DNA from: Paenibacillus azoreducens
GTDB lineage: Bacteria; Bacillota; Bacilli; Paenibacillales; Paenibacillaceae
Direction: 5' to 3'
NCBI RefSeq assembly: GCF_021654775.1
Contig: NZ_AP025343.1
Span: 6,105,501 to 6,169,500 of the forward strand
DNA: 64,000 bases
A program made the position numbers and the translations under genes. The stretch's first letter is position 1; the number at the start of each line of letters is the position of its first letter. Positions 1 to 64,000 of the stretch are shown in pieces. The notes under the pieces were generated by a model. The model did not search any database. It was not told the origin of the DNA and saw only the letters and a program-made list of their open reading frames with translations.

Positions 1-191
1 ATAACGCGGAGAAAATCCAAAACGCAATCGATAACACCCGCGATAACATCCAAGCAACCAATGATTATCTGGATGAGCATGCAGACGAAATCAACGGAGA
101 AGAACTGCATAATCTTAAACATAAAAACGAAAAACGCAAAAGAGCCATTGAAGGCTTTGAAGCGGAATACCAAGACGAAAAGAACCAATAG
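1..191 (+). CDS. tlp: Tlp-like small acid-soluble spore protein, 3' part
   Basis: The window opens inside a reading frame (first full codon at position 3) that runs to a TAG at 189-191 and encodes about 62 residues. The peptide is very hydrophilic. It has an EKIQNAIDNTRDNI-like stretch, an acidic middle and a KNEKRKRAIEGF-like helix near the end. This spacing matches the Tlp family of minor small acid-soluble spore proteins, which are made in the forespore under SigG control. The beginning of the gene lies outside the window, so the start and promoter cannot be judged. Assignment is by recognition of the family pattern only; a generic coiled-coil protein remains possible. Confidence 0.6.
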   Translation, partial: NAEKIQNAIDNTRDNIQATNDYLDEHADEINGEELHNLKHKNEKRKRAIEGFEAEYQDEKNQ

Positions 192-195
192 AGGT

Positions 196-349
196 CGGAG
201 AGAGAGGGATACCCTCACTTCGTTCGGGAATGCGACGCGTTCCTACCGAAGCTTATCCTCCGACGCCCCCTCTTCCGAGGGTTCTCATCCCTTTACAGCA
301 AAAAGCTCCCAACGCATTCGCGCGGGAGCTTCTTAACGGTGTATTTCAA
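196..349. repeat. tRNA-end duplication unit 1
   Basis: First of two near-identical units of about 155 bp. On the minus strand each unit ends with the last bases of the neighbouring tRNA-Ser (CCCTCTCTCTCC) and carries a hairpin built from AAGCTCCC and GGGAGCTT (near 304-331). That hairpin looks like the terminator of the tRNA operon. The rest of the unit does not fold as a tRNA by eye. Reading frames through it are not credible genes. Confidence 0.75.
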
Positions 350-507
350 CGGAGAGAGAGGGATACCCTCACTTCGTTCGGGACTGCGACGCCGTTCCTA
401 CCGAAGCTTATCCTCCGACGCCCCCTCTTCCGAGGGTTCCCATCCCTTTACAGCAAGAAGCTCCCAACGCATTCGCGCGGGAGCTTCTATTCGATGTATT
501 TCTTAAA
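350..507. repeat. tRNA-end duplication unit 2
   Basis: Second copy of the unit, differing from unit 1 at few positions and directly abutting the true tRNA-Ser 3' end. It again carries the AAGCTCCC/GGGAGCTT hairpin (near 461-487), which probably terminates the tRNA-Asn/tRNA-Ser transcript. The arrangement (tRNA end, spacer, tRNA end, spacer, tRNA) suggests successive tandem duplication of the tRNA-Ser 3' flank. Confidence 0.75.
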
Positions 508-508
508 C

Positions 509-596
509 GGAGAGAGAGGGATTCGAACCCTCGCACCGCTTACGCAGTCTAACCCCTTAGCAGAGGGTCCCCTTATAGCCACTTGGGTATCTCTCC
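509..596 (-). tRNA. tRNA-Ser (anticodon GCT)
   Basis: Read on the minus strand this is a complete class II tRNA. The 5' acceptor GGAGAGA pairs with the 3' TCTCTCC. The anticodon loop is CTGCTAA with anticodon GCT, there is a long variable arm, and the T-loop is GGTTCGAATCC. No CCA is encoded. It lies 6 bp after tRNA-Asn and is presumably co-transcribed with it. Confidence 0.97.
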
Positions 597-602
597 AAGA
601 AA

Positions 603-678
603 TGGCTCCCCGAACAGGACTCGAACCTGTGACAACTCGATTAACAGTCGAGTGCTCTACCAACTGAGCTATCAGGGA
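603..678 (-). tRNA. tRNA-Asn (anticodon GTT)
   Basis: On the minus strand the acceptor TCCCTGA pairs with TCGGGGA, followed by discriminator G and an encoded CCA. The D-arm has AGCTCAGTTGGTAGAGC, the anticodon loop CTGTTAA gives GTT, and the T-loop is GGTTCGAGTCC. It is the first tRNA of a two-tRNA operon with tRNA-Ser downstream. Confidence 0.98.
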
Positions 679-710
679 ACGTTTACAATGTGATAACACT
701 CATTAATTTA

Positions 711-1190
711 TCATGATTTCTTGGGAGAGTCAAGCGTCTGCTGCCGAAGTTTCCCCCTGCATTTTCCGCACCTGAAACGTCTGGTATCCACCTTCCGTTT
801 ACGCATATATTTCATTCCGCATTCTTGGCATATAAGCACATAACGATACGGCAGCTCTCTTCTGCCGCCGCGGTCTGGCAGCGAACTGCAAAACCGGCTC
901 CCTCCTACTTGGCGAAGAAGCAGTTTAAAATCCCGGTCACGATGCTTGTATCCTCTTCCCGCCAAATGCAGGTGGTAGTGGCAAAGCTCATGCTTGATGA
1001 TTTTCTCCACTTCTTCCCTGCCGTTTTGCTCCAATTGATGAGGATTAATTTCAATATTATGGCTTTGGGTAAAATAACGGCCTCCTGTTGAAGTTAATCT
1101 CTTGTTAAAGGTCGCCTGATGCCGGAACGGAACGCCAAAGCTGTCCAGCGACACTTTTTCGACCCAGGCCTGCAATTCTTCATTGCTCAT
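711..1190 (-). CDS. SprT-family putative zinc metalloprotease
   Basis: Encodes about 159 residues resembling Bacillus YdcK, a SprT-like protein. The visible marks are the zinc-binding helix HELCHYH in the middle and a C-terminal zinc ribbon with CQEC and CGKC pairs separated by about 18 residues. The frame extends further upstream. The ATG at 1190 is preferred because GAGGAG lies about 10 bases before it, while the same site is only two bases from the ATG at 1199. SprT proteins are thought to act on DNA- or protein-repair substrates; the bacterial substrate is not known. Confidence 0.85.
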   Translation of the reverse strand: MSNEELQAWVEKVSLDSFGVPFRHQATFNKRLTSTGGRYFTQSHNIEINPHQLEQNGREEVEKIIKHELCHYHLHLAGRGYKHRDRDFKLLLRQVGGSRFCSSLPDRGGRRELPYRYVLICQECGMKYMRKRKVDTRRFRCGKCRGKLRQQTLDSPKKS

Positions 1191-1358
1191 GATCGGCATA
1201 ACTCCTCGCTTACTCCCTTTCCGGTTTTCCTTCTCCCGCCTTGTTTGAACCATTCGGGAATGTTACTTGAATTTTAACTTCCGCCTAAGCTACACTGTCA
1301 AGTAAAGAGTGATTAAGCATCGACAAACAAGCTGCAAGTACGAAAGGGAGAATCTTTC

Positions 1359-1709
1359 ATGCCAAACATGCGTTACGTCATTTTACAGCGGGGAGACAAG
1401 CTCCAATATGTGGAGATGCCTGCCGATTACGCTTATCAGCTCAGCGCGCTGAACTTGAGGCTGAATAAAGAGGTCGGGAAGCTTACCGCCGAAGGTACGC
1501 CGGAGCTTCCGCTCGCCGTGGCCGAATGCGACCGTCTCGAGTTGCTGCAGGAAAACGCCGCGACCATAAGCGGCCTTGATTACATTAACGAATTGGAACA
1601 GGCATTTGCTTCCCTCAAAGAATCCAATTACCCGCTGATCTCCCTGCTCACGGAAATCCGCGCCCTGCAGGCGCAGCTGGAGCAGTGGTACGAAGAAGAA
1701 GTCATGTAG
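1359..1709 (+). CDS. conserved hypothetical protein, 116 residues
   Basis: Small acidic soluble protein with no signal peptide or membrane segment. The centre and C-terminus are predicted largely helical (leucine- and glutamate-rich, ending in a WYEEE segment). An AAAGGGAGA ribosome site sits just upstream of the ATG. It lies 70 bp ahead of cmpA on the same strand and may be co-transcribed with it. I do not recognise a family. Confidence 0.6.
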   Translation: MPNMRYVILQRGDKLQYVEMPADYAYQLSALNLRLNKEVGKLTAEGTPELPLAVAECDRLELLQENAATISGLDYINELEQAFASLKESNYPLISLLTEIRALQAQLEQWYEEEVM

Positions 1710-1779
1710 ACCTGCACGCTTTGGGCTTTTTCTCCATATGCTATCCATACAGACGGTTTAGCAAGAGGAGGAGATACCC

Positions 1780-1923
1780 TTGCCGCAATGGCTCTGCAAT
1801 CAACTGAAACGCGCCTTTCGCAAGAAGGACAGACGCCAGATCAAGCTGCTGAATGATTGCTGGTTTTTTTACCGGAATTCAGCTAGCGAAGATTCGGATC
1901 ATTCCGAAGCTTTTCATCCATAA
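1780..1923 (+). CDS. cmpA: cortex morphogenetic protein CmpA
   Basis: A 47-residue gene beginning with TTG, nine bases after a clear AGAGGAGGAG ribosome site. The first 32 residues follow the CmpA pattern: PQWL near the start, a basic RAFRKKDRRQ segment, then IKLLNDCWFFYR. In Bacillus subtilis CmpA is a 37-residue adaptor that helps ClpXP degrade SpoIVA when spore envelope assembly goes wrong, so it acts as a quality checkpoint in the mother cell. This copy has an extra acidic, histidine-containing tail of about 15 residues. A terminator follows at 1941. It is easily missed by gene callers because of its size and TTG start. Confidence 0.85.
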   Translation: MPQWLCNQLKRAFRKKDRRQIKLLNDCWFFYRNSASEDSDHSEAFHP

Positions 1924-1940
1924 CCTAACCAAGAAAAACC

Positions 1941-1972
1941 AAGCCGGACGCGAATTGTCCGGCTTCTTTTTG
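1941..1972 (+). terminator. intrinsic terminator after cmpA
   Basis: Perfect nine-base stem AAGCCGGAC / GTCCGGCTT with a seven-base loop followed by CTTTTT. It lies between cmpA and the convergent DinB-fold gene. Confidence 0.9.
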
Positions 1973-1991
1973 CGCCTGAAAATAGCTCCCT

Positions 1992-2459
1992 TTATTCAAA
2001 GCTTCTTGTCGCCGGCCAGGAGCCCTGGAGTTTGCGTAAAAAAACAATTTGTCCAGTATGGTAGGAATCATGCGTTATTAAGCACAGAAAGTGCTGGGAA
2101 TTGGCCTCAAGCTCATCTTCTGGCAAACGCTCAAGCTCGCTCCGTAATGCCGCATGCGCTTCAAAAAGCTCGTTCTTGGCGTATTCCCAGTCCTCGCTGC
2201 TGGCTACTGGAAACCTGAAGGTCTCATCATTGCTTAGGTTGAATGAATCCGAAGTCCCCCGCAAGCGTGCAAGTAAACGCTCCTTATAGTAGAGAAGATG
2301 CTGGACATTTTCCCAAATGCTGTTGGCCGCACCTTCTGCAGGTTTCCACAACACCTGCTCCAACGATACGTCTTTAAGCGCAGGTTGCAGCGGAGGGTAC
2401 CACCCCTCTTCTTCCATACAAAAATCCCAATTTTGCAGCAGCATATTCCGGATACTCAT
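1992..2459 (-). CDS. DinB-superfamily protein
   Basis: About 155 residues with the DinB/YfiT-like layout: a four-helix bundle with one histidine in the second helix (NVQHLLYYKERLL) and a late HDSYHTGQI motif, the usual metal-binding histidines of this fold. The start is taken at 2459 because GGAGG lies eight bases upstream; an ATG at 2474 overlaps that site. Family members include bacillithiol transferases and DNA-damage-induced proteins. The substrate cannot be told from sequence. Confidence 0.75.
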   Translation of the reverse strand: MSIRNMLLQNWDFCMEEEGWYPPLQPALKDVSLEQVLWKPAEGAANSIWENVQHLLYYKERLLARLRGTSDSFNLSNDETFRFPVASSEDWEYAKNELFEAHAALRSELERLPEDELEANSQHFLCLITHDSYHTGQIVFLRKLQGSWPATRSFE

Positions 2460-2648
2460 CCCAATCGCCTCCATTCAATGTAACCACCATAATAGATAAA
2501 GGTAGTTACAAAGACAATAACATACCCCATCATTCCGTACAATCTGCACTTTTCTTTAAAAAATTCTCTCCCATCCTGTTGGCAGCAGCAAAAGGTAGCA
2601 AAAGCCATTCGGGGTTGCTACAATGCTCTTATAGAAAGGATGACCTCA

Positions 2649-3233
2649 ATGCTTTGGGATGATTTTGTGAACAGCCATTGGCATGATTGGCGGGGGAGCG
2701 GACGCTCCGAGGATCGGTTAGAACAAGAGAAATGGCTTCGCCAGTTTATGCGGCAGGACGGCATTTCCGCCGCCGATCTCCCGGACAAAAAGGAATTACG
2801 CGAGCTAAAGCGACTCCGTGCCTTCCTGTTCGATATGATCCGCCATATTGCCGCCGGAGAAGCCATAACGGAACAGCATATCGGGATGCTTAACGGCTGG
2901 ATGGACAAAGCACCTGTATACCGCAAGCTGACGTGCATCACCGATCAAACCATCAGTCTCGCTTACATTCCGGCAAACGCCAATTGGACGCAAAGCATGG
3001 CTGAAATTGCAGCCTCATTTGCGTCTGTGCTGGAGAAAGGCGAGACGTCCAGAATCCGCATATGCGACAATCCGGACTGCCTATGGGTATATTATGATGA
3101 TACGCGCAACCGTTCCAAACGGTACTGCGATGATAAAATGTGCGGAAATCTGATGAAGGTGCGGCGCTTCCGGGCTAAAAAGAAGCTCTCCACGCATGTT
3201 TCAAGGGATTCGGAGCAATCCGGCAAAGAATAA
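2649..3233 (+). CDS. CGNR zinc-finger (ABATE-type) regulator
   Basis: About 194 residues. The N-terminal two thirds look like the helical stress-domain found in front of CGNR fingers. The C-terminus has the diagnostic zinc finger: ICDNPDCLWVYYDDTRN, then RYCDDKMCGN and a basic VRRFRAKKK tail likely to touch DNA. The ATG at 2649 is preferred to 2640 because the AAAGGA site ends immediately before 2640. It is followed by a strong terminator. Probably a transcription factor; target unknown. Confidence 0.75.
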   Translation: MLWDDFVNSHWHDWRGSGRSEDRLEQEKWLRQFMRQDGISAADLPDKKELRELKRLRAFLFDMIRHIAAGEAITEQHIGMLNGWMDKAPVYRKLTCITDQTISLAYIPANANWTQSMAEIAASFASVLEKGETSRIRICDNPDCLWVYYDDTRNRSKRYCDDKMCGNLMKVRRFRAKKKLSTHVSRDSEQSGKE

Positions 3234-3261
3234 CACTTTCCTAAAAAGAATATGATTAAAT

Positions 3262-3308
3262 AAGCCCCCATCAGTCCGATTTTTTTGAAAGGGGCTTATT
3301 TTTTTGTT
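3262..3308 (+). terminator. terminator between CGNR gene and tex
   Basis: AAGCCCC pairs with GGGGCTT across a loop of about 22 bases and is followed by a long T-rich run. It ends the CGNR gene and may also serve the convergent tex gene. Confidence 0.8.
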
Positions 3309-3311
3309 TTT

Positions 3312-5522
3312 TTACTGCTGGTCTTTCGGCTTACGCATGGTGAGTCCGACACGGCCTTTTTTCAAATCAACGTTCAACACCCATACCGTCACGTTATCCC
3401 CCACGGATACAACGTCCATCGGATGCTTTACGTAACCTTCGCTAAGCTGCGAGATATGCACCAGACCGTCGCTTTTAATGCCGATATCCACAAACGCGCC
3501 GAAGTCGATAACGTTCCGTACCGTTCCTTGCAGTTCCATGCCCGGCAGCAAATCCTCGATTTTAAGCACGTCCGTCCGGAAAATAGGCAGTGGAAGCTCC
3601 TCGCGCGGGTCGCGTCCCGGACGCTGCAAGCTCTCCAAAATATCGCGCAATGTCGGCACGCCAACCTCCAGCGCCTCTGCAAGCTCACCTACATGCTGCT
3701 GCCCAAGCAGATCCGACAGTTCCTGCGTTCCAAGTTTGTCCATACCGATGGCAAGCTCCTTGAATAGCCGGTCGACAACAGGGTAGGATTCCGGGTGAAT
3801 CGGCGTGCGGTCCAACGGGTTGTCCCCTTCCGTAATCCGCATGAAGCCGATACATTGTTCATAGGTTTTCGCGCCAAGACGCGGCACATTTTGGAGTTCC
3901 TTGCGGTTGTTGAATTTTCCGTTCGAATCGCGGTATTTCACGATGTTTTTGGCAAGGGTTGCATTGATGCCAGCCACATAAGACAAAAGCGACGGCGAAG
4001 CCGTGTTCACGTCCACCCCGACATGGTTAACGGCTGATTCCACGACGGCCTTGAGGCTTTCGTCCAGATGCTTTTGCGAAACGTCATGCTGGTATTGGCC
4101 GACGCCAATCGCCTTCGGCTCAATCTTCACCAGCTCCGCGAGCGGGTCCTGTACCCGGCGGGCAATGGAAACCGCGCTCCGTTCCGCAACGTCAAGATCC
4201 GGGAATTCCTCTTGCGCCAGCTTGGATGCCGAATATACGCTCGCGCCCGCTTCATTGACGATCAAATAAGCCAGTTCCACCCCGTCCATCTCGCCGATCA
4301 CTTCGGCCACGAACTGTTCGGTTTCCCGTGAAGCCGTGCCGTTGCCAATGACGATCAATTGGATGCCGTACTTCGTAATCAGCTCGTGGAACTTCTCTGC
4401 GGCCTCTTTCCGCTTGTTGTTCGGAGGGGTTGGATAGGTAACAGCCACCTCCAACAGTTTGCCCGTATCGTCCACTACAGCCAGCTTGCAGCCGGTTCGG
4501 TAGGCAGGGTCCACACCCAATACGCATCTGCCCTTTACAGGCGGCTGCAGCAGCAGACTCCGCAAATTGCCGGAAAAGATGGAAATCGCCTGGTTTTCCC
4601 CTTTTTCCGTCAGCTCCGCACGGATTTCCCGTTCGATCGAAGGCGCGATCAGCCGTTTATAGGCATCTTCAATCACGGCCGTAAGCACATCCCGCACGAT
4701 GGATGTCCCTTTGACGATCTGGCGAGCCATAAAGTTATGGATCGGATCTGCCGCTACCTCAAGGCTTACCTTCAGCACGTTTTCGCGTTCTCCCCGATTG
4801 ATGGCCAAAATCCGGTGAGGCGGCATTTTTTTGGCAAGCTCCCGGTAGTTGTAATAATTCTCATATACCGATTCCTGATCCGCATCCTTGGCTTCTGAAG
4901 TCAACATGGCATGATCCATCGTATAGCGGCGCACCCAGGAACGGATGGCAGCGTCGTCCGCCATATTTTCCGCCAAAATATCCATCGCTCCGGCAATGGC
5001 GTCCTCCGGGCTTTCCACGCCTTTTTCGGCATCGACATATTTGGATGCTTCTTGTTTAAGATCCCCTTGCTTCGGCTGCTCCATGATCCAAATTGCAAGC
5101 GGCTCGAGCCCCTTTTCTTTGGCCACGCTGGCGCGGGTTTTGCGCTTTTGCCGGTAAGGACGGTACAAATCCTCCACTTCCTGCAGCTTGACTGCCTTCT
5201 CGATCGACGATTTGAGCTCTTCCGTCAATTTGCCCTGTTCATCGATAATTCGAATGACTTCGCGTTTCCGTTCCTCCAGATTGCGCAAATAAGTTACCCG
5301 CTCTTCAATGCTGCGCAGTTGGTTTTCATCCAATTCCCCGGTCATTTCCTTCCGGTAACGTGCGATAAACGGAATCGTGTTGCCTTCATCAAGCAGTTCC
5401 ACGGTCGTCCGGATTTGTTTCAGCGAAAGCTGCAATTCCTTAGCGGTCTGTTTTACGATGCGCTCCAGTTCCTGTGCTTTCTGTTCTTCTATATTCATTT
5501 CCAAAATTACCTTATCCGTCAT
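3312..5522 (-). CDS. tex: Tex-family RNA-binding transcription accessory protein
   Basis: About 736 residues, full length for the family. Domains in order are an N-terminal helical Tex region, a YqgF/RuvC-like fold around LGVDPAYRTGCKLAVVD (roughly residue 330), a helix-hairpin-helix segment (SYVAGINATLAKNIVKYR and NVPRLGAKTYEQ), and a C-terminal S1 RNA-binding domain containing GTVRNVIDFGAFVDIG. Tex binds nucleic acid and affects transcription elongation; in several species it is needed for toxin gene expression or stress survival. The start at 5522 has AGAGGG eight bases upstream; the frame is open slightly further to 5549. Confidence 0.95.
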   Translation of the reverse strand: MTDKVILEMNIEEQKAQELERIVKQTAKELQLSLKQIRTTVELLDEGNTIPFIARYRKEMTGELDENQLRSIEERVTYLRNLEERKREVIRIIDEQGKLTEELKSSIEKAVKLQEVEDLYRPYRQKRKTRASVAKEKGLEPLAIWIMEQPKQGDLKQEASKYVDAEKGVESPEDAIAGAMDILAENMADDAAIRSWVRRYTMDHAMLTSEAKDADQESVYENYYNYRELAKKMPPHRILAINRGERENVLKVSLEVAADPIHNFMARQIVKGTSIVRDVLTAVIEDAYKRLIAPSIEREIRAELTEKGENQAISIFSGNLRSLLLQPPVKGRCVLGVDPAYRTGCKLAVVDDTGKLLEVAVTYPTPPNNKRKEAAEKFHELITKYGIQLIVIGNGTASRETEQFVAEVIGEMDGVELAYLIVNEAGASVYSASKLAQEEFPDLDVAERSAVSIARRVQDPLAELVKIEPKAIGVGQYQHDVSQKHLDESLKAVVESAVNHVGVDVNTASPSLLSYVAGINATLAKNIVKYRDSNGKFNNRKELQNVPRLGAKTYEQCIGFMRITEGDNPLDRTPIHPESYPVVDRLFKELAIGMDKLGTQELSDLLGQQHVGELAEALEVGVPTLRDILESLQRPGRDPREELPLPIFRTDVLKIEDLLPGMELQGTVRNVIDFGAFVDIGIKSDGLVHISQLSEGYVKHPMDVVSVGDNVTVWVLNVDLKKGRVGLTMRKPKDQQ

Positions 5523-6054
5523 AAAAAAATCCCTCTTTCCCCGTATCAATCGCGATTAAGCGTGAATAATGCAAATTCAGTTATATTTCGTTCGGTAGAC
5601 ATCGATAAGAAAAACGTCTATCGACGTACTCTCATAGAAGACAGACCGCGTTTAGCGGTAATTTTTCTTGCGATATAAGGATGCGAGATCTCCGAAGTTT
5701 ATACCTCTTATATCTTCAAAAAAACAGTGAAGCAGATTTGCACGGAGATGCCCCACATTTTGCTACTTTCGGCAAATCGAATGGTCTATCATTTTTTGAT
5801 CGCATCTTGTTAGCGCCTTTTATGCGTTTTATTTTCGTCATGTAAAACTTCAATTTAAGATTTCATTACTGCATCGCAGTTCAAAGTCAAAAAAATTAGA
5901 TGTTATTCTAAAAAGTGAAGCATGGTTCTTGTATATTATCACAAACTTTTGCCTACATTTCCAGCGGACATCTTTGGCAAGCCCAAGCAATGTTGGCAAA
6001 AGCTTCTGTCTGAACGCATTCATCCTACGAAAAAACAGCCTTCCGGCATTCAAA
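5523..6054. other. gene-free stretch upstream of tex
   Basis: AT-rich intergenic sequence of about 530 bp. It should contain the tex promoter near its left end, but I see no convincing -35/-10 pair, riboswitch or coding remnant. Several short self-complementary pieces exist (for example around 5605-5665), none strong enough to name. Confidence 0.4.
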
Positions 6055-6055
6055 A

Positions 6056-6096
6056 TAAAAAAAGCCCCACCCCGGAATAAACCGAGGCAAGGCTTG
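6056..6096 (-). terminator. terminator of the alpha-galactosidase gene
   Basis: On the minus strand an AGCC...GGGGCT stem (with G-T pairs) around a TTTATT loop is followed by TTTTTTTATTTTG. It lies just after the GH36 stop codon. Confidence 0.75.
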
Positions 6097-6106
6097 TATT
6101 TTACAA

Positions 6107-8329
6107 TCACTTTACATGATTCATCAAGGAGGTTTCATGCTGCAATTTCTTCAGACGAATAAGTTCGCTGTAAAAATCCCCGCGTTCCGCATCTATGGAA
6201 ATTCCCGCATACATTAATGCGTCCCCGCCGTAGATCTTGTTGCTTCCAAGCACCTCGTAATCCGCATCCGGATCGAGACCTTTAAGCTTGAGACGACTGA
6301 GCGGCGCATTAGATTCAGATAACACGCGGAAGTAGAATACGACGGCTTCGCTTTGGTCTTCCGTCACAAACATCCATGCCGTTTCATTCCCCTCAAACGG
6401 ACTGAGCAGCCGGTAATGAAGCCCAAACTGGACAAGTCCCCGGATCTCTTTGTATAAAGCAACCTGCTGTTTAACGGCCTCTTTCTCGTCTGCGGTGAAT
6501 TTCGTTAAATCCAGCTCATACCCGAAATTGCCCGACATCGCCACATGCCCTCGCGTTTGCAGCGGGGTTATGCGCTGCACTTGATGGTTAGGAACGGCCG
6601 ACACATGGGAGCCCATCGAGCTGATCGGATAAACGATGCTTGTTCCATACTGGATTCTCAGCCTCGCTACCGCATCGGTGTTGTCGCTTGTCCAAGTTTG
6701 CGGCATGTAATACAGCATTCCCGGATCAAAACGTCCGCCGCCACCCGAACAGCTTTCAAACAAAATATGAGGAAATGCCGAAGTAATCCGCTCCATTACC
6801 TCATACAACCCGAGCATATAACGATGGGCCGTCTCGCGCTGCCGCTCAGGCGGAAGCAAAGCCGATCCGATCTCCGTCATATTGCGGTTCATATCCCATT
6901 TCACATAAGTGATTGGCGCGCTGCCCAAAACAGCGCTGATTATCCGGACGATCTCATCCCTGACGTCCTGGCGGGAATAATCGAGGATCAGCTGCTGCCT
7001 CCCTTCCGTACGGCGGCGTCCGGGAACATGAAGGCACCAGTCCGGATGTTTGCGGTAAAGAACGCTGTCCGGCGAAACCATCTCCGGCTCAAACCATAAG
7101 CCGAACTGCATGCCCAAACGATTGACTCTTTGCACCAGATCCTCCAAACCGTCCGGCAGTTTATTCAAATCGACAACCCAATCGCCTAGCGAAGAGTCAT
7201 CCCGGTCGCGATGCCCAAACCAGCCGTCGTCCAGCACAAACAGCTCAATCCCGAGTTCTTTGCCTGCTTTAGCGATATTTTCGATTTTCTCGGCATTAAA
7301 GTTAAAGTACGTCGCTTCCCAATTGTTGACCAGCACAGGGCGCTCCTTGTCGCGGAACCGTCCCCGTGCAAGCCGTTCACGGTACAGCTTATGATAAGTC
7401 CGGGACATCCCGCCAATCCCCTCCGCGGAATAAACCATCACCGTCTCCGGCGTCTGAAAAGCTTCGCCTGCTGCAAGCAGCCATGTGAAATCAAACGGAT
7501 TGATCCCAATGGACAACCGGGTTGTGCGGTATTGATCCACCTCGGCTTGGGCAATAAAGCTGCCGCTGTATACCAGGCTGAAGCCATAAACTTCACCCTG
7601 GTCTTCACCCGTCTCCGGCGACAACAACGCGGCAAACGGATTTTGCTGATGACCGCTGGCGCCGCGGCGGCTTTCCACAGCCTGCATGCCGTAAGCAAGC
7701 GGACGGCGCACGATATCCCGCTCGCGAGCCCAAGCGCCGGACAGCTGCAGCCATTCATAATCCATATGCGGGAAATCAACGCTGGCGCTAAGCGCACGCA
7801 AAACTTCCACGTTGGTTCCGCTTTCATTAACAATGCGCAGCGAGCGCGTTATCGCATCATATTCCTCAAGCACCGTATACATCAGTTCTATCCGAAGTCC
7901 TGCGGCCGAATCCCGCATGGTCAGAATCAATGTCTCCGCTTCACCTTCACGTTCCGTATATACGGCCGGAAGCCCTTCGAGCGCCGGTTTTCCCCGTTCA
8001 ACCCTGTAGGAGTCATACTTGAATTCTGTAATCGTTGTACCGTTCTCAAGCTTCATCTGCACGAGCGGCGTACGATAATCGCTTGTTCCATATATCGGCA
8101 GTTCCTGTGGAAGGGTATCAAGCGAGATGCTGCGGTCCTCGGGTACCGGGCTCGGGCTGAAGGAGCTGCGCCCCTTCGTCACGAGCAACCAGGCAAGGTC
8201 GCTTGCCCGCAGCCGTTTGCCATAATACAAGTGGGCCGCGTAACCGGAAGGAATCATTTGAAATACATAGCTTGCACCTTTCGTTTGCAAATGAAACAGA
8301 CGCTGCTTCGAATCAATATGAATGGCCAT
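6107..8329 (-). CDS. alpha-galactosidase, glycoside hydrolase family 36
   Basis: About 740 residues, the usual size of bacterial cytoplasmic GH36 enzymes (no signal peptide). An N-terminal beta-rich domain precedes the barrel. The nucleophile motif KWDMNR lies near residue 470 and the acid/base motif SDNTDA near 540, with CSGGGGRFD in between. The enzyme removes terminal alpha-1,6-galactose from melibiose, raffinose or galactomannan fragments. The start at 8329 has GGAGGG seven bases upstream; the frame is open to 8368. No transporter is adjacent, so its sugar source is supplied elsewhere. The gene appears monocistronic, with its own terminator. Confidence 0.93.
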   Translation of the reverse strand: MAIHIDSKQRLFHLQTKGASYVFQMIPSGYAAHLYYGKRLRASDLAWLLVTKGRSSFSPSPVPEDRSISLDTLPQELPIYGTSDYRTPLVQMKLENGTTITEFKYDSYRVERGKPALEGLPAVYTEREGEAETLILTMRDSAAGLRIELMYTVLEEYDAITRSLRIVNESGTNVEVLRALSASVDFPHMDYEWLQLSGAWARERDIVRRPLAYGMQAVESRRGASGHQQNPFAALLSPETGEDQGEVYGFSLVYSGSFIAQAEVDQYRTTRLSIGINPFDFTWLLAAGEAFQTPETVMVYSAEGIGGMSRTYHKLYRERLARGRFRDKERPVLVNNWEATYFNFNAEKIENIAKAGKELGIELFVLDDGWFGHRDRDDSSLGDWVVDLNKLPDGLEDLVQRVNRLGMQFGLWFEPEMVSPDSVLYRKHPDWCLHVPGRRRTEGRQQLILDYSRQDVRDEIVRIISAVLGSAPITYVKWDMNRNMTEIGSALLPPERQRETAHRYMLGLYEVMERITSAFPHILFESCSGGGGRFDPGMLYYMPQTWTSDNTDAVARLRIQYGTSIVYPISSMGSHVSAVPNHQVQRITPLQTRGHVAMSGNFGYELDLTKFTADEKEAVKQQVALYKEIRGLVQFGLHYRLLSPFEGNETAWMFVTEDQSEAVVFYFRVLSESNAPLSRLKLKGLDPDADYEVLGSNKIYGGDALMYAGISIDAERGDFYSELIRLKKLQHETSLMNHVK

Positions 8330-8481
8330 AAATCCCTCCGCATGCTTAAGCGGGCACAGCTTCTCCATCCGAATAAGCCTTGTCCGCTCTTTATTTGGTC
8401 ACTCTAAACGTACATGGATCATGCGCCGGTTACAATGGACTTATGTGACCTATTCAGAGGCCGTCAAACATCATTCGCAAC

Positions 8482-8569
8482 AAAATAACCCCACAAAGTG
8501 GAGCCTATGCTTCGATGCTTATTCCAAATACTTTGCGGGGACCCCGGAAGTTTATACTTTCTGATATGT
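8482..8569 (+). repeat. family A hairpin element, copy 1 (short form)
   Basis: Short form of a repeat found nine times here. The core is CCCCACAAAGT, about 30 bases containing CTATGCTTCGATGCTTATTC, then ACTTTGCGGGG, so the ends pair. The tail (AAGTTTATACTTTCTG) leads straight into the terminator of the EndoA gene. Confidence 0.85.
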
Positions 8570-8600
8570 AAAAAAGCATGCCCGGAGGCACGCTTTTTTA
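8570..8600 (-). terminator. terminator of the ndoAI-ndoA operon
   Basis: AAGCATGCC / GGCACGCTT stem with A-run on one side and TTTTTT on the other; works for the minus-strand toxin gene whose stop is 14 bases away. Confidence 0.85.
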
Positions 8601-8613
8601 GGCACGTTCATGG

Positions 8614-8964
8614 TTAAAAGTCGATCAAGCTGAGACTGATCTGCAAGGAATCATCCACCTTTTTCATCGTTTCTTCGTCCAGATGGGTAATTTTGTCCGT
8701 CAGCCTCTGCTTGTCAATGGTTCGGATTTGCTCCAGCAATATAACAGAGTCCCTGTCAAAGCCATGCGAAGCCGCATCGATTTCCACATGCGTCGGCAGC
8801 TTGGCTTTTTGGATCTGGGCCGTAATAGCCGCCACGATGACCGTGGGACTAAAGCGGTTGCCGATATCATTCTGGATGATCAGTACCGGTCTCACTCCGC
8901 CTTGCTCAGAACCGACAACGGGTGAAAGATCCGCAAAAAAAACGTCGCCGCGTTTTACGATCAA
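8614..8964 (-). CDS. ndoA: EndoA (MazF-type) endoribonuclease toxin
   Basis: 116 residues, nearly identical in layout to Bacillus Endo[40 protein letters not shown] and the RTIDKQRL segment. EndoA cleaves mRNA at UACAU in Bacillus and is held inactive by EndoAI. The start is a TTG three bases after the antitoxin stop codon, so the two genes are translationally coupled. The operon order with alr and ydcC upstream matches Bacillus. Confidence 0.95.
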
Positions 8965-8967
8965 TGT

Positions 8968-9249
8968 TTACACCCCGCTTACTAAGCGGCCTAGAGTGCT
9001 GTCTGCATCTTCCTCCGCATGAAACGCTTCAGAGGCCATGGTCAAGTTGATTTTGGCCATTTCCATATAACCGCGCTGCATGGATTCCCGGATATAACGC
9101 TTTTTCCGTTCATGCAAATACAACTTCATGGCCTGCCTGATCAATTCACTGCGGTTGGAATTCTCCATAGCTACGATACCGTCCACTTCCTGTAAGAGAT
9201 GATCCGGCAAGCTGATCATAATTCGTTTGGTATTCTGCATATTAGCCAC
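8968..9249 (-). CDS. ndoAI: EndoAI (MazE-type) antitoxin
   Basis: About 93 residues. The N-terminus is a ribbon-helix-helix DNA-binding fold (KRIMISLPDHLLQEVDG and NRSELIRQAMKLYL); the C-terminus (GYMEMAKINLTMASEAF ... GRLVSGV) is the toxin-wrapping part. I place the start at a GTG at 9249; an ATG at 9240 with AAGGTGG upstream is the other choice. Just upstream the 14-mer ACCAGTATAGCTTT is directly repeated (about 9287-9315) and may be an autoregulatory site. Confidence 0.93.
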   Translation of the reverse strand: MANMQNTKRIMISLPDHLLQEVDGIVAMENSNRSELIRQAMKLYLHERKKRYIRESMQRGYMEMAKINLTMASEAFHAEEDADSTLGRLVSGV

Positions 9250-9482
9250 CTTTTCTTCCACCCCCACAACCTTCACACCCTTGTGCACCAGTATAGCTTT
9301 ACACCAGTATAGCTTTATTCGAGGAAATTTATACAAAGGAATATATATGCCGAAGGTATATCAGGTATGCTGCATTCCATTATAAACTACAGTCGGCATG
9401 AACGTACAGACAATCCCGTCACTTTTCATTATTCGAGATGCATGCAAGTTATTCCTTCTGTCCTTATAAAAGTCTATCCGGT
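9250..9482. promoter_or_regulatory. antitoxin promoter region with direct repeat
   Basis: Contains two copies of ACCAGTATAGCTTT separated by one base (about 9287-9315), immediately before the antitoxin start. Ribbon-helix-helix antitoxins commonly bind such repeats in their own promoter. No terminator for alr is obvious, so read-through from alr is possible. Confidence 0.45.
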
Positions 9483-10676
9483 TTATTCGGGATCATGAAT
9501 CAGTGGGTTGAACAAGGTGTACGGGGCACCGTTCCGAATATAAAAACGCGGAACCCGGTGAGCAATCATGCAGACCACCTCATAGTGAATGGTGCCGAGC
9601 CAGGAAGCCAATTCATCTGCCGTAATGCTGCCGCCAGACTGATGGCCGATGAGCACAACCTCTTCGCCTGCTTGAATTTCTTTCGCTTCGTCAGCAAATG
9701 GTTTCAACGTTACCATACACTGGTCCATGCATATCGTTCCGACGACAGGTACGCGGCGGCCGCGGATCAGGACCTGCGCTTTGCCGCTCAGCATCCGGGA
9801 ATAGCCGTCCGCATAGCCGATCGGGAGCGTGGCAATGGCTTCCTCCTCTTCCGTAACATACCTGGCTCCGTAGCTGACGCCCCAATGCGGCGGAAGCGTT
9901 TTGACATATGCAATCTTCGTCTGGAGCGTCAATACCGGGAGCAGCGCCACTTTCTGCCGGTTGACTTCGTCCGAAGGATACAACCCGTACATGCTGATTC
10001 CAATGCGGACCATATCAAATGAAAGCTCCGGATTGTCAATCGCGGCAGCACTGTTTCCCGTATGTACAATAGGGAGACTTATGCCTCTGTCTTTCAGTAG
10101 GGCCACCACATTTGCAAAACGCCGATACTGCTCCAGTGTATAACTCTTATCTTCCTCATCCGCCTTGGAAAAATGGGTAAACATGCCCTCGATCTCAGCC
10201 TGCGGCAGTGCCAAAGCCTGCTCAATAAAGTGGACGGCGGCTTCGCCTGGAAGAAGTCCCAATCTGCCCATTCCGCTGTCGATCTTGATGTGCACCTTAA
10301 GCGGGCGCTTCAGACTTTCTTCCGGCAAAGCCGCAATCGCCTCCAGCACATCAGGGCTGAATACCGTCACGGTGATCCCGTACTCCCAGGCTGTACGTAT
10401 GCCTTCAGGCGGCGTAAGCCCGAGCACCAGCACAGGCAGCTTGATGCCCGCCTGACGCAGCTGTATGGCCTCATCCAGGAAAGCCACGCTCAAATAATCC
10501 GCACCCGCCTGCTCCAGCGCGCGGGAAACTTCAACTGCCCCGTGCCCGTAAGCATCCGCCTTGACGCAGGCCAGGAGTTTCATCTCTGGGGGCAGCACAT
10601 GACGAAACGCCTCATAGTTGGCACGCAAATGGTCTAAATTGATAATCGCTTGTGTAGCTCTATATTGAACATGCAT
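9483..10676 (-). CDS. alr: alanine racemase
   Basis: 397 residues. The PLP-binding lysine is K39 in VKADAYGHG and the second catalytic residue is the tyrosine in GVSYGARYV near 265. RIGISMYGLYP and CMDQCMV are also typical. It interconverts L- and D-alanine for peptidoglycan, and in spores also limits alanine germination. The GAAGGTGA ribosome site precedes the ATG at 10676. It lies between the ydcC-like gene and the EndoA toxin module, as in Bacillus. Confidence 0.96.
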   Translation of the reverse strand: MHVQYRATQAIINLDHLRANYEAFRHVLPPEMKLLACVKADAYGHGAVEVSRALEQAGADYLSVAFLDEAIQLRQAGIKLPVLVLGLTPPEGIRTAWEYGITVTVFSPDVLEAIAALPEESLKRPLKVHIKIDSGMGRLGLLPGEAAVHFIEQALALPQAEIEGMFTHFSKADEEDKSYTLEQYRRFANVVALLKDRGISLPIVHTGNSAAAIDNPELSFDMVRIGISMYGLYPSDEVNRQKVALLPVLTLQTKIAYVKTLPPHWGVSYGARYVTEEEEAIATLPIGYADGYSRMLSGKAQVLIRGRRVPVVGTICMDQCMVTLKPFADEAKEIQAGEEVVLIGHQSGGSITADELASWLGTIHYEVVCMIAHRVPRFYIRNGAPYTLFNPLIHDPE

Positions 10677-10814
10677 TTCTTGCAGTCACCTTCTCATACG
10701 TATTCACTCTTGGTTCGCTTACCTAAGAGTAATGTTCGGGAAGGCCACTGTCAATGAACCACAACCGGTCGGATTCGGGCGGTTTTACCGTACCACGGAT
10801 CGGAAGAAAGAATC

Positions 10815-11025
10815 TAAAATACCCCCACAAAGTGTATCGGAAAGAAGTCCGACGCCTGAAGGGCGCTTTTGCGAAGCAAAAGTACTGAGAGTATCGGAAA
10901 GAAGTCCGGGCGCCTCACAAAGAGGGGCGCTTTTGCAAAGCAAAAGCACTGAGTGACGTGCTGCCTTTTGAAGCTTATTCAGATTACTTTGCGAGGCACC
11001 CGGAAGTTTATACTTTTCTGAAATG
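10815..11025 (+). repeat. family A hairpin element, copy 2 (double-insert form)
   Basis: Longest copy. The outer arms CCCCACAAAGT and ACTTTGCGAGGCACCC enclose two successive copies of the insert module (GTATCGGAAAGAAGTCCG ... GCTTTTGCGAAGCAAAAG ... ACTGAG). The insert itself forms a CTTTTGC/GCAAAAG hairpin. The tail leads to the terminator of the ydcC-like gene. Confidence 0.8.
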
Positions 11026-11029
11026 TTAA

Positions 11030-11088
11030 AAAAGGCGGAGGCCTTCATTGTAGAGGAATCAGCTCTAACAACTCGGGAATCCGCCTAC
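11030..11088 (-). terminator. probable terminator of the ydcC-like gene
   Basis: AGGCGGA and TCCGCCT form the base of a long stem-loop; on the minus strand it is followed by TTTTTTAAC. Placed directly after the stop codon at 11095. Confidence 0.55.
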
Positions 11089-11094
11089 TTTATA

Positions 11095-12192
11095 TTATTT
11101 ACCCGTTTGTTCTTGCAAAGACACGGCAATTTTCGTCATTTCTTCCACCGGAAGATTACTGCTCGTAATGCGGAACTCAATGCCTTCGTCATTCATCCAG
11201 GTCAGCGTTTTTGGCTCGTCTCCAATGAGCAGTCCCGATGTGAAGCCAAGGTCGATTACAGTTCCCGAGGCCAGAGAACTTACCGACTTATCCTGGGAGC
11301 GTGACTCCATGATGGTATATTGATATGTTCCGTCGTAACGCAAAATGACGGTATGATTGCTGCTTTCCTCCATTTTGTTGACATCCTTGTTCTCGACGCC
11401 TTCGGGAACATAAACAGGAATTATCGTTCCGAAATCGCCGAGTTCTTGGGAAGCAGCCGCAGTGCTGCCGTCAGCATGCTGATCATCCGCCGAAATCGGA
11501 TTTCCATTTTCGTCGACCTGCGAAACCATACCTAACGTAGGATCGTCGCTGGCTGTCATGTTCCGCTTCATATCGAAGGAGTCTTTTTCGAATTTGGCGT
11601 CAAACTTGAAATCGCTGAATTTCACCTCAACCATCACATGCGCTTCGGCATCCGATACTTGCACCTGTTTAGGAGCATAGTTTTCCTTGCTCAGCCAGAT
11701 TTTCTGGCGAACCAGCGATTGACTGTGATAGTTGGCTGCAACATCAAACACATAGCTATCCTTGTCGATTGCGAACTGACGTGAATTGTCATTCAGAATT
11801 CCCTGCACCAAGGTTTGATACAAGTAAACCTGTCCCTGATTTTCCGGCCAGTCGCTTTTAAAACGGAAGCTTTTATTCAAACTTGGCGTGAGGACGAAAA
11901 CACCGTCGTCATTGCGGAGGACGATTTGTGTGACATCCTTTTGGGCATTTGTGAGGCTGATCCGGTAATAGTTCGGATTTTGGTACCAGACCTCGATATT
12001 GTATTCCTGCGGTTTTTCGCCCGTGTAGAGCGTCATTTTTCCCGCTCCTTTATAAGATCCCTCCTTGCTTTGCAGTGTGTCGGCAACATGATTCAAACCT
12101 TTGACTACGGAAGCGGCGTCTTTTTTGCCGCATCCGGCAAATACGACGGTGACGCACAAAATCATGGCGAGTACCCATGACATCCGGCGCAT
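11095..12192 (-). CDS. YdcC-like sporulation lipoprotein (LolA-type fold)
   Basis: About 365 residues. The signal peptide ends in a lipobox (VVFAGCGKK near residue 20), so the mature protein is anchored on the outer membrane face. The first 200 residues have the beta-rich LolA/YdcC pattern (YKGAGKMTLYTGEKPQEY, VWYQNPNYYRISL). The C-terminal part has a second domain (YRYDG-like, TSGLLIGDEPKTLTWMNDEG) resembling DUF4367. In Bacillus ydcC is SigE-dependent and lies directly before alr, as here. The start at 12192 has AAAGGGGA eight bases upstream. Confidence 0.85.
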   Translation of the reverse strand: MRRMSWVLAMILCVTVVFAGCGKKDAASVVKGLNHVADTLQSKEGSYKGAGKMTLYTGEKPQEYNIEVWYQNPNYYRISLTNAQKDVTQIVLRNDDGVFVLTPSLNKSFRFKSDWPENQGQVYLYQTLVQGILNDNSRQFAIDKDSYVFDVAANYHSQSLVRQKIWLSKENYAPKQVQVSDAEAHVMVEVKFSDFKFDAKFEKDSFDMKRNMTASDDPTLGMVSQVDENGNPISADDQHADGSTAAASQELGDFGTIIPVYVPEGVENKDVNKMEESSNHTVILRYDGTYQYTIMESRSQDKSVSSLASGTVIDLGFTSGLLIGDEPKTLTWMNDEGIEFRITSSNLPVEEMTKIAVSLQEQTGK

Positions 12193-12479
12193 GTCATCAT
12201 CCCCTTTAGCACATGTTTTACTTGATTGATACATGTCTATGAGGGACTTGTTCACATTATGCAGACTAGCCTGACAAGCACCGTTTCAGTGGAGGATGCC
12301 GTAAAAACAACCGCATTCCCTTACATCAGGGTACGGTCATTTTTGAGTTTATAGCTTTTTATCGCAAATCCGGGAAATATACCGGTAGATGGAGACAATA
12401 ATGAGGAGTGTTAGCAGCCGCCAAGCTATAAAAACCATTCCCATTCTTCCTATCTGCGTTAATCCTTCATAATTTGAAA

Positions 12480-13796
12480 TCATACCGATGTAGATGTGGA
12501 AACAGAGCCTGAACGCGCAGGCGCAAACCAGGTTTCATCCACCTCGGCCGCCGTCGGAAGACTTCGCGTTACCGGATCGAACAACCAATACAAACCTACG
12601 CCAATTACGGCAATTCCGCAGCCCGCGATTACGGACGAGCTCGCCGCAATAACGCCTATGCTCCCGCCAATCAGATTGCCGAGCGGCATGACGATGCCGC
12701 TGATTCCCGAAGCTGCAGCAAATACGGTTCCCAGGCTTTTTTCAGGCACGCCTTTTTGAATGACGGTGTTAATGATGACATTGGTGACTCCCCCCGGAAA
12801 CCAGGCCAATCCATAAACCAGAATGACGAGCCATGTCCAGTGGCTGAATATGCTGAGGCACCAAGCGGTTCCGGATAAACAAAAGGCAGCTGCAAAAAGA
12901 TAACCCAAACGTACGCGATCCAGTTTCATATAAGGCGCAAGAACCGCACCAAGCAAACTTCCGCAGGCCTGCGCCATAAGCAGAATTCCGTATACCCCCG
13001 CCCCGCCAAGACTGTTCGCAAAGGCCGGCATCACGGTGAAGGTCGCTCCTCCGGCCGCATTAATCACGATAACGCCGAATTGGATGCGCGAAAGCGGTGT
13101 GGCAAGGATCAGTCTGAGTCCTTCTTTCATATCCGATATATAGTTTTTTAAATGATCCCGGCGTGTTTTCGATCGATCCGCCTCATTATTTGATGTTGTA
13201 TAATCATTGTTATATGAATTTTTTCTAAATGTTTTGATTCGCAGTTGGGTAAACAAAAACGCTCCGATGAAAAATCCAAGCGAGTTCCAAAGATAGAGCG
13301 AAACCGCGCCGAGAACAATAATCAAAGCACCGGAAAACGCATTGCAGGCCACTTCGATACCTTGATAAGCAATCGAGAACAAGGAGTTTCCTTGCGTCAG
13401 CAGCTTCTTATCCAGAATTTTGGGAAGCGCCGACAGCTGAGCCGGATAAAACCACATATTCAGCGTCGTTAATATCGGCGTAATGGCAAGCACCAAACCG
13501 ACCGTCAAAAAGCCGAAATAATGCGCCACAGGCACAATGAGCAGCAGCAGAGCCTGGGACAGCTGGGTATATACCAGCAGCCCCCGCAGCGGAACACGGT
13601 CGATCATGGGACCGGAAAACAATTGAATGATCCGTGGGAGGATCGACAGAAAACCAGCAAGCCCCGTATATAATGTTGAACCTCCCAGACTATATACCAA
13701 CCACATGGCCGCAACACCGTATAAGCTATCGCCGATATTCGTCAGAATGCGGCCGATAAAAAGCAAAGTGAAATTGCGATTTTTAAAAATCTCCAC
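12480..13796 (-). CDS. MFS transporter
   Basis: About 438 residues with 10-12 hydrophobic segments, starting with FTLLFIGRILTNIGDSLYGVA, a hallmark of the MFS_3/enterobactin-exporter-like drug efflux group. A cytoplasmic loop rich in basic and polar residues lies near the middle. I choose the GTG at 13796 (GGTGGTG upstream). The upstream frame to 13859 lacks a ribosome site. An ArsR-like regulator lies 125 bp upstream on the same strand and probably controls it. Substrate unknown. Confidence 0.8.
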   Translation of the reverse strand: MEIFKNRNFTLLFIGRILTNIGDSLYGVAAMWLVYSLGGSTLYTGLAGFLSILPRIIQLFSGPMIDRVPLRGLLVYTQLSQALLLLIVPVAHYFGFLTVGLVLAITPILTTLNMWFYPAQLSALPKILDKKLLTQGNSLFSIAYQGIEVACNAFSGALIIVLGAVSLYLWNSLGFFIGAFLFTQLRIKTFRKNSYNNDYTTSNNEADRSKTRRDHLKNYISDMKEGLRLILATPLSRIQFGVIVINAAGGATFTVMPAFANSLGGAGVYGILLMAQACGSLLGAVLAPYMKLDRVRLGYLFAAAFCLSGTAWCLSIFSHWTWLVILVYGLAWFPGGVTNVIINTVIQKGVPEKSLGTVFAAASGISGIVMPLGNLIGGSIGVIAASSSVIAGCGIAVIGVGLYWLFDPVTRSLPTAAEVDETWFAPARSGSVSTSTSV

Positions 13797-13920
13797 GTAA
13801 ACACCACCATTCCATCTAAATGGGCTGTTAAATAAGTTCAGCAGGATACAACCGTCCATGAAAGAACGAATCCGAAGCTGCAGCAGCCAACTCGCAATAT
13901 ATCGGGAATTAATTTCGGTA

Positions 13921-14427
13921 TTAAGCCTTATTCTTCGGATTTTCTGTCGAAACCACTTTAATGCCTACCGCATATTCCTCGCTGTTAGCCATTTTGGAGG
14001 CTGAGGAGATCGCAACCCATTTTTCGAGCAAAGACCTGAATTCCGCCATCATCTCTTCCCTCTGTTCAGGCGAAAGCTGCATACGCAAGTTGATTTTTGT
14101 ACTGGAAGCCGCCTCATAATCATCAGCCAGTACAGGATCGATCAACTGAGTCCCACGGGTGTTGAACCATTTGGCCTTGGACTTATAATATTTTTCCACA
14201 ATACCGCCCACTGTCCGGGTTTCCACCAAATCGATCAGCCCTCCATCATAAAGCTTTTGAATATGGTAATGAATGCTGCCCGGAGACTCTCCCAGTTCAT
14301 CCGCCACCTGCTTGGAGGTTTTCGCCGTATCAACCAGCGCTCCAATAATTTTAATCCTCTGCGCGCTGCCCAGTAGTTTAGCCTGCTCCACGGAAATCTC
14401 GACGGATTGCGGTTGTTCGTTTTTCAT
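13921..14427 (-). CDS. ArsR-like winged-helix regulator
   Basis: 168 residues. The N-terminal winged helix reads AKLLGSAQRIKIIGAL, TSKQVADELGESPGSIHYHIQKL and GLIDLVETRTVGG. The C-terminal half is helical and probably dimerises or senses a ligand. No cysteine metal site is visible, so it is unlikely to be a metal sensor. It probably represses or activates the MFS gene that follows. A GGGGCGATATG start context is present. Confidence 0.8.
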   Translation of the reverse strand: MKNEQPQSVEISVEQAKLLGSAQRIKIIGALVDTAKTSKQVADELGESPGSIHYHIQKLYDGGLIDLVETRTVGGIVEKYYKSKAKWFNTRGTQLIDPVLADDYEAASSTKINLRMQLSPEQREEMMAEFRSLLEKWVAISSASKMANSEEYAVGIKVVSTENPKNKA

Positions 14428-14649
14428 TCATATCGCCCCAATCTAATTTGTAGTTCATTCTATATAATTTATTCATTCTAATTTTATAGATCAATTATAA
14501 AACCATAATAATCCACACTTTTCCATTTGTAAACATGCAAAATAAAAAAGCACAACCTCAAATCCATAAGGCTGTACCTTTATGTTCGAACCACGGCTTT
14601 ATTCTAAAGTATCTGAAGCCTTGACCATGCTTTGTTAATATTACACGCA

Positions 14650-15399
14650 TCATCCAACCCGGAAGCCTTCTGAAAGTCCGCTGCGCGAATCATGCGGCTT
14701 ATGCAGCAGTTCATCGGCACGGACGCATTCATACCCTTGGATATGGACCGTGTCAATCACTTCCTCAAGGCTTGCGATCATTCGGCTTGGCGCCTCAGTC
14801 TCCGCCCCCAAAGTATCCCCGCTGTCATGCAGCAAAATAATCGAGCCAGGCTCAAGTTGATCCAAAATCCGTTCTTTGAGCGGTTTGTTTTTGCTCCCCT
14901 TGCCCCAATCCCATCCCATGATCGACCACAGCACGATCCGGTATTTTCGCAAAGCAAATAAATCGCCTAAATTCAAAATCCCCCATGGAGGACGGTAAAA
15001 TGCCGGGCGCTCGCCCGTGATTCGTTCTATGATATCGGCGGACCGGTGGACATGCTTCTTCCGGATATGGCGCGGACTCATTAGCCAATTGGGAAGATGG
15101 GAATAGTTGTGAATTCCGATTTGATGCCCTTCCATGTGGATGCGTCTCATAAGCTCAGGGTATCGCTCCGCTTTGCTGCCCAGCACAAAAAAGGTCGCCT
15201 TAATCCTTTTTTTCTTGAGAAGATCCAGCAGTTTAGGAGTATGCAGCGGGTCCGGGCCATCATCAAAGGTAAAGGCGATCTGGCGGCTACGCCGGCCGCG
15301 CAAGGTTACCCCAAATCCCAAGATCCGTGTGATAACATATGGAATGATCATATAGATAAAGACAAACATCAGCAGCAGATTCAGCATCACCATACTCAT
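14650..15399 (-). CDS. polysaccharide deacetylase (NodB domain), membrane-anchored
   Basis: 249 residues. An N-terminal hydrophobic helix (about residues 4-30) anchors it. The NodB domain shows motif 1 TFDDGPD, motif 2 HNYSH and motif 3 FYRPPWG, then LWSIMGWDW and IILLHDSG. These are the metal-binding and catalytic residues of carbohydrate esterase family 4, which remove acetyl groups from peptidoglycan or other GlcNAc polymers. It overlaps the preceding gene by four bases (ATGA), so the two are translationally coupled. Confidence 0.88.
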   Translation of the reverse strand: MSMVMLNLLLMFVFIYMIIPYVITRILGFGVTLRGRRSRQIAFTFDDGPDPLHTPKLLDLLKKKRIKATFFVLGSKAERYPELMRRIHMEGHQIGIHNYSHLPNWLMSPRHIRKKHVHRSADIIERITGERPAFYRPPWGILNLGDLFALRKYRIVLWSIMGWDWGKGSKNKPLKERILDQLEPGSIILLHDSGDTLGAETEAPSRMIASLEEVIDTVHIQGYECVRADELLHKPHDSRSGLSEGFRVG

Positions 15400-15986
15400 G
15401 CCGTTTCCTTAGAATAACGCAAAATCAATGATTTTCTGGTCAGCATCAGCATTTTGGGCACAAGCTTGGGAGCATTTTTCTTCGTGCGTTCCCGGCCCAC
15501 CGGATGCAGCACCTTGAGCAAAAGCCGCAAATAATAAGTAGAGAACACGCGAAACCCCTTGGATTCCAGCGGATGCAGCTCAAAACCGAGCCCGTGAATA
15601 ATACCGCGGTGCAGCAGCGTAATTCCAGTCAAAGCTCTGACTTGCGCAAGCTCCGGTTCCGTCTCCATGGCCTCGCTAATTTGCTTGATCGATCTCCGCA
15701 GCATTCTTGCGGTCAAAAGCGCGGCCCGGTCAGCCCCCAGCTCTCTGGAAAGCTCCAATACCTGCCGGTTGTCCAAATGGAGTTCACCGACCCAATCCCC
15801 CGAATAAATCCACTCTCCGTCCTGGCACTTCATGTTTTTTCCATGATGCCGGCGGATGACCAGCTTGCAAATCCCGTATCTTTTTATCCCGGCGCTGCGC
15901 AGTTTCGTAATTTGATCAAAAACCGCTTCCCAAGCCATCCATACCGACTGAGCGCTTGCCTTCGTAATGGTAGCTAACATATTCAT
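15396..15986 (-). CDS. YkoP-like protein
   Basis: 196 residues, basic, no signal peptide. It resembles Bacillus YkoP: conserved-looking stretches are GEWVGELHLDN-like (DWVGELHLDNRQVLEL), ALTGITLLHRG and GFRVFSTYYLRLLLKVLHPVG. The function of the family is not established. The coupling to a NodB deacetylase by a four-base overlap suggests a joint role at the cell envelope. Identification rests on pattern memory, hence moderate confidence. Confidence 0.55.
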   Translation of the reverse strand: MNMLATITKASAQSVWMAWEAVFDQITKLRSAGIKRYGICKLVIRRHHGKNMKCQDGEWIYSGDWVGELHLDNRQVLELSRELGADRAALLTARMLRRSIKQISEAMETEPELAQVRALTGITLLHRGIIHGLGFELHPLESKGFRVFSTYYLRLLLKVLHPVGRERTKKNAPKLVPKMLMLTRKSLILRYSKETA

Positions 15987-16332
15987 TATTGGTCACATCT
16001 TTCTTTTCCATTTTGATTCGGTCTTCTGCAGTTAGACCTCGCCTTTATTCCCTGCAGGGAAGGCATTTGTTTAGTTAGACGGCAGAAAAACGGAAACCCA
16101 TGCCATTATTTTAAAAAATGATTCTATCTTTTCCCTTTCTTGTTTCTTAATGTTTTCTTAAGTCTTAATACTGGGGATATGCGCACTTAGTACGGCGGAA
16201 TAGATGGTACCGATAATCCGGGCTGGGATTACCAAAAACAAGAGACATCGAGTGATCGAAAAGAGTAATGTTACGCCTATCAGCACGTGTTTGACTTTTA
16301 CATTAATGATAGTTCAGCGGTCCGTTTTGCGT

Positions 16333-16532
16333 GGTGGCAGTACCAGCGGCTTTTCGCGGTGGCGCTTTATGCGGTGGCGGTACCAAGCGGCTTTTCGCGG
16401 TGGCAGTTCCAACGGGCTTTGCTTGGTGGCGCTTTGCGTGGCAATACCAGCGGGCTTTGCTTTTGGTGGCAGTACCAGCGGGCTTTGCTTGGTGGCAGTA
16501 CCAGCGGGCTTTGCTTGGTGGCAGTACCAGTG
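16333..16532. repeat. 26-bp minisatellite
   Basis: About seven full and two shortened copies of GGTGGCAGTACCAGCGGGCTTTGCTT-like units (the first ones carry TTTTCGC instead of TTTGCTT). Since 26 is not a multiple of three and the unit lacks stops, all three forward frames stay open. The apparent proteins there are artefacts. Confidence 0.85.
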
Positions 16533-16579
16533 GTACGTTTTACGTGATTGCCCCTTCTACCTCTCCGCAAAAATGAGGA

Positions 16580-16775
16580 TATTAATGCAAAAGTGCACTT
16601 TTATCCGGGCAATATCGCGCTCTTTTAGGAAAAACCTGCAAAAGTGCAAGCTTTTCGGGCCCTATGAGCACCAAGCAACAAATAAACGAAGAAAGATTGC
16701 ACAATTGCAACAAATCATTCATTTTGTCCATCAAACATTGGAAAAAGATGCACTTTTGCATCTTTTTATAAAAGG
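16580..16775. repeat. TGCAAAAGTGCA repeat cluster
   Basis: The 12-mer TGCAAAAGTGCA occurs at 16586 and 16637, and inverted (TGCACTTTTGCA) at 16749. Each sits in a small hairpin context such as AAAAGTGCACTTTT or GATGCACTTTTGCATC. No gene is associated. Confidence 0.6.
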
Positions 16776-17107
16776 AAGGCAGATCGATGATTTCGTCACG
16801 ATCGAGCTCGCCGTTCAGCCGTTATTCCCGTGCCCATTGCAGCAGCCATCATCAAACCGAATCCTTCGATTCAGGATTGACCTTAAAGGTCACTATTTTC
16901 TACCGAACCATGTTCCGCAAAAAAGAAAACCCGCCTAACCTGCAAAACAGGCAGAGACGGGTTTTAAAAATTCTACATTCGCACCACACCACAGCTCCCG
17001 GCGCGCGGTGCAACGTTGCATGGTGGATGTGTCTACTATAACCAAATCACTTACATAACGGTATTCATTAGGTATTAGTTAGTAGTTGAATATTCCTTAT
17101 TAGTGTT

Positions 17108-17398
17108 GTGTTCTTATCTGTATCGTGTTCTCATCTGTATTGTGTTCTCATCTGTATTGTGTTCTTATCTGTATCGTGTTCTTATCGGTATCGTGTTCTC
17201 ATCTGTATTATTGTGTTCTCATCTGTATTATTGTGTTCTCATCTGTATTATTGTGTTCTCATCTGTATCGTGTTCTCATCTGTATCGTGTTCTCATCTGT
17301 ATCGTGTTCTCATCTGTATCGTGTTCTCATCTGTATCGTGTTCTCATCTGTATCGTGTTCTCATCGGTATCGTGTTCTCATCTGTGGTGTGTGCTGAT
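17108..17398. repeat. 17-bp minisatellite
   Basis: Sixteen tandem copies of GTGTTCTCATCTGTATC. Three consecutive copies are 20 bp long because of an added ATT. Unit length keeps all forward frames open. It lies directly downstream of the 794-residue glycosidase-like gene, between it and a gene-free tract. Confidence 0.95.
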
Positions 17399-17429
17399 CT
17401 ATGCTGTTCCTTATCATTTCCGTTTCTTA

Positions 17430-19814
17430 TCATTGCCCTATAAACAAATCCCGAATAATACGTCCATCCTTCCGAACCCAGACAGTCTCGCGAAGATCTG
17501 CCGAAATTTCTCCTGATTCAAAATGAACACAGACCTTCTTCACTCCCAAGTTCAAATGAACCAGCTCCACTTTCGGTTCGGTCGGAGAGACATGAAGTAT
17601 GCCGTTTTTCTCCTCAGCGCTGCAGTTCCAGGTCCGCAATCTGCCTGTCTCGTCTTGAGCCACATATGCTTTACCCAGCGAAACCTCCGCAAGACATTTA
17701 AAATGCTCATGGACATCATTATCTTGCAGGTTGGCTTCATGCCAATCCGAAATCATTCCGATATACTGCTCGCCGATGACAAATTCCTGCGAAGGGTATT
17801 TCAGCGTATGATGATGACCTTCCTGCGCACGGCTCCAGTCGCTCACGACCATCTGCTCGTTGATCTGTCTTGCTCGCACATACGGGTCGGGGACGAATGC
17901 CCATCGTAATGCCCCCGAGCTCATATCAACCATTTGCACGCAGCTGGCCAGCGCGTTCATCGTCTGCTCCAGGTAATACACTTGGCCGGTAAGCAGATAA
18001 GCATACCAGGTGCCATAAGTCCGCCAGGAAGTCCAGGCATGCGGCGAATTCAGCATATTCGGCTGTATAGCCACATCATATTGGGATTCCCAGAAGCGTC
18101 TTGTCGCCCCTCTTTGGCGCCCATCCGGTATCAAAAGGTTGGCCAGGCATTCATGACCGTTCAGAAGTTTCAGTGCGGCCTCCCGGTAAGGCCCCCGCTC
18201 ATCCTCCGGCTGCATGAGTGCAAATAATCCGAGCTGGAGACTACTACAGCTGATCATGCCGTCCTCGTACGTCAGCTCGCCTTCGGTATCGATGTCCCCA
18301 TCGGCCGCCACCAGCTCATCCATCGCCCTGCGCACGGATGCGGTATGCCGAATAAGCCGCTCACGCCAGACTGCATTACACTCGGCCAAAGCTTTTTCCG
18401 CCAGAATCAGCTCCATCAAGCTTTTTGCCGGATAAATCACCGACGTATAATGCGTTTTTCCGGCGCGGTAGGAACCGTCCGGGTACTGCGCATGGCTGAT
18501 CAGCCAATCCGCCAGATCGGAAGCTCTCTGCAAAGCAGCTTCATCCCCTGTCGCTTCGTAACGGTCAACCAAAACGCCCACCATGGAGCTCACATTTTGA
18601 ATTCTATGCTTTACCAGCAGCGGTTCGTGCGTCTCCATATCAAACATCAAAGGATAAATGGAAGACATGATTTGTTCCGTTTGCTCCAGCATCTCCCGAT
18701 CCGGAAAATACTGCTGCGACGAGTAGAGCGTATACAGCCCGTACCAGCTTTCGCAATGCGAGGTCGCTCTTGGCGGGCAGATGAGCGCCGCTGTTCTGGC
18801 CTTGTCCAAAAACCACAACCAATGCGGTCTGACGGAGACAATCGCTTCGCTTTGCTTGCCTGAGCCGTTCTCAACCTCGATCCGAATATGTCCCTGCGAT
18901 TCCCCTGCCTGGATAAGCAGCTCATACTTGCCTTCTCCGGCAGCTTCCGGCTGCACCGTCATCCGCCGCCCATCCGGCAGCAGAACCCGGGCCGCAACGC
19001 TTTCGCAAGAATGAATCGTCATGCAGGTGCATTCGCCTTTCGCCAGCGTTGTTCGTTCAAGCTCCAGCATCGGAGCGGCGCAGACCGGCGCAAGCGACGT
19101 CAGCAGCTGATCCGGCCGCTTGAACGGAAGCAGCAGGATCGTCCACTCCTTCGTCTCGCCCGGAAGCAGCTCTGACAACCTTTGCGGATGGCGCTCAGGC
19201 AGTGGTCCCGCATGAAGAAAATCAAGCGTAAACGTCTCGACGCGGTGGCCGCCCCATTCCAGCTCCCCTTCCATGTAGCCGACATTGTACTGCAGGCTCC
19301 AAGACGCAATCGGCTGCGGGCTTGCAATACCGATGAGCGCCCCCTCCGGTCTCATGCAGTACCCCCAGAAATGCGTTCGCTCACATCTTAGCAGCGTCGG
19401 AAAAAATTTATCATTCCAATCCGGGAACTTCTCCATATAGGTGTCGATTCCGGTCATCAGGCCGAGCGAGAGCGGCTGCACCGGAATTTTCCCTGTATTG
19501 GCAACGGCTGCGGTAACCGCAAACTGACCGTCAACGCTGTGATAACGCAGCGAGAAGTTTAATGCCCCCGAGCTTCCCGTAAAAATGGCTCCATCCGTAT
19601 CCCTTTCATCGAGCGTCACGCCGATCACATGCTTCTCGCCATTCCATTCCCCATGCCAAGCAAAGCCGGCGTATGCTCCTTTTCTGAAATCGACGTCGAC
19701 CCAGCCATCGTCAGACAGCAGCCTCAAATGTTCCACTTGACCATTGCGGTGAAGCGCTGCTTCCCAGCGGGAGCCGCCGACCTTTATCAAAGCATCCTGC
19801 ACAGGTAACGTCAT
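17430..19814 (-). CDS. probable six-hairpin glycosidase, family not recognised
   Basis: 794 residues, no signal peptide, so cytoplasmic. The first 330 residues are beta-rich. The second half has repeating helical pairs with ESWYGLYTLYSSQQYF, YDVAIQPNMLNSPHAWTSWR and HTLKYPSQEFVIGEQYIG, which looks like an (alpha/alpha)6 toroid used by many glycosidases and lyases. It is the last gene of a sugar ABC transporter operon, so it probably acts on the imported oligosaccharide. Catalytic residues cannot be named from sequence alone. A strong AGGAGGAAAG site precedes the ATG at 19814. A family A element lies between it and the permease. Confidence 0.65.
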   Translation of the reverse strand: MTLPVQDALIKVGGSRWEAALHRNGQVEHLRLLSDDGWVDVDFRKGAYAGFAWHGEWNGEKHVIGVTLDERDTDGAIFTGSSGALNFSLRYHSVDGQFAVTAAVANTGKIPVQPLSLGLMTGIDTYMEKFPDWNDKFFPTLLRCERTHFWGYCMRPEGALIGIASPQPIASWSLQYNVGYMEGELEWGGHRVETFTLDFLHAGPLPERHPQRLSELLPGETKEWTILLLPFKRPDQLLTSLAPVCAAPMLELERTTLAKGECTCMTIHSCESVAARVLLPDGRRMTVQPEAAGEGKYELLIQAGESQGHIRIEVENGSGKQSEAIVSVRPHWLWFLDKARTAALICPPRATSHCESWYGLYTLYSSQQYFPDREMLEQTEQIMSSIYPLMFDMETHEPLLVKHRIQNVSSMVGVLVDRYEATGDEAALQRASDLADWLISHAQYPDGSYRAGKTHYTSVIYPAKSLMELILAEKALAECNAVWRERLIRHTASVRRAMDELVAADGDIDTEGELTYEDGMISCSSLQLGLFALMQPEDERGPYREAALKLLNGHECLANLLIPDGRQRGATRRFWESQYDVAIQPNMLNSPHAWTSWRTYGTWYAYLLTGQVYYLEQTMNALASCVQMVDMSSGALRWAFVPDPYVRARQINEQMVVSDWSRAQEGHHHTLKYPSQEFVIGEQYIGMISDWHEANLQDNDVHEHFKCLAEVSLGKAYVAQDETGRLRTWNCSAEEKNGILHVSPTEPKVELVHLNLGVKKVCVHFESGEISADLRETVWVRKDGRIIRDLFIGQ

Positions 19815-19850
19815 GATTTTCTTTCCTCCTCATTGGCCTTTTTTTGATTT

Positions 19851-19995
19851 TATAGAATCTATAAGTTTTTGGGGTCCCCGCAAAGTAATTGGAATCCTCA
19901 TCGAAGCATAGGCTCCACTCAGTACTTTTGCTCCGCAAAAGCGCCCCTCTTTGAGAGGCGTCGGACTTCTTTCCGATACTCTTCGATGAGGTTAT
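19851..19995 (-). repeat. family A hairpin element, copy 3 (inverted, altered arm)
   Basis: The only copy in minus orientation, between the lplC-like permease and the 794-residue gene. Its first arm reads CCTCATCGAAG instead of CCCCACAAAGT and now pairs perfectly with CTTCGATGAGG inside the element. The distal ACTTTGCGGGG-type arm is retained but unpaired. Confidence 0.8.
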
Positions 19996-20010
19996 TTGAT
20001 GTTATTTCAC

Positions 20011-20895
20011 CTACTCTTTTACTGATCCCAGCATAATGCCGTGAATGAAAAACCGCTGTAAAAACGGATACACGACAAGGATCGGCAGCATCGAAATGAC
20101 GATTTTTGCGGCATTTAACGTTTTATTAGACAGCTGTGCCATCTGGCGCAGCTCCTCAGTTGTCATGTTGTCCGTATTGATCTGCACCACCAATTGCTGA
20201 ATATACGTCTGCAGCGGATAATGCTCCTGTTTGTTCATGAGGATGAGCCCGTCAAAAAAGGAGTTCCAATGGCCAACGATGCTAAACAGCGTAATGGTCG
20301 CAAGAACGGGCACCGACAACGGCAAATAGATTTTGAGCAGCATATACCAAGGTCCAGCCCCATCCATCATGCCAGCCTCGTCCATATCCTTAGGAATGCT
20401 GCGGAAATAGTTGACAAGCAATATGACGTTAAATACTGGAACGGCTGACGGCAGCACCAAAGCCCAAATCGTATCCAGCAATCCGTAAGACTTGATGGTC
20501 ACAAACCAGGGAATGAGCCCTCCGCTAAACAGCATCGTAAACACGATAAACCACATATACACATTGCGGGGACGGAACTGTTTCGGTGTGCGGGACAACG
20601 GATACGCCATCATGGCGCAGACCACGAAGTTGATGATCCCTCCCAGAAAAACACGTTTGAGCGAAACGCCAAATGCGGTGAAAAAAGCCTGTTCCTGCAA
20701 TATTTTTTTGTAGGAGGAAAGCGTGAAGTCAACCGGCCACAAGGACACCATGCCTCCGGCAACCGCAGACTTGTCGCTGAAGGACACCGCAATCGTATAC
20801 CAGATCGGAAAGATGCATAGTAATGACGAAATCACTAATATAGCTATAATCATAACGTCTGCCGTCCGCGACATAAATGAGATATTTCTAACCAT
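20011..20895 (-). CDS. carbohydrate ABC transporter permease, LplC type
   Basis: 294 residues with six predicted membrane helices and the permease EAA-loop around AGMMDGAGPWYMLLKIYLPLS, which contacts the ATPase. Ends in GIMLGSVKE, typical of LplC/YtcP-type subunits. It pairs with the LplB-type subunit encoded 14 bases upstream. No ATPase gene is present; such importers usually borrow a shared MsmX-type ATPase encoded elsewhere. Confidence 0.9.
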   Translation of the reverse strand: MVRNISFMSRTADVMIIAILVISSLLCIFPIWYTIAVSFSDKSAVAGGMVSLWPVDFTLSSYKKILQEQAFFTAFGVSLKRVFLGGIINFVVCAMMAYPLSRTPKQFRPRNVYMWFIVFTMLFSGGLIPWFVTIKSYGLLDTIWALVLPSAVPVFNVILLVNYFRSIPKDMDEAGMMDGAGPWYMLLKIYLPLSVPVLATITLFSIVGHWNSFFDGLILMNKQEHYPLQTYIQQLVVQINTDNMTTEELRQMAQLSNKTLNAAKIVISMLPILVVYPFLQRFFIHGIMLGSVKE

Positions 20896-20909
20896 AACGA
20901 TCCGCCCCC

Positions 20910-21800
20910 TTAGAAAATACGGTAGTTGGCGAATTTCGACGCCATCACGTAAGACAGGATGATAAGCACGAAGCTGATAACCGATTTCAGCAGACCGACG
21001 GCTGTCGCCAAACCGTATTGAACCTGCAGCAGACCGGCGCGGTATACATACGTGTCGATGATATCGCCGGAATCATATACAAGAGGGTTGTACAAGTTGA
21101 ATATTTGATCAAAACCGGCATTCAGCACATTGCCGAGACTCAGCGTAGCCAGCAGGATGATCGTCGGCTTCAGGCTTGGCAGCGTAATATACCGCAGCTG
21201 CTGAAGCCGGCTCGCGCCATCGATGGCCGCCGCTTCGTACAGCGCCGGGTTGATCCCCGTCAAAGCGGCCAAATAGACAATCGTACCGAAGCCGAACTCT
21301 TTCCATACATCGCTGACCACGATAATGCCCGGGAACCATTGGTTGCTGCCCAGGAACATGATCGGTTCAATGCCGAGCCAGCCCAGAATCTGGTTCATCA
21401 GCCCGTCCATGGAAAGCAGGTCGGAAATAATCCCGGCCAGGATAACCCATGACAGGAAATGGGGCAGATAGACGATCGTCTGGACGCTGCGCTTAAACAA
21501 CACCGATCTGACTTCGTTCAGCAAAAGCGCAAAAAAGACGGGAACACCCAAACCGGCCAAAATTTTGAGCACGGCGATATAAATCGTATTAAAGAATATG
21601 GTCCGGCTGTCAGGCAGCTCGAACAGGTAGCGGAAATTATCCAGACCCACCCATTCCGAGCGCCAGAAGCCCAGTCCCGGTTTGAAATTTTGAAAGGCAA
21701 TCGTAATGCCGAACATCGGCACAATGCTGAACAATATAAGCAGTGCGATCCCCGGAAGCAACATCAGGTGATAATGGAGTGCAAACGGCTGTTTTTTCAT
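20910..21800 (-). CDS. carbohydrate ABC transporter permease, LplB type
   Basis: 296 residues, six membrane helices. Opens with LMLLPGIALLILFSIVPMFG and has the EAA-type loop YEAAAIDGASRLQQLRYITLP. The end FANYRIF is typical of LplB/YteP-like subunits. It forms the membrane channel with the LplC-type partner. A GAGGTGAG ribosome site precedes the ATG. Confidence 0.92.
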   Translation of the reverse strand: MKKQPFALHYHLMLLPGIALLILFSIVPMFGITIAFQNFKPGLGFWRSEWVGLDNFRYLFELPDSRTIFFNTIYIAVLKILAGLGVPVFFALLLNEVRSVLFKRSVQTIVYLPHFLSWVILAGIISDLLSMDGLMNQILGWLGIEPIMFLGSNQWFPGIIVVSDVWKEFGFGTIVYLAALTGINPALYEAAAIDGASRLQQLRYITLPSLKPTIILLATLSLGNVLNAGFDQIFNLYNPLVYDSGDIIDTYVYRAGLLQVQYGLATAVGLLKSVISFVLIILSYVMASKFANYRIF

Positions 21801-21879
21801 CGGTTTCTCTCACCTCTCATCCAGTATCGAGAGGGCGGGGGACCGGAAACGATTCATTTCCTCCTCACGCCCATTTTAT

Positions 21880-23499
21880 CTACTCCCCAAGCGCTTCCCG
21901 GACTTCTTTCGTGATTTGATCTCCACCCAGTTTCTTCCACTGCTCGACAAAGGCATCAAATGAATCCAGCGGTTCTTTGCCCATAATGATCTTCAGATAT
22001 GTTTCCTTTTCCATCTTGCTGAGGGTGGCATTTTTCAGCTCCATCGTTTTCGTTATGGACGTAAACAGATTTTCTGCAGGCTTCAGCGGGCCATGTAAAG
22101 GATCGCTTCCGATCGTGTAAGAATAATATGGCTGCCATGCCCCCAAATCCTTGGTCGGGTCAAAATTAGCCGCTTTTGCTTTTGCGTAGATCTCCTGCAT
22201 CTCAGGAATCATATCTTCCGGTTTCGCTTTGCCATCGAGCACCTCTCTCAACATATCGTGCTTACGCGTAACGGTGTCGGCATTTTCAATGACCAGCCGC
22301 ATCGGCCAGTAACCCGGATTGACCCGGTTATCCAGCTGTTTGGCATCCGGATCCGTTCCTCTTTCTCCGGCAACCGTCGTATTCAAAGCAATCATTGCCG
22401 CTTCCGGATGTTCGACCCCTTTTTTGACCACTACAAACGAACTGCTCACCGGAACGGTATGTGTTTTGAAATTCCCCTCGGCATCCAGCGGTGCGGCAAG
22501 CGCTATCCAATTGGACTTCGGATCATTTTTTACCGCGTCGCCAAGCGGTCCCCAAGGCATCCACCATGGGCCGAAGAACATCCCGGCCTTCCCGCCTGAC
22601 ATCAGTTCGTAGGCTTCCTTCCGGAGCGCGAATTCCTTATCGATAAGCCCTGCAGCATACCAATCTCTCAGTTTGGCAAGAGCATCCTTCACCTGAGGTT
22701 GAATCGAACCATAAGAAACCTTGCCCTCTTTATCTTTCATCCAATAACCCGGATAAGCGTCGAAATAACTGAAGAGCGAAGCGAAGCCGTTGTCTCCGTT
22801 GACCAGATCTGTAGGCGATCCCGGAAGCCCGATAGTATCCGCCTTGCCATTGCCGTCAGGGTCTTTTTCGATGAATGCTTTAGCGACAGATTCGATGTCG
22901 TCTAACGTTTTCGGTTCTTGCAGTCCCAGCTTGTCCAGCCAATCCTTGCGGATCCATAGAAAATACGGAGCGTCGCCCTGCGGCACGATATTCGGAATAG
23001 CCATCAGCTTTCCGTCAAAAGTCGCTTTCTCCAGTGCTTTGCCATTTGTCGTGGCATAAAAGTCCTTAACTTGCTGCGAAGCGTATTGCTCATAGACCTG
23101 GGTCATATCTTCCAGTTGCCCCGCTTCTACCAGCTGCCGCAGATCTTTCTCGCTCACAACCATCACGTCCGGAATATCATTGCTGGCGATGGCCACTTGA
23201 ACTTTCTGAGTGAACGGATCGCCGCTTTTAGCCGTCAATGTATAATCGAATTTGATATTCGTCTTGTCGAAGATATACCGCGTAAACTGGTTGTTGTCTA
23301 CGGTGTCGCCTGCCGGAAGGGTTTTATCCTCCGGATTCAGCGGTTTGGCAATCGTGAGCGTTACGGGTTCGGGATATTTATAAAATGGATCCGCCGGCGC
23401 CCCCGCCTCTTTGGTTTTGGAAGCGTCTTGATCATTTGCCCCGCATCCGCTTGCGAGCAGCATTGTACTTGCCAGTATTGCAATCATCCATTTCTTCAT
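21880..23499 (-). CDS. extracellular solute-binding lipoprotein, LipO/YtcQ type
   Basis: 539 residues. The signal peptide ends with a lipobox (LLASGCGAN, cysteine near residue 19). The mature protein has the long type seen with LplBC-like importers (PEPVTLTIAKPLNPEDKTL, FLWIRKDWLDKLGLQEPKTLDD). It captures an oligosaccharide outside the cell for the permeases encoded next. The ligand is not deducible. A CAGGGGGAG ribosome site precedes the ATG. Confidence 0.92.
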   Translation of the reverse strand: MKKWMIAILASTMLLASGCGANDQDASKTKEAGAPADPFYKYPEPVTLTIAKPLNPEDKTLPAGDTVDNNQFTRYIFDKTNIKFDYTLTAKSGDPFTQKVQVAIASNDIPDVMVVSEKDLRQLVEAGQLEDMTQVYEQYASQQVKDFYATTNGKALEKATFDGKLMAIPNIVPQGDAPYFLWIRKDWLDKLGLQEPKTLDDIESVAKAFIEKDPDGNGKADTIGLPGSPTDLVNGDNGFASLFSYFDAYPGYWMKDKEGKVSYGSIQPQVKDALAKLRDWYAAGLIDKEFALRKEAYELMSGGKAGMFFGPWWMPWGPLGDAVKNDPKSNWIALAAPLDAEGNFKTHTVPVSSSFVVVKKGVEHPEAAMIALNTTVAGERGTDPDAKQLDNRVNPGYWPMRLVIENADTVTRKHDMLREVLDGKAKPEDMIPEMQEIYAKAKAANFDPTKDLGAWQPYYSYTIGSDPLHGPLKPAENLFTSITKTMELKNATLSKMEKETYLKIIMGKEPLDSFDAFVEQWKKLGGDQITKEVREALGE

Positions 23500-23766
23500 G
23501 AAAGCTCCCCCTGTCTTATTGTTTGCGCTTACATTATTCGTTCATATGGCCTGCGGATGTTGCCGTGGGCCTTGTACTCATTGTATCTCCCGACGGATCC
23601 CGCGGGAGTTCCATTCCTTCGTCAAATCAGGTCTCATTTCTTATGCTAAAATCATCCTTTTCTTGTTTGCCTGCAAACCTTTCAATCATTTGTGCACCTG
23701 CTTGCTAATCATTTGCAGACCCCACCCGGCAAAATATCGGTTATAGAGGTTTGGACTTATATGCAT
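23500..23766. promoter_or_regulatory. upstream region of the binding-protein operon
   Basis: About 270 bp between the response regulator terminator and the lipoprotein gene. By context it should hold the YesN-type regulator's target site and the operon promoter. I could not pick a clear operator or -35/-10 pair. Confidence 0.35.
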
Positions 23767-23805
23767 GAAAGGCCCGGCAGGAATGAAATCCCGCCGGACC
23801 TGCAG
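23767..23805 (-). terminator. terminator of the sensor/regulator operon
   Basis: GGTCCGGCGGG...CCTGCCGGGCC on the minus strand followed by TTTCAT, 15 bases after the stop codon of the response regulator. It separates the regulator genes from the transport genes. Confidence 0.75.
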
Positions 23806-23815
23806 CTTTCGAACG

Positions 23816-25213
23816 TCAGCCCCCATCTTTCCGTCCGCAGCGAAACGCGCTGGGAAGCATTCCCGTTTTGTCCTTGAATACGCGGCTGAAATACTTTTCG
23901 TTCGGATAACCGGTCTGCGTGGCGATCCAATAAATCGGCTTGTCGGTGTCAACCAACAGCTGTTTGGCCCAATCTATTCTGGCCTGCCGGACATAATCGT
24001 TAAAGGATACCCCTACGATATCCCGAAAGCATTGGCTTAAATAACTTTGACTCAGGTTGACTTCCTTGGCCACCTCGCGAAGCGTAATCTCCCTGCTCAA
24101 GTCCTGATGAATAATTTGGGCCGCCTTCCAGACGCAGGATATGACATCCTGCGAATAAGAGGGTTTAAAAAGATACGATGCAAGTTCTTGTCTTAAGCCT
24201 CCGAGCCACTTCTTCCAATCCTGCCAGGACAGCAGCTTCTGCTGCGGTGCCTGCCAGGTCTTTGCCGGTACGACACGCTCCCAGCGGGTGGAAGCCAAAA
24301 TAAACAACGTATCCAGCTGACTCTGTGTTAACTTCATCGCCTCGATTTCAGCCAGATTCTCTTCATACTGCCGATCATGAATGACCCACTGCAGACTGGA
24401 CCAAGCTTCCTTTATCTTCTGCTCCTGTTCATGGGTAATCGGCCTTTGGCTAACCGTTTCCTTCAACTGCTCAAAGCTTCTCGTCCGTATCCGGGATGGT
24501 TCTTGACCCCATTCATAAAACATGAACCGTTCCCTGTAATCCTGCAGGGTGCGTATCACCTGGTTGCCGCTCTCGGAACCAATGCCGCCAAGAATTATAA
24601 CCATTCCGCTTTCAAGAAAAGAATCCTCATGCAAAGATGCCAGGTGTTCATCCGAAAGCTCCCCTTCTTTGCAAGGGAGAAACCAAATTCCCGGAGCGCT
24701 TTCTTCCACGGACTTCCCGAAGCAAATCGGACCGGACGAATGCCAACTCCCGCTTGAAGAAACCGAAAGCCACACGATCCCTTGATCCGGGCTTACTCTT
24801 TCATTTTCCTCCCACGCACGCGCCTGTTGATTCGTTTCATACCGGATTCGCTGCGCGATTCTGCCCAGTACCTCTTCCATCTTGTCCTGCTGAAGTTCTG
24901 TTTTCGCAATATAATCGATCGCTCCCAGCCGAAGCGCCTCCTGTATGTATTCAAAATCCTGATGAAACGTCAAGATAACCGTCCAAATCCGGGGGTAAAG
25001 CTGCCGTACCGTCCGAATCAATTCAATCCCGCTCATTCTCGGCATAGCAAGATCGGTAATAAGCAGATCCACTTCCTGCCAGCTCAAAAACGCAAGCGCA
25101 TCCTCTCCATTCCCCGCTTCACCGATGACCTGCATCCCAAACTGTTCCCAAGGCATCAATGAAATAAATCCTTTTCGCACAAGCCTATCATCCTCAACAA
25201 TCAATACGCGCAT
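23816..25213 (-). CDS. AraC-type response regulator, YesN family
   Basis: About 465 residues. N-terminal receiver domain: MRVLIVEDDRLVRKGF, phosphorylated aspartate in LLITDLAMPRMSG, conserved lysine in IAKTEL. A poorly conserved linker of about 230 residues follows. The last 100 residues are two AraC helix-turn-helix units (REVAKEVNLSQSYLSQCFRD and WIATQTGYPNEKYFSRVFKDKTG). It overlaps the kinase gene by 20 bases. It probably switches on the adjacent sugar uptake operon. The start at 25213 has GAGGAG upstream. Confidence 0.92.
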   Translation of the reverse strand: MRVLIVEDDRLVRKGFISLMPWEQFGMQVIGEAGNGEDALAFLSWQEVDLLITDLAMPRMSGIELIRTVRQLYPRIWTVILTFHQDFEYIQEALRLGAIDYIAKTELQQDKMEEVLGRIAQRIRYETNQQARAWEENERVSPDQGIVWLSVSSSGSWHSSGPICFGKSVEESAPGIWFLPCKEGELSDEHLASLHEDSFLESGMVIILGGIGSESGNQVIRTLQDYRERFMFYEWGQEPSRIRTRSFEQLKETVSQRPITHEQEQKIKEAWSSLQWVIHDRQYEENLAEIEAMKLTQSQLDTLFILASTRWERVVPAKTWQAPQQKLLSWQDWKKWLGGLRQELASYLFKPSYSQDVISCVWKAAQIIHQDLSREITLREVAKEVNLSQSYLSQCFRDIVGVSFNDYVRQARIDWAKQLLVDTDKPIYWIATQTGYPNEKYFSRVFKDKTGMLPSAFRCGRKDGG

Positions 25214-26972
25214 GCAGCTGATCTCCTCTCCCAAGTGTCGATGATGGAATTGTAATGATAATGCTTGTCCCTTCCCCGCTCCGGCTTTCTATATCGATTC
25301 CGGCGGATTCGCCATATTGGTATTTCAGCGTCCGGATGACATATGGCATGCCGATCCCCATCCCGCGCCGTTTATGAGCGGAATCATCCCCCTGCAGGAG
25401 CCGGTCTGCTTCTTCCGGAGACATGCCTGCCCCGTTATCGCTGACTTCTATCCGGATATACTGCGCCTCCTGGCTGATATCCACCAGAATCAAGCCGTCA
25501 TCGGCAATTCCGTGATATAAGGCGTTCTCCACGAGCGGTTGCAGCATAAAACGCGGAATACGAAGCTCAAGCTGCTCCTGCGGGACCGAAATGCGGATAT
25601 CAAAATGGAACTGGTACCTGATCTCCTGCAGCGTGATATAATCCTTCAGCGCCGCAAGTTCCTCACGGATCGTGGCCGTCTCGCCTTTGCCTAAATTATA
25701 ATGAAGCACGCGATTCAAGGTGGAAATCAGATGGTCGATGTCTTCCTGCCCGTTCAGCCGGGCCTGCCACCGAATCGTGTCCAGCGTATTATGAACGAAA
25801 TGCGGATTAATTTGGGAAATCATCTTTTCCACTTCAAGGCGGGACTTGTTCCTTTCATTTTCCTTGATATCCTCGATCAACTGAATGACGGTTCCCTTCA
25901 TTTCATGAAAGCGCCTTAGCGAATAATCAAACTCATCCGTTCCCGTCAACTGGAGTTCCCCCTGCGACTGATTCTGCGCCATCAAACGGATTTCACGGTT
26001 AAGACTGGTAAGCGGCCGGGTTACGATTCTCCAAATCAACCAGGCAAAACCTAAGCTGACAAACAAGGACAACACGGCTATCGCACCAAACTGCAAGAAC
26101 CAATTGAAGATTTCATGCTTGTAGGACTGCATCGGAATGACGGCTGCCACTCGCCAACCCTGATTGCTTGCTTCTTCAAACATGTATTGGGTCCCATAGA
26201 CCGCCCGATTGGCGTCTTCTTCATGTGTTGCAAGCTTCATACCTATGGGAAAAGACGACGGTTTCTCGCTGTAAGCGATCCGATTGTCCGTATCCACAAT
26301 GAGGTGATATACCTCCATCCCATACTGCATTTTATTAAAAACCGTATCGACCAGACGATTATCAGTCTCCATATAAATGTACAATTGCTCCAGATCGGGA
26401 AAGTCGATTTTGCGGGTGATGGACATCACCTTCCGGTCAAATTGCGCATTCAGCGTCTGATGCGGCCCATAATAGGTCATGCCCTGCAGCTTAGTAAACA
26501 CAGGAAGCTTGGCGGAATCAAACCCTTCCCGGACCTGCAGGTTCGGAAATAATATCCGGTTTGTCCCTTGATCGTAATAAAACATGAGTCCAATGTTCGG
26601 ATTGGTGGATGTAAGTAAATTCATTTCCGTTTCGATTTCTCCCGCCAGAATTTTGCGGTCATACGGATGGTCGTTTGTCATGTATGCGTAAATGTCCTTA
26701 CCCACGCGTCCGTCAAAAGCCAACTGCTGCGAAGCGTAGTTCAGATTGCCCAGAACGTTTTCCAGCGATACCCGGACCTGCTTCAGATTGCTATGTATCC
26801 CGCTTGTAATTTTCTTCTCCAGAATGGTATGCATCGACGTATAAGAGATGATTCCGATTAAAAGCAAGGGAATAAACGTGCTGAGCAGAAGTACGTAAAC
26901 AAGCTTCCGTTTCAGGGAAGTAGGGACGATCATGCGGCGCGTACGCAGAAATATAGAAGATAACCTGTCCAT
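25194..26972 (-). CDS. sensor histidine kinase, YesM family
   Basis: About 592 residues. Two membrane helices (near residues 25-45 and 295-315) flank an extracellular Cache-like sensor. Then come a HAMP domain, the His-kinase motif MISQINPHFVHNTLDTIRW (phosphorylated H) and an ATPase domain with PLVENALYHGIAD, DNGAGMSPEE and GMGIGMPYV. It likely senses an extracellular sugar, alone or through the binding lipoprotein, and phosphorylates the regulator encoded next. The ATG at 26972 is preferred to a TTG at 26990. Confidence 0.93.
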   Translation of the reverse strand: MDRLSSIFLRTRRMIVPTSLKRKLVYVLLLSTFIPLLLIGIISYTSMHTILEKKITSGIHSNLKQVRVSLENVLGNLNYASQQLAFDGRVGKDIYAYMTNDHPYDRKILAGEIETEMNLLTSTNPNIGLMFYYDQGTNRILFPNLQVREGFDSAKLPVFTKLQGMTYYGPHQTLNAQFDRKVMSITRKIDFPDLEQLYIYMETDNRLVDTVFNKMQYGMEVYHLIVDTDNRIAYSEKPSSFPIGMKLATHEEDANRAVYGTQYMFEEASNQGWRVAAVIPMQSYKHEIFNWFLQFGAIAVLSLFVSLGFAWLIWRIVTRPLTSLNREIRLMAQNQSQGELQLTGTDEFDYSLRRFHEMKGTVIQLIEDIKENERNKSRLEVEKMISQINPHFVHNTLDTIRWQARLNGQEDIDHLISTLNRVLHYNLGKGETATIREELAALKDYITLQEIRYQFHFDIRISVPQEQLELRIPRFMLQPLVENALYHGIADDGLILVDISQEAQYIRIEVSDNGAGMSPEEADRLLQGDDSAHKRRGMGIGMPYVIRTLKYQYGESAGIDIESRSGEGTSIIITIPSSTLGRGDQLHARIDC

Positions 26973-27119
26973 CTCGCACCAACCCTTCAATTACAATCTG
27001 TATAATCCTCTACTAAATAAAACGCTTTCTCAAAATTATAAAGTAAATTCCGACCCCAGCCTAGACTAGACTGTCACAGCATATTTTGAAACTGACTTTA
27101 AAAGCGTCGAAACTTTATC

Positions 27120-27164
27120 TTGACAAAATAAATTAACTCAAGTTAATTTATTAACATAAGTTAA
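27120..27164 (+). promoter_or_regulatory. promoter with double operator for the TetR gene
   Basis: TTGACA at 27120 can serve as -35, with TAATTT about 18 bases later. Two near-identical palindromes, TTAACTCAAGTTAA (27133-27146) and TTAACATAAGTTAA (27151-27164), have centres 18 bp apart and overlap the promoter. This arrangement fits autorepression by the TetR protein encoded next. Confidence 0.75.
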
Positions 27165-27182
27165 CGAATGGAGCATGCCTTT

Positions 27183-27815
27183 ATGAACATCCGCGATATC
27201 CCCTTGCGGGAATTAAAAAAAGCCAAAACCAAAATCGCCCTCTATGAAGCCGGTATTTCATTCACTCATGACCGCATGTTTAAAGATGTGCTGCTCGATG
27301 ACATTTGCCGGATGGCAGGAATCTCGCGCGTCACTTTTTTCAAATTTTTCGGTAAAAAGGAGGATTTGCTTGTCTACTATATGCGAGTTTGGCTGACTTA
27401 CCGTATCATCGAAATCGAACGGCAGCGCCTTCGGGGATTCGAAGCGTTACGCTCAGTGCTCCGGAGTCTGGCGGAAAATGCCCGCACCAATAAAGGCATC
27501 ATGCCCAGCCTGATCGCTTTTTTGTCCGAGATGGATATGCACTGCAAAATGCCGGAGCTTAGCCGGGCCGAAGTGATGCTCCTCTTCCCCGGAGACGAAG
27601 AAGCCGGGTCCAAATGCCCTAATATGTTCGCTTTGTTTAAAACATGTATGGAAGAGGCCTATGAGGATGGTACGTTAAAACCCGGCATCGAGCCGGAGGA
27701 CGCCGTTCCCTTTCTTATCAGCACATTTTATGGGGGCTTCTTGACCTCCCGCCTTTACGGATCCAAAGATGTCATGTCTTTTTATGAAAACCATCTGAGA
27801 CTGATTGAACAATAA
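27183..27815 (+). CDS. TetR-family regulator
   Basis: About 210 residues. The N-terminal helix-turn-helix reads LLDDICRMAGISRVTFFKFFGKKEDLLVYY; the rest is an all-helical ligand domain. The start at 27183 has a TGGAG site nine bases upstream; the frame also opens at 27168, inside the operator region. It probably controls its own promoter and the DUF4188 gene 180 bp downstream. Ligand unknown. Confidence 0.88.
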   Translation: MNIRDIPLRELKKAKTKIALYEAGISFTHDRMFKDVLLDDICRMAGISRVTFFKFFGKKEDLLVYYMRVWLTYRIIEIERQRLRGFEALRSVLRSLAENARTNKGIMPSLIAFLSEMDMHCKMPELSRAEVMLLFPGDEEAGSKCPNMFALFKTCMEEAYEDGTLKPGIEPEDAVPFLISTFYGGFLTSRLYGSKDVMSFYENHLRLIEQ

Positions 27816-27820
27816 CTTTA

Positions 27821-27970
27821 AAAATAACCCCACAAAGTGTATCGGAAAGAAGTAAGGGCGCCTCTCAAAGAGGGGCGCTTTTGCGGAGCAAAAGTTACTG
27901 ATTGGAGCCTATGCTTTGATGCTTATTCCAAATACTTTGCGGGGACCCCAAAAAACTCATAAATTCTATA
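27821..27970 (+). repeat. family A hairpin element, copy 4 (long form)
   Basis: Outer arms CCCCACAAAGT / ACTTTGCGGGG with one insert module. The module holds a GCGCCTCT-AGAGGGGCGC hairpin and CTTTTGCGGAGCAAAAG. It lies between the TetR gene and the DUF4188 gene, ending about ten bases before the ribosome site of the latter, so it is probably in the mRNA leader. Confidence 0.85.
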
Positions 27971-27994
27971 ATCTAAAGAAAAGGGATGTTTCTT

Positions 27995-28507
27995 ATGGCA
28001 AAAGTGGTGCCTGGCCGCTATACAGCGGAAACGGAAGATTCATTTGTCGTATTTATGATCGGGATGCGGATCAACCACCTATGGGCTGTTCACCGGTGGC
28101 TGCCGGTATTTATGGCCATGCCCGGCATGATCCGCGAATTGTACATGAATCGCGATCTGGGTTTCAAGGATGGTCATATGCATTTTTCTTGGCGGAGGGT
28201 ATGCCTGGTTCAGTATTGGGATTCATTCGAGAAGCTCGAGCATTACGCCCGGAATGGCCAGCAGCATCTAAAGGCATGGAGGGATTTTAACCGAAAAATT
28301 GGAACGGACGGCTCGGTGGGTATTTTCCATGAAACCTACATCATTCCGAAGGGAAACCACGAAGCGGTATACAACAATATGCCTGTATTCGGTCTCGCCA
28401 AAGCGACCAGCCACGTTCCCGCGACCGGGCGCAAGGAAACGGCCAGCCGCAGGCTGGGACGCGACAATGACCCCGCGGTGCCGACGCCTCCAAATCCGGT
28501 TCAATAA
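27995..28507 (+). CDS. DUF4188 protein
   Basis: About 170 residues. It matches the DUF4188 pattern: VPGRYTAETEDSFVVFMIGM near the start, INHLWAVHRWLPVF, VQYWDSFEKLEHYAR, then WRDFNRKIGTDGSVGIFHET. The fold is that of a dimeric alpha/beta-barrel, like small monooxygenases, and proteins of this family are often under TetR-type control. The biochemical role is unproven. The start at 27995 has AAAGGG nine bases upstream. Confidence 0.8.
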   Translation: MAKVVPGRYTAETEDSFVVFMIGMRINHLWAVHRWLPVFMAMPGMIRELYMNRDLGFKDGHMHFSWRRVCLVQYWDSFEKLEHYARNGQQHLKAWRDFNRKIGTDGSVGIFHETYIIPKGNHEAVYNNMPVFGLAKATSHVPATGRKETASRRLGRDNDPAVPTPPNPVQ

Positions 28508-28533
28508 CACCAAATTCATGTAGGTATCTCCGA

Positions 28534-28685
28534 AAAATAACCCCACAAAGTGTATCGGAAAGAAGTAAGGGCGCCTCTCAAAGAGGGGCGCTTTTGCGGA
28601 GCAAAAGTACTGAGTGGAGCCTATGCTTCGATGCTTATTCCAAATACTTTGCGGGGACCCCCAAAAAAACTTATAAATTCTATAC
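28534..28685 (+). repeat. family A hairpin element, copy 5 (long form)
   Basis: Almost identical to copy 4, which lies 560 bp away on the other side of the DUF4188 gene, so the gene is bracketed by direct copies. The tail ACTTATAAATTCTATACTG leads into the terminator of the ABC permease gene. Confidence 0.88.
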
Positions 28686-28689
28686 TGCT

Positions 28690-28741
28690 AAAAAAGCACC
28701 CTTCTTTTAGGCGAAGCTGCCGCTTCAGAAGAGTGCTTTTT
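28690..28741. terminator. bidirectional terminator
   Basis: AAAAAAGCACCCTTCT pairs with AGAAGAGTGCTTTTTT. The loop contains a second small hairpin, GCGAAGC/GCCGCTTC. It ends the ABC permease gene (minus) and can end the DUF4188 transcript (plus). Confidence 0.85.
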
Positions 28742-28744
28742 TAG

Positions 28745-29485
28745 TTAAGCTACGTCCGTCTTATCTACGTTACGGAACGAGAGATAAGCAATCAGGAGAC
28801 CGATAACTCCCAAGATCAACGGTATCGTTATATTTGTGCTAAGCGAAAGGCCCTGGCTGTTGTTGCTGACTAAGACCACGATAATGATCGAGGATACGAT
28901 CGTTGTCGGTACGGATTTTTTGCGCATCCCGAAGAATAAAGGAATGAGGCTGAGGCACGCTGCTGACAATGTTTGGATCAACAATTGGATCCCCGTATGC
29001 AGTAGTACGCCGGTCTCCAATTTTCCCGGAATAAACTGAAAATGGCTGTTCAGAGCCAGAATGGATATACAGATAATAAAAGTCGAGATGAGCATCGCTC
29101 CAAACGTAAGAGCCAGAGCCAGCAGCATTTTCGCCATGATCAGTTTTTTACGCTCGACCGGGTACGTAAACAATAAGCTGATCGTTTTATTTTTGTATTC
29201 CTCAATAATAAATCTGCTTAGCAAGACTGAAGCAAACACGATAAATACCGCACGGCTAAGTAGCCCCGCTATCGATAACGCATCGGCGAAACTCGCGAAT
29301 GCAGGACCTCCGCCCCTCTCCGTGTTGGCTATATCGGCGAAACTCCCTAATGCAGGATCTCCGCCCCCCTCCGTGTAGGCTATAAGAAACATGAAACCGG
29401 CGCATAGGATCGTTGCAATAACCGCCCCTCTATAAAACCAGGCTAACTTCTGCTTTTTCATCTCCATCCGGATCAGCTTAAGCAT
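28745..29485 (-). CDS. ABC-2 type permease, YcbO/lantibiotic-immunity-like
   Basis: About 246 residues with six predicted membrane helices. Starts at 29485 after GGAGGTGAG, overlapping the end of the ATPase gene, so the two are coupled. The first extracellular loop contains a tandem 17-residue duplication (GGGDPALGSFADI then GGGPAFASFADAL). Together with the ATPase it probably exports or expels a membrane-active peptide or other compound, as in the Bacillus YcbLMNO and bacitracin-resistance type systems. Confidence 0.8.
   Translation of the reverse strand: MLKLIRMEMKKQKLAWFYRGAVIATILCAGFMFLIAYTEGGGDPALGSFADIANTERGGGPAFASFADALSIAGLLSRAVFIVFASVLLSRFIIEEYKNKTISLLFTYPVERKKLIMAKMLLALALTFGAMLISTFIICISILALNSHFQFIPGKLETGVLLHTGIQLLIQTLSAACLSLIPLFFGMRKKSVPTTIVSSIIIVVLVSNNSQGLSLSTNITIPLILGVIGLLIAYLSFRNVDKTDVA
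29282..29383. repeat. 51-bp in-frame tandem duplication
   Basis: Two 51-bp units (29282-29332 and 29333-29383) identical at about 46 positions. They encode 17 residues each in the first outer loop of the permease. The length preserves the reading frame. Confidence 0.9.
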
Positions 29486-30398
29486 ACTGCTCACCTCCGC
29501 TAATCTGATGCATAAAATACTCCTCAAGCGAAGTATGCTTATGGTTTATCGATTCAATCGCCACATCATTCAGTACCAGCGCCTTGGTCAATTCCTGCTG
29601 CGTAAATTTGGACTCGTAAATGCGTATGGCTGAACCGACGATTTTGAAATTGCTGACACCCAGCTGGTTTTCCAATACAAAAGCAGCCTTTTTGCAGTGC
29701 TGGGTCACAATTTCAATGTAATCTGTGTTTTCGCTGCGCATCTCATCCATAGACACTTCGCGGATAAATTGGCCGCCCTGAAGAATGCCGATCGTATCTG
29801 CAACCTGTTCGATCTCGCTCAGCAAATGGCTGGAAACCAGCAGCGTCATCCGGTATTCCTTGCTCAGCATACGAAGCAGATCACGGAACTCCCTGATTCC
29901 GACCGGATCGAGTCCGTTAATCGGTTCATCCAAAATGAGCAGCTCAGGTTTGGTTAAAATCGCCCGGGCCATGCCCAGACGCTGCTTCATGCCAAGCGAA
30001 AATTCGGATACCGATTTGCCTTGGATCGAAGTCAGATTGACCATCTCGAGCGCTTCGTTAATCGCATGTTTGTTATAATAACCCATATATTCCGCGTGCA
30101 TCTCCAGATTTTCTATAGCCGTCATTTTCTCGTAAAAAATCGGATATTCGATAATGCTGCCGATGCGTTTAAATATTTCGACCGATGTAGGCGTAAGCTT
30201 CTCTCCAAATATTTCAATTTCGCCGCTTGTCGGTTTAACAAGATTCAGCATCATCTTCATCAGCGTCGTTTTGCCGGCGCCGTTTGGACCGAGCAGTCCG
30301 TAAATCTGCCCCTGCTTAATATTCATGCTGACGTCAGAGATAACATCTTTGCCTTTATAGGTTTTGCTCACATGGCGGGTACTGATGACATAACCCAT
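29478..30398 (-). CDS. ABC transporter ATP-binding protein, BcrA/YcbN-like
   Basis: 306 residues. Walker A is LGPNGAGKTT, the signature is FSLGMKQRLGMA and Walker B LLILDEPINGLDP, with a switch histidine in LLVSSHLLSEIEQV. The C-terminal 90 residues are the extension typical of BcrA-like peptide exporters. It powers the permease encoded by the overlapping downstream gene. It is followed by, and probably controlled by, the two-component pair upstream. Confidence 0.92.
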   Translation of the reverse strand: MGYVISTRHVSKTYKGKDVISDVSMNIKQGQIYGLLGPNGAGKTTLMKMMLNLVKPTSGEIEIFGEKLTPTSVEIFKRIGSIIEYPIFYEKMTAIENLEMHAEYMGYYNKHAINEALEMVNLTSIQGKSVSEFSLGMKQRLGMARAILTKPELLILDEPINGLDPVGIREFRDLLRMLSKEYRMTLLVSSHLLSEIEQVADTIGILQGGQFIREVSMDEMRSENTDYIEIVTQHCKKAAFVLENQLGVSNFKIVGSAIRIYESKFTQQELTKALVLNDVAIESINHKHTSLEEYFMHQISGGEQYA

Positions 30399-30562
30399 TG
30401 ATCTTTTCCCCTCTCATTTATTGCTTAATCACAGTATAGCCGCCAAATTTTTCGTATTTCTTGCGCAATTCTTACGAATCTCTTAAGCGTGGAAAGCAAG
30501 CGGTAGCGCTAAGTTTCATTTTGCGCTAAAGATTCCGTTCCCTCCGCTACTTTCGCTTTTTG

Positions 30563-30806
30563 TCTATATAAGTTGAACCAATGATTATGAACGGAAGGAA
30601 GCAGCCGGGTGAAATGTTCTTTCGATCGCTGCCCGCCCCCAGATTTCTATGATTTGAACCTATCTACTGTAGAAATCCGCTCACAAAGCATATGCTTACG
30701 ATGTTAGCTTTCCTTTGGAAAGCTTTTAGGCGAACGCTCCGCTTCTCCGTCAATCTTTCCCCCTCTTGCCTATTCCTTTTCATTTTCTTTTGTTCAACTT
30801 ATCTAG
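30563..30806. repeat. family B element, copy 1 (244 bp, terminal inverted repeats)
   Basis: Begins TCTATATAAGTTGAAC and ends GTTCAACTTATCTAGA, a 16-bp inverted repeat with one mismatch. Inner flanks (CAATGATTATGAACGGA and TCCTTTTCATTTTC) match copy 2 at 53939. The 160-bp centre has no gene. Looks like a small non-autonomous mobile element lying between the kinase and the ABC genes. Confidence 0.7.
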
Positions 30807-30828
30807 ACTAATATGATTTTAAGCCGCC

Positions 30829-31761
30829 CTAAGGCAGCTTTTTTAACGAGATCGTAAAAACGGTCCGTTCATACGGCTTGCTCGCCACCCGGATCTCCCC
30901 GCCCATCAGTTCGATCAATCTTTTGGTTATGGTCAGACCCAGACCACTGCCTTGAAACCTCTTATTTCTTGAATCCTCCAGCGTGTACATCCGTTCGAAA
31001 ATAAGCTCCTGATCACGTTCATGGATGCCTTTGCCCTTGTCCCAAATATCGATCAGCACCCGGCCCTGCTCTTCCCGCAGCTTCATGCCGATCACTTTAC
31101 CCTGTGACCCGTAACGGATCGCATTGCTCAGCACATTGTTTAATGCGCGGTTTAGTCCTTCTTCATTGCCCCATGCATAAAGTGGCGTTTCCGGAATATC
31201 GATGTCAGCCTGCAGCCCTTCGGATTCGATCAGATCATAAAACATCAGCATGCTGTTTCTGGAAATTTCATTGATATGTATGCGGGTCAGGGGCATCTCC
31301 TTATCCCCCGATTCCAGCTTGGCCAGGTCAAAAAAACGGTTGATCAACTCTACGATCTCTACAGTCTTCGTATGCACCTTATCCAGCAGCCGCTCCCTTT
31401 CCTCCATTGGCAAGTCGGCCTTCTGGTTCAACGTTTCGATATAACCGAGCACCACGGTAAGCGGCGTCTTCAAATCATGCGATATGTTTGCCAGCATCCG
31501 GCGCATCGCGATTTCTGTACGCATAAATCCTGTCTCGGACTGCCTGGTTTGCAAAAGCAAGTGATTGATGGCAATCAGCAGTCTACGATATTCGGGATCC
31601 TCCGTAAAAAGCAAAACCTGCTCCTGCGAGGACGACTCTATAATCGCGTTCACTTTATCGATGATGTAACCAAGCTGCTTGGCTCTTTTTTTCCGGCCCG
31701 CCCACTGCATCATATTCAGAAGCCCCAGTATGATCACAACAATCAGCAGAACGGCAACCAC
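30829..31761 (-). CDS. sensor histidine kinase, YcbM-like
   Basis: About 310 residues. A single N-terminal membrane helix is followed directly by a linker and the kinase core, with almost no extracellular part; such kinases often sense through a partner ABC transporter. Motifs: NISHDLKTPLTVVLGY (phosphorylated H), NVLSNAIRYG, DKGKGIHERD, GSGLGLTITKRL. The GTG at 31761 overlaps the regulator stop codon (TAGTG) and has GGGGGA upstream; an upstream GTG at 31794 is less likely. Confidence 0.9.
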   Translation of the reverse strand: MVAVLLIVVIILGLLNMMQWAGRKKRAKQLGYIIDKVNAIIESSSQEQVLLFTEDPEYRRLLIAINHLLLQTRQSETGFMRTEIAMRRMLANISHDLKTPLTVVLGYIETLNQKADLPMEERERLLDKVHTKTVEIVELINRFFDLAKLESGDKEMPLTRIHINEISRNSMLMFYDLIESEGLQADIDIPETPLYAWGNEEGLNRALNNVLSNAIRYGSQGKVIGMKLREEQGRVLIDIWDKGKGIHERDQELIFERMYTLEDSRNKRFQGSGLGLTITKRLIELMGGEIRVASKPYERTVFTISLKKLP

Positions 31762-32468
31762 TAAAATTCCCCCAAACGGTAGCCGATGCCCCACAGCGTT
31801 TTGATGTACTGCGGATCGGAGGGCTGATCTTCAATTTTGTCGCGCAAACGGCTCATATGCACATTAATGACATTTTCATCGCCGAAATAGTCGTCATTCC
31901 AGACGGATGTGAAAATGTGCTGCTTGGTGAATACCTTTTTCGGATTCGTCATAAACAGCTTCAAGATTTGCAGCTCTTTGGCCGTCAGCTTGATCTCCTG
32001 GCCGTTTTTGGTCACGGTCAAATGATCCAGATCCATCTCCAGTTCATGGACCCGGATGATTTTATTTTGCTCAGTTGGGGGTGCTATTGCATAAGCCGTC
32101 ACGCGGCGGATAGCGGCCTTCACTCTCGCCGTCAGCTCAATCATCGAAAAAGGTTTCGTAATATAGTCATCCGCGCCAAAACCAAGGCCGAGCGCCTTGT
32201 CCACTTCCCCATCCTTTGCGGATACGATCAGTACCGGCACATGGCTTTTCTCCCTGATTTTTTTAAGAAAATCCATACCGCTGATCTTGGGCAGCATCAT
32301 ATCCAGCAGTACGAGGTCATAATCTCGTTCGGCAAACCGCTCGAGCGCCTCCTCCCCGTCTTTGGCAAGCACCACCTGAAAACCTTCCATCGTCAAATAG
32401 CTCTCTACCATTTCGCTAATCGAGCTGTCATCCTCTACAAGAAGTATGTTCGAAGCCACGTCATTCAC
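31761..32468 (-). CDS. OmpR-family response regulator, YcbL-like
   Basis: 235 residues. Receiver domain: ILLVEDDSSIS, aspartate in LVLLDMMLPKISG, lysine in ITKPFS. C-terminal winged helix: ELTAKELQILKLFMTNPKKVFTKQHI-type sequence and INVHMSRLRDKI. It presumably activates the ATPase/permease genes after induction by the substrate. The kinase gene overlaps its stop codon. Confidence 0.94.
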   Translation of the reverse strand: MNDVASNILLVEDDSSISEMVESYLTMEGFQVVLAKDGEEALERFAERDYDLVLLDMMLPKISGMDFLKKIREKSHVPVLIVSAKDGEVDKALGLGFGADDYITKPFSMIELTARVKAAIRRVTAYAIAPPTEQNKIIRVHELEMDLDHLTVTKNGQEIKLTAKELQILKLFMTNPKKVFTKQHIFTSVWNDDYFGDENVINVHMSRLRDKIEDQPSDPQYIKTLWGIGYRLGEF

Positions 32469-32557
32469 GCCTTTCTTTTTACGTCCATAACTCTAATATA
32501 CTGGAAACGACGGCCCCGAGGTATATTCAGATTCATCTTCAAATAACCGCTCAAACT

Positions 32558-32630
32558 AAAATAACCCCACAAAGTGGAGCCTGTGCTTCGATGCTTATTC
32601 CAAATACTTAGCAGGGACCCCAAAAACTTA
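32558..32630 (+). repeat. family A hairpin element, copy 6 (short form)
   Basis: Core CCCCACAAAGT ... ACTTAGCAGGG, slightly decayed in the right arm. It abuts copy 7 head to tail. Confidence 0.85.
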
Positions 32631-32631
32631 C

Positions 32632-32717
32632 AAAATAACCCCACAAAGTGGAGCCTATGCTTCGATGCTTATTCCAAATACTTTGCGGGGACCCCAAAAA
32701 ACTTATAAATTTTATAC
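32632..32717 (+). repeat. family A hairpin element, copy 7 (short form)
   Basis: Intact arms CCCCACAAAGT / ACTTTGCGGGG and the same tail (ACTTATAAATTTTATACTG) as copies 5 and 9. Directly follows copy 6, showing tandem duplication. It sits just past the end of the convergent gbsR-like gene. Confidence 0.88.
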
Positions 32718-32764
32718 TGTTTAAAAAAGGACCATGGACGCTTTACGCATCCCGGTCCCGATTC

Positions 32765-33331
32765 TCACTTACCCCCTGGCGGCTCCTTTGGCACCAGCTT
32801 GTAAATATCGCCGTTTTCGAATGTATCGATCAGCCTGTCCAGCCACTGGTAATAAGCATACGCATCTTGAAGTTTGGCTTTATCGTTATGCAGAATATCC
32901 AGCATCTCCGGCTCAGCTGCATATTCCTGCTCCATTCTATTGATTTCTTCCATTGACTTCCGAATAGCCGTAATATTGCTTTCAACGGATTTTCTCCATT
33001 TAATGTCAAAAAAGTCGGTAAAGGTCTGGTGCCAGTCGTATTCAACCTCATACAAATCCTTGCGCGAACCTTTTTCCCAAACCTTGTTCACCATTTTGAG
33101 ATCCAGCAGCGTCCGGACGCCTGTACTCATGCTGGTTTTGCTCATCTTCATTTCGCTGCCCATCTCATCAAGCGTCATCGGCTTGTCCGCAAAAAACAGC
33201 AGGCCATAGAGATGCCCCGTAGATAAGGAAATACCGTATAAGTCCATGTTTCGTCCGATCGTTTCTATGACACGCTTGCGCATTTTGTGCAGTGCCGCAA
33301 CCTTTTCTTCATTGCCCGGGTCCAAGCCCAT
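32765..33331 (-). CDS. GbsR/MarR-type regulator of osmoprotectant genes
   Basis: About 188 residues. The winged helix is seen in YGISLSTGHLYGLLFFADKPMTLDEMGSEMKMSKTSMSTGVRTLLDLKMV-like order, typical of GbsR. The helical C-terminus would bind choline or glycine betaine. In Bacillus, GbsR is a choline-sensing repressor acting as a roadblock. Here the gene is divergent from opuA, suggesting direct control of glycine betaine import. The start at 33331 has AAGGAGG nine bases upstream. Confidence 0.85.
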   Translation of the reverse strand: MGLDPGNEEKVAALHKMRKRVIETIGRNMDLYGISLSTGHLYGLLFFADKPMTLDEMGSEMKMSKTSMSTGVRTLLDLKMVNKVWEKGSRKDLYEVEYDWHQTFTDFFDIKWRKSVESNITAIRKSMEEINRMEQEYAAEPEMLDILHNDKAKLQDAYAYYQWLDRLIDTFENGDIYKLVPKEPPGGK

Positions 33332-33516
33332 GACTTGCAACCTCCTTATGTTCAGCCATTCTCTCGGATGTCTTATCGCGAGTTAATTCTTTGCTTAAGA
33401 CGAAAGTCCGGAGGCAACAACCTTCTTGGTCTATTGTAGGAAATCGCCTTTTAAAAGTAAAGAAGCATGAGAGGCCGAATTAGGGAGCATCGGGCAGAAA
33501 ATCGCAGCAATGCTTT

Positions 33517-33625
33517 GTACAGTTTTTTCTGTACGTTCTTTACATACTGTTAAAACGTTTGATACGATATTATCGGTTTGTTACACTGTTTTACGTCGTT
33601 GTTCGCGGGATTGATGATTCATCAA
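33517..33625 (+). promoter_or_regulatory. opuA promoter region with candidate GbsR sites
   Basis: TTGATA (33559-33564) and TACACT (33582-33587), spaced 17 bp, form a possible SigA promoter for opuAA. A perfect palindrome TTGATGATTCATCAA (33611-33625) lies just downstream, where a roadblock repressor would bind. GTACAG-6 bp-CTGTAC (33517-33534) lies upstream. These are sequence-based proposals. Confidence 0.55.
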
Positions 33626-33681
33626 CAGTATAGAATTGCGTTCGATTTCAGAACGAAATGGTTCATAAAGGGGGAATTTAT

Positions 33682-34876
33682 TTGTCCATCTTACAGCTTC
33701 ACAAGGTAAGCAAATTGTTCGGGCACCACGCGGAAGACTGCGCGCCGCTGCTGGAACAAGGTTGGACCAAAGAGAAATTGGCCAAGGAAAAAGGCGTTAC
33801 GGTTGGCGTAAACCGGGTCAGCCTTGCGATTGAGGAAGGCGAAATTTTTGTCATTATGGGATTGTCCGGCAGCGGAAAGTCGACACTGGTGCGAATGCTG
33901 AACCGCCTGATCGAACCTACATCCGGAGAAATCCTGGTGCATGGCAAAGATCTGATGAAAATGAACAAAGAGCAGCTGCGTTCGGTCCGCCGCCAGACGA
34001 TCAGCATGGTCTTTCAGAAGTTTGCGCTGTTTCCGCATCGCACCGTTCTGGAAAATGTGGAATACGGACTTGAGATACAGAAAAAGGATAAAGGATTGCG
34101 GCGCGAAAAAGCCAAACAATCGCTTGAGCTGGTCGGACTGAAAGGTTGGGAAAATAAACGCCCCGATGAGCTGAGCGGCGGGATGCAGCAGCGCGTCGGC
34201 CTCGCCAGAGCCCTGGCGAACGATCCTGAGATCCTGCTTATGGATGAAGCGTTCAGCGCGCTGGACCCGTTGATCCGGCGGGATATGCAGGATGAACTAC
34301 TGGATTTGCAGGAAAAAATGAAAAAAACGATTATCTTCATCACCCATGACCTGGATGAAGCGCTGCGGATCGGTGACCGGATTGCGCTCATGAAAGACGG
34401 AAGCGTCGTACAGGTCGGAACGCCGGAGGAAATTTTGATGCATCCGGCCAATGCCTATGTGGAACGTTTCGTCGAGGATGTCGACCTCTCGAAAGTGCTG
34501 ACGGCTTCCCATGTGATGCGCCGCCCGGAGACGATCATGGTTGACCGCGGCCCTCGTGTCGCCTTGGAAATGATGCGCGAACGCGGCATCTCCAACCTGT
34601 TTGTCGTCGATCGCACCAAACGCCTGCTCGGCGTCATCACGGCGGAAGACGCTTCCGCAGCCATGCGCGGCGGACAGACGCTGGAGGATATTCTGATTGC
34701 GGACGGACCGCTCGTCCATCCTGACGTGGTGATCAACGAATTATTCGAGATTACCAGCATGGCCAAAGTACCGCTGGCGGTCGTCGATGACGAAAGCCGC
34801 CTTCTTGGCGTCATTGTCCGCGGGGCTCTGCTGGGCGCCCTCGCGGGAGAAAACGGCTCGAAGGAGGTGATTCCGG

Positions 34877-34899
<23 letters not shown>
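33682..34899 (+). CDS. opuAA: glycine betaine ABC transporter ATPase OpuAA
   Basis: 405 residues. Starts at TTG 33682 after AAAGGGGG. It has the quaternary-amine ATPase pattern: Walker A GLSGSGKST, VFQKFALFPHRTVLENVEYG, signature LSGGMQQRVGLARAL, Walker B ILLMDEAFSALDP. The last 120 residues carry two CBS domains (ISNLFVVDRTKRLLGVI and VPLAVVDDESRLLGVIV), which sense ionic strength in OpuA. It overlaps opuAB by 23 bases. Drives osmoprotectant uptake under salt stress. Confidence 0.95.
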
Positions 34900-36626
<1,727 letters not shown>

Positions 36627-36662
36627 TTGGGACTTATCACAATTTATCCATTCTTAAAAATA

Positions 36663-36696
36663 AAACTCCAGGTCCGTTCATACGGACCTGGAGTTT
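36663..36696. terminator. terminator between opuAC and paralogue 1
   Basis: Perfect stem AAACTCCAGGTCCGT / ACGGACCTGGAGTTT with a short loop. It ends opuAC and the convergent secreted-protein gene. Diverged copies of the same hairpin recur at 37698 and 38748. Confidence 0.92.
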
Positions 36697-36727
36697 GTGT
36701 TTTAAAAATGCCCTTTCTTTACTTTCT

Positions 36728-37537
36728 TTATTTGGCTTCAGGTTCGAGCATCGCTTTCGCAAAACGCAGCACATCCGCTTTCGCGTTATCTGCAAAAATC
36801 GAATAATTTACCGAACCGCTTGTATCCGTCCAGCTCAAACGACTTTTTAGTTTCGGAGCCGTCGTATAGGTACACTTGATGCCGCCGATAACCATAGTTT
36901 CGGTTTTTTCATCGGGATTGCTGAAAGGCACCGGAGTTCCCCCCATTGGTTTCGAAGGCTTTGCATGGGATGCAACTAGCAAAATCTCCACTGAGCCTTT
37001 CACGAACGTTAGGGATGTCGAATCACCTTCGCCGCCTGTCTCGACCGGCATGGTATAAACCTCTTTGCCTCCCTTTGCCGCCTCTGCCTTTAATTGCTTA
37101 TCCAGCTTCTTGTATAATTCCGACGAACTGTCGGGGGTCTTCAGATGAATAACTCCTTCTTTAAATTTATAATCCTTCGGATATGTTTCCGGGATCTTTA
37201 AGGAAGGAGCATTCATTTGCTCGGCTTTGGCTGCGAGAGCGTCATAATCCTTAAATACGTATCCTTTGCTTACAAACGAGATTGAATCGAACTGGCGTTT
37301 TTCTTTGTCGGGGATATAAAATGCGATCATTTCACCCGGTTGAAGTTTGGCAAGCAGCTTGGACACCAGTTCCTCCGACGAAGCCGTTTTTTTGTCGGCT
37401 TTGGCGCCGGCAGATATTTTGGTCGTCTGACCTTTTGCCGCTGCCGGAACGGCGGCATATGCGCTTGCCGTTCCGGCAAGGATCATGACGGCTGTTAGGG
37501 ACGAAACGATTGCGATTTTGGTTTTAAACATTTCCAT
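36728..37537 (-). CDS. secreted protein, tandem paralogue 1
   Basis: 269 residues with a standard signal peptide (FKTKIAIVSSLTAVMILAG, cleavage after AYAA). The mature protein has an N-terminal segment (KLQPGEMIAFYIPDKEKRQFDSI), a lysine-rich middle (SSELYKKLDKQLKAEAAKGG) and a C-terminal module with GGIKCTYTT and LSWTDTSGSVNYSIFADNAKADVL, which resembles DUF4367. Function unknown. AAAGGAGAAC precedes the ATG. Its middle matches paralogue 2 while its C-terminus matches paralogue 3, so the gene is a mosaic. Confidence 0.75.
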   Translation of the reverse strand: MEMFKTKIAIVSSLTAVMILAGTASAYAAVPAAAKGQTTKISAGAKADKKTASSEELVSKLLAKLQPGEMIAFYIPDKEKRQFDSISFVSKGYVFKDYDALAAKAEQMNAPSLKIPETYPKDYKFKEGVIHLKTPDSSSELYKKLDKQLKAEAAKGGKEVYTMPVETGGEGDSTSLTFVKGSVEILLVASHAKPSKPMGGTPVPFSNPDEKTETMVIGGIKCTYTTAPKLKSRLSWTDTSGSVNYSIFADNAKADVLRFAKAMLEPEAK

Positions 37538-37697
37538 TTGTTCTCCTTTCGGTCATTAGCCTTGCGAATTTGAACTTCACCTGGTATAACACCTGGCAGG
37601 AACAAAAAGGGACAATTCACAAGAATATTTTGAGGTTACTAGTGGTTTTCTGTTTCGCACGCAGCACAAGCTCAACTGGCTTAAGCCATCATAAAGC

Positions 37698-37731
37698 AAA
37701 CTCCAGGACCGTTCATACGGACCTGGAGTTT
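37698..37731 (-). terminator. terminator of paralogue 2
   Basis: AAACTCCAGGACCGT / ACGGACCTGGAGTTT: duplicated copy of the 36663 hairpin with one mismatch in the left arm. Confidence 0.85.
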
Positions 37732-37753
37732 ATGTTTTAGAAATGCTTTTTCC

Positions 37754-38587
37754 TTATTTGGCTTTCTGTTCAATGATCGATTTCGCAAAATCCAGGACGT
37801 CCGTTTTCGCGTCTTTTGCAAGAATCATAATCGAATAATTTAACGGGCGATTTGTATCTGTCCAATGCAAACGACTCATGGTTTTCGAATCCGTCACGTA
37901 AGTACACTCAATGCCGCCAATATCTATGGTTTCGAATTTTTCGTTGGAACCGACAAAAGGAGGGGCCAGTGGTTTGACGGGAATTCCGCCTTCTACCGGT
38001 ACTTCGCCTAGTGAATGGGATGTAGATAACATAATCTCCACTGAGCCTTTCACGAACGTAAGGGATGTACTATCCCCTTCGCCGCCTGTCTCTACTGGCA
38101 TGGTATAAACCTCTTTGCCTCCCTTTGCCGCCTCTGCCTTTAATTGCTTATCCAGCTTCTTGTATAATTCCGACGAACTGTCGGGGGTCTTCATATAAAT
38201 AACTCCTTCCTTAAATTTATAATTCTTTGGAAAAGTTTCAGAGATCTTAAAGGAAGGAGCTTTCATTTGCTCGGCTTTGGCTACGAGAGCGTCGTAATCC
38301 TTAAATACGTATCCTTTGCTTACAAACGAGATTGGATCGAACTGGCGTTTTTCTTTGTGGGGAAGATAATATGCGATCACTTCACCTGGTTGAACCTTGG
38401 CAAACAGCTTATTGACCTGCTCCTCCGGTGAAGCCGTTTTTTTGTCGGCTTTGGCGCCGGCAGATATTTGGGTCGCCTGACCTTTTGACGCCGCCGGAAC
38501 GGCGGCATATGCGCTTGCCGTCCCGGCAAGGATCATGACGGCTGTTAGTGACGAAACGATTGCGATTTTGGTTTTAAACTTTTCCAT
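37754..38587 (-). CDS. secreted protein, tandem paralogue 2
   Basis: 277 residues, same signal peptide and layout as paralogue 1. The region around GGEGDSTSLTFVKGSVEI is identical to paralogue 1. The C-terminal 90 residues differ most (PVEGGIPVKPLAPPFVGSNEKFETIDIGG-type linker, LHWTDTNRPLNYSIMILAKDAKTDVLDFAKSII). The 5' flank of about 190 bp is nearly identical to that of paralogue 1. Likely exported; role unknown. Confidence 0.75.
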   Translation of the reverse strand: MEKFKTKIAIVSSLTAVMILAGTASAYAAVPAASKGQATQISAGAKADKKTASPEEQVNKLFAKVQPGEVIAYYLPHKEKRQFDPISFVSKGYVFKDYDALVAKAEQMKAPSFKISETFPKNYKFKEGVIYMKTPDSSSELYKKLDKQLKAEAAKGGKEVYTMPVETGGEGDSTSLTFVKGSVEIMLSTSHSLGEVPVEGGIPVKPLAPPFVGSNEKFETIDIGGIECTYVTDSKTMSRLHWTDTNRPLNYSIMILAKDAKTDVLDFAKSIIEQKAK

Positions 38588-38747
38588 TTGTTCTCCTTTC
38601 GGTCATTAGCCTTGCGAATTTGAACTTCACCTGGTATAACACCTGGCAGGAACAAAAGGGGACAATTCACAAGAATATTTTGAGGTTACTAGTAGTTTTC
38701 TGTTTCGCAGGCAGCACGAGCTCAACTGGCTTAAGCCATCATAAAGC

Positions 38748-38781
38748 AAACTCCAGGACCGTTCATACGAACATGGAGTTT
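38748..38781 (-). terminator. decayed terminator of paralogue 3
   Basis: AAACTCCAGGACCGT ... ACGAACATGGAGTTT: third copy of the hairpin with three mismatches in the stem, so probably weaker. The gene's stop is six bases away. Confidence 0.7.
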
Positions 38782-38786
38782 GTGTT

Positions 38787-39599
38787 TTATTTGGCTTCTG
38801 GTTCAATGATCGCTTTCGCAAAACGCAGCACATCCGCTTTCGCGTTATCTGCAAAAATCGAATAATTTACCGAACCGCTTGTATCCGTCCAGCTCAAGCG
38901 ACTTTTTAGTTTCGGAGCCGTCGTGTAGGTACACTTGATGCCGCCGATAACCATAGTTTCGGTTTTTTCATCGGGATTGCTGAAAGGCACCGGAGTTCCC
39001 TCCATTGGTTTCGGAGGCTTTACATGGGATGCGTATAACGAAATTTCCACTGAACCCTTCACGAATGTAAGGGCTGCGCCTGATGCTTCGCCTGTCCCGT
39101 CTTCGACCGGAATGGTATAAAACTCTTTGCCTCCCTTTGCCGCCTCTGCCCTTAATTGCTTATCCAGCTTCTTGTATAATTCCGACGATTCATCAGGCTC
39201 CTTCAGATATAAAACGCCACTCTTAAATTTATAATCCTTCGGATATGTTTCCGGGATCTCCAAGGAAGGAGCGTTCATTTGCGCCGCTTTGGCTGTGTAG
39301 GCGTCATAATCAGTAAGCACGTATCCTTTTCCCGAAAACAAAATTCGATCAGTCAGGTTTATTTTTTTGTCGGGGATATAGTATGCGATCATTTCACCCG
39401 GTTGAAGCTTGGTAACCAGATTATAGACCTGCTCCTCCGGTGAAGCCGTTTTTTTGTCGGCTTTGGCTCCGGCAGATATCTCGGTCGCCTGACCTTTTGA
39501 CGCTGCCGGAACGGCGGCATATGCGCTTGCCGTCCCGGCAAGGATCATGACGGCTGTTAGTGACGAAACGATTGCGATTTTGGTTTTAAACTTTTCCAT
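38787..39599 (-). CDS. secreted protein, tandem paralogue 3
   Basis: About 270 residues. Signal peptide identical to paralogue 2. The middle is the most diverged part (DKKINLTDRILFSGKGYVLTDYDAYTAKAAQMNAPSLEI order, GTGEASGAALTFVKGSVEI). The C-terminal 75 residues are nearly identical to paralogue 1. Starts at 39599 after AAAGGAGAAC; the frame is open a further 36 bases. The three genes are presumably the product of tandem duplication followed by gene conversion. Confidence 0.75.
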   Translation of the reverse strand: MEKFKTKIAIVSSLTAVMILAGTASAYAAVPAASKGQATEISAGAKADKKTASPEEQVYNLVTKLQPGEMIAYYIPDKKINLTDRILFSGKGYVLTDYDAYTAKAAQMNAPSLEIPETYPKDYKFKSGVLYLKEPDESSELYKKLDKQLRAEAAKGGKEFYTIPVEDGTGEASGAALTFVKGSVEISLYASHVKPPKPMEGTPVPFSNPDEKTETMVIGGIKCTYTTAPKLKSRLSWTDTSGSVNYSIFADNAKADVLRFAKAIIEPEAK

Positions 39600-39714
39600 T
39601 TGTTCTCCTTTCGGTACTGGGAATTTGAACTTCACACGGTATGACGCTCCACAGGAACAAAACGTTCACTTTATTTAAGTTATTGCTAACACCCAGCAGC
39701 AGATTGGAACAATA

Positions 39715-39752
39715 AAATGGCGGCACAGGAATCATTCCTTATGCCGCCATTT
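39715..39752. terminator. strong hairpin between paralogue 3 and the 39834 gene
   Basis: AAATGGCGGCA / TGCCGCCATTT with an inner AGGAAT/ATTCCT pair and flanking T/A-rich runs. It serves the minus-strand gene ending at 39834. Confidence 0.8.
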
Positions 39753-39833
39753 CTTTATTTTTGGATCCTATTTGATTGAACAAACTCCTCTTTTGGGAGA
39801 TTGTTTTTATTGTTACGTACAAATGCCTTGCTT

Positions 39834-40592
39834 TTATTCTTCTTTGGCTTTTTTCCCTTCAGCCCGGTCGTTGATCGTTACCGTCACCGGCGAATATTCA
39901 GCGATCACCGTTTGCCCGTGCACGGACACGCTGCCTTCAGGCGAAATATCTTTTTCGGTCATGATGCCAAGCGCGATCTTGAATTCATTGAATTTGACCG
40001 GGATATTTTTTTCGCGGCGGATTTCCTCCCCGTTCAAATAAAATACCGCTTCATCATGTGCACGGTCGTACGTGATTTTATATGTGTTGAACTCGCGTGC
40101 TTTGAAATTGGTATCTTCCTTGAAAATGCAGAAGTAACGCGTTTTATCGGATGGCGGCACCTCAACTCCGGGGAATGGCAGCACGGCATAAACGCTTGCG
40201 TACTTGTCGTTTCCCGCAAAAAAGTCGAGCGCCGCTCCGGTCGTGAAATCAAGCAAATTAAGCGAAACATAACCGTCGTACAGATCGCCTGGAACGGTAT
40301 TTTGAGTGCGGGCGCGGATTTGCAGCTCAAAGCTGACTTCGCCGGATTCCGGCACCTTGATCGTTTCCACGGAATAATACATATGTTTGGCGTTGTCCAA
40401 TATTTGAATCTGGTCGTTTTGACGGTTGAGCGGAGCCCGCACATACAGGATGCCGTTGCGCACGATCACGACCGCATTCGGTTCGCGGTATTCCCAGAAG
40501 GAGCCGTCCGGAAGTGGAAAACCGCCGATCTGCCAGACTTCGCCTTCCGATAAAATCGTATGAAAATCGCCAATGATTTTTTGTTGTTCCAT
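39834..40592 (-). CDS. conserved protein of unknown function, beta-rich
   Basis: About 252 residues, no signal peptide. Beta-strand-rich with segments such as GGFPLPDGSFWEYREPNAVV, GEVSFELQIRARTQNT, FDTTGAALDFFAGNDK-like and YKITYDRAHDEAVFYLNGEEIRR. The last resembles concanavalin-like lectin folds seen in small-molecule or sugar binding proteins. The end is a basic/acidic GKKAKEE tail. I choose the ATG at 40592; the frame is open to 40676. It follows the UbiA-type gene by 50 bp and is probably in its operon. Confidence 0.6.
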   Translation of the reverse strand: MEQQKIIGDFHTILSEGEVWQIGGFPLPDGSFWEYREPNAVVIVRNGILYVRAPLNRQNDQIQILDNAKHMYYSVETIKVPESGEVSFELQIRARTQNTVPGDLYDGYVSLNLLDFTTGAALDFFAGNDKYASVYAVLPFPGVEVPPSDKTRYFCIFKEDTNFKAREFNTYKITYDRAHDEAVFYLNGEEIRREKNIPVKFNEFKIALGIMTEKDISPEGSVSVHGQTVIAEYSPVTVTINDRAEGKKAKEE

Positions 40593-40644
40593 ATCGCTTC
40601 TACTTCCTTTCTTGTATGGATCAATACATGCGCCAATAATGCGA

Positions 40645-41562
40645 TTAAATGAGTCCTTGAATGAACAGACATACAATCATGACCAGACCGCTAAGTTTCG
40701 TTGATTTCAGCGATGCGCCCATCAAAGGCAGATAAGCGCGGGACGCATTGCTCGGCTTCAGCTTGCCGTATACTTGAACCAAGGGCAGCATGGCCGGAAG
40801 CGCAAGCAATCCGTACACCGGAAGCGCTCCGGCAATTACGCTGACGACCAGCGATACTGCTGCAAGCAGCAGCAAAAATCTCGAAAAGGCCAGCGCTCTT
40901 CGCTCTCCCCACACAACCACCAGCGTACGTTTTCCCGCCTGCCGGTCGGCCTGCCAATGCAGAAAATGATGATTAAACAAAACAAGCGTGGTGAGCAGCC
41001 CGATCGGCAGCGACAGCAGCAGCGCTCTCAGGTCCAGATGGGAGGTTTGCACATAATAAGAACCCATTACCGGAAGCACGCCAAAAGAAAGCAGGATTGC
41101 GATTTCGCTGTATCCTTTTCCCCGGTATCCGAATTTCAGCGGAGGCGCTACATAGAAATAGGCGATCAAACCGCCCAAAGCTCCAAAAACAAACGCCCAA
41201 ATGCCTGAACATACCGCCAGCACGATACCGCAAACGGCCGCAACGCCAAAAAGCCCCCAAGTGATGGCGGCAAACTTGCGGACGCTCCAAATTCCGTTCG
41301 TTAAAAATCCCGAGTTTGTCGATACCGCATCCACGGTTTCTTTGGCTGCCGTATCCGTTCCGCTTTTGTAGTCCCACAGATCATTGATCATGTTGGAAAA
41401 TAAATGGGCTGACGCAGCCCCGACCAGCGTAAGCAGAAACAGCCAGACATTAAATGCCCCGTTCCAGACGAACGCTCCAAGCGCTCCAAGCGCAACCGGA
41501 ATGAGCATAACGGGTATGACTCCGAACCGCGCAGCTTTTCTGAATTGTTTGAGCATATCCAA
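40645..41562 (-). CDS. UbiA-family prenyltransferase
   Basis: 305 residues, eight to nine membrane helices. The first aspartate-rich motif is NMINDLWDYKSGTD (near residue 60) and the second is in HWQADRQAGKRT (near 205), which bind Mg and the prenyl diphosphate. It probably transfers a prenyl chain to an aromatic acceptor, in the manner of MenA. Because menaquinone MenA is normally elsewhere, this may be a secondary enzyme. The TTG at 41562 has GGAG at good spacing; an ATG follows at 41556. Confidence 0.85.
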   Translation of the reverse strand: MDMLKQFRKAARFGVIPVMLIPVALGALGAFVWNGAFNVWLFLLTLVGAASAHLFSNMINDLWDYKSGTDTAAKETVDAVSTNSGFLTNGIWSVRKFAAITWGLFGVAAVCGIVLAVCSGIWAFVFGALGGLIAYFYVAPPLKFGYRGKGYSEIAILLSFGVLPVMGSYYVQTSHLDLRALLLSLPIGLLTTLVLFNHHFLHWQADRQAGKRTLVVVWGERRALAFSRFLLLLAAVSLVVSVIAGALPVYGLLALPAMLPLVQVYGKLKPSNASRAYLPLMGASLKSTKLSGLVMIVCLFIQGLI

Positions 41563-41868
41563 ACGGATCTCCTTTCCTCTTAAAATGCCGGACGCATCGC
41601 CGGGAATATCATATTCGGACGGAAATCAGACCCGATGCCGCCGAAGCAAATGATAATTTTCACAAACTATCCTATTTCAAGCCGACCCTTGCAGGGACGG
41701 CATACATTTAGGGATCGCCTGTGTTTTTTTCTACTCTTCAAGGATAGCATAGTTTATCGATTTTTGTCATGAAAATGTAGAATTTGCTATCGCGAAGTAT
41801 GCATAAAATCACAGACGGAATTTCCAGGCGGCATCCTTATGTATTTCATTGTTGTTTCTTTGATTCCC

Positions 41869-42726
41869 CTATAATTTCAATGAATTATAAATATTCTCCG
41901 TATATTTGGTAATGGCTGCATCATAATGAGGATATTCATAACCGAGTCTTTCCCCTACGGCTTTGGAATATTTGCGAAATAATTCGTAGCAGGTAAATAA
42001 AGACTGCCACATGTTCGGATAACTGTTCCCGGAATAAGTGGACAACAGCGTTTGCCAATCTTCTTGCGGCAGATATCGGTCGATGAACTTATAGTTTTTA
42101 CCCACGCTAAAGGAATAACCCCGCTCTGCACCGATCTGCCAAGACATCATTCGCAGCAAATTAGGGCGGGCAATCTCGTTCAAATGATCCACGGCAAAAA
42201 GAATCTCTTTTCTTGCCAGACCTTTGACCACGTACGTAGAGACCATCCAAAATTCATTGCAGCAATCGTCGAACTCCCTTGCGGTCGGTTTCCGGATCCA
42301 ATACTGCCTGTCGCTTGCAGCTGCTTTATTTTGAATGAGGCCATCTTTATCAAGCAAAATCTCAACCAAACCATCGCTGCCTGCAAAATAATCTTCGACT
42401 TCATTGATCGGGATCAGCGTCAGATCCAACTTACAGCCATCTTCAAAAAGAATGATGTACGAAAACCAATTCCCCAGTTCCGGCGGAAAAAGCTCCATTG
42501 CTTCGGGTTTTTGCATCATCGCACGATCCCCGAACACATTCAGCCAGGCATCATTTTCTTTGAAAGAGTCCATATCCGTTACAAAATAAGAAATGTCGTA
42601 ATCTTGGAATGCATCCCGGGGAATGTTCGGATTAGTGCGTGATCCTTCCAAAGTCGCCATACGAATCCGATTGTCGTTCGCGGCAAAATCAATAAACATC
42701 TTCATCATTTCTTGTTCGTTTCTCAT
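41869..42726 (-). CDS. aminoglycoside 6-adenylyltransferase, AadK-like
   Basis: 285 residues. The nucleotidyltransferase motif reads GSRTNP near residue 30 followed by DYDISYFV, giving the metal-binding aspartates, with a third in LDLTLIP. Overall layout follows the ANT(6)/AadK family that adenylates streptomycin. In Bacillus and Paenibacillus such genes are chromosomal and give low-level resistance. The start at 42726 has GGAGGG upstream. A long frame extends upstream to 42882 but lacks a ribosome site. Confidence 0.88.
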   Translation of the reverse strand: MRNEQEMMKMFIDFAANDNRIRMATLEGSRTNPNIPRDAFQDYDISYFVTDMDSFKENDAWLNVFGDRAMMQKPEAMELFPPELGNWFSYIILFEDGCKLDLTLIPINEVEDYFAGSDGLVEILLDKDGLIQNKAAASDRQYWIRKPTAREFDDCCNEFWMVSTYVVKGLARKEILFAVDHLNEIARPNLLRMMSWQIGAERGYSFSVGKNYKFIDRYLPQEDWQTLLSTYSGNSYPNMWQSLFTCYELFRKYSKAVGERLGYEYPHYDAAITKYTENIYNSLKL

Positions 42727-42909
42727 GGCGTGAACCCTCCGTCCCACATTTTGATTTTGGCAATTTTGCAAGCTCCCAAATCTATTATAAATCTTTAGCT
42801 TGCTAAACGAAATAAAGCTATGAACGCCGCCTAAAACAGCATCCATAGCTTTTAATTTCTGGAAAACACCCGAAAAAATCAATCAAAAAGTCCGAATTAA
42901 CGTTTGATA

Positions 42910-43087
42910 TTATCCAGCGCTTTTTTTTCCCAACCGATTGAGCAGCTGCTTATATAGGCTTTCCATCTTCACGTGTTTGCCGAGACTTTCCCAATAACCG
43001 TCGCTGCGCGGCCGCGGGACATAATCGCTCGGGACAAGGCCGGGAACCTTGCTCCCCACATGTAACTTGCGCGGATATGTAATGACA
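42910..43087 (-). pseudogene. 3' fragment of an unrecognised gene
   Basis: On the minus strand about 58 codons of protein-like sequence (VITYPRKLHVGSKVPGLVPS ... YWESLGKHVKMESLYKQLL) end at a TAA at 42910-42912. A stop lies just upstream in frame, with no start codon or ribosome site, so the beginning has been lost. Family not recognised. Confidence 0.5.
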
Positions 43088-43134
43088 TGTCGTTTTTATT
43101 GGTGGATTTGTGTTTTGTTAAGGAAATGGTTTTC

Positions 43135-43665
43135 TCAATTCATCGATCTGGCTACCTCAACCATTTGTTCTTTGGTAAGTTCTCCACTGTTCATCTCCAC
43201 ATACGTATCGCCTTGTATCCAATGCAGAATGCCGCCAGGACTTTGATTAACCCAAGCCTCAAAGTAAGCTTTGGCGCCATTGATTGGTATGACTTCACCG
43301 TTGGTTCTCTGCTGAAATATCTCTGTCTTGGTTCTTGTACGGGAGGTATGTTTTTGTAAGTCGATTTCTTCTATTTTTATTTCATATACATAATCCCTAG
43401 CCTTATGCTGCTCGATGCCCAACACGTACTTCCCCCTTTGATCGAAATAATGCAATCTCACGTCCCGATATGGACCGCTACCTTTAGGGAATGCCCATCT
43501 CACTTCAACCTTCCAGTTTTCAGTCTGCATTTCACCCGGCAGGAGCAGTTTAAAATCGGTATGGGATTTGATTTTTTGAAGATGTAAAGTTTCATCCCCT
43601 ATTGCTATGTCTCCTAATTTAACGGACACCACAGACGTTATTTGGCTAAAAACAGCCACTTTCAA
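43135..43665 (-). CDS. DUF4367-like protein, probably 5'-truncated
   Basis: Frame of 176 residues. The C-terminal GGILHWIQGDTYVEMNSG and LTKEQMVEVARSMN match the closing part of DUF4367 domains. The first 15-20 residues are encoded by a family C repeat (FSQITSVVSV region), and no ribosome site precedes the ATG. DUF4367 proteins often carry an N-terminal anti-sigma or signal segment, absent here. Probably a gene whose front was replaced by repeat sequence. Confidence 0.5.
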   Translation of the reverse strand: MKVAVFSQITSVVSVKLGDIAIGDETLHLQKIKSHTDFKLLLPGEMQTENWKVEVRWAFPKGSGPYRDVRLHYFDQRGKYVLGIEQHKARDYVYEIKIEEIDLQKHTSRTRTKTEIFQQRTNGEVIPINGAKAYFEAWVNQSPGGILHWIQGDTYVEMNSGELTKEQMVEVARSMN

Positions 43666-44110
43666 TTTCTAACGGTCACCACGGCGCTTATTTGCTTCAA
43701 ACCATCGTCAAAAGAGGTATTTTCACTAATTAGCTGCAGCTGTGTCCGTTAGAATTCAAAAAGGTCGAAATTAACCTCTTTAACTGCCGCTGTGTCCGTT
43801 AGAAGTTCACATGACCTCACGGTCAACACCAACAATGAAAATGTTATGGTTTTTGTCTCAAAAACAGCAAAAGCATATTTTCATATAAATTCAAAAAGGT
43901 TGAAATTACTCTCTTTAGCAGCCGCTATGTCCGTTAAAGTTTAAGCGAGCTCCCCCTCTGCGCCTTTACCACATTTAACGGACAACACAGAACGCTATTT
44001 AGCGAAAAACAACCATTTTCAATTTCTAACGGTCACCACGGCGCTTAATTTGCTTCAAACCGTCGCCAAAAGAGGTATTTTCAATTCCGAACGGCCACCC
44101 CAGCGCCCTT
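43600..44110. repeat. family C repeat block (TAACGGACA units)
   Basis: A unit with AACGGACACCACAG, an A-rich middle, CAATTTCTAACGGTCACCAC and CAAAAGAGGTATTTTCA occurs at about 43619-43723 and 43976-44085. In between, the inverse motif (CTGTGTCCGTTAGAA) recurs at about 43738, 43789 and 43909. Direct and inverted copies could fold into long stems. No gene is present. Confidence 0.75.
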
Positions 44111-44198
44111 ATCATGCCCATTTGTAATCTTTTGTTCATTCGCCGTTCATACAATTTTTCTACAATAACCTTGAACTTGGCAACTAGGGGGAAAAACG

Positions 44199-44639
44199 AT
44201 GTTTGGATTTATGCTGTTCCTGCATTTCGTCGGCCTATTCGCCTGGATGGGCGGACTGATTACCGTGATCGTGATGATTGGGCTGCTCGGCAAGCAGGCC
44301 GGATCATCACGGGATGCCAACCTGCTGGCCCGGAAAAGCGTGAACATCTTCAGTTGGCTGGCGCATCCGGGGGCCGTGCTTGTACTCGGCAGCGGATTTT
44401 ATCTTCTTACGCAAATGGGTTCCGGCAGCAAACCGCTTTGGCTCGACATCATGGAGAAGGGCGGCGGTGCGATTGCGATCCTGTCTTTGATTGTCACCGG
44501 CATTCTTGGCAGCAGGGTTCAGAAAAAACTAAAGGCCGCCCAAGGGCAGCCCGTCAAAGCAACCGGATATTTAACCACCATGTCCGTCCTTATGGTCGTG
44601 ATTCTTGGCGTGGTTTTTGCTGTAAGCTTAAAAGTATAA
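44199..44639 (+). CDS. small integral membrane protein, CopD/DUF2269-like
   Basis: 146 residues with four membrane helices. FLHFVGLFAWMGGLITVIVM, a short loop, then HPGAVLVLGSGFYLL give the pattern of CopD/DUF2269-type proteins (a histidine in helices 1 and 2 could bind heme or copper). Role unknown. AGGGGGAAA precedes the ATG. It is followed by a strong terminator. Confidence 0.65.
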   Translation: MFGFMLFLHFVGLFAWMGGLITVIVMIGLLGKQAGSSRDANLLARKSVNIFSWLAHPGAVLVLGSGFYLLTQMGSGSKPLWLDIMEKGGGAIAILSLIVTGILGSRVQKKLKAAQGQPVKATGYLTTMSVLMVVILGVVFAVSLKV

Positions 44640-44684
44640 ACAGAATTTAAGTAACACTTCATTAAACATGAACTTTCCAATTCA

Positions 44685-44724
44685 AAAAGGCCGTCCCAAC
44701 AGTTTGAAGCGTTGGGCGGCCTTT
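44685..44724. terminator. bidirectional terminator
   Basis: AAAGGCCGTCCCAAC / GTTGGGCGGCCTTT with T-rich ends. Separates the membrane protein gene from the convergent GDPD gene. Confidence 0.92.
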
Positions 44725-44758
44725 GTTCTGCGGTAAAAGTACATCAAGTCAGGTAAGT

Positions 44759-45646
44759 TCAGTTCTTTTTAGAGACAACGGTTTGAACCGATTTCCCCGC
44801 AGATTTTTGCGTTTTCTGGGCGTAATATGTTTTTAATTCCTCAGGCGTGACAAAATCGGTATAAAACCCGTATACGCCCCTTGACTTGTATTTTTCCATT
44901 TCATCAAGGCTGTTGATCGTATGGACAAAACTGAGCTTGTTTATTTTTTTCAAACTTCCCAAAAAACTGGCGTTCGCCCTCCATTCCGGCATCGTAACTG
45001 CAGTGATTTTAGGATGTTCCTTTACGAATTGCAGCACTTTTTGGTTCGAATCCGTCGTTTGGTACAGCGTATAAACATAGGATTCAAAAGGATATACATT
45101 TTCGATGGTGGTATACATGCCTTCGTTATATATTTGCGGGATAATCCGCTTAAGCAAATACGGGTCTTCATTGAGAAGTTCCACGATTTGGCCGAATTGC
45201 GCGGTGATCGTCTCTTTATCCATGCTTTTCGTATCGGTAATAAAATAAATATCCGGGTACTCATGCAGAAGATCCACAATATCGCTAAATGAAAGCACAT
45301 TATACTTATCAAACATTTTTAGTTCTTTCATGTCAGCAAGCGGCAGCGGTCCTCCCGTCATTTCAGGCGTCAGGGTTTGTCCCAAAGACTGAAAAGCATA
45401 TAAAGACCAATCATGCCGTCCAATCAAATAACCGTCAGATGTAAACTGAAGATCAATTTCAAACAGTCGCTGCCCTTTTTCATAATTGGTTTCAAAGGCT
45501 TCATAAGAATTGGTATATGCCTTTTGATCGATTCCCCCAAGCGCATGCGCAACCAGATTGTGGTCCGTCCACCCGGATGCCAAGGCAGGAGTGCTGAAAG
45601 CAGGCAGACAAATCATAAACAGCAGTGCGGCGAGCCATTTTTTCAC
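44759..45646 (-). CDS. secreted glycerophosphodiester phosphodiesterase-family protein
   Basis: About 296 residues. A GTG at 45646 (TGGAGG upstream) gives a clean signal peptide (KKWLAALLFMICLPAF, cleavage after ALA). The catalytic pattern is AHALGG, then FEIDLQFTSDGYLIGRHDW, the E-x-D and HD pairs of GDPD enzymes. The end is rich in lysine. It probably hydrolyses glycerophosphodiesters, possibly from teichoic acid or lipids. The frame is open to 45697 but the longer start spoils the signal peptide. Confidence 0.85.
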   Translation of the reverse strand: MKKWLAALLFMICLPAFSTPALASGWTDHNLVAHALGGIDQKAYTNSYEAFETNYEKGQRLFEIDLQFTSDGYLIGRHDWSLYAFQSLGQTLTPEMTGGPLPLADMKELKMFDKYNVLSFSDIVDLLHEYPDIYFITDTKSMDKETITAQFGQIVELLNEDPYLLKRIIPQIYNEGMYTTIENVYPFESYVYTLYQTTDSNQKVLQFVKEHPKITAVTMPEWRANASFLGSLKKINKLSFVHTINSLDEMEKYKSRGVYGFYTDFVTPEELKTYYAQKTQKSAGKSVQTVVSKKN

Positions 45647-45789
45647 TTCCAAACCTCCAAATGATATTCTCAGTAATTTCCTTTTATATGTTAACATGTT
45701 TTTAGTAAAAAGGTTTCGCCAATTTGCGCATTTTTTCGATTCCGGGTATGATCAGAACAAATTCATTTCCTTAAAAGAAAGGAGGTTTG

Positions 45790-46263
45790 ATGGTGGGAAT
45801 TTGGAAGGAGTGGGTCCTGCAGCAGGAGCAGCTTCTTGATGAGGTGTGGGCATTAAGCGGACGTTATATCGAGGATCTGAACAATAAAAATATTTTTCTG
45901 CAAACATTTCTGCATGCTTGTTCCGATACGGGAACGGATCCGGCATGCGACTATCTGGAAATGTTCGATAGCGATCCTCCGGAATTCATTTCGATTGTCC
46001 AGACTTCTGCCGATACGATTGAAGTGATCGCCGAGATCGGGTACGGTCTTTCAGTATGGCATCACGGAAAGCAGCTTGGCAAAGTAACGGCAGCAGCCAG
46101 GGGAATTTTCACTTTCAAACTCGTTGACCAGGCTTCCCGCAAACCCGTCCCGATATCGGACGAAATCGACCTAGCCCTCAATCGATGCGAAATATGCCGC
46201 CTTGAGCTGCAGGAAATGCATAATATCGAGGAATATTACGATGATTATACGATGGTTTTCTAG
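45790..46263 (+). CDS. hypothetical protein, 157 residues
   Basis: Acidic soluble protein without a signal peptide; notable parts are LQTFLHACSDTGTDPACDYLEM, VWHHGKQLGKV and a C-terminal cysteine pair (RCEIC) ahead of EEYYDDY. The AAAGGAGG site precedes both an ATG (45790) and a GTG (45793). It is followed by family A elements. Not recognised. Confidence 0.6.
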   Translation: MVGIWKEWVLQQEQLLDEVWALSGRYIEDLNNKNIFLQTFLHACSDTGTDPACDYLEMFDSDPPEFISIVQTSADTIEVIAEIGYGLSVWHHGKQLGKVTAAARGIFTFKLVDQASRKPVPISDEIDLALNRCEICRLELQEMHNIEEYYDDYTMVF

Positions 46264-46270
46264 CCATATT

Positions 46271-46415
46271 AAAATAACCCCATAAAGAGTATCGGAAAGA
46301 ATTCCGACGACTCTCGAAGAGGGGCGCTTTTGCGGAGCAAAAGTACTTAGTGACGCAGGCCTTCGAGGCTATTCCGAGTACTTTGCAGGGACCCCAGGAA
46401 CTTTATAAGTTCTTA
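46271..46415 (+). repeat. family A hairpin element, copy 8 (long form, diverged)
   Basis: Arms CCCCATAAAGA / ACTTTGCAGGG with one insert module containing CTTTTGCGGAGCAAAAG. The central segment (GCAGGCCTTCGAGGCTATTCCG) differs from other copies. Directly followed by copy 9. Confidence 0.8.
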
Positions 46416-46416
46416 T

Positions 46417-46503
46417 AAAATAACCCCACAAAGTGGAGCCTATGCTTCGATGCTTATTCCAAATACTTTGCGGGGACCCCCAAAAAAACTTATAAATTCT
46501 ATA
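46417..46503 (+). repeat. family A hairpin element, copy 9 (short form)
   Basis: Intact arms and tail, practically identical to copy 7 and to the short parts of copies 4 and 5. Runs into the terminator of the VOC gene. Confidence 0.9.
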
Positions 46504-46508
46504 CTGCT

Positions 46509-46539
46509 AAAAAAGGGACCGGTTTGCCCGTTCCCTTTC
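46509..46539 (-). terminator. terminator of the VOC gene
   Basis: AAGGGA / TCCCTT stem with C/G-rich inner pairs; on the minus strand the T-run comes from the family A tail (TTTTTTAG). Confidence 0.8.
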
Positions 46540-46544
46540 ATTCA

Positions 46545-46970
46545 CTATTCTTGGGAGGCCTCTCCGCTGAGCTGCCATGTAATGCCGAAACGGTCGCGAA
46601 CCATGCCATAAAGCGGGCTCCAGAATGTTTCCTGAAGCTCCATCTTAACTTGTCCACCCTCGGCAAGAGCATGATAGATCGATTTTAACCGCTCCAGATC
46701 CTTCGTATTAATCGCAATACTCAGCTGATCGCCAAGCTGAAACGGATTTCCCGGAAAGGTATCGGAGAACATCAGCCTTTGGCCATCGAATTCCAGAGCC
46801 GCATGCAGCACGCGGTTTTTGGCTTCCTCCGGCATCGGATGGCTATTTCCCGGCATATCGCCGAACCGCTGAATTCCTAAATTTTTGGCTCCGAGCACTT
46901 TTTCATAGAATGCGACCGCTTCAGCGCACTCTCCATCCAAATTGATATACGGTGCAATCTTCAAGCTCAT
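46545..46970 (-). CDS. VOC-family protein, PhnB/YjdN-like
   Basis: 141 residues. Follows the PhnB pattern: APYINLDGECAEAVAFYEKVLGAK, HAALEFDGQRLMFSDT and a late WSPLYGMVRDRFGITWQL. Metal-binding residues of classical glyoxalases are partly missing, as is usual in this subgroup. Function unknown. CAGGAGGAC precedes the ATG. Confidence 0.85.
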   Translation of the reverse strand: MSLKIAPYINLDGECAEAVAFYEKVLGAKNLGIQRFGDMPGNSHPMPEEAKNRVLHAALEFDGQRLMFSDTFPGNPFQLGDQLSIAINTKDLERLKSIYHALAEGGQVKMELQETFWSPLYGMVRDRFGITWQLSGEASQE

Positions 46971-47116
46971 GTTCTGTCCTCCTGATTATGTTAAATTTGA
47001 AATAACACATTCCCATTATAACCTTTTTCGGACAATCTTCTACAAAAAATCAGAGAGTGACAAACCGGAAATTTTATTTAAAAGAGAACCGATCCCTGTC
47101 TATGCAGAATTCACAA

Positions 47117-47731
47117 TTATTGCGGCCGCTCCAGCGAAAAGGTTTCACCCAATCTGGCATAGTTGCTGCCGGCCAAACGGCTGACAGGCTGCAGAACATC
47201 AGCCAGAATCCGCCCCCCGTCAAGCAATGTGTCATCCACATGAAACCGGACGATCCGTCCAATCAGAAGATCCGTTGAAGGGGATGTTTCCGTTCCTCCA
47301 AGCGGTATAGCTTGTTCCAATACGCACTCCATACGTATCTTCGCTTCGCCGATACCTGGAACACGGACCATATCGCTTGGAACAGCGGTTAGACCGGCAT
47401 GCTCGACTTCGCTTTCCTCAGGCGGCAGATTGGCTGCTGTCAGATTCAGCTTGGCAATGGAGGATTCACCACCGATATGAACGACGAATTCCCCTTCGCG
47501 GACCGCATTTCTGGCGGTATCCTTGCGCTCGCCTTGCTTGCGCTGTACCGACACCGAAATCATCGGCGGATCTGCCGTAACGATATTAAAATAACTAAAC
47601 GGCGCAGCATTCACCTTGCCGTTATCCGCCAACGTCGTCACCCAGGCAATCGGCCTGGGAATGATGCTGCCTGTAAGCAGCTTGTAATTATCCCGCTCGC
47701 TTTGGTTTTTGGGATCGATATGGATCATCAT
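47117..47731 (-). CDS. flavin reductase-like protein
   Basis: 204 residues. SIIPRPIAWVTTLADNGKVNAAPFSYF and VSVQRKQGERKDTARNA are the FMN-binding signatures of the flavin reductase-like split-barrel family. The start overlaps the dioxygenase stop codon (ATGA), so both are made from one mRNA. It may supply reduced flavin or act directly on the quinone or flavin-type substrate of the partner. No terminator is obvious after it. Confidence 0.88.
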   Translation of the reverse strand: MMIHIDPKNQSERDNYKLLTGSIIPRPIAWVTTLADNGKVNAAPFSYFNIVTADPPMISVSVQRKQGERKDTARNAVREGEFVVHIGGESSIAKLNLTAANLPPEESEVEHAGLTAVPSDMVRVPGIGEAKIRMECVLEQAIPLGGTETSPSTDLLIGRIVRFHVDDTLLDGGRILADVLQPVSRLAGSNYARLGETFSLERPQ

Positions 47732-48678
47732 GGGCGGTTTCCCTCCACTTCGCGGACCTCAAATGGGGTCAGTTTGGCTTCTATTTCTTCCCGGCGCGGC
47801 TCGTACCATTCAGGCAGCATCAGCTTTTGGCCCAAAGCTTCCGGTTCTTCGTCGCGTGCAAACCCCAGCGGATCAGTCGCGATCTCAAACTGGATGCCGC
47901 CCCCTTCGCGGAAATAAAGGGCATTGAAATACTGGCGGTCGATCACCGGAGTAATTTGAAAGCCATGCTCCTTGACATGTTCCCTCCACATGAGATGCTC
48001 TTGATCGTCTTTCGCGCGCCAAGCGATGTGGTGGACCGTCCCCGCTCCTCCCGTGCCGCGCTCCATCGGGGCCATATAAACATCGATGACGTTGCCCAAA
48101 TCCCCAAATGATTTAAACCGGGCATACGCCCCTTCTTGGCCGATCCTTTGCAAACCCATGACATGTTGAAGCATATAAGCGGTTTGTTCCGGTGCCATGC
48201 TGTACAGTACGGCTCCGCCGAATCCTTTAATCGCCTTCTCTGTAGGAATGCCGCCATAAGACCATGTGTTAAGGGAACCTTCCTCCCGCTCCGCAATTTC
48301 GAGCTGCAGTCCGTCACGATCGCGAAATGCCAAATATTCTTCGGAAAAACGAGTTGTTTTTTCAAATGGAATGCCAAATACCGCAAGTCTTTCCTCCCAA
48401 AACGGAAGTGCGCCAACTGGAACGGCATATGTCGTGACGCCGACCTGCCCGCCTCCTGCACGGCCCTGACGTGATCTCGGCCAAGGGAAAAAGGTGATGA
48501 TTGTCCCTGGACTTCCTTGCTCATTCCCCAGGTACAGATGGTAAACCTCCGGCGCATCGAAGTTTACGGTTTGTTTAACCAGACGCAGCCCAAGCACTCC
48601 CGCATAAAAATCAACGGTTACTTGTGGATCTCTTACGAAAGCTGTAATGTGATGAATTCCGGCTGTTTTCATATTCAT
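47728..48678 (-). CDS. ring-cleaving dioxygenase, MhqO/YfiE-like (VOC)
   Basis: 316 residues made of two VOC modules. The first starts AGIHHITAFVRDPQVTVDFYAGVLGLRLVK. The metal ligands are visible as the early HHIT, the later VHHIAWR and the glutamate in IQFEIATDPLG. The closest known roles are extradiol cleavage of hydroquinone or catechol in the Bacillus Mhq regulon, where a flavin or quinone reductase often accompanies it. Here it is coupled to a flavin reductase. Ribosome site AAAGGAG. Confidence 0.88.
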   Translation of the reverse strand: MNMKTAGIHHITAFVRDPQVTVDFYAGVLGLRLVKQTVNFDAPEVYHLYLGNEQGSPGTIITFFPWPRSRQGRAGGGQVGVTTYAVPVGALPFWEERLAVFGIPFEKTTRFSEEYLAFRDRDGLQLEIAEREEGSLNTWSYGGIPTEKAIKGFGGAVLYSMAPEQTAYMLQHVMGLQRIGQEGAYARFKSFGDLGNVIDVYMAPMERGTGGAGTVHHIAWRAKDDQEHLMWREHVKEHGFQITPVIDRQYFNALYFREGGGIQFEIATDPLGFARDEEPEALGQKLMLPEWYEPRREEIEAKLTPFEVREVEGNRP

Positions 48679-48990
48679 GTCGGTTCAGCTCCTTTAATTA
48701 AATATTTCTTTAAATTAAGATATATATGCAAATTTGTGCTTCTCATCATCTAAATCGTTTTATCACTTATCTTGATTTAAAGATAATAAATTTTGAATTA
48801 ATTGTCAATAGCGTTGCATCTACACAATTGATTTCCTTTTAAGAAGCATCCCGGGTATGATATAGGCTTATGGGTCAGAAAGGTTGCGGCTGACAGGGAT
48901 CATTGAACCCGGTCGGGGCCAAAAGAAAAGAAGACCTTTTGTAGAGGTGAAAAGGGGATTGATTCCAGTGAGGCTCGGAATTTTCTTACC
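48679..48990. other. intergenic stretch before the dioxygenase operon
   Basis: About 310 bp, AT-rich at its left end, which should hold the dioxygenase promoter. No operator palindrome or RNA is clear. The part near 48880-48970 is more GC-rich but has no credible start. Confidence 0.4.
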
Positions 48991-48991
48991 G

Positions 48992-49025
48992 AAAAAAAGC
49001 GCAGCTCCCAAAAGGAGAACTGCGC
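48992..49025 (-). terminator. terminator of the SLH protein gene
   Basis: GCGCAGTTCTCC / GGAGCTGCGC (minus strand) followed by TTTTTTT, eight bases after the stop of the long gene. Confidence 0.9.
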
Positions 49026-49032
49026 CAATCAT

Positions 49033-52000
49033 TCAAGGCAGCTTTTCAATCTTCGCCAGCAAATTGGCGAGCGCCCTCGCGCTTTCCGCTCTGGTCGTGC
49101 CCTGCGCCGGATTAAAATTGCCGCCGCTGCCCTGCAAAAGACCTGCTCCGACAGCCTTGTTAACGGCTTCCTGCGCCCATTTGCTGATTTGGCCCTGATC
49201 CTTAAAGACAGCGTCCGACGGATGATCCAACATCCGGCCGCCAGCGGCCGCGTAAGCGTTAACCAACATGACGGCCATCTCTTCACGCGTCACGGACTGA
49301 TTCGGATGGAATTTACCGTCTCCGGAACCTTGGACAATTCCCGCCTGCACAGCTGCCGCAATTTCCTTGCCATACCAAGCGTTCTCGCCGATATCGGTAA
49401 ACGTTACGCCTTGGCCGGCAGGCAAATCCAGAATCCGGGCCAGCATGGAAGCAAATTCCGCACGGGTAACCTGCTTATCCGGTGCAAAAGATCCATCCGG
49501 GAATCCGCCGAGTACATGACGGGCCGCCATATCCTTAATCACTTCGGCAGCCCAATGACTGGCAGCCACATCTTTGAAAGTTTGATCATAAGCGATGGCG
49601 CTGTATTGTCCCGGTCTGTTTACAAGAACTGTCAATCTTTTTCCTTCCTGCTTGCCGCCGACATATTCCATTGCGCTTGCCGTGACACGGTAAATTCCGG
49701 TCCGTTCCGGTTTTGCTCCCTCCGGAATATCCAGCGTGAGTTTTACCTTATTGCCGAATTGCGGCAGACTGCTGGATTTTCCGTCTTTGGTTTGGACGGA
49801 AATTCCAAGACGGAATATTCGGCCGACGGTTAGTACGGCATTTTTTTCATTTTGCCGCAGCTGTTTCAAACTCTCTGCCGCTTTGTCCGCTGCCAGCGGC
49901 TCGATATCAACCCTAATCTTCAATCCGTTTGGATCGGCACCGGCAGCAAGACGGTTTGCCTCCTCCAATACGGATGAAGGAATGGATAGGGAGATCCCTT
50001 CCGCATGGAGATTCAAGGTTCCTTCCTTGCCTAAACGGGCTGCCGTACTTCCCGGAAGCTGTACCTGCGTCTTTCCGGAACCGATCTGGATATCCAACTT
50101 GCCGCCTTTTACATGATCCAAATCGCGGTCCGATACGATCCATATGCCGGAATCTTTGGCTGGCGGCGGGGTTGCTGGCGATGAAGGACTCGTTCCTGAC
50201 GACCCGCCGGAACCCGATGACGAACCTCCAGATCCCGGATTCGTCGTTGGCGCCGCCTCAACTTTCAGTGTATAAGATGCTTGCAGCCCCTTGTATTCCG
50301 CCTTAATCACTGTTTTGCCTTCAGCCAAGGCAGTGATGAGTCCAACCGGGCTGATGCTTGCCGTTTTCGGTTCGGAGCTGGTAAAGGTTACTCCATCCGA
50401 AATTTCCCGCTTCTCCCCGGATGCGAGAATACCGTAGACCTTCACCTGCTGGGTTTGAGAAATGGTCATCATGCGCAAATCACCCAATTTAATGGACGCA
50501 AAAACGGCTTCTTCCGTTTGGCTGAAAAGGGGATTGCTAAGTCCGCTTTCATGATGAAGCCGGCTCACGGCTGATACGGCATAGGTATAATCCTGACCTG
50601 CAGCGGCGCTCCGATCTGTATAAACCTGCGTTTCCCCTTCAACTCTCCGCACCGTATCAATTAGCTGGGATGTATCGTTAGGATTGATAACCCCTTTGCC
50701 GTTGACACGGTAAACGGCATAATAAGCCGGCGCCTTATCCCCATTATCCTTCCAGGCAAGTTCTATGGAACCGCCCGTCCCTTTCAGTCCGGTCAATACC
50801 GGCGCGTCCGGCGTATCGTCAGGAAGCCAAGGCATGACCGGAACCAGCGCGGGACGCGAATACATCGATGCGACTGCATCCCTTACTCCCAGGGGATTAC
50901 GAAGCAGATCCGAAGTGCTGAACATAATATTCCCTGCTATATTATTTCCCTGATCATTATTGTATCTCAGCTGTGCGGGCAGCAGATCCGGATTGGTCCA
51001 GTTGCTTTCGCCGACGCGGTAAGCGGCCTGACCGATATACAGCTGGATATTATGTTTTCCGGAGTGATCATGTTCCCCGTTAATTTCTTTCGTCCACCAA
51101 TCGATCAATTTCTCGTATGCCGCCGCTGGATTTCCGAAATGCCAATAGATTTGCGGCGCCAAATAATCCACCCAGCCGTTTTTCATCCATGTTCTTGCAT
51201 CCGCATACAAATCATCGTAATTTTGCAGGCCGTTGGTTTCGGAGCCTGTCGGGTCGGTTCCTTTATTCCGCCAGATACCGAACGGACTGATGCCGAATTT
51301 GACGTAAGGCTTGATACTCTTGACTCCTGAATTGAGCCCTTCCACGATCGAATTGACGTTGTCCCTACGCCAATCGGCCAGCGACTTCGTGCCTCCGCCG
51401 TTTTTATATTCGTTGTATTCCTTGCTGTCGTTAAAAGGTTCATCCCCCGGATACGGATAAAAATAATCATCCATATGAATGCCGTCCACATCGTATTTTT
51501 GCACGATTTCCTTCACGCCGTTGATGATGTAATTTTGAGCGTCCACAATCGCCGGGTTGAAGTACAATTTTCCGTTATTTTTAACGACCCAATCCGGATG
51601 AACTCGCGCCGGATGACTTTCTGCGAGCAGTTCAGGTTTGTCATGCATGCTGATCCGGTACGGATTGATCCACGCATGGAATTCAAGATTCCGCTTATGC
51701 GCCTCCTCAATCATAAACTTCAGCGGATCGTAACCGTCGCTGGGCGCTTTCCCTTGTTCCCCTGTCAGCCAATGCGACCATGGGAAGTATTCCGACGGGA
51801 AGAAGGAATCGCTTGTCGGTCTGACCTGCACAAAAACCGCATTGATGCCTGTCTCTTTCAATTCATCCAGCAGCTTCACGAAATCCTGCCTTTGCTTTTC
51901 CGGGTCAAACTCGCCTTTGGTCGGCCAATCGATATTCTCCACCGTCGAAATCCATGCGCCGCGCAGTTCCCGCTTCGGATGAACCGCAGGATTCGTTACG

Positions 52001-53898
52001 ACGAGCAGCTGCTGGGCCTTTTTCCCTTCGACTTCCGCGGTGATCATCGTCGTTCCCGGCGATTTTGCCGTAATTTGTCCGGTCACCTGATCAATGATGG
52101 CCGCATTTGCATTGGTGCTGCCAAAAGTGATACCCGTAGTAATTTCCTTTTTGCCCTGCGCTTTATAATCCCCGAATACTTCGGCTGAAGGGGCCTCCTC
52201 TCCGATCACGACCGAAAATACGCCTTGGATTTCAATGCTTTTCAGTTCGCTTGCCTTCACCTGAACCTTATAGATGGCATCTTGCCCTTCATATTTTGCT
52301 GTCACCGTTGTTTCACCTACCTGTAAAGCCCGGATCTGCCTTCCGGTAATTTCAGCAACGCTGCTGCCGGGCTCGGCTTCAAACGTTGCATCCGCTGACA
52401 CATCAACAGGCTCCCCTTCACCATAAACGGCAAAGGCCTTCAAATTGGCGGTTTCGGTAAGCACAAGCGAAAGCGGTCCTTCAATCAAAAGCCGCTCTGG
52501 AATGGCCGGATTCTGAGATACTGTCAGCCGGTACACAGCGCTGTATTGATTCCGGTATGTAGCCGTCAGCTCCGTTTCCCCGGCGGCAAGCGCGGTAATC
52601 TTGCCGTTTGCGTCCACCGCTGCCACGGATTCGTCGCTGCTTGCGTACGTGACGCTTCCGCTTTCCGCAGGCTGCGGATCGGACACGCCATTTCGGGTAA
52701 CCAGAACACCGGCTTGAACGGTTTGCCCGATGCCAAGCGGTTTGACTCCGGACCATTCAACGCCAAATATATCGGTGTTCTCATAAATGACGCTCACCTG
52801 ATCCACATACAGGGTTCCCGCACTCTTCGTGCCGGTTTCCACCAAATAAATATAATTGAGTTTGATTGGCTCTGCCCCATCGGGCACATCGGCAGTTACA
52901 TACCGCCAGCCGTTCAAAACGTCGCTGCTTTTGGTAAAATCAAGCGTAGTTTGCTTGCCCAGGCTGTCCTGCACCTGTCCGCGAATCCAATGCTGCTTAT
53001 CTTGGCCATATACCCAGAACCCGATTTTTTTCGGCTTGCCGGGAATATCGCGACCGTCTTTGCCATCCGGATTCTTAAACCTTATATAAGCCGCCGAAGT
53101 CCCGCTGTTATTAGTGAAATCATATTTCAACCTGCCGGACTTCAGCCCGTATTTCACAGGCTCCGGACGCTCCGCTTGATCCAGAACGGCTGAATTGGCT
53201 TGGACGGACGTCACTCTGATATCTTCGATATTTTCGAAATCTTCAAATACCCGGACCCACTCGCTTCCGGCGGATGCCATCTGTTCCGGGGCCACCACAT
53301 TCAAGGGAACTTCCGCGGTTAAACCGCTGTATTCCGCTGTTATAACCCCAGATCCCAGCTTGTCTCCGGCAGTCAGCACGGCTCCCGATAACGTTGCGCC
53401 ATCCGTGCCGCCATCCGTTTCGAGCTTCCAAATCACCTGATCCTGAGGAACGTTCACTTCGCTGTCGTCTTTAGCATATCCTTGTACCGACAAATTTATG
53501 GATGTACCTAAAACTACCGTAACGGGCTCCGGGGAGATACGCAGACGGGCCAAATCCGCATTTTTCTCCGCATCCGCTTTTTCCTCGCTGCCTTTACCCG
53601 GTTCATCTTGCGTTCTTTCCGGTCCATCGCTTGGCTCTGCGCCTTGAAGCTCTCCTCCGGATTCTTCCGACTCCGCCGGGGAATTCGGCGTCCCGGAATC
53701 GGGAGCTTTGATCTCTCCTTCCCCGCTCTGACCCGCTCCGGGCCAATTTGTTTGTCCTTCGTTAATTTCCTCCTTTGCGGCTGCTTCCATTACGGAAGCC
53801 GGCGTTCCAACCATGAATGCGCTTACAATTAAACAAATGCTAAGGACTGAACTGAGATGTCTGTTGAACCATGATTTCCGAGGTACGATAACATCCAC
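49033..53898 (-). CDS. S-layer anchored multidomain GHL10-type glycoside hydrolase
   Basis: 1621 residues, secreted. Order: signal peptide (about 1-42), a Ser/Pro/Glu-rich linker, an Ig-like BIG2 module (110-200), a beta-sandwich that may bind sugar (210-375), three BIG2 modules (380-630), the GHL10/DUF187 barrel (640-1000; RGAWISTVENIDWP, NPYRI, HMDDYFYPYPGD), a fibronectin-III-like module (1075-1165), another BIG2, a Gly/Ser linker, an unnamed domain, and three C-terminal SLH repeats (from about 1440; HWAAEVIKDMAAR, FPDGSFAPDKQVTRAEFASM). The SLH repeats bind pyruvylated wall polymer, fixing the enzyme to the cell surface. Starts at a GTG with GGGGAAGGGAA very close, so the exact start is uncertain. 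Confidence 0.92.
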   Translation of the reverse strand: MDVIVPRKSWFNRHLSSVLSICLIVSAFMVGTPASVMEAAAKEEINEGQTNWPGAGQSGEGEIKAPDSGTPNSPAESEESGGELQGAEPSDGPERTQDEPGKGSEEKADAEKNADLARLRISPEPVTVVLGTSINLSVQGYAKDDSEVNVPQDQVIWKLETDGGTDGATLSGAVLTAGDKLGSGVITAEYSGLTAEVPLNVVAPEQMASAGSEWVRVFEDFENIEDIRVTSVQANSAVLDQAERPEPVKYGLKSGRLKYDFTNNSGTSAAYIRFKNPDGKDGRDIPGKPKKIGFWVYGQDKQHWIRGQVQDSLGKQTTLDFTKSSDVLNGWRYVTADVPDGAEPIKLNYIYLVETGTKSAGTLYVDQVSVIYENTDIFGVEWSGVKPLGIGQTVQAGVLVTRNGVSDPQPAESGSVTYASSDESVAAVDANGKITALAAGETELTATYRNQYSAVYRLTVSQNPAIPERLLIEGPLSLVLTETANLKAFAVYGEGEPVDVSADATFEAEPGSSVAEITGRQIRALQVGETTVTAKYEGQDAIYKVQVKASELKSIEIQGVFSVVIGEEAPSAEVFGDYKAQGKKEITTGITFGSTNANAAIIDQVTGQITAKSPGTTMITAEVEGKKAQQLLVVTNPAVHPKRELRGAWISTVENIDWPTKGEFDPEKQRQDFVKLLDELKETGINAVFVQVRPTSDSFFPSEYFPWSHWLTGEQGKAPSDGYDPLKFMIEEAHKRNLEFHAWINPYRISMHDKPELLAESHPARVHPDWVVKNNGKLYFNPAIVDAQNYIINGVKEIVQKYDVDGIHMDDYFYPYPGDEPFNDSKEYNEYKNGGGTKSLADWRRDNVNSIVEGLNSGVKSIKPYVKFGISPFGIWRNKGTDPTGSETNGLQNYDDLYADARTWMKNGWVDYLAPQIYWHFGNPAAAYEKLIDWWTKEINGEHDHSGKHNIQLYIGQAAYRVGESNWTNPDLLPAQLRYNNDQGNNIAGNIMFSTSDLLRNPLGVRDAVASMYSRPALVPVMPWLPDDTPDAPVLTGLKGTGGSIELAWKDNGDKAPAYYAVYRVNGKGVINPNDTSQLIDTVRRVEGETQVYTDRSAAAGQDYTYAVSAVSRLHHESGLSNPLFSQTEEAVFASIKLGDLRMMTISQTQQVKVYGILASGEKREISDGVTFTSSEPKTASISPVGLITALAEGKTVIKAEYKGLQASYTLKVEAAPTTNPGSGGSSSGSGGSSGTSPSSPATPPPAKDSGIWIVSDRDLDHVKGGKLDIQIGSGKTQVQLPGSTAARLGKEGTLNLHAEGISLSIPSSVLEEANRLAAGADPNGLKIRVDIEPLAADKAAESLKQLRQNEKNAVLTVGRIFRLGISVQTKDGKSSSLPQFGNKVKLTLDIPEGAKPERTGIYRVTASAMEYVGGKQEGKRLTVLVNRPGQYSAIAYDQTFKDVAASHWAAEVIKDMAARHVLGGFPDGSFAPDKQVTRAEFASMLARILDLPAGQGVTFTDIGENAWYGKEIAAAVQAGIVQGSGDGKFHPNQSVTREEMAVMLVNAYAAAGGRMLDHPSDAVFKDQGQISKWAQEAVNKAVGAGLLQGSGGNFNPAQGTTRAESARALANLLAKIEKLP

Positions 53899-53938
53899 TT
53901 CCCTTCCCCAATTTTGAAGTTCTTACAAACCATAAGCG

Positions 53939-54020
53939 CTATATAAGTTGAACCAATGATTATGAATGGACGGGGCCTCTTGCCCATCCCTTTTCATTTT
54001 CTTTAATTCAACTTAAATAT
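53939..54020. repeat. family B element, copy 2 (82 bp)
   Basis: Begins CTATATAAGTTGAACCAATG and ends TTTCTTTAATTCAACTTAAATA, matching both ends of copy 1 at 30563 but with only about 20 bases between them. A small hairpin (GGGGCCTCTTGCCC) is in the centre. It lies upstream of the SLH gene, at the left border of the tyramine locus. Confidence 0.7.
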
Positions 54021-54216
54021 GATTTTGTAAAGTGTATCACCCACCCCTCTGAAAATATATTTTAATTATATGATTGTGCGTAAAATATTTCTACACAAAA
54101 TTCCCGCTAAAAAACGACAGGAACCATCATATGATTACTAGAGGTGGGCTGGGGAAGGGATTCGAATATGAATGCGTTATTTTATTCCGTGCTGGTTTAT
54201 ACTAAATTTTCAGCAG
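54021..54216. other. AT-rich border segment
   Basis: About 200 bp without a gene, with A/T-rich sequence on the left and the unusual GGTGGGCTGGGGAAGGG at about 54143. It separates the family B element from the YerC-like gene and looks like the junction between ordinary chromosome and the lower-GC tyramine locus. Confidence 0.4.
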
Positions 54217-54534
54217 TTATTCTGAGTGCTGCCCGGAATTAGGCTTATTCTGCATACGACCGAACATCAACTCGTAACTGTCGTTGCCGTGATACAGAGA
54301 ACGTTTCACGCGCGAGATGGTTGCTGTGCTTGCTCCCGCCTCGGTTTCAATTTTACTGTACGTGTTATTGTTATAAAGCATTTTGGCAACCTGAAAACGT
54401 TGGAGCAAGGTTTTGATTTCATTCACCGTACATAAATCATCAAAGAAGGCATAACATTCCTCAATCGTTTCTAATGTCAATAAGCCTTCAAAAAATTCGT
54501 CCAATGCTTTACCTTTCAGTTCATCAATAAGCAT
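54217..54534 (-). CDS. YerC/TrpR-superfamily regulator
   Basis: About 105 residues. Contains LDEFFEGLLTLETIEECYAFFDDLCT and the TrpR-like helix-turn-helix YSKIETEAGASTATISRVKRSL, closely following Bacillus YerC. The start at 54534 has GAGGAGG upstream. The sequence is diverged from typical YerC and the gene sits at the end of the tyramine locus, so it may be a local regulator, possibly sensing tyrosine or tryptophan. Downstream of nhaC by 170 bp. Confidence 0.75.
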   Translation of the reverse strand: MLIDELKGKALDEFFEGLLTLETIEECYAFFDDLCTVNEIKTLLQRFQVAKMLYNNNTYSKIETEAGASTATISRVKRSLYHGNDSYELMFGRMQNKPNSGQHSE

Positions 54535-54651
54535 ACGTTGTACCTCCTCAAGTGATGACTGCTCTGAATTTATGTATACCATACTATACCATTATTTTTT
54601 ACTTGCAATTAATTCCATATGCAAAACGCAGAGCGATGTTGTCCTCTGAAC

Positions 54652-54684
54652 GAAAAAAAGCTGGCCAAAAACCAACTTTTTTTC
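54652..54684 (-). terminator. terminator after nhaC
   Basis: AAAGTTGG / CCAGCTTT stem-loop with TTTTTTT on the minus strand, about 20 bases after the nhaC stop. It separates nhaC from the YerC-like gene, so the latter probably has its own promoter. Confidence 0.7.
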
Positions 54685-54705
54685 ATTCAATTACAATCAA
54701 GTTCA

Positions 54706-56088
54706 TCATGCTGCTTTTGAGGATGCCCTCGGTTTTCCTTTTCTGCTCATAAATCCGTACAAGATGTTCAAAAGCGGAGCCGCAATGCAGAAGATCGCAA
54801 ACGGCAGATACTCCAATGTCGATACGCCCAGCGTACCTGTAATAAATACGCCGCTTACCCCCCATGGAATCAGAGCATTGACGGCTGCGCCCGCATTGGC
54901 CACAATTCTTGACATTTCTTTACGTTCAATGTTAATCGCATCATATTGAGACTTAAACGCTTCACCGGGTAAAATAATCGACAAATATTGCTCACCGAGC
55001 AATAAATTGATTCCCATCGAGCTAAGTGCCGTCATCAAAATAAGTTTGCCTTTAGTACTGACAAAGGAAGTGATGCGGGAGATGATGGTTTTGATGATAT
55101 TCAATTCTACAAGCAATCCGCCGAGCGCAAGTGCCAGTAAAATCAGGGACACCGACCACATCATGCTCTGAATGCCGCCGCGTGTCAGCAGCTTGTCCAC
55201 AGTACCGACACCGGTATTAGAAACATAACCGTTTTGCATCAATACCGAGATGTCAGACAAACTGGTATGCGGGTGATAAATGTAAATGACGCCGATGGTA
55301 AATACAATGCTTAACAGTAGTGTTGGAATCGCCGGAATTTTCCTCCATGCGCATAAAAAGAGTACCACTACTGGAATTAGTGTAACAACCGAAATTGGAA
55401 ATGAAGAGCTTAATGTATCGACCAATTGGTTAATTTCCTGCCCCGTCGAGAGCACTTTGGCATGTCCCGCCACACCGAAAAAAATCAGGGAGATGAGAAA
55501 TGCCGGAATAACAACGCGTATCATATAGCGGATATGGTCAAACAAGTCAACTTCAGCAATGGCCGAAGCCAAGTTGGTTGTATCGGATAACGGAGAGATA
55601 TTGTTTCCCAAAAATGCGCCGGAAATGATAGCGCCTGTTACAATGGCAGGATGATAACCCATAATTTGACCCATTCCGAAAAAGGCAATGCCGACGGTCG
55701 AGATCGTTGTAAATGAGCTGCCTACTGTAATTCCTACCACTGTACAAATGACAAACACAGAAGGTAAAAAATATTTAGCGGATAATATGTTGAAACCATA
55801 CACCATAATCGTTTGAATCGTTCCTGCTGCAATCCAGACGCTAATGAGCGCCCCGATCAGCATAAAGATAAGAATAGGAATTAAACCGGGGGAGATTCCT
55901 CCCATTATTCCTTTATGGATACGATCCCAGGAGACCTTTTTGATTTTGGCGAAGATGATAAGAATGCCTAATGAAACTAAGATCGGAATTTGAGGGTCCA
56001 TTCCCAGACCAATGATGCATGCTCCAATAATGGCTAACAAAACGACTAAAAGAAACAGGCTTTCTTTTAAAGTCACTTCTTTATTCAT
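54706..56088 (-). CDS. nhaC: Na+/H+ antiporter, NhaC family
   Basis: 460 residues with about 11-12 membrane helices. Signature regions are VVGITVGSSFTTISTVGIAF, GAFLGNNISPLSDTTNLA and NAGAAVNALIPWGVSG. NhaC members trade sodium for protons, and a homologue closes the tyrosine decarboxylase cluster in enterococci and lactobacilli, where it is thought to support pH homeostasis. It follows pdxK by 86 bases and is probably co-transcribed. AAGGAG site before ATG. Confidence 0.93.
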   Translation of the reverse strand: MNKEVTLKESLFLLVVLLAIIGACIIGLGMDPQIPILVSLGILIIFAKIKKVSWDRIHKGIMGGISPGLIPILIFMLIGALISVWIAAGTIQTIMVYGFNILSAKYFLPSVFVICTVVGITVGSSFTTISTVGIAFFGMGQIMGYHPAIVTGAIISGAFLGNNISPLSDTTNLASAIAEVDLFDHIRYMIRVVIPAFLISLIFFGVAGHAKVLSTGQEINQLVDTLSSSFPISVVTLIPVVVLFLCAWRKIPAIPTLLLSIVFTIGVIYIYHPHTSLSDISVLMQNGYVSNTGVGTVDKLLTRGGIQSMMWSVSLILLALALGGLLVELNIIKTIISRITSFVSTKGKLILMTALSSMGINLLLGEQYLSIILPGEAFKSQYDAINIERKEMSRIVANAGAAVNALIPWGVSGVFITGTLGVSTLEYLPFAIFCIAAPLLNILYGFMSRKGKPRASSKAA

Positions 56089-56174
56089 GGCTGAACTCCT
56101 TATCGTGTATTGACCATCTATAGCAAGAAGTCACAATTTCGTGGAATTGAATTATAAGATGGACCAAAGCTGCC

Positions 56175-57008
56175 TCATCTATACTTGTTCATGCGTTGCT
56201 CAGCCTTGTGAAAAGCGCCATGCCAAACCGGTCCTACAAAACGATTAAAAGCAAATCCGCCCGAAATAGCTGCGGTCGTGAATTCCTTTGCCTTGCTGAC
56301 TGCGGTTTTGACGGTCATTCCTTGAGCTAATCCGGCAGCGATCGCGGCGGCAAATGTGCAGCCCGCACCATGATTATGATCCGTATCGACTTTATCTGCT
56401 TCATACAACGTAAATTCGGAACCATCAAACAGCAAATCAATCGCCTTCTCTGCCTGAAGCCCTTTGCCGCCTTTAATGACAACGTTCTTAGCTCCAAGAC
56501 TGATGATTTTGCGGGCAGCTTCCTTCATATCGTCAATGGTGCTGACTTTCGCAATTCCCGCAAGCTGACCTGCTTCAAACAAATTCGGTGTCGCAATGGT
56601 GGCCCGGGGCAGCAGCAACTCTCGAATAGCTTGCCCATTTTCAGGTTGAACGACTTCGTTTTCGCCTTTGCATACCATAACCGGATCGATCACGATATTT
56701 TCGATTTCATTTTGATCGATGATGGTACTTAAAAGTTCGATCACTTTAACAGATCCAAGCATTCCGGTTTTTAATGCATCCAACTTACCGCCGGATAAAA
56801 CCGTTTTAATTTGTTTGTATACAAGTTCCGGATTTATCGGCTCCACTTCATGATGCCAGTTCTTGTCTTCATCCATGGTTACAATCGAGGTAATGGCACA
56901 AAAACCAAAGGTTCCATACTCCTCAAATGTTTTTAGATCAGCCTCTAGGCCAGCGCCACCGCTTGAATCCGAACCTGCAACCGTAAGCACTTTTTTAATC
57001 TCGGACAT
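56175..57008 (-). CDS. pdxK: pyridoxal/pyridoxine kinase, PdxK
   Basis: 277 residues of the ThiD-like ribokinase type. Motifs: VAGSDSSGGAGLEADLKTF, DALKTGMLGS, NIVIDPVMVCKGENEV, TPNLFEA and the catalytic HGAGCTF. The pattern follows Bacillus PdxK rather than ThiD. It makes pyridoxal phosphate, the cofactor of the tyrosine decarboxylase encoded directly upstream. This pairing is not part of the standard four-gene cluster of lactic acid bacteria. An AAGGAG site precedes the ATG. Confidence 0.88.
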   Translation of the reverse strand: MSEIKKVLTVAGSDSSGGAGLEADLKTFEEYGTFGFCAITSIVTMDEDKNWHHEVEPINPELVYKQIKTVLSGGKLDALKTGMLGSVKVIELLSTIIDQNEIENIVIDPVMVCKGENEVVQPENGQAIRELLLPRATIATPNLFEAGQLAGIAKVSTIDDMKEAARKIISLGAKNVVIKGGKGLQAEKAIDLLFDGSEFTLYEADKVDTDHNHGAGCTFAAAIAAGLAQGMTVKTAVSKAKEFTTAAISGGFAFNRFVGPVWHGAFHKAEQRMNKYR

Positions 57009-57036
57009 GTCAGAAACACTCCTTAAGGGAAAAGAG

Positions 57037-57074
57037 GAATGCGTAACATCCAGCTCATCCGGTGTTACGCATTT
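57037..57074 (-). terminator. hairpin between tyrDC and pdxK
   Basis: AATGCGTAACA / TGTTACGCATT with a 14-base loop and a CTCTTTTCCC run on the minus strand. It could be a partial terminator lowering pdxK and nhaC expression relative to the decarboxylase. Confidence 0.7.
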
Positions 57075-57112
57075 CCCTATTTTTGTTGATTATTAATGGT
57101 TGTTTGCTGGTA

Positions 57113-58990
57113 TTATTCGTTCATTTCGTACATGTAGATTTTTTCAAGTTTTTCTTGCATTGCTTTTTCAATTTTCTCTGCATATTCTTCGAAAGTTGCA
57201 GCGTCATGCGCATACGGAGACAGTGCACAAGCGCGAAGGATAGTGACTTTGCCGGCACGATCCCATTCTTGGTCGGTAAATCCGAGGCTCTTCACGAATT
57301 CCAGCGGGCTGTTGCCATAATCCGGAATAGCGAAGTCCGTATGGGAAGTAATAAATTCATTGCTGTACAGACCGCCTTTGACATAAGAAGCATAATCGAA
57401 GAAGTCATGGTTCAATTTGTTCATTCTCACCAGATCGGTGTTTCCTTCTTCATTAAAGACATAGTCAACCATATTGAAGTCTGGTTTGGTCAATGGATGA
57501 AGCTCAATGATTCTGCCATCGACATTGAATTTCTTGTTCTTCAAGAAATTGTAGAAGCGGTATGCGCCTTCGATGCTGGCACCCATCAATTTACCGAAAC
57601 CTGTAACGTTCAGCGGCAATACTTTATGGGCTGTCCATACAGCGGCTGCCGTTGCGCCGGCTTTGGAACCTTCAAGGATATAAGCACCAAGCAGTGCAGG
57701 AATATCCGCGCCTTTTTCGAATACATAAGTTGCGAAGTAAGAAATCGATTCGCGCATTCTGATGTCGCGGATCGCAATCGCACCAGCAGAGTAAGGAATG
57801 TAACCCATTTTGTGAGGGTCAATTGTAACGGATTCCGCTTTGCTGATGGCTTTGAAGGCATTGTAGATATCCTCAGTCAGCCATTCGTCTTTCAGCTTCA
57901 TATCTGTAAAGATATTGTATTTTTTATATACTTCATCGATTTTGTTGTATTCGATAAATTCATCATTTTCATCGAGGAAAATTGCACGTGCGTAACCGCC
58001 ATATGCAGCATCGATGTGAACGTAATAGTAAATGCCTTCTTTAGCAAGTTTTTCACGCAGTTCGATGATTTTATCAATATGGTCAATTTGGCCTTCTTCC
58101 GTACTTCCGACAACACCTACGACGCCGAGAACCGGAATTTTTTGTTCAGCCAATTCGCGAATGCGTTTTTCGAGTTTGTTGATGTCCATACGATATTCGC
58201 TGTCAACATCGATGGCCTCAACTTGATCCAGACCGATGCCGATGATATCGCCGGCTTTCAACCAGGAATAGTGTTTGGTTTGCGGGATGAGCCATTTACC
58301 AAGCTTTTGCAAGTTTTGACCACTACGAGCGGATTTATCTTTAATTTCATCCATTCTGTCAGCGAGTTTTTCCGTGAGTTCCATAATTTCTTCTGTTGAC
58401 ATATTCAGCAATTCCCATTCGGATTTGCCTTCTACATATTCAGGCGCAACTTCTTTGATCGCCAGCGGAAGGGATTTGATGTTACGTGCATACCACAGAC
58501 CTTCCAAGTTGGCGATGGAGCCGTCGGCGCAAATGTGGCCCCAGCTTTCCCCTGCTTTGTAGCTCATCAGTTTAGCAATTTCATGGCCAACTTCTTCTTC
58601 CATTTGCGACGTACCTGGAGAGGATTCATAAGCCACGTTATTGCCGTTCCAAAGCATTGCTGCTGTATAAGCGATGATGGCCGGCATCAAGGTTTCGGAG
58701 TTCATATGTCCCCAGAAACGGCCTGCGCTATGCCATGGCAGCGATTCGGAACGAAGTTTGGAAGACAATACGTTAAATACGCTGCGTACATGATCGGCTG
58801 TATCCTGGAAGCTCTTTGAACTTTTATCGAAAGGTGTAATCACTGGCAAGTCTTGCGGTTGATAATTTTGACGCCAGCCTACATGCTCGTCAACGACCTT
58901 GAGCAGAACTTCCTTGAACAGATCGACGTTTTCGCCTTTAGAGCCAAGAAACAATGCTTTTAGGTTAATATCAGGAATTTGATAGTTCAT
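57113..58990 (-). CDS. tyrDC: tyrosine decarboxylase (PLP-dependent)
   Basis: 625 residues, the same size as enterococcal and Lactobacillus TyrDC (about 620-626). N-terminal [10 protein letters not shown] and [17 protein letters not shown] are typical. The PLP pocket has [14 protein letters not shown] and the lysine in [18 protein letters not shown]. It removes CO2 from tyrosine to give tyramine, consuming a proton, which aids acid resistance and can generate membrane potential with the exchanger. GGAGG precedes the ATG. Clear low-GC codon use compared with genes left of 54 kb. Other aromatic amino acids might also be substrates. Confidence 0.93.
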
Positions 58991-59071
58991 TGCTTGAGTA
59001 CCTCCATTTATAAAGAAATGATGAGAAATTATTGTATATAAAAGTTTGTTAGCGAAATTTAGTTTGTGAAA

Positions 59072-60481
59072 TTATTCACTCTTCTTCCAGCTTGGCTTCT
59101 TATATTTGTAGATCAGCAGTGCAATACCAACCATGACAACTGTCGCAACGACCTGGTAAATGACATACCCTGTTGAGAAGCTTGCAGGAAGAATGGATGG
59201 CGGTATTAAGCTGACAATAATCGTGATAACAACACTCAGTAAGGATAACAATGCTACGAACCACATCAATCCATTACCTTTATTGCCAAGACGGAATGGT
59301 CTTTCCATATCAGGCGATTTATAACGCAGACGCACGGCGGAAATGGCGATCAGCGCATATACGATACAGTATAGAATCGTTGTTGTAATCGTGATGACCA
59401 AGAAAGCACTGTTAACGTCAGGAACAACGATATACATGACGGAAACCAAGGAAATAACAATCGCTTGGATCAATACGAAGGAAATCGGAATTCCTTTGCT
59501 GTTTCTCTTTTGGAAGAATGGCGGCAAGTTACCGTCTTCTGCGACTTTAATCATCGACTTACTTGGACCAAGTACCCATGCGCTAAGCTGAACAAGAACA
59601 CCGATCAAGATCATCGCGGAAATAATGTTAACGAAAATGGATGGAATACCTAAGTTTTCACAGAAAATCATATATGGCTGCGTAATGTTCGAAAGTTCCA
59701 TTTTGCCCATTGGAACACCGTTCGCAACCGTCAAACCCGCAATCAGGTTGAAAATGACCAGCAGGATTACGGAAGCAATAACCGCAATCGGATAGTTGCG
59801 TTTCGGATTTTCAATATTGTTCGCGTGCACTGAGGAAATCTCAACACCAGCGAAGATAAAGATGATACCGGATAAATAAGCCAAGCTTCCCAAGTCACCA
59901 AGGTTTGGCAGGAGGTCGCCTGCTTTAAAGTTTGCCAAGTAGCCGCTTGGATTAATGCCGTTTTTGATCATATAAGCGACACCAAGCACCACCAGAACAA
60001 CAAAGGGAATATATACCCCGATAATCGAACCCCAGTTACCGGCAATTTTGACCATATCGAACTTCAAGTTCAATAGGGTTACGCCCCAGTAAGAAATGAG
60101 AATGACTGCAAATATAAAGAAGTTATTTGAAGATAAATGTGGAACATTAATTACATAACCGAACAGTACGCCTACAGTCGAAGCAACCATAACCATACCG
60201 AAAAACATTTGGACCCATAAGAGCCACGAGGTTACGAACCCCCATTTTTCCCCCAACGCTTTTTTAACCCAGACTTGCGGGCCACCCTCTTCAGGGAATC
60301 CCGTTGACAGTTCAGCGGACATCAATGCAATCGGAAGTGCAAACAGAATAGCTGCAACCAGCATGTAGAAAATTTGTGTCCAACCGGTAATGGCTAGCGT
60401 TGGCACGCTACGTACAGTACCGAAGAATGCCATCGTGATCCCAATTAACCCGAATAGAGTTAATTTTTTTGAATTGGCCAT
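59072..60481 (-). CDS. tyrP: tyrosine/tyramine antiporter, APC family
   Basis: 469 residues, 12 membrane helices. Typical of glutamate/GABA-like antiporters: FGLIGITMAFFGTVRSVPT, ELSTGFPEEGGPQVWVKKALG, FIFAGVEISSVHANNIENPKRNYP. By position beside tyrDC and TyrP-type residues it should exchange extracellular tyrosine for intracellular tyramine. Starts with AAGGGAG. Its gene opens the decarboxylation operon, about 80 bp before tyrDC. Confidence 0.9.
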   Translation of the reverse strand: MANSKKLTLFGLIGITMAFFGTVRSVPTLAITGWTQIFYMLVAAILFALPIALMSAELSTGFPEEGGPQVWVKKALGEKWGFVTSWLLWVQMFFGMVMVASTVGVLFGYVINVPHLSSNNFFIFAVILISYWGVTLLNLKFDMVKIAGNWGSIIGVYIPFVVLVVLGVAYMIKNGINPSGYLANFKAGDLLPNLGDLGSLAYLSGIIFIFAGVEISSVHANNIENPKRNYPIAVIASVILLVIFNLIAGLTVANGVPMGKMELSNITQPYMIFCENLGIPSIFVNIISAMILIGVLVQLSAWVLGPSKSMIKVAEDGNLPPFFQKRNSKGIPISFVLIQAIVISLVSVMYIVVPDVNSAFLVITITTTILYCIVYALIAISAVRLRYKSPDMERPFRLGNKGNGLMWFVALLSLLSVVITIIVSLIPPSILPASFSTGYVIYQVVATVVMVGIALLIYKYKKPSWKKSE

Positions 60482-60623
60482 AAAGTCTCCCTTCTTTCTC
60501 TCTATTTATCTATCTTTCTAATGCATCCAGAATATGAATAAAACATGAATTAAAATGATTTTGGATACATTCGAAATTCTGAAAATAATATCACCTTTTC
60601 AAGGCGAAGGATGAAATGAATTT

Positions 60624-60637
60624 GTTAATCGATTAAC
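60624..60637. promoter_or_regulatory. perfect palindrome GTTAATCGATTAAC upstream of tyrP
   Basis: A 14-bp perfect palindrome about 145 bp before the tyrP start. The tract between it and tyrP is A/T-rich and could hold the promoter. It is a candidate operator for a regulator of the tyramine operon. It does not match a CcpA cre by spacing. Confidence 0.5.
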
Positions 60638-60685
60638 TTTCACCGCAAGTATACGCCTTGTTTTTTTGTTGTGTCAATTTGGTTC

Positions 60686-60708
60686 AAAACCTTGTCACAT
60701 AAGGTTTT
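60686..60708. terminator. inverted repeat AAAACCTT-7-AAGGTTTT
   Basis: Perfect eight-base arms with T-rich flanks on the plus strand, resembling a terminator for plus-strand transcription or part of a plasmid control region. No plus-strand gene precedes it. Confidence 0.5.
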
Positions 60709-61209
60709 TTTGGTTTTTTCCATAATCTTATTAATAAATACTTTAAAGGTTTTACTACTTCACCGATGAAGGCTTTAAATGATTTACGCTTTTATGGGTT
60801 GAAGCATTTTCAGGGAAAAGTTATGAATATTAATTTATAAAAGTGGATATTTATATATTGATGCCAGTTGATATTTTTAACTTAAAAGATGATGTATTTG
60901 ATCTGCAACCACTCCTTTACGAATGAAAAAATCGGGACATGCCAGTGATTTATGGATGGGGGCACGTTAACTTTATGATGGCTTGTGCAATTACATCTTA
61001 TGAGTGCACATTCTCCCAAGCTGAGGAATGAAGTGGAAGCTCGAGGATAAATTCACGAAAAAGAATAGTTATACGCGAGGAGAAATGAACGCCTTACTTG
61101 GAAGGCCCTGAAATCGCTTTTACAAAAAAAGCAATATCAATCTTGGTTTCTAGTATTTTGCAATTTGTCAAAATTCCGGTGTCGATAAAAAAAGGAAAAA
61201 TAAAACAAT

Positions 61210-61255
61210 AAAAGCCGGTTTTCAGCTGTCTTTCCAGCTTGAAAATCGGCTTTTT
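61210..61255 (-). terminator. terminator after the rep remnant
   Basis: AAAGCCGATTTTCAAGCTGG / CAGCTGAAAACCGGCTTT pairing with few mismatches, followed on the minus strand by T-rich sequence. Stops transcription from tyrS/rep before tyrP. Confidence 0.85.
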
Positions 61256-61296
61256 CGTAACAATCTTTTCACGTAAATTGTGATAAAAATCATAGA

Positions 61297-61992
61297 TTAC
61301 GAAACGGAATGGAGCGGATCATTGCCTTGTTTCCTGACTCCCGGATACCAGTGCAGCATGCTTTTGAAGGCACAGTTGGCAATATCATCATGTATGTCAT
61401 ATTGATTAATATTATATTCAATTTCTGGAAGCAAACGATCCGTCTCTTTTTTTAATAATCTACTATATCCAATCAGTCTGCGTGAAGCAAGTTTTGTATC
61501 ATGATTTGGAATGCGATCCGGTTCATCATGAAGCTTAATTAAAAATTGTTCCATTTTGCAGGCTGCTTCCTGCTGATCGCATCTTCCATTCAGCACATTC
61601 ACCTTTACGGATAATCGATTTTCAGGATCCATGTCAAGCGCTTTGTGCCAAAGAGCCAACCATTCATCATATTTGATGTAATATCTCCCCTGAAAATAAC
61701 TTTTGATTGTCGGCAGTAAGATATGGATGGTCGGGTGATAGACATCTTCGTCTTTTTGGATATCCAACATCCGAAAATAACCAAGCGTTGCTTGTTTAAC
61801 CCGTTTATACTTAAATAATCGGTTAAAGCCGATTAACATCCGGTCAAGTTCTTCATTAATATGTGCGTCGGCAACTTCTCTTAGCCCTAAATCAACCGTA
61901 AGCCAGTTAACCTGCTTAACCCGATTTACTTCCGATATTAAACGATGATTAAAAAATGCAAGCTGTAGCGACCGTCTCCACGAACCAAGCAT
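61297..61992 (-). pseudogene. truncated rolling-circle plasmid replication protein
   Basis: 231 residues similar to Rep proteins of pUB110/pC194-type plasmids: GSWRRSLQLAFFNHRLISEV corresponds to the usual CAWRRSL segment; LIGFNRLFKYKRVKQATLGYFR, VYHPTIHILLPTIKSYFQGR, YIKYDEWLALWHKALDMD and RRLIGYSRLLKKET follow in the normal order. The N-terminal 50-100 residues are missing. The zinc-type cysteines (CPMC) are lost, and the metal-binding HUH motif reads TIH instead of HFH. It should therefore be inactive. It still has a GGAGG site and lies only 46 bp after tyrS. Confidence 0.82.
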
Positions 61993-62038
61993 CTTTAATC
62001 CTCGCCTCCATTTCTAAAAGAGAATAGCTGATAATCAG

Positions 62039-63304
62039 CTATTCTCCGAGTTTCACGAGGTTGTAATTCTTTTTGCCTTTACGAACGATGATAAAGCGGC
62101 CGTCGAAGGAGTTCTCGGTTGTTACGACCATATCCAGATCGGTTACCTTGTCTCCATTTAATGCAATGGCTCCATTGGTGATATCCTCACGCGCTTGACG
62201 CTTGGATGGTTCGATTCCCAAATCAACCAGCCAGTCCACGATGTTTTTGGATTCCTTGGAAGCTTGGAATGTAGGCATTTCTTTGAAGCCTTGTTCGATT
62301 TCGTCAGCTGTCAGCGCCTTGATATCGCCGCTAAACAACGCTTCGGTAATCTTCTTGGCTTGGGCCAGCGCTTCTTCGCCATGTACGAATTTCGTCATTT
62401 CTTCAGCAAGGACCCGCTGCGCTTCACGTTTATGAGGTTCGGTCTGGACCTTCACTTCGAGTGCGTCGATTTCTTCTTTCGTCAAGAACGTGAAGAATTT
62501 CAGGTATTTGATGACATCCCGGTCATCCTGGTTTGCCCAGAACTGGAAGAATTCGAAAGGAGTCGTCTTTTTCGGATCGAGCCAGATGGCGCCGCCTGCC
62601 GTTTTACCGAATTTGGTACCGTCAGCTTTCAGCATCAAAGGAATCGTCAAACCAAAGGCTTTCGCTTCTGAACCTTCTTTTTTACGAATCAAGTCCAGAC
62701 CGGCTGTAATGTTGCCCCATTGATCGGCGCCGCCAATTTGCAATTGAACGTCTTCATGTTTGAACAAATGAAGGAAGTCGATCGACTGAAGAATCTGGTA
62801 CGAGAACTCTGTAAAGGAAATACCCGAATCCAGACGGCTAGCTACAATATCTTTGGCAAGCATCGTATTGACGCTAAAGTTTTTACCGAAATCGCGAAGG
62901 AAATCCAAGATGGTCAGGTCCTTCGTCCAATCGTAGTTGTTCACCATGCGAAGACCTGTATCTCCTTCATTAAGAAACAGTTTCTTCATTTGTGCTGTCA
63001 GTGCATCCACATTCTTTTGCACTTGGTCCATGGTTTGCAGAGTACGTTCTGATGTACGTCCGCTTGGATCACCGATGGTGCCGGTTGCCCCGCCAATCAG
63101 GATTACCGGGCGATGTCCGGCCATCTGGAATCTTTTCAACATCATAAATGGAATCAAGTGGCCAATATGCATGCTGTCACCGGTTGGGTCAACTCCACAG
63201 TACAATGAAATCGACTTCTCGGAAGTAAGTTTACGTAGTCCTTCTGCATCTGTTTGTTGGTTAATCGCGCCGCGCCATTCGAGCTCGTCGATAATGTTCA
63301 TCAT
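62039..63304 (-). CDS. tyrS: tyrosyl-tRNA synthetase
   Basis: 421 residues. Class I motifs: HIGHL near residue 48 and KFGKT (the KMSKS equivalent) near 233; GGADQWGN and YCGVDPTGDS bind tyrosine. A C-terminal S4-like domain ends in KKNYNLVKLGE. It charges tRNA-Tyr. It is preceded by a tyrosine T-box and a good SigA promoter. In the tyramine clusters of lactic acid bacteria a dedicated tyrS also comes first. GAGGAG precedes the ATG. Confidence 0.96.
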   Translation of the reverse strand: MMNIIDELEWRGAINQQTDAEGLRKLTSEKSISLYCGVDPTGDSMHIGHLIPFMMLKRFQMAGHRPVILIGGATGTIGDPSGRTSERTLQTMDQVQKNVDALTAQMKKLFLNEGDTGLRMVNNYDWTKDLTILDFLRDFGKNFSVNTMLAKDIVASRLDSGISFTEFSYQILQSIDFLHLFKHEDVQLQIGGADQWGNITAGLDLIRKKEGSEAKAFGLTIPLMLKADGTKFGKTAGGAIWLDPKKTTPFEFFQFWANQDDRDVIKYLKFFTFLTKEEIDALEVKVQTEPHKREAQRVLAEEMTKFVHGEEALAQAKKITEALFSGDIKALTADEIEQGFKEMPTFQASKESKNIVDWLVDLGIEPSKRQAREDITNGAIALNGDKVTDLDMVVTTENSFDGRFIIVRKGKKNYNLVKLGE

Positions 63305-63343
63305 TGTAGTTCATCTCCTCGGTGAATTTATGATTTAAAAACA

Positions 63344-63600
63344 AAAAAATCGTCTCCTTGTCTATTCTAGACATAGGGACGATTTATTAACCGTGTTACC
63401 ACCCAAATTGCATTAACGGCGCTGCAGCCGCCATTAACACCACTCTCGGCAATGATATCGATTGCCAATCCGCTTAGCGTTACCTAAGATCCTCCAGAGT
63501 GTACTTCGCAATGTTTGTGTGTACCGGGTCTCATCAACCCCCGGCTTTCTGAAACAGTGACAAAATCGCTACTGCGCTCCTTCATTGTGCCATCCAATAT
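63344..63600 (-). promoter_or_regulatory. tyrosine T-box riboswitch
   Basis: On the minus strand the leader starts AAGGAGCGCAGTAGCGA (about 63566-63582). The specifier is TAC (revcomp of 63501-63503) in GCGAAGTACACTC. The T-box is GGGTGGTAACACGG (63391-63404). The terminator AATCGTCCCTATGTC / GACAAGGAGACGATT with a T-run lies at 63344-63385. Uncharged tRNA-Tyr would stabilise the antiterminator and allow tyrS expression. Confidence 0.95.
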
Positions 63601-63612
63601 TAGATTAATGCC

Positions 63613-63641
63613 ATCATAGTGCGTATAAAATCCTTTGTCAA
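63613..63641 (-). promoter_or_regulatory. SigA promoter of tyrS
   Basis: TTGACA (63641-63636) and TATGAT (63618-63613), 17 bp apart, close to consensus and directly ahead of the T-box leader. Confidence 0.9.
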
Positions 63642-63661
63642 CATTTAAAAAATAAATTATT

Positions 63662-63943
63662 TCATCGCCGTGTAACCTTCATATGATGAACAAAGGAGTT
63701 CGATTGCATACATTTCATTCGTTTTGCGGCATCATTGCCGCGAATCACGCTGTTGCAAATCCCACTGTGCAGCATTGAAATTAAAGTCTTAAAATTCAGT
63801 AAATATTCATCTTGCTTGGTGTTCCATAGTAATGTGTATTCAAGCTCCTTTTTATACATTTCATTAAACAAAAGAGTGTAAACACCATGAATCTTCTTGG
63901 ATTTCCCTTGGCACAGCGAGCATCGGCGCGTTTCTTTTTTCAA
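63662..63943 (-). CDS. hypothetical protein with CxxC motif
   Basis: About 93 residues starting with TTG after GAAAGGG. It has CSLCQGKSKKIHGVYTLLF near the front, vaguely like the zinc protein Gin/CsfB, but the second cysteine pair is absent (NEMY), so it may be decayed. Close to the window edge; no clear neighbour. Confidence 0.35.
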   Translation of the reverse strand: MKKETRRCSLCQGKSKKIHGVYTLLFNEMYKKELEYTLLWNTKQDEYLLNFKTLISMLHSGICNSVIRGNDAAKRMKCMQSNSFVHHMKVTRR

Positions 63944-63966
63944 AAACCCTTTCGTTCCCTCTACGC

Positions 63967-64000
63967 TTACAATTCTTCAAGGCAGCCTTGGCAGAAGTGA
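63967..64000 (-). CDS. possible 3' end of a small cysteine-rich gene
   Basis: The last ten codons before a TAA at 63967-63969 read HFCQGCLEEL, a CxxC ending typical of small zinc proteins. Most of the gene lies outside the window. Confidence 0.25.
   Translation of the reverse strand, partial: HFCQGCLEEL

Follow-up and report, generated by a model that had tools for sequence, protein, structure and literature searches.

Tyramine is relevant to food safety and to host-associated bacteria. The closest described systems are the tyramine (TDC) clusters of Enterococcus and Lactobacillaceae, in which, as in the locus considered here, tyrDC, tyrP and nhaC are found with a T-box-led tyrS. One study reports that tyrS of E. 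durans carries a T box with a UAC specifier and that its level rises over 10-fold when tyrosine is lacking at acidic pH (PMC3315439). A further precedent is given by the hisR2-tdcP-tdcA-tyrT clusters (Ashniev et al. 2022, PMC9413887), known for Paenibacillus alvei, Carnobacterium and three Enterococcus, where a second yerC/hisR copy lies by a tyrosine/tyramine exchanger and a decarboxylase, as it does here, and regulator sites are predicted before tdcP.

The window analysed here is a 64,000-nucleotide stretch of Paenibacillus azoreducens DNA, and all features below lie on its minus strand. Between 54217 and 63304 it carries six intact open reading frames of this type: tyrS (62039..63304; TIGR00234, 432.9 bits, cut-off 113.8), whose product is the only tyrosyl-tRNA synthetase above cut-off in the genome; the tyrosine-tyramine antiporter gene tyrP (59072..60481; NF040513, 797.7 bits, cut-off 630); the tyrosine decarboxylase gene tyrDC (57113..58990; TIGR03811 equivalog, 1145.1 bits, cut-off 905.3), with the DPHK lysine retained; pdxK; an nhaC-type antiporter gene (54706..56088; TIGR00931, 401.7 bits, cut-off 370); and yerC/hisR2, encoding a TrpR-family regulator (54217..54582; TIGR02531, 139.5 bits, cut-off 42.2). 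The decarboxylase, antiporter and nhaC of a TDC cluster are thus all present, with a T-box-led tyrS alongside. A sequence-only reading of this region had described a full set of tyramine genes to which a pdxK-type gene and a YerC-like regulator were added, and at gene-family level this is supported: tyrS, tyrP, tyrDC, nhaC and yerC score above the cut-offs of curated NCBIfam models, and the positions of the reading frames place pdxK between tyrDC and nhaC with yerC next. Its remark that the region is richer in A/T also holds, with G+C of 38-45% in 2-kb bins at 54-64 kb against 43-55% to the left. That reading passed over a Rep_1 gene (61992-61297) and the promoter and 14-bp palindrome before tyrP, as well as the T-box leader (63594-63372) just outside the interval. 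In contrast to the Enterococcus and Lactobacillaceae clusters, the order is tyrP-tyrDC rather than tyrDC-tyrP, and pdxK, yerC/hisR2, the Rep-like gene and a plasmid-like promoter are additional. The tyramine cluster is real and common to a scattered set of relatives. The condition under which the sequence-only reading would have failed, an identical order throughout the relatives, does not apply, the decarboxylase occurring in 7 of 100 same-genus genomes, this one included.

The pdxK product (56175..57008) belongs to the PdxK/ThiD kinase family. Its score with the PdxK profile NF009077 (360 bits) is below the cut-off of 385, while that with the HMP-P kinase profile TIGR00097 (257.8) is above the cut-off of 204.95, and the name pdxK is therefore likely but not proven; the best solved relative by sequence is 2i5b. 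A search of titles and abstracts in open-licence PMC found no report of pdxK in a tyramine cluster, and the text of PMC9413887, as far as its text portion goes, mentions neither pdxK nor a 'rep gene', both of which are present here. The insertion is real, yet as the key novelty proposed earlier it is weak. Among 51 cluster loci (one tyrDC per locus, counting matches up to 9 kb from it with at least 40% identity and at least 45% coverage; contig ends cut some loci short), 19 have pdxK no more than 600 bp downstream of tyrDC, including those of Gottfriedia, Virgibacillus, Bacillus chungangensis and Isobaculum. The genome also holds a second PdxK-like gene (61% identity) and a ThiD-like gene (39% identity), so that the cluster's cofactor supply would be extra and not the sole one.

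The most unusual element is a gene of 231 codons between tyrS and tyrP (61297..61992), whose product matches the Rep_1 profile PF01446 with 102.8 bits (cut-off 33.2) and so falls in the same family as the pTA1060/pUB110/pC194-type initiators of rolling-circle plasmids (PMC5714925). Sixteen distinct copies were found, in the window and 15 further loci. All 16 differ from plasmid Rep_1 proteins in lacking the N-terminal ~95 residues, the Cys motif that plasmid relatives carry near the N terminus, the first His of the HUH metal site (His1) and the catalytic, nucleophilic Tyr. Conversely, His1, the catalytic Tyr and the Cys motif are retained in 22 of 22 plasmid-type Reps, comprising 12 of 12 from plasmids (13 fetched, one omitted because its protein record duplicated that of another) and 10 unlinked genomic ones (those fetched as loci, from 21 genomes with unlinked matches). 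The cluster copies form one clade with support of 100/100 against eight plasmid Reps, and the best plasmid matches share 35-38% identity with the Rep-like protein. The reading frame is open in the 16 copies, and of nine pairs compared, the six with finite dS give dN/dS values of 0.077-0.181. Nine Lys/Arg and one acidic residue are among the 41 invariant positions, the AF2 model has a pLDDT of 86.4 and a pTM of 0.86, and a scan of the window for the nick site of the double-strand origin, allowing up to three mismatches, gave none at a distance of 2.6 kb or less from rep. The protein is apparently catalytically dead, and sequence comparison shows that a truncated Rep without nicking residues is retained by selection behind tyrS.

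The linkage of this gene is close. It lies directly behind tyrS among seven tracked genes in 16 of 16 copies, with gaps of 43-366 nt, and a T-box precedes that tyrS in every case; in Virgibacillus and B. chungangensis the tyrS-rep pair sits on the opposite side of the cluster. Nine of 392 order-level genomes have the Rep-like gene, all belonging to the group of 13 whose TyrDC is close (at least 78% identity), against 0 of 379 others judged at E<=1e-10 (Fisher p=1.3e-15), and within the genus it is present in five of the seven genomes with the decarboxylase against 0 of 93 others, the p values of both comparisons being optimistic owing to genome relatedness. Distances of Rep correlate with those of tyrDC (r=0.62) and pdxK (r=0.59), and weakly with those of tyrS (r=0.22, p=0.065), tyrP (r=0.15, p=0.12), nhaC (r=0.30, p=0.026) and yerC (r=0.26, p=0.069).

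Upstream of tyrP lies a conserved promoter-like site (TTGACA-18-TATACT, 60648..60677) with 11 of 12 consensus letters, and a stretch of ~65 nt ahead of tyrP is similar to the promoter from which Bacillus plasmids express rep. A forward profile built from 16 segments upstream of tyrP picks out the rep promoters of five Bacillus rolling-circle plasmids, all in one register, with 24.7, 23.1, 19.1, 16.5 and 16.1 bits; across 1.01 Mb of window and loci, the highest score that it gives anywhere other than at tyrP is 8.8 bits. With the reverse profile, 11 of 13 best matches lie upstream of tyrP, although these are not 11 independent matches because the tyrP regions are related to each other; relatives score up to 20.9 bits, and the window's own segment (60667..60725) has 9.2 bits, under a chance-like Vagococcus match of 13.5. 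A blastn search of one tyrP-upstream region against 72,556 plasmids returned 19 matches, the best of which (E=0.2) lies 80 nt ahead of a rep gene. Neither the 5' part of rep nor the plasmid nick site was found beside tyrP, and the profiles do not reach the nick site in any locus. At the sequence level, the surroundings of the tyrP -35 box are similar to a plasmid rep promoter.

Promoter type and rep tend to occur together (16 of 21 against 0 of 5, Fisher p=0.004), in a test that omits the promoter-minus copies in rep-bearing loci (L029, L031a), Lactobacillales and other non-Bacillales loci and whose sequences are related and hence not an independent count. The rep gene is missing from four clusters that share the promoter type (L014, L019, L026, L027), a fifth (L024) has only a remnant, and the type is not a single clade on the TyrDC tree. 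By eye, a CCTT..AAGG repeat is retained in the rep-less L014, L026 and L027 but degenerate in the rep-bearing L012, L021, L023 and L062, so the presence of the repeat does not track that of the gene. A 14-bp palindrome before tyrP, GTTAATCGATTAAC (60624..60637), is a candidate HisR2 operator, its GTTA-n6-TAAC resembling TTTA-n6-TAAA, the HisR consensus given in PMC9413887, a paper that already describes HisR2, a regulator of the yerC type, for clusters of this kind. The cluster's yerC is a second copy, 56% identical to the other one in the genome, and GTTA-n6-TAAC is absent before tyrP in Bacillaceae loci and in L018, L022 and L035.

The T-box leader of tyrS (63372..63594; RF00230, 102.7 bits, gathering 93) has UAC in its specifier region by our own reading. 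It is preceded by a promoter-like site (TTGACA-17-TATGAT, 63613..63641) with 11 of 12 consensus letters, found in a scan whose sites overall were no more numerous than in shuffles. A terminator-like hairpin with a short T run, seen in sequence and fold (62021..62045), separates tyrS from rep in the window and recurs in several other loci, with eight T in L017; joint transcription of tyrS and rep is for this reason unproven. Folding also gives terminator-like hairpins behind the Rep-like gene (61207..61254) and nhaC (54648..54688) and a hairpin with conserved arms between tyrDC and pdxK (57036..57077), all with end points set by eye.

We tentatively propose the following account. A Bacillus-type rolling-circle mini-plasmid probably entered a tyramine cluster in the gap between tyrS and tyrP, a capture that we regard as well supported, and part of its promoter would now serve tyrP-tyrDC. 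The dead Rep is possibly a DNA-binding regulator that controls the tyrP-tyrDC-pdxK-nhaC unit. It could be made together with tyrS, via the T-box, when tRNA-Tyr is uncharged, and would then restrain tyrosine decarboxylation and spare tyrosine for protein synthesis, with HisR2 (YerC) as a putative second regulator at the palindrome before tyrP. Family knowledge suggests that tyrosine is imported and decarboxylated with PLP and that tyramine is exported, pdxK adding to the cofactor supply. For the whole reading, in which dead Rep and promoter part of the captured mini-plasmid are reused at the cluster, we put the probability at about 0.5. That the replicon was exapted as a switch, with a T-box-controlled, nuclease-dead Rep acting on the former rep promoter that drives decarboxylation, is a conjecture against which we would lean somewhat.

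The same observations can be read otherwise. A DNA-binding Rep without nicking residues could occupy the origins of related rolling-circle plasmids that enter the cell and so keep them from replicating, the location in the cluster being a matter of history, and the closest kin of the protein are indeed Bacillus plasmid Reps; a defence gene would, however, be expected elsewhere too, and its absence from all 379 order-level genomes without a close TyrDC makes this unlikely. Convergence of the tyrP promoter on AT-rich sigma-A promoters, with only rep plasmid-derived, would fit the short homology, the low score in the window, below chance-like matches, and the blastn E value, but we consider it improbable given plasmid sites of 16-25 bits in the forward profile against at most 8.8 away from tyrP, and the identical register across all five plasmids.

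An action of the Rep-like protein with TyrRS or on RNA (tRNA or the tyrS leader), and not on the tyrP promoter, might be suspected since rep is always the next tracked gene after tyrS, Virgibacillus and B. chungangensis included. The weak distance correlation with tyrS and the family's known preference for DNA as target render it very unlikely. We likewise see little chance that the gene is a passenger from an old plasmid insertion and that the real interest lies in the pdxK-containing cluster, as the sequence-only reading had it: the clusters of the same promoter type with rep missing or reduced to a remnant speak for this, whereas the 16 open copies, the low dN/dS in six pairs, the recurrence of pdxK in 19 of 51 loci and its 61% paralogue speak against it.

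Domesticated mobile-element proteins are already known as a class, and one of them, TldR, is derived from TnpB. Searches of open-licence PMC turned up no account of a metabolic operon in which selection has preserved the initiator of a rolling-circle plasmid along with part of its former promoter, and a review of MGE recruitment contains no such case in the part available (PMC8987985). Should the Rep-like protein prove to be a regulator, a captured replicon would couple tyramine production to tRNA charging, offering a test case for the passage of replication initiators into transcription factors; on the exaptation reading, an initiator/origin pair would have turned into a regulator/operator pair. 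The nearest parallel to the proposed role is that of the nuclease-dead, TnpB-type transcription factors TldR (PMC13418256), in which a mobile-element nuclease has become a regulator, although TldR belongs to a different protein family and the Rep-like protein described here is a candidate regulator only.

The tyramine cluster is read on the minus strand and opens with a T-box leader (63594-63372; RF00230, 102.7 bits), whose specifier region, GAAGUACACUCUGGAG by our own placement, is consistent with UAC, tyrosine. Behind it lie tyrS (63304-62039), a Rep_1 gene (61992-61297), a stretch of about 0.8 kb with no called gene, a promoter-like site with 11 of 12 consensus letters (60677-60648) and a perfect palindrome, GTTAATCGATTAAC (60637-60624), beyond which tyrP, tyrDC, pdxK, nhaC and yerC follow in 5' to 3' order. 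TyrDC aligns along its length with the solved enzymes 7cwx and 5hsi and keeps the DPHK lysine, a position occupied by Ala in entry 7cwz. Only the cluster's tyrS scores over the TIGR00234 cut-off in this genome, two more places falling below it; yet TyrDC is patchy across the genus, being present in 7 of 100 same-genus genomes, the window's own counted.

The Rep_1 gene product matches PF01446 with 102.8 bits and is about 35-38% identical to its closest Bacillus plasmid rows. Since two of the fetched relative loci (L029 and L057) carry one identical gene, 16 distinct copies are available, window included. Compared with plasmid Reps, all 16 lack about 95 N-terminal residues including the Cys motif, and also the catalytic Tyr segment and the first HUH His; much of the remaining sequence is conserved. 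Cys motif, first His and catalytic Tyr are all kept in 12/12 plasmid Reps and in all 10 unlinked genomic Reps examined, namely those fetched as loci from 21 genomes with unlinked matches. The linked copies form a single clade relative to eight plasmid Reps (support 100/100), and their dN/dS is 0.077-0.181 in the six pairs with finite dS, two of which have dS >2; three further pairs are saturated. An order-level search found a match (E<=1e-10) in 9 of 392 genomes, all among the 13 with TyrDC of at least 78% identity, and each within 2.6 kb of TyrDC. Among 398 genomes sampled at class level, the two linked copies scored >370 bits, against <=168 in 21 other matching genomes. The AF2 model is confident, and fold searches gave no decisive match. 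It is very probable (roughly 0.9, by judgement rather than computation) that a plasmid Rep gene has been captured and retained in catalytically dead form.

A similar origin is suggested for the DNA preceding tyrP. Upstream of rep, Bacillus plasmids carry a nick site, followed in most cases by AACAAGATTTT or a similar sequence; an imperfect repeat, CCTTgTGTGtCAAGG, comes next, and then TTGACA as the -35 box. The same series, minus the nick site, precedes tyrP. A profile of 16 tyrP-upstream segments matches five Bacillus plasmids in a single register (24.7, 23.1, 19.1, 16.5 and 16.1 bits), whereas across the 1.01 Mb that the window and loci make up, its top score outside tyrP upstream regions is 8.8. 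Of the 13 best matches of the reverse profile, 11 lie upstream of tyrP; the remaining two, in Vagococcus, look like chance. A blastn search of one relative segment (L020:7180-7400) against 72,556 plasmids returned 19 weak matches, the top one (E=0.2) lying upstream of 'protein rep' in B. licheniformis pCR1, at a distance of 80 nt. The homology spans only about 65 nt. Gottfriedia, Neobacillus, Virgibacillus and one copy in B. chungangensis have this promoter type before tyrP as well (32-61 bits). We judge, again without a computed value, that a plasmid source for the promoter stretch is likely. The adjoining 60826-60730, about 95 nt on the upstream side of the plasmid-like segment, is conserved too and has GCTTT-N8-AAAGC and CTTCATCGRTGAAG-like repeats.

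If a mini-plasmid was opened inside the 5' part of rep, the resulting order would be tyrS, then truncated rep, the rest of the plasmid, the rep promoter and finally tyrP; this would account for both the missing Rep N terminus and the rep-type promoter before tyrP. Profile searches at tyrP recovered neither the rep 5' part nor a nick site. In Enterococcus durans, tyrS is reported to rise >10-fold without tyrosine at acidic pH, with the tyrosine effect exerted via the T-box (PMC3315439). Should rep be transcribed along with tyrS, its product would appear under tyrosine scarcity, and a repressor of tyrosine decarboxylation would then be its most sensible role. The evidence against this best explanation is not small: the promoter element and the rep gene do not always co-occur, and in the window, as in several relatives, tyrS and rep are separated by a terminator-like hairpin. 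We give a regulatory role in tyramine production an even chance, as a matter of judgement.

Among 51 named loci encoding a TyrDC relative, 50 have a tyrP homologue no more than 9 kb away; the corresponding counts are 49 for tyrS, 47 for nhaC, 29 for yerC, 21 for pdxK and 16 for rep. Several genomes hold two tyrDC copies (L012/L018, L023/L022, L031, L028/L032, L024/L033, L029/L057), one preceded by the plasmid-type promoter, the second simpler and lacking it; this second copy may differ in substrate or control. In the order-level search, three further genomes, all of one genus (G325, G344, G361), encode only a distant TyrDC relative (37-38% identity, 742-codon open frame) and have no Rep-like match. 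The gene set named by the sequence-only reading, a tyramine cluster with pdxK and yerC, stands, but its emphasis on pdxK is not upheld: the gene lies <=600 bp downstream of tyrDC in 19/51 loci (among 23 Lactobacillales loci, in Isobaculum, L036, only), and the genome also holds a pdxK paralogue at 61% and a ThiD-like gene at 39%. Of 19 tyrDC-pdxK gaps folded, 15 are from Paenibacillus, and 14 of these show, by eye, a hairpin (window 57077-57036) with arms like GAATGCGTAAC/GTTACGCATTC; L034 is a more diverged row. Because only a short T run follows the window hairpin, it may lower rather than stop transcription into pdxK, and could possibly tune its level.

The genome carries two yerC genes. 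Across the window and the 51 loci (52 sequences), the palindrome is found without mismatch in 16 and with a single mismatch in L019, and all of these are Paenibacillus; allowing one mismatch, it occurs once in the 7.3-Mb genome, as does a control pattern. The text of Ashniev et al. 2022 (PMC9413887), from which 'pdxK' and 'rep gene' are absent, places a hisR2 paralogue within the tdcP-tdcA-tyrT cluster of Paenibacillus alvei, Carnobacterium and three Enterococcus species, with predicted sites upstream of tdcP, so the yerC part of the cluster is already known in outline. The spacing of our palindrome, GTTA-n6-TAAC, is that of the HisR consensus published there, TTTA-n6-TAAA.
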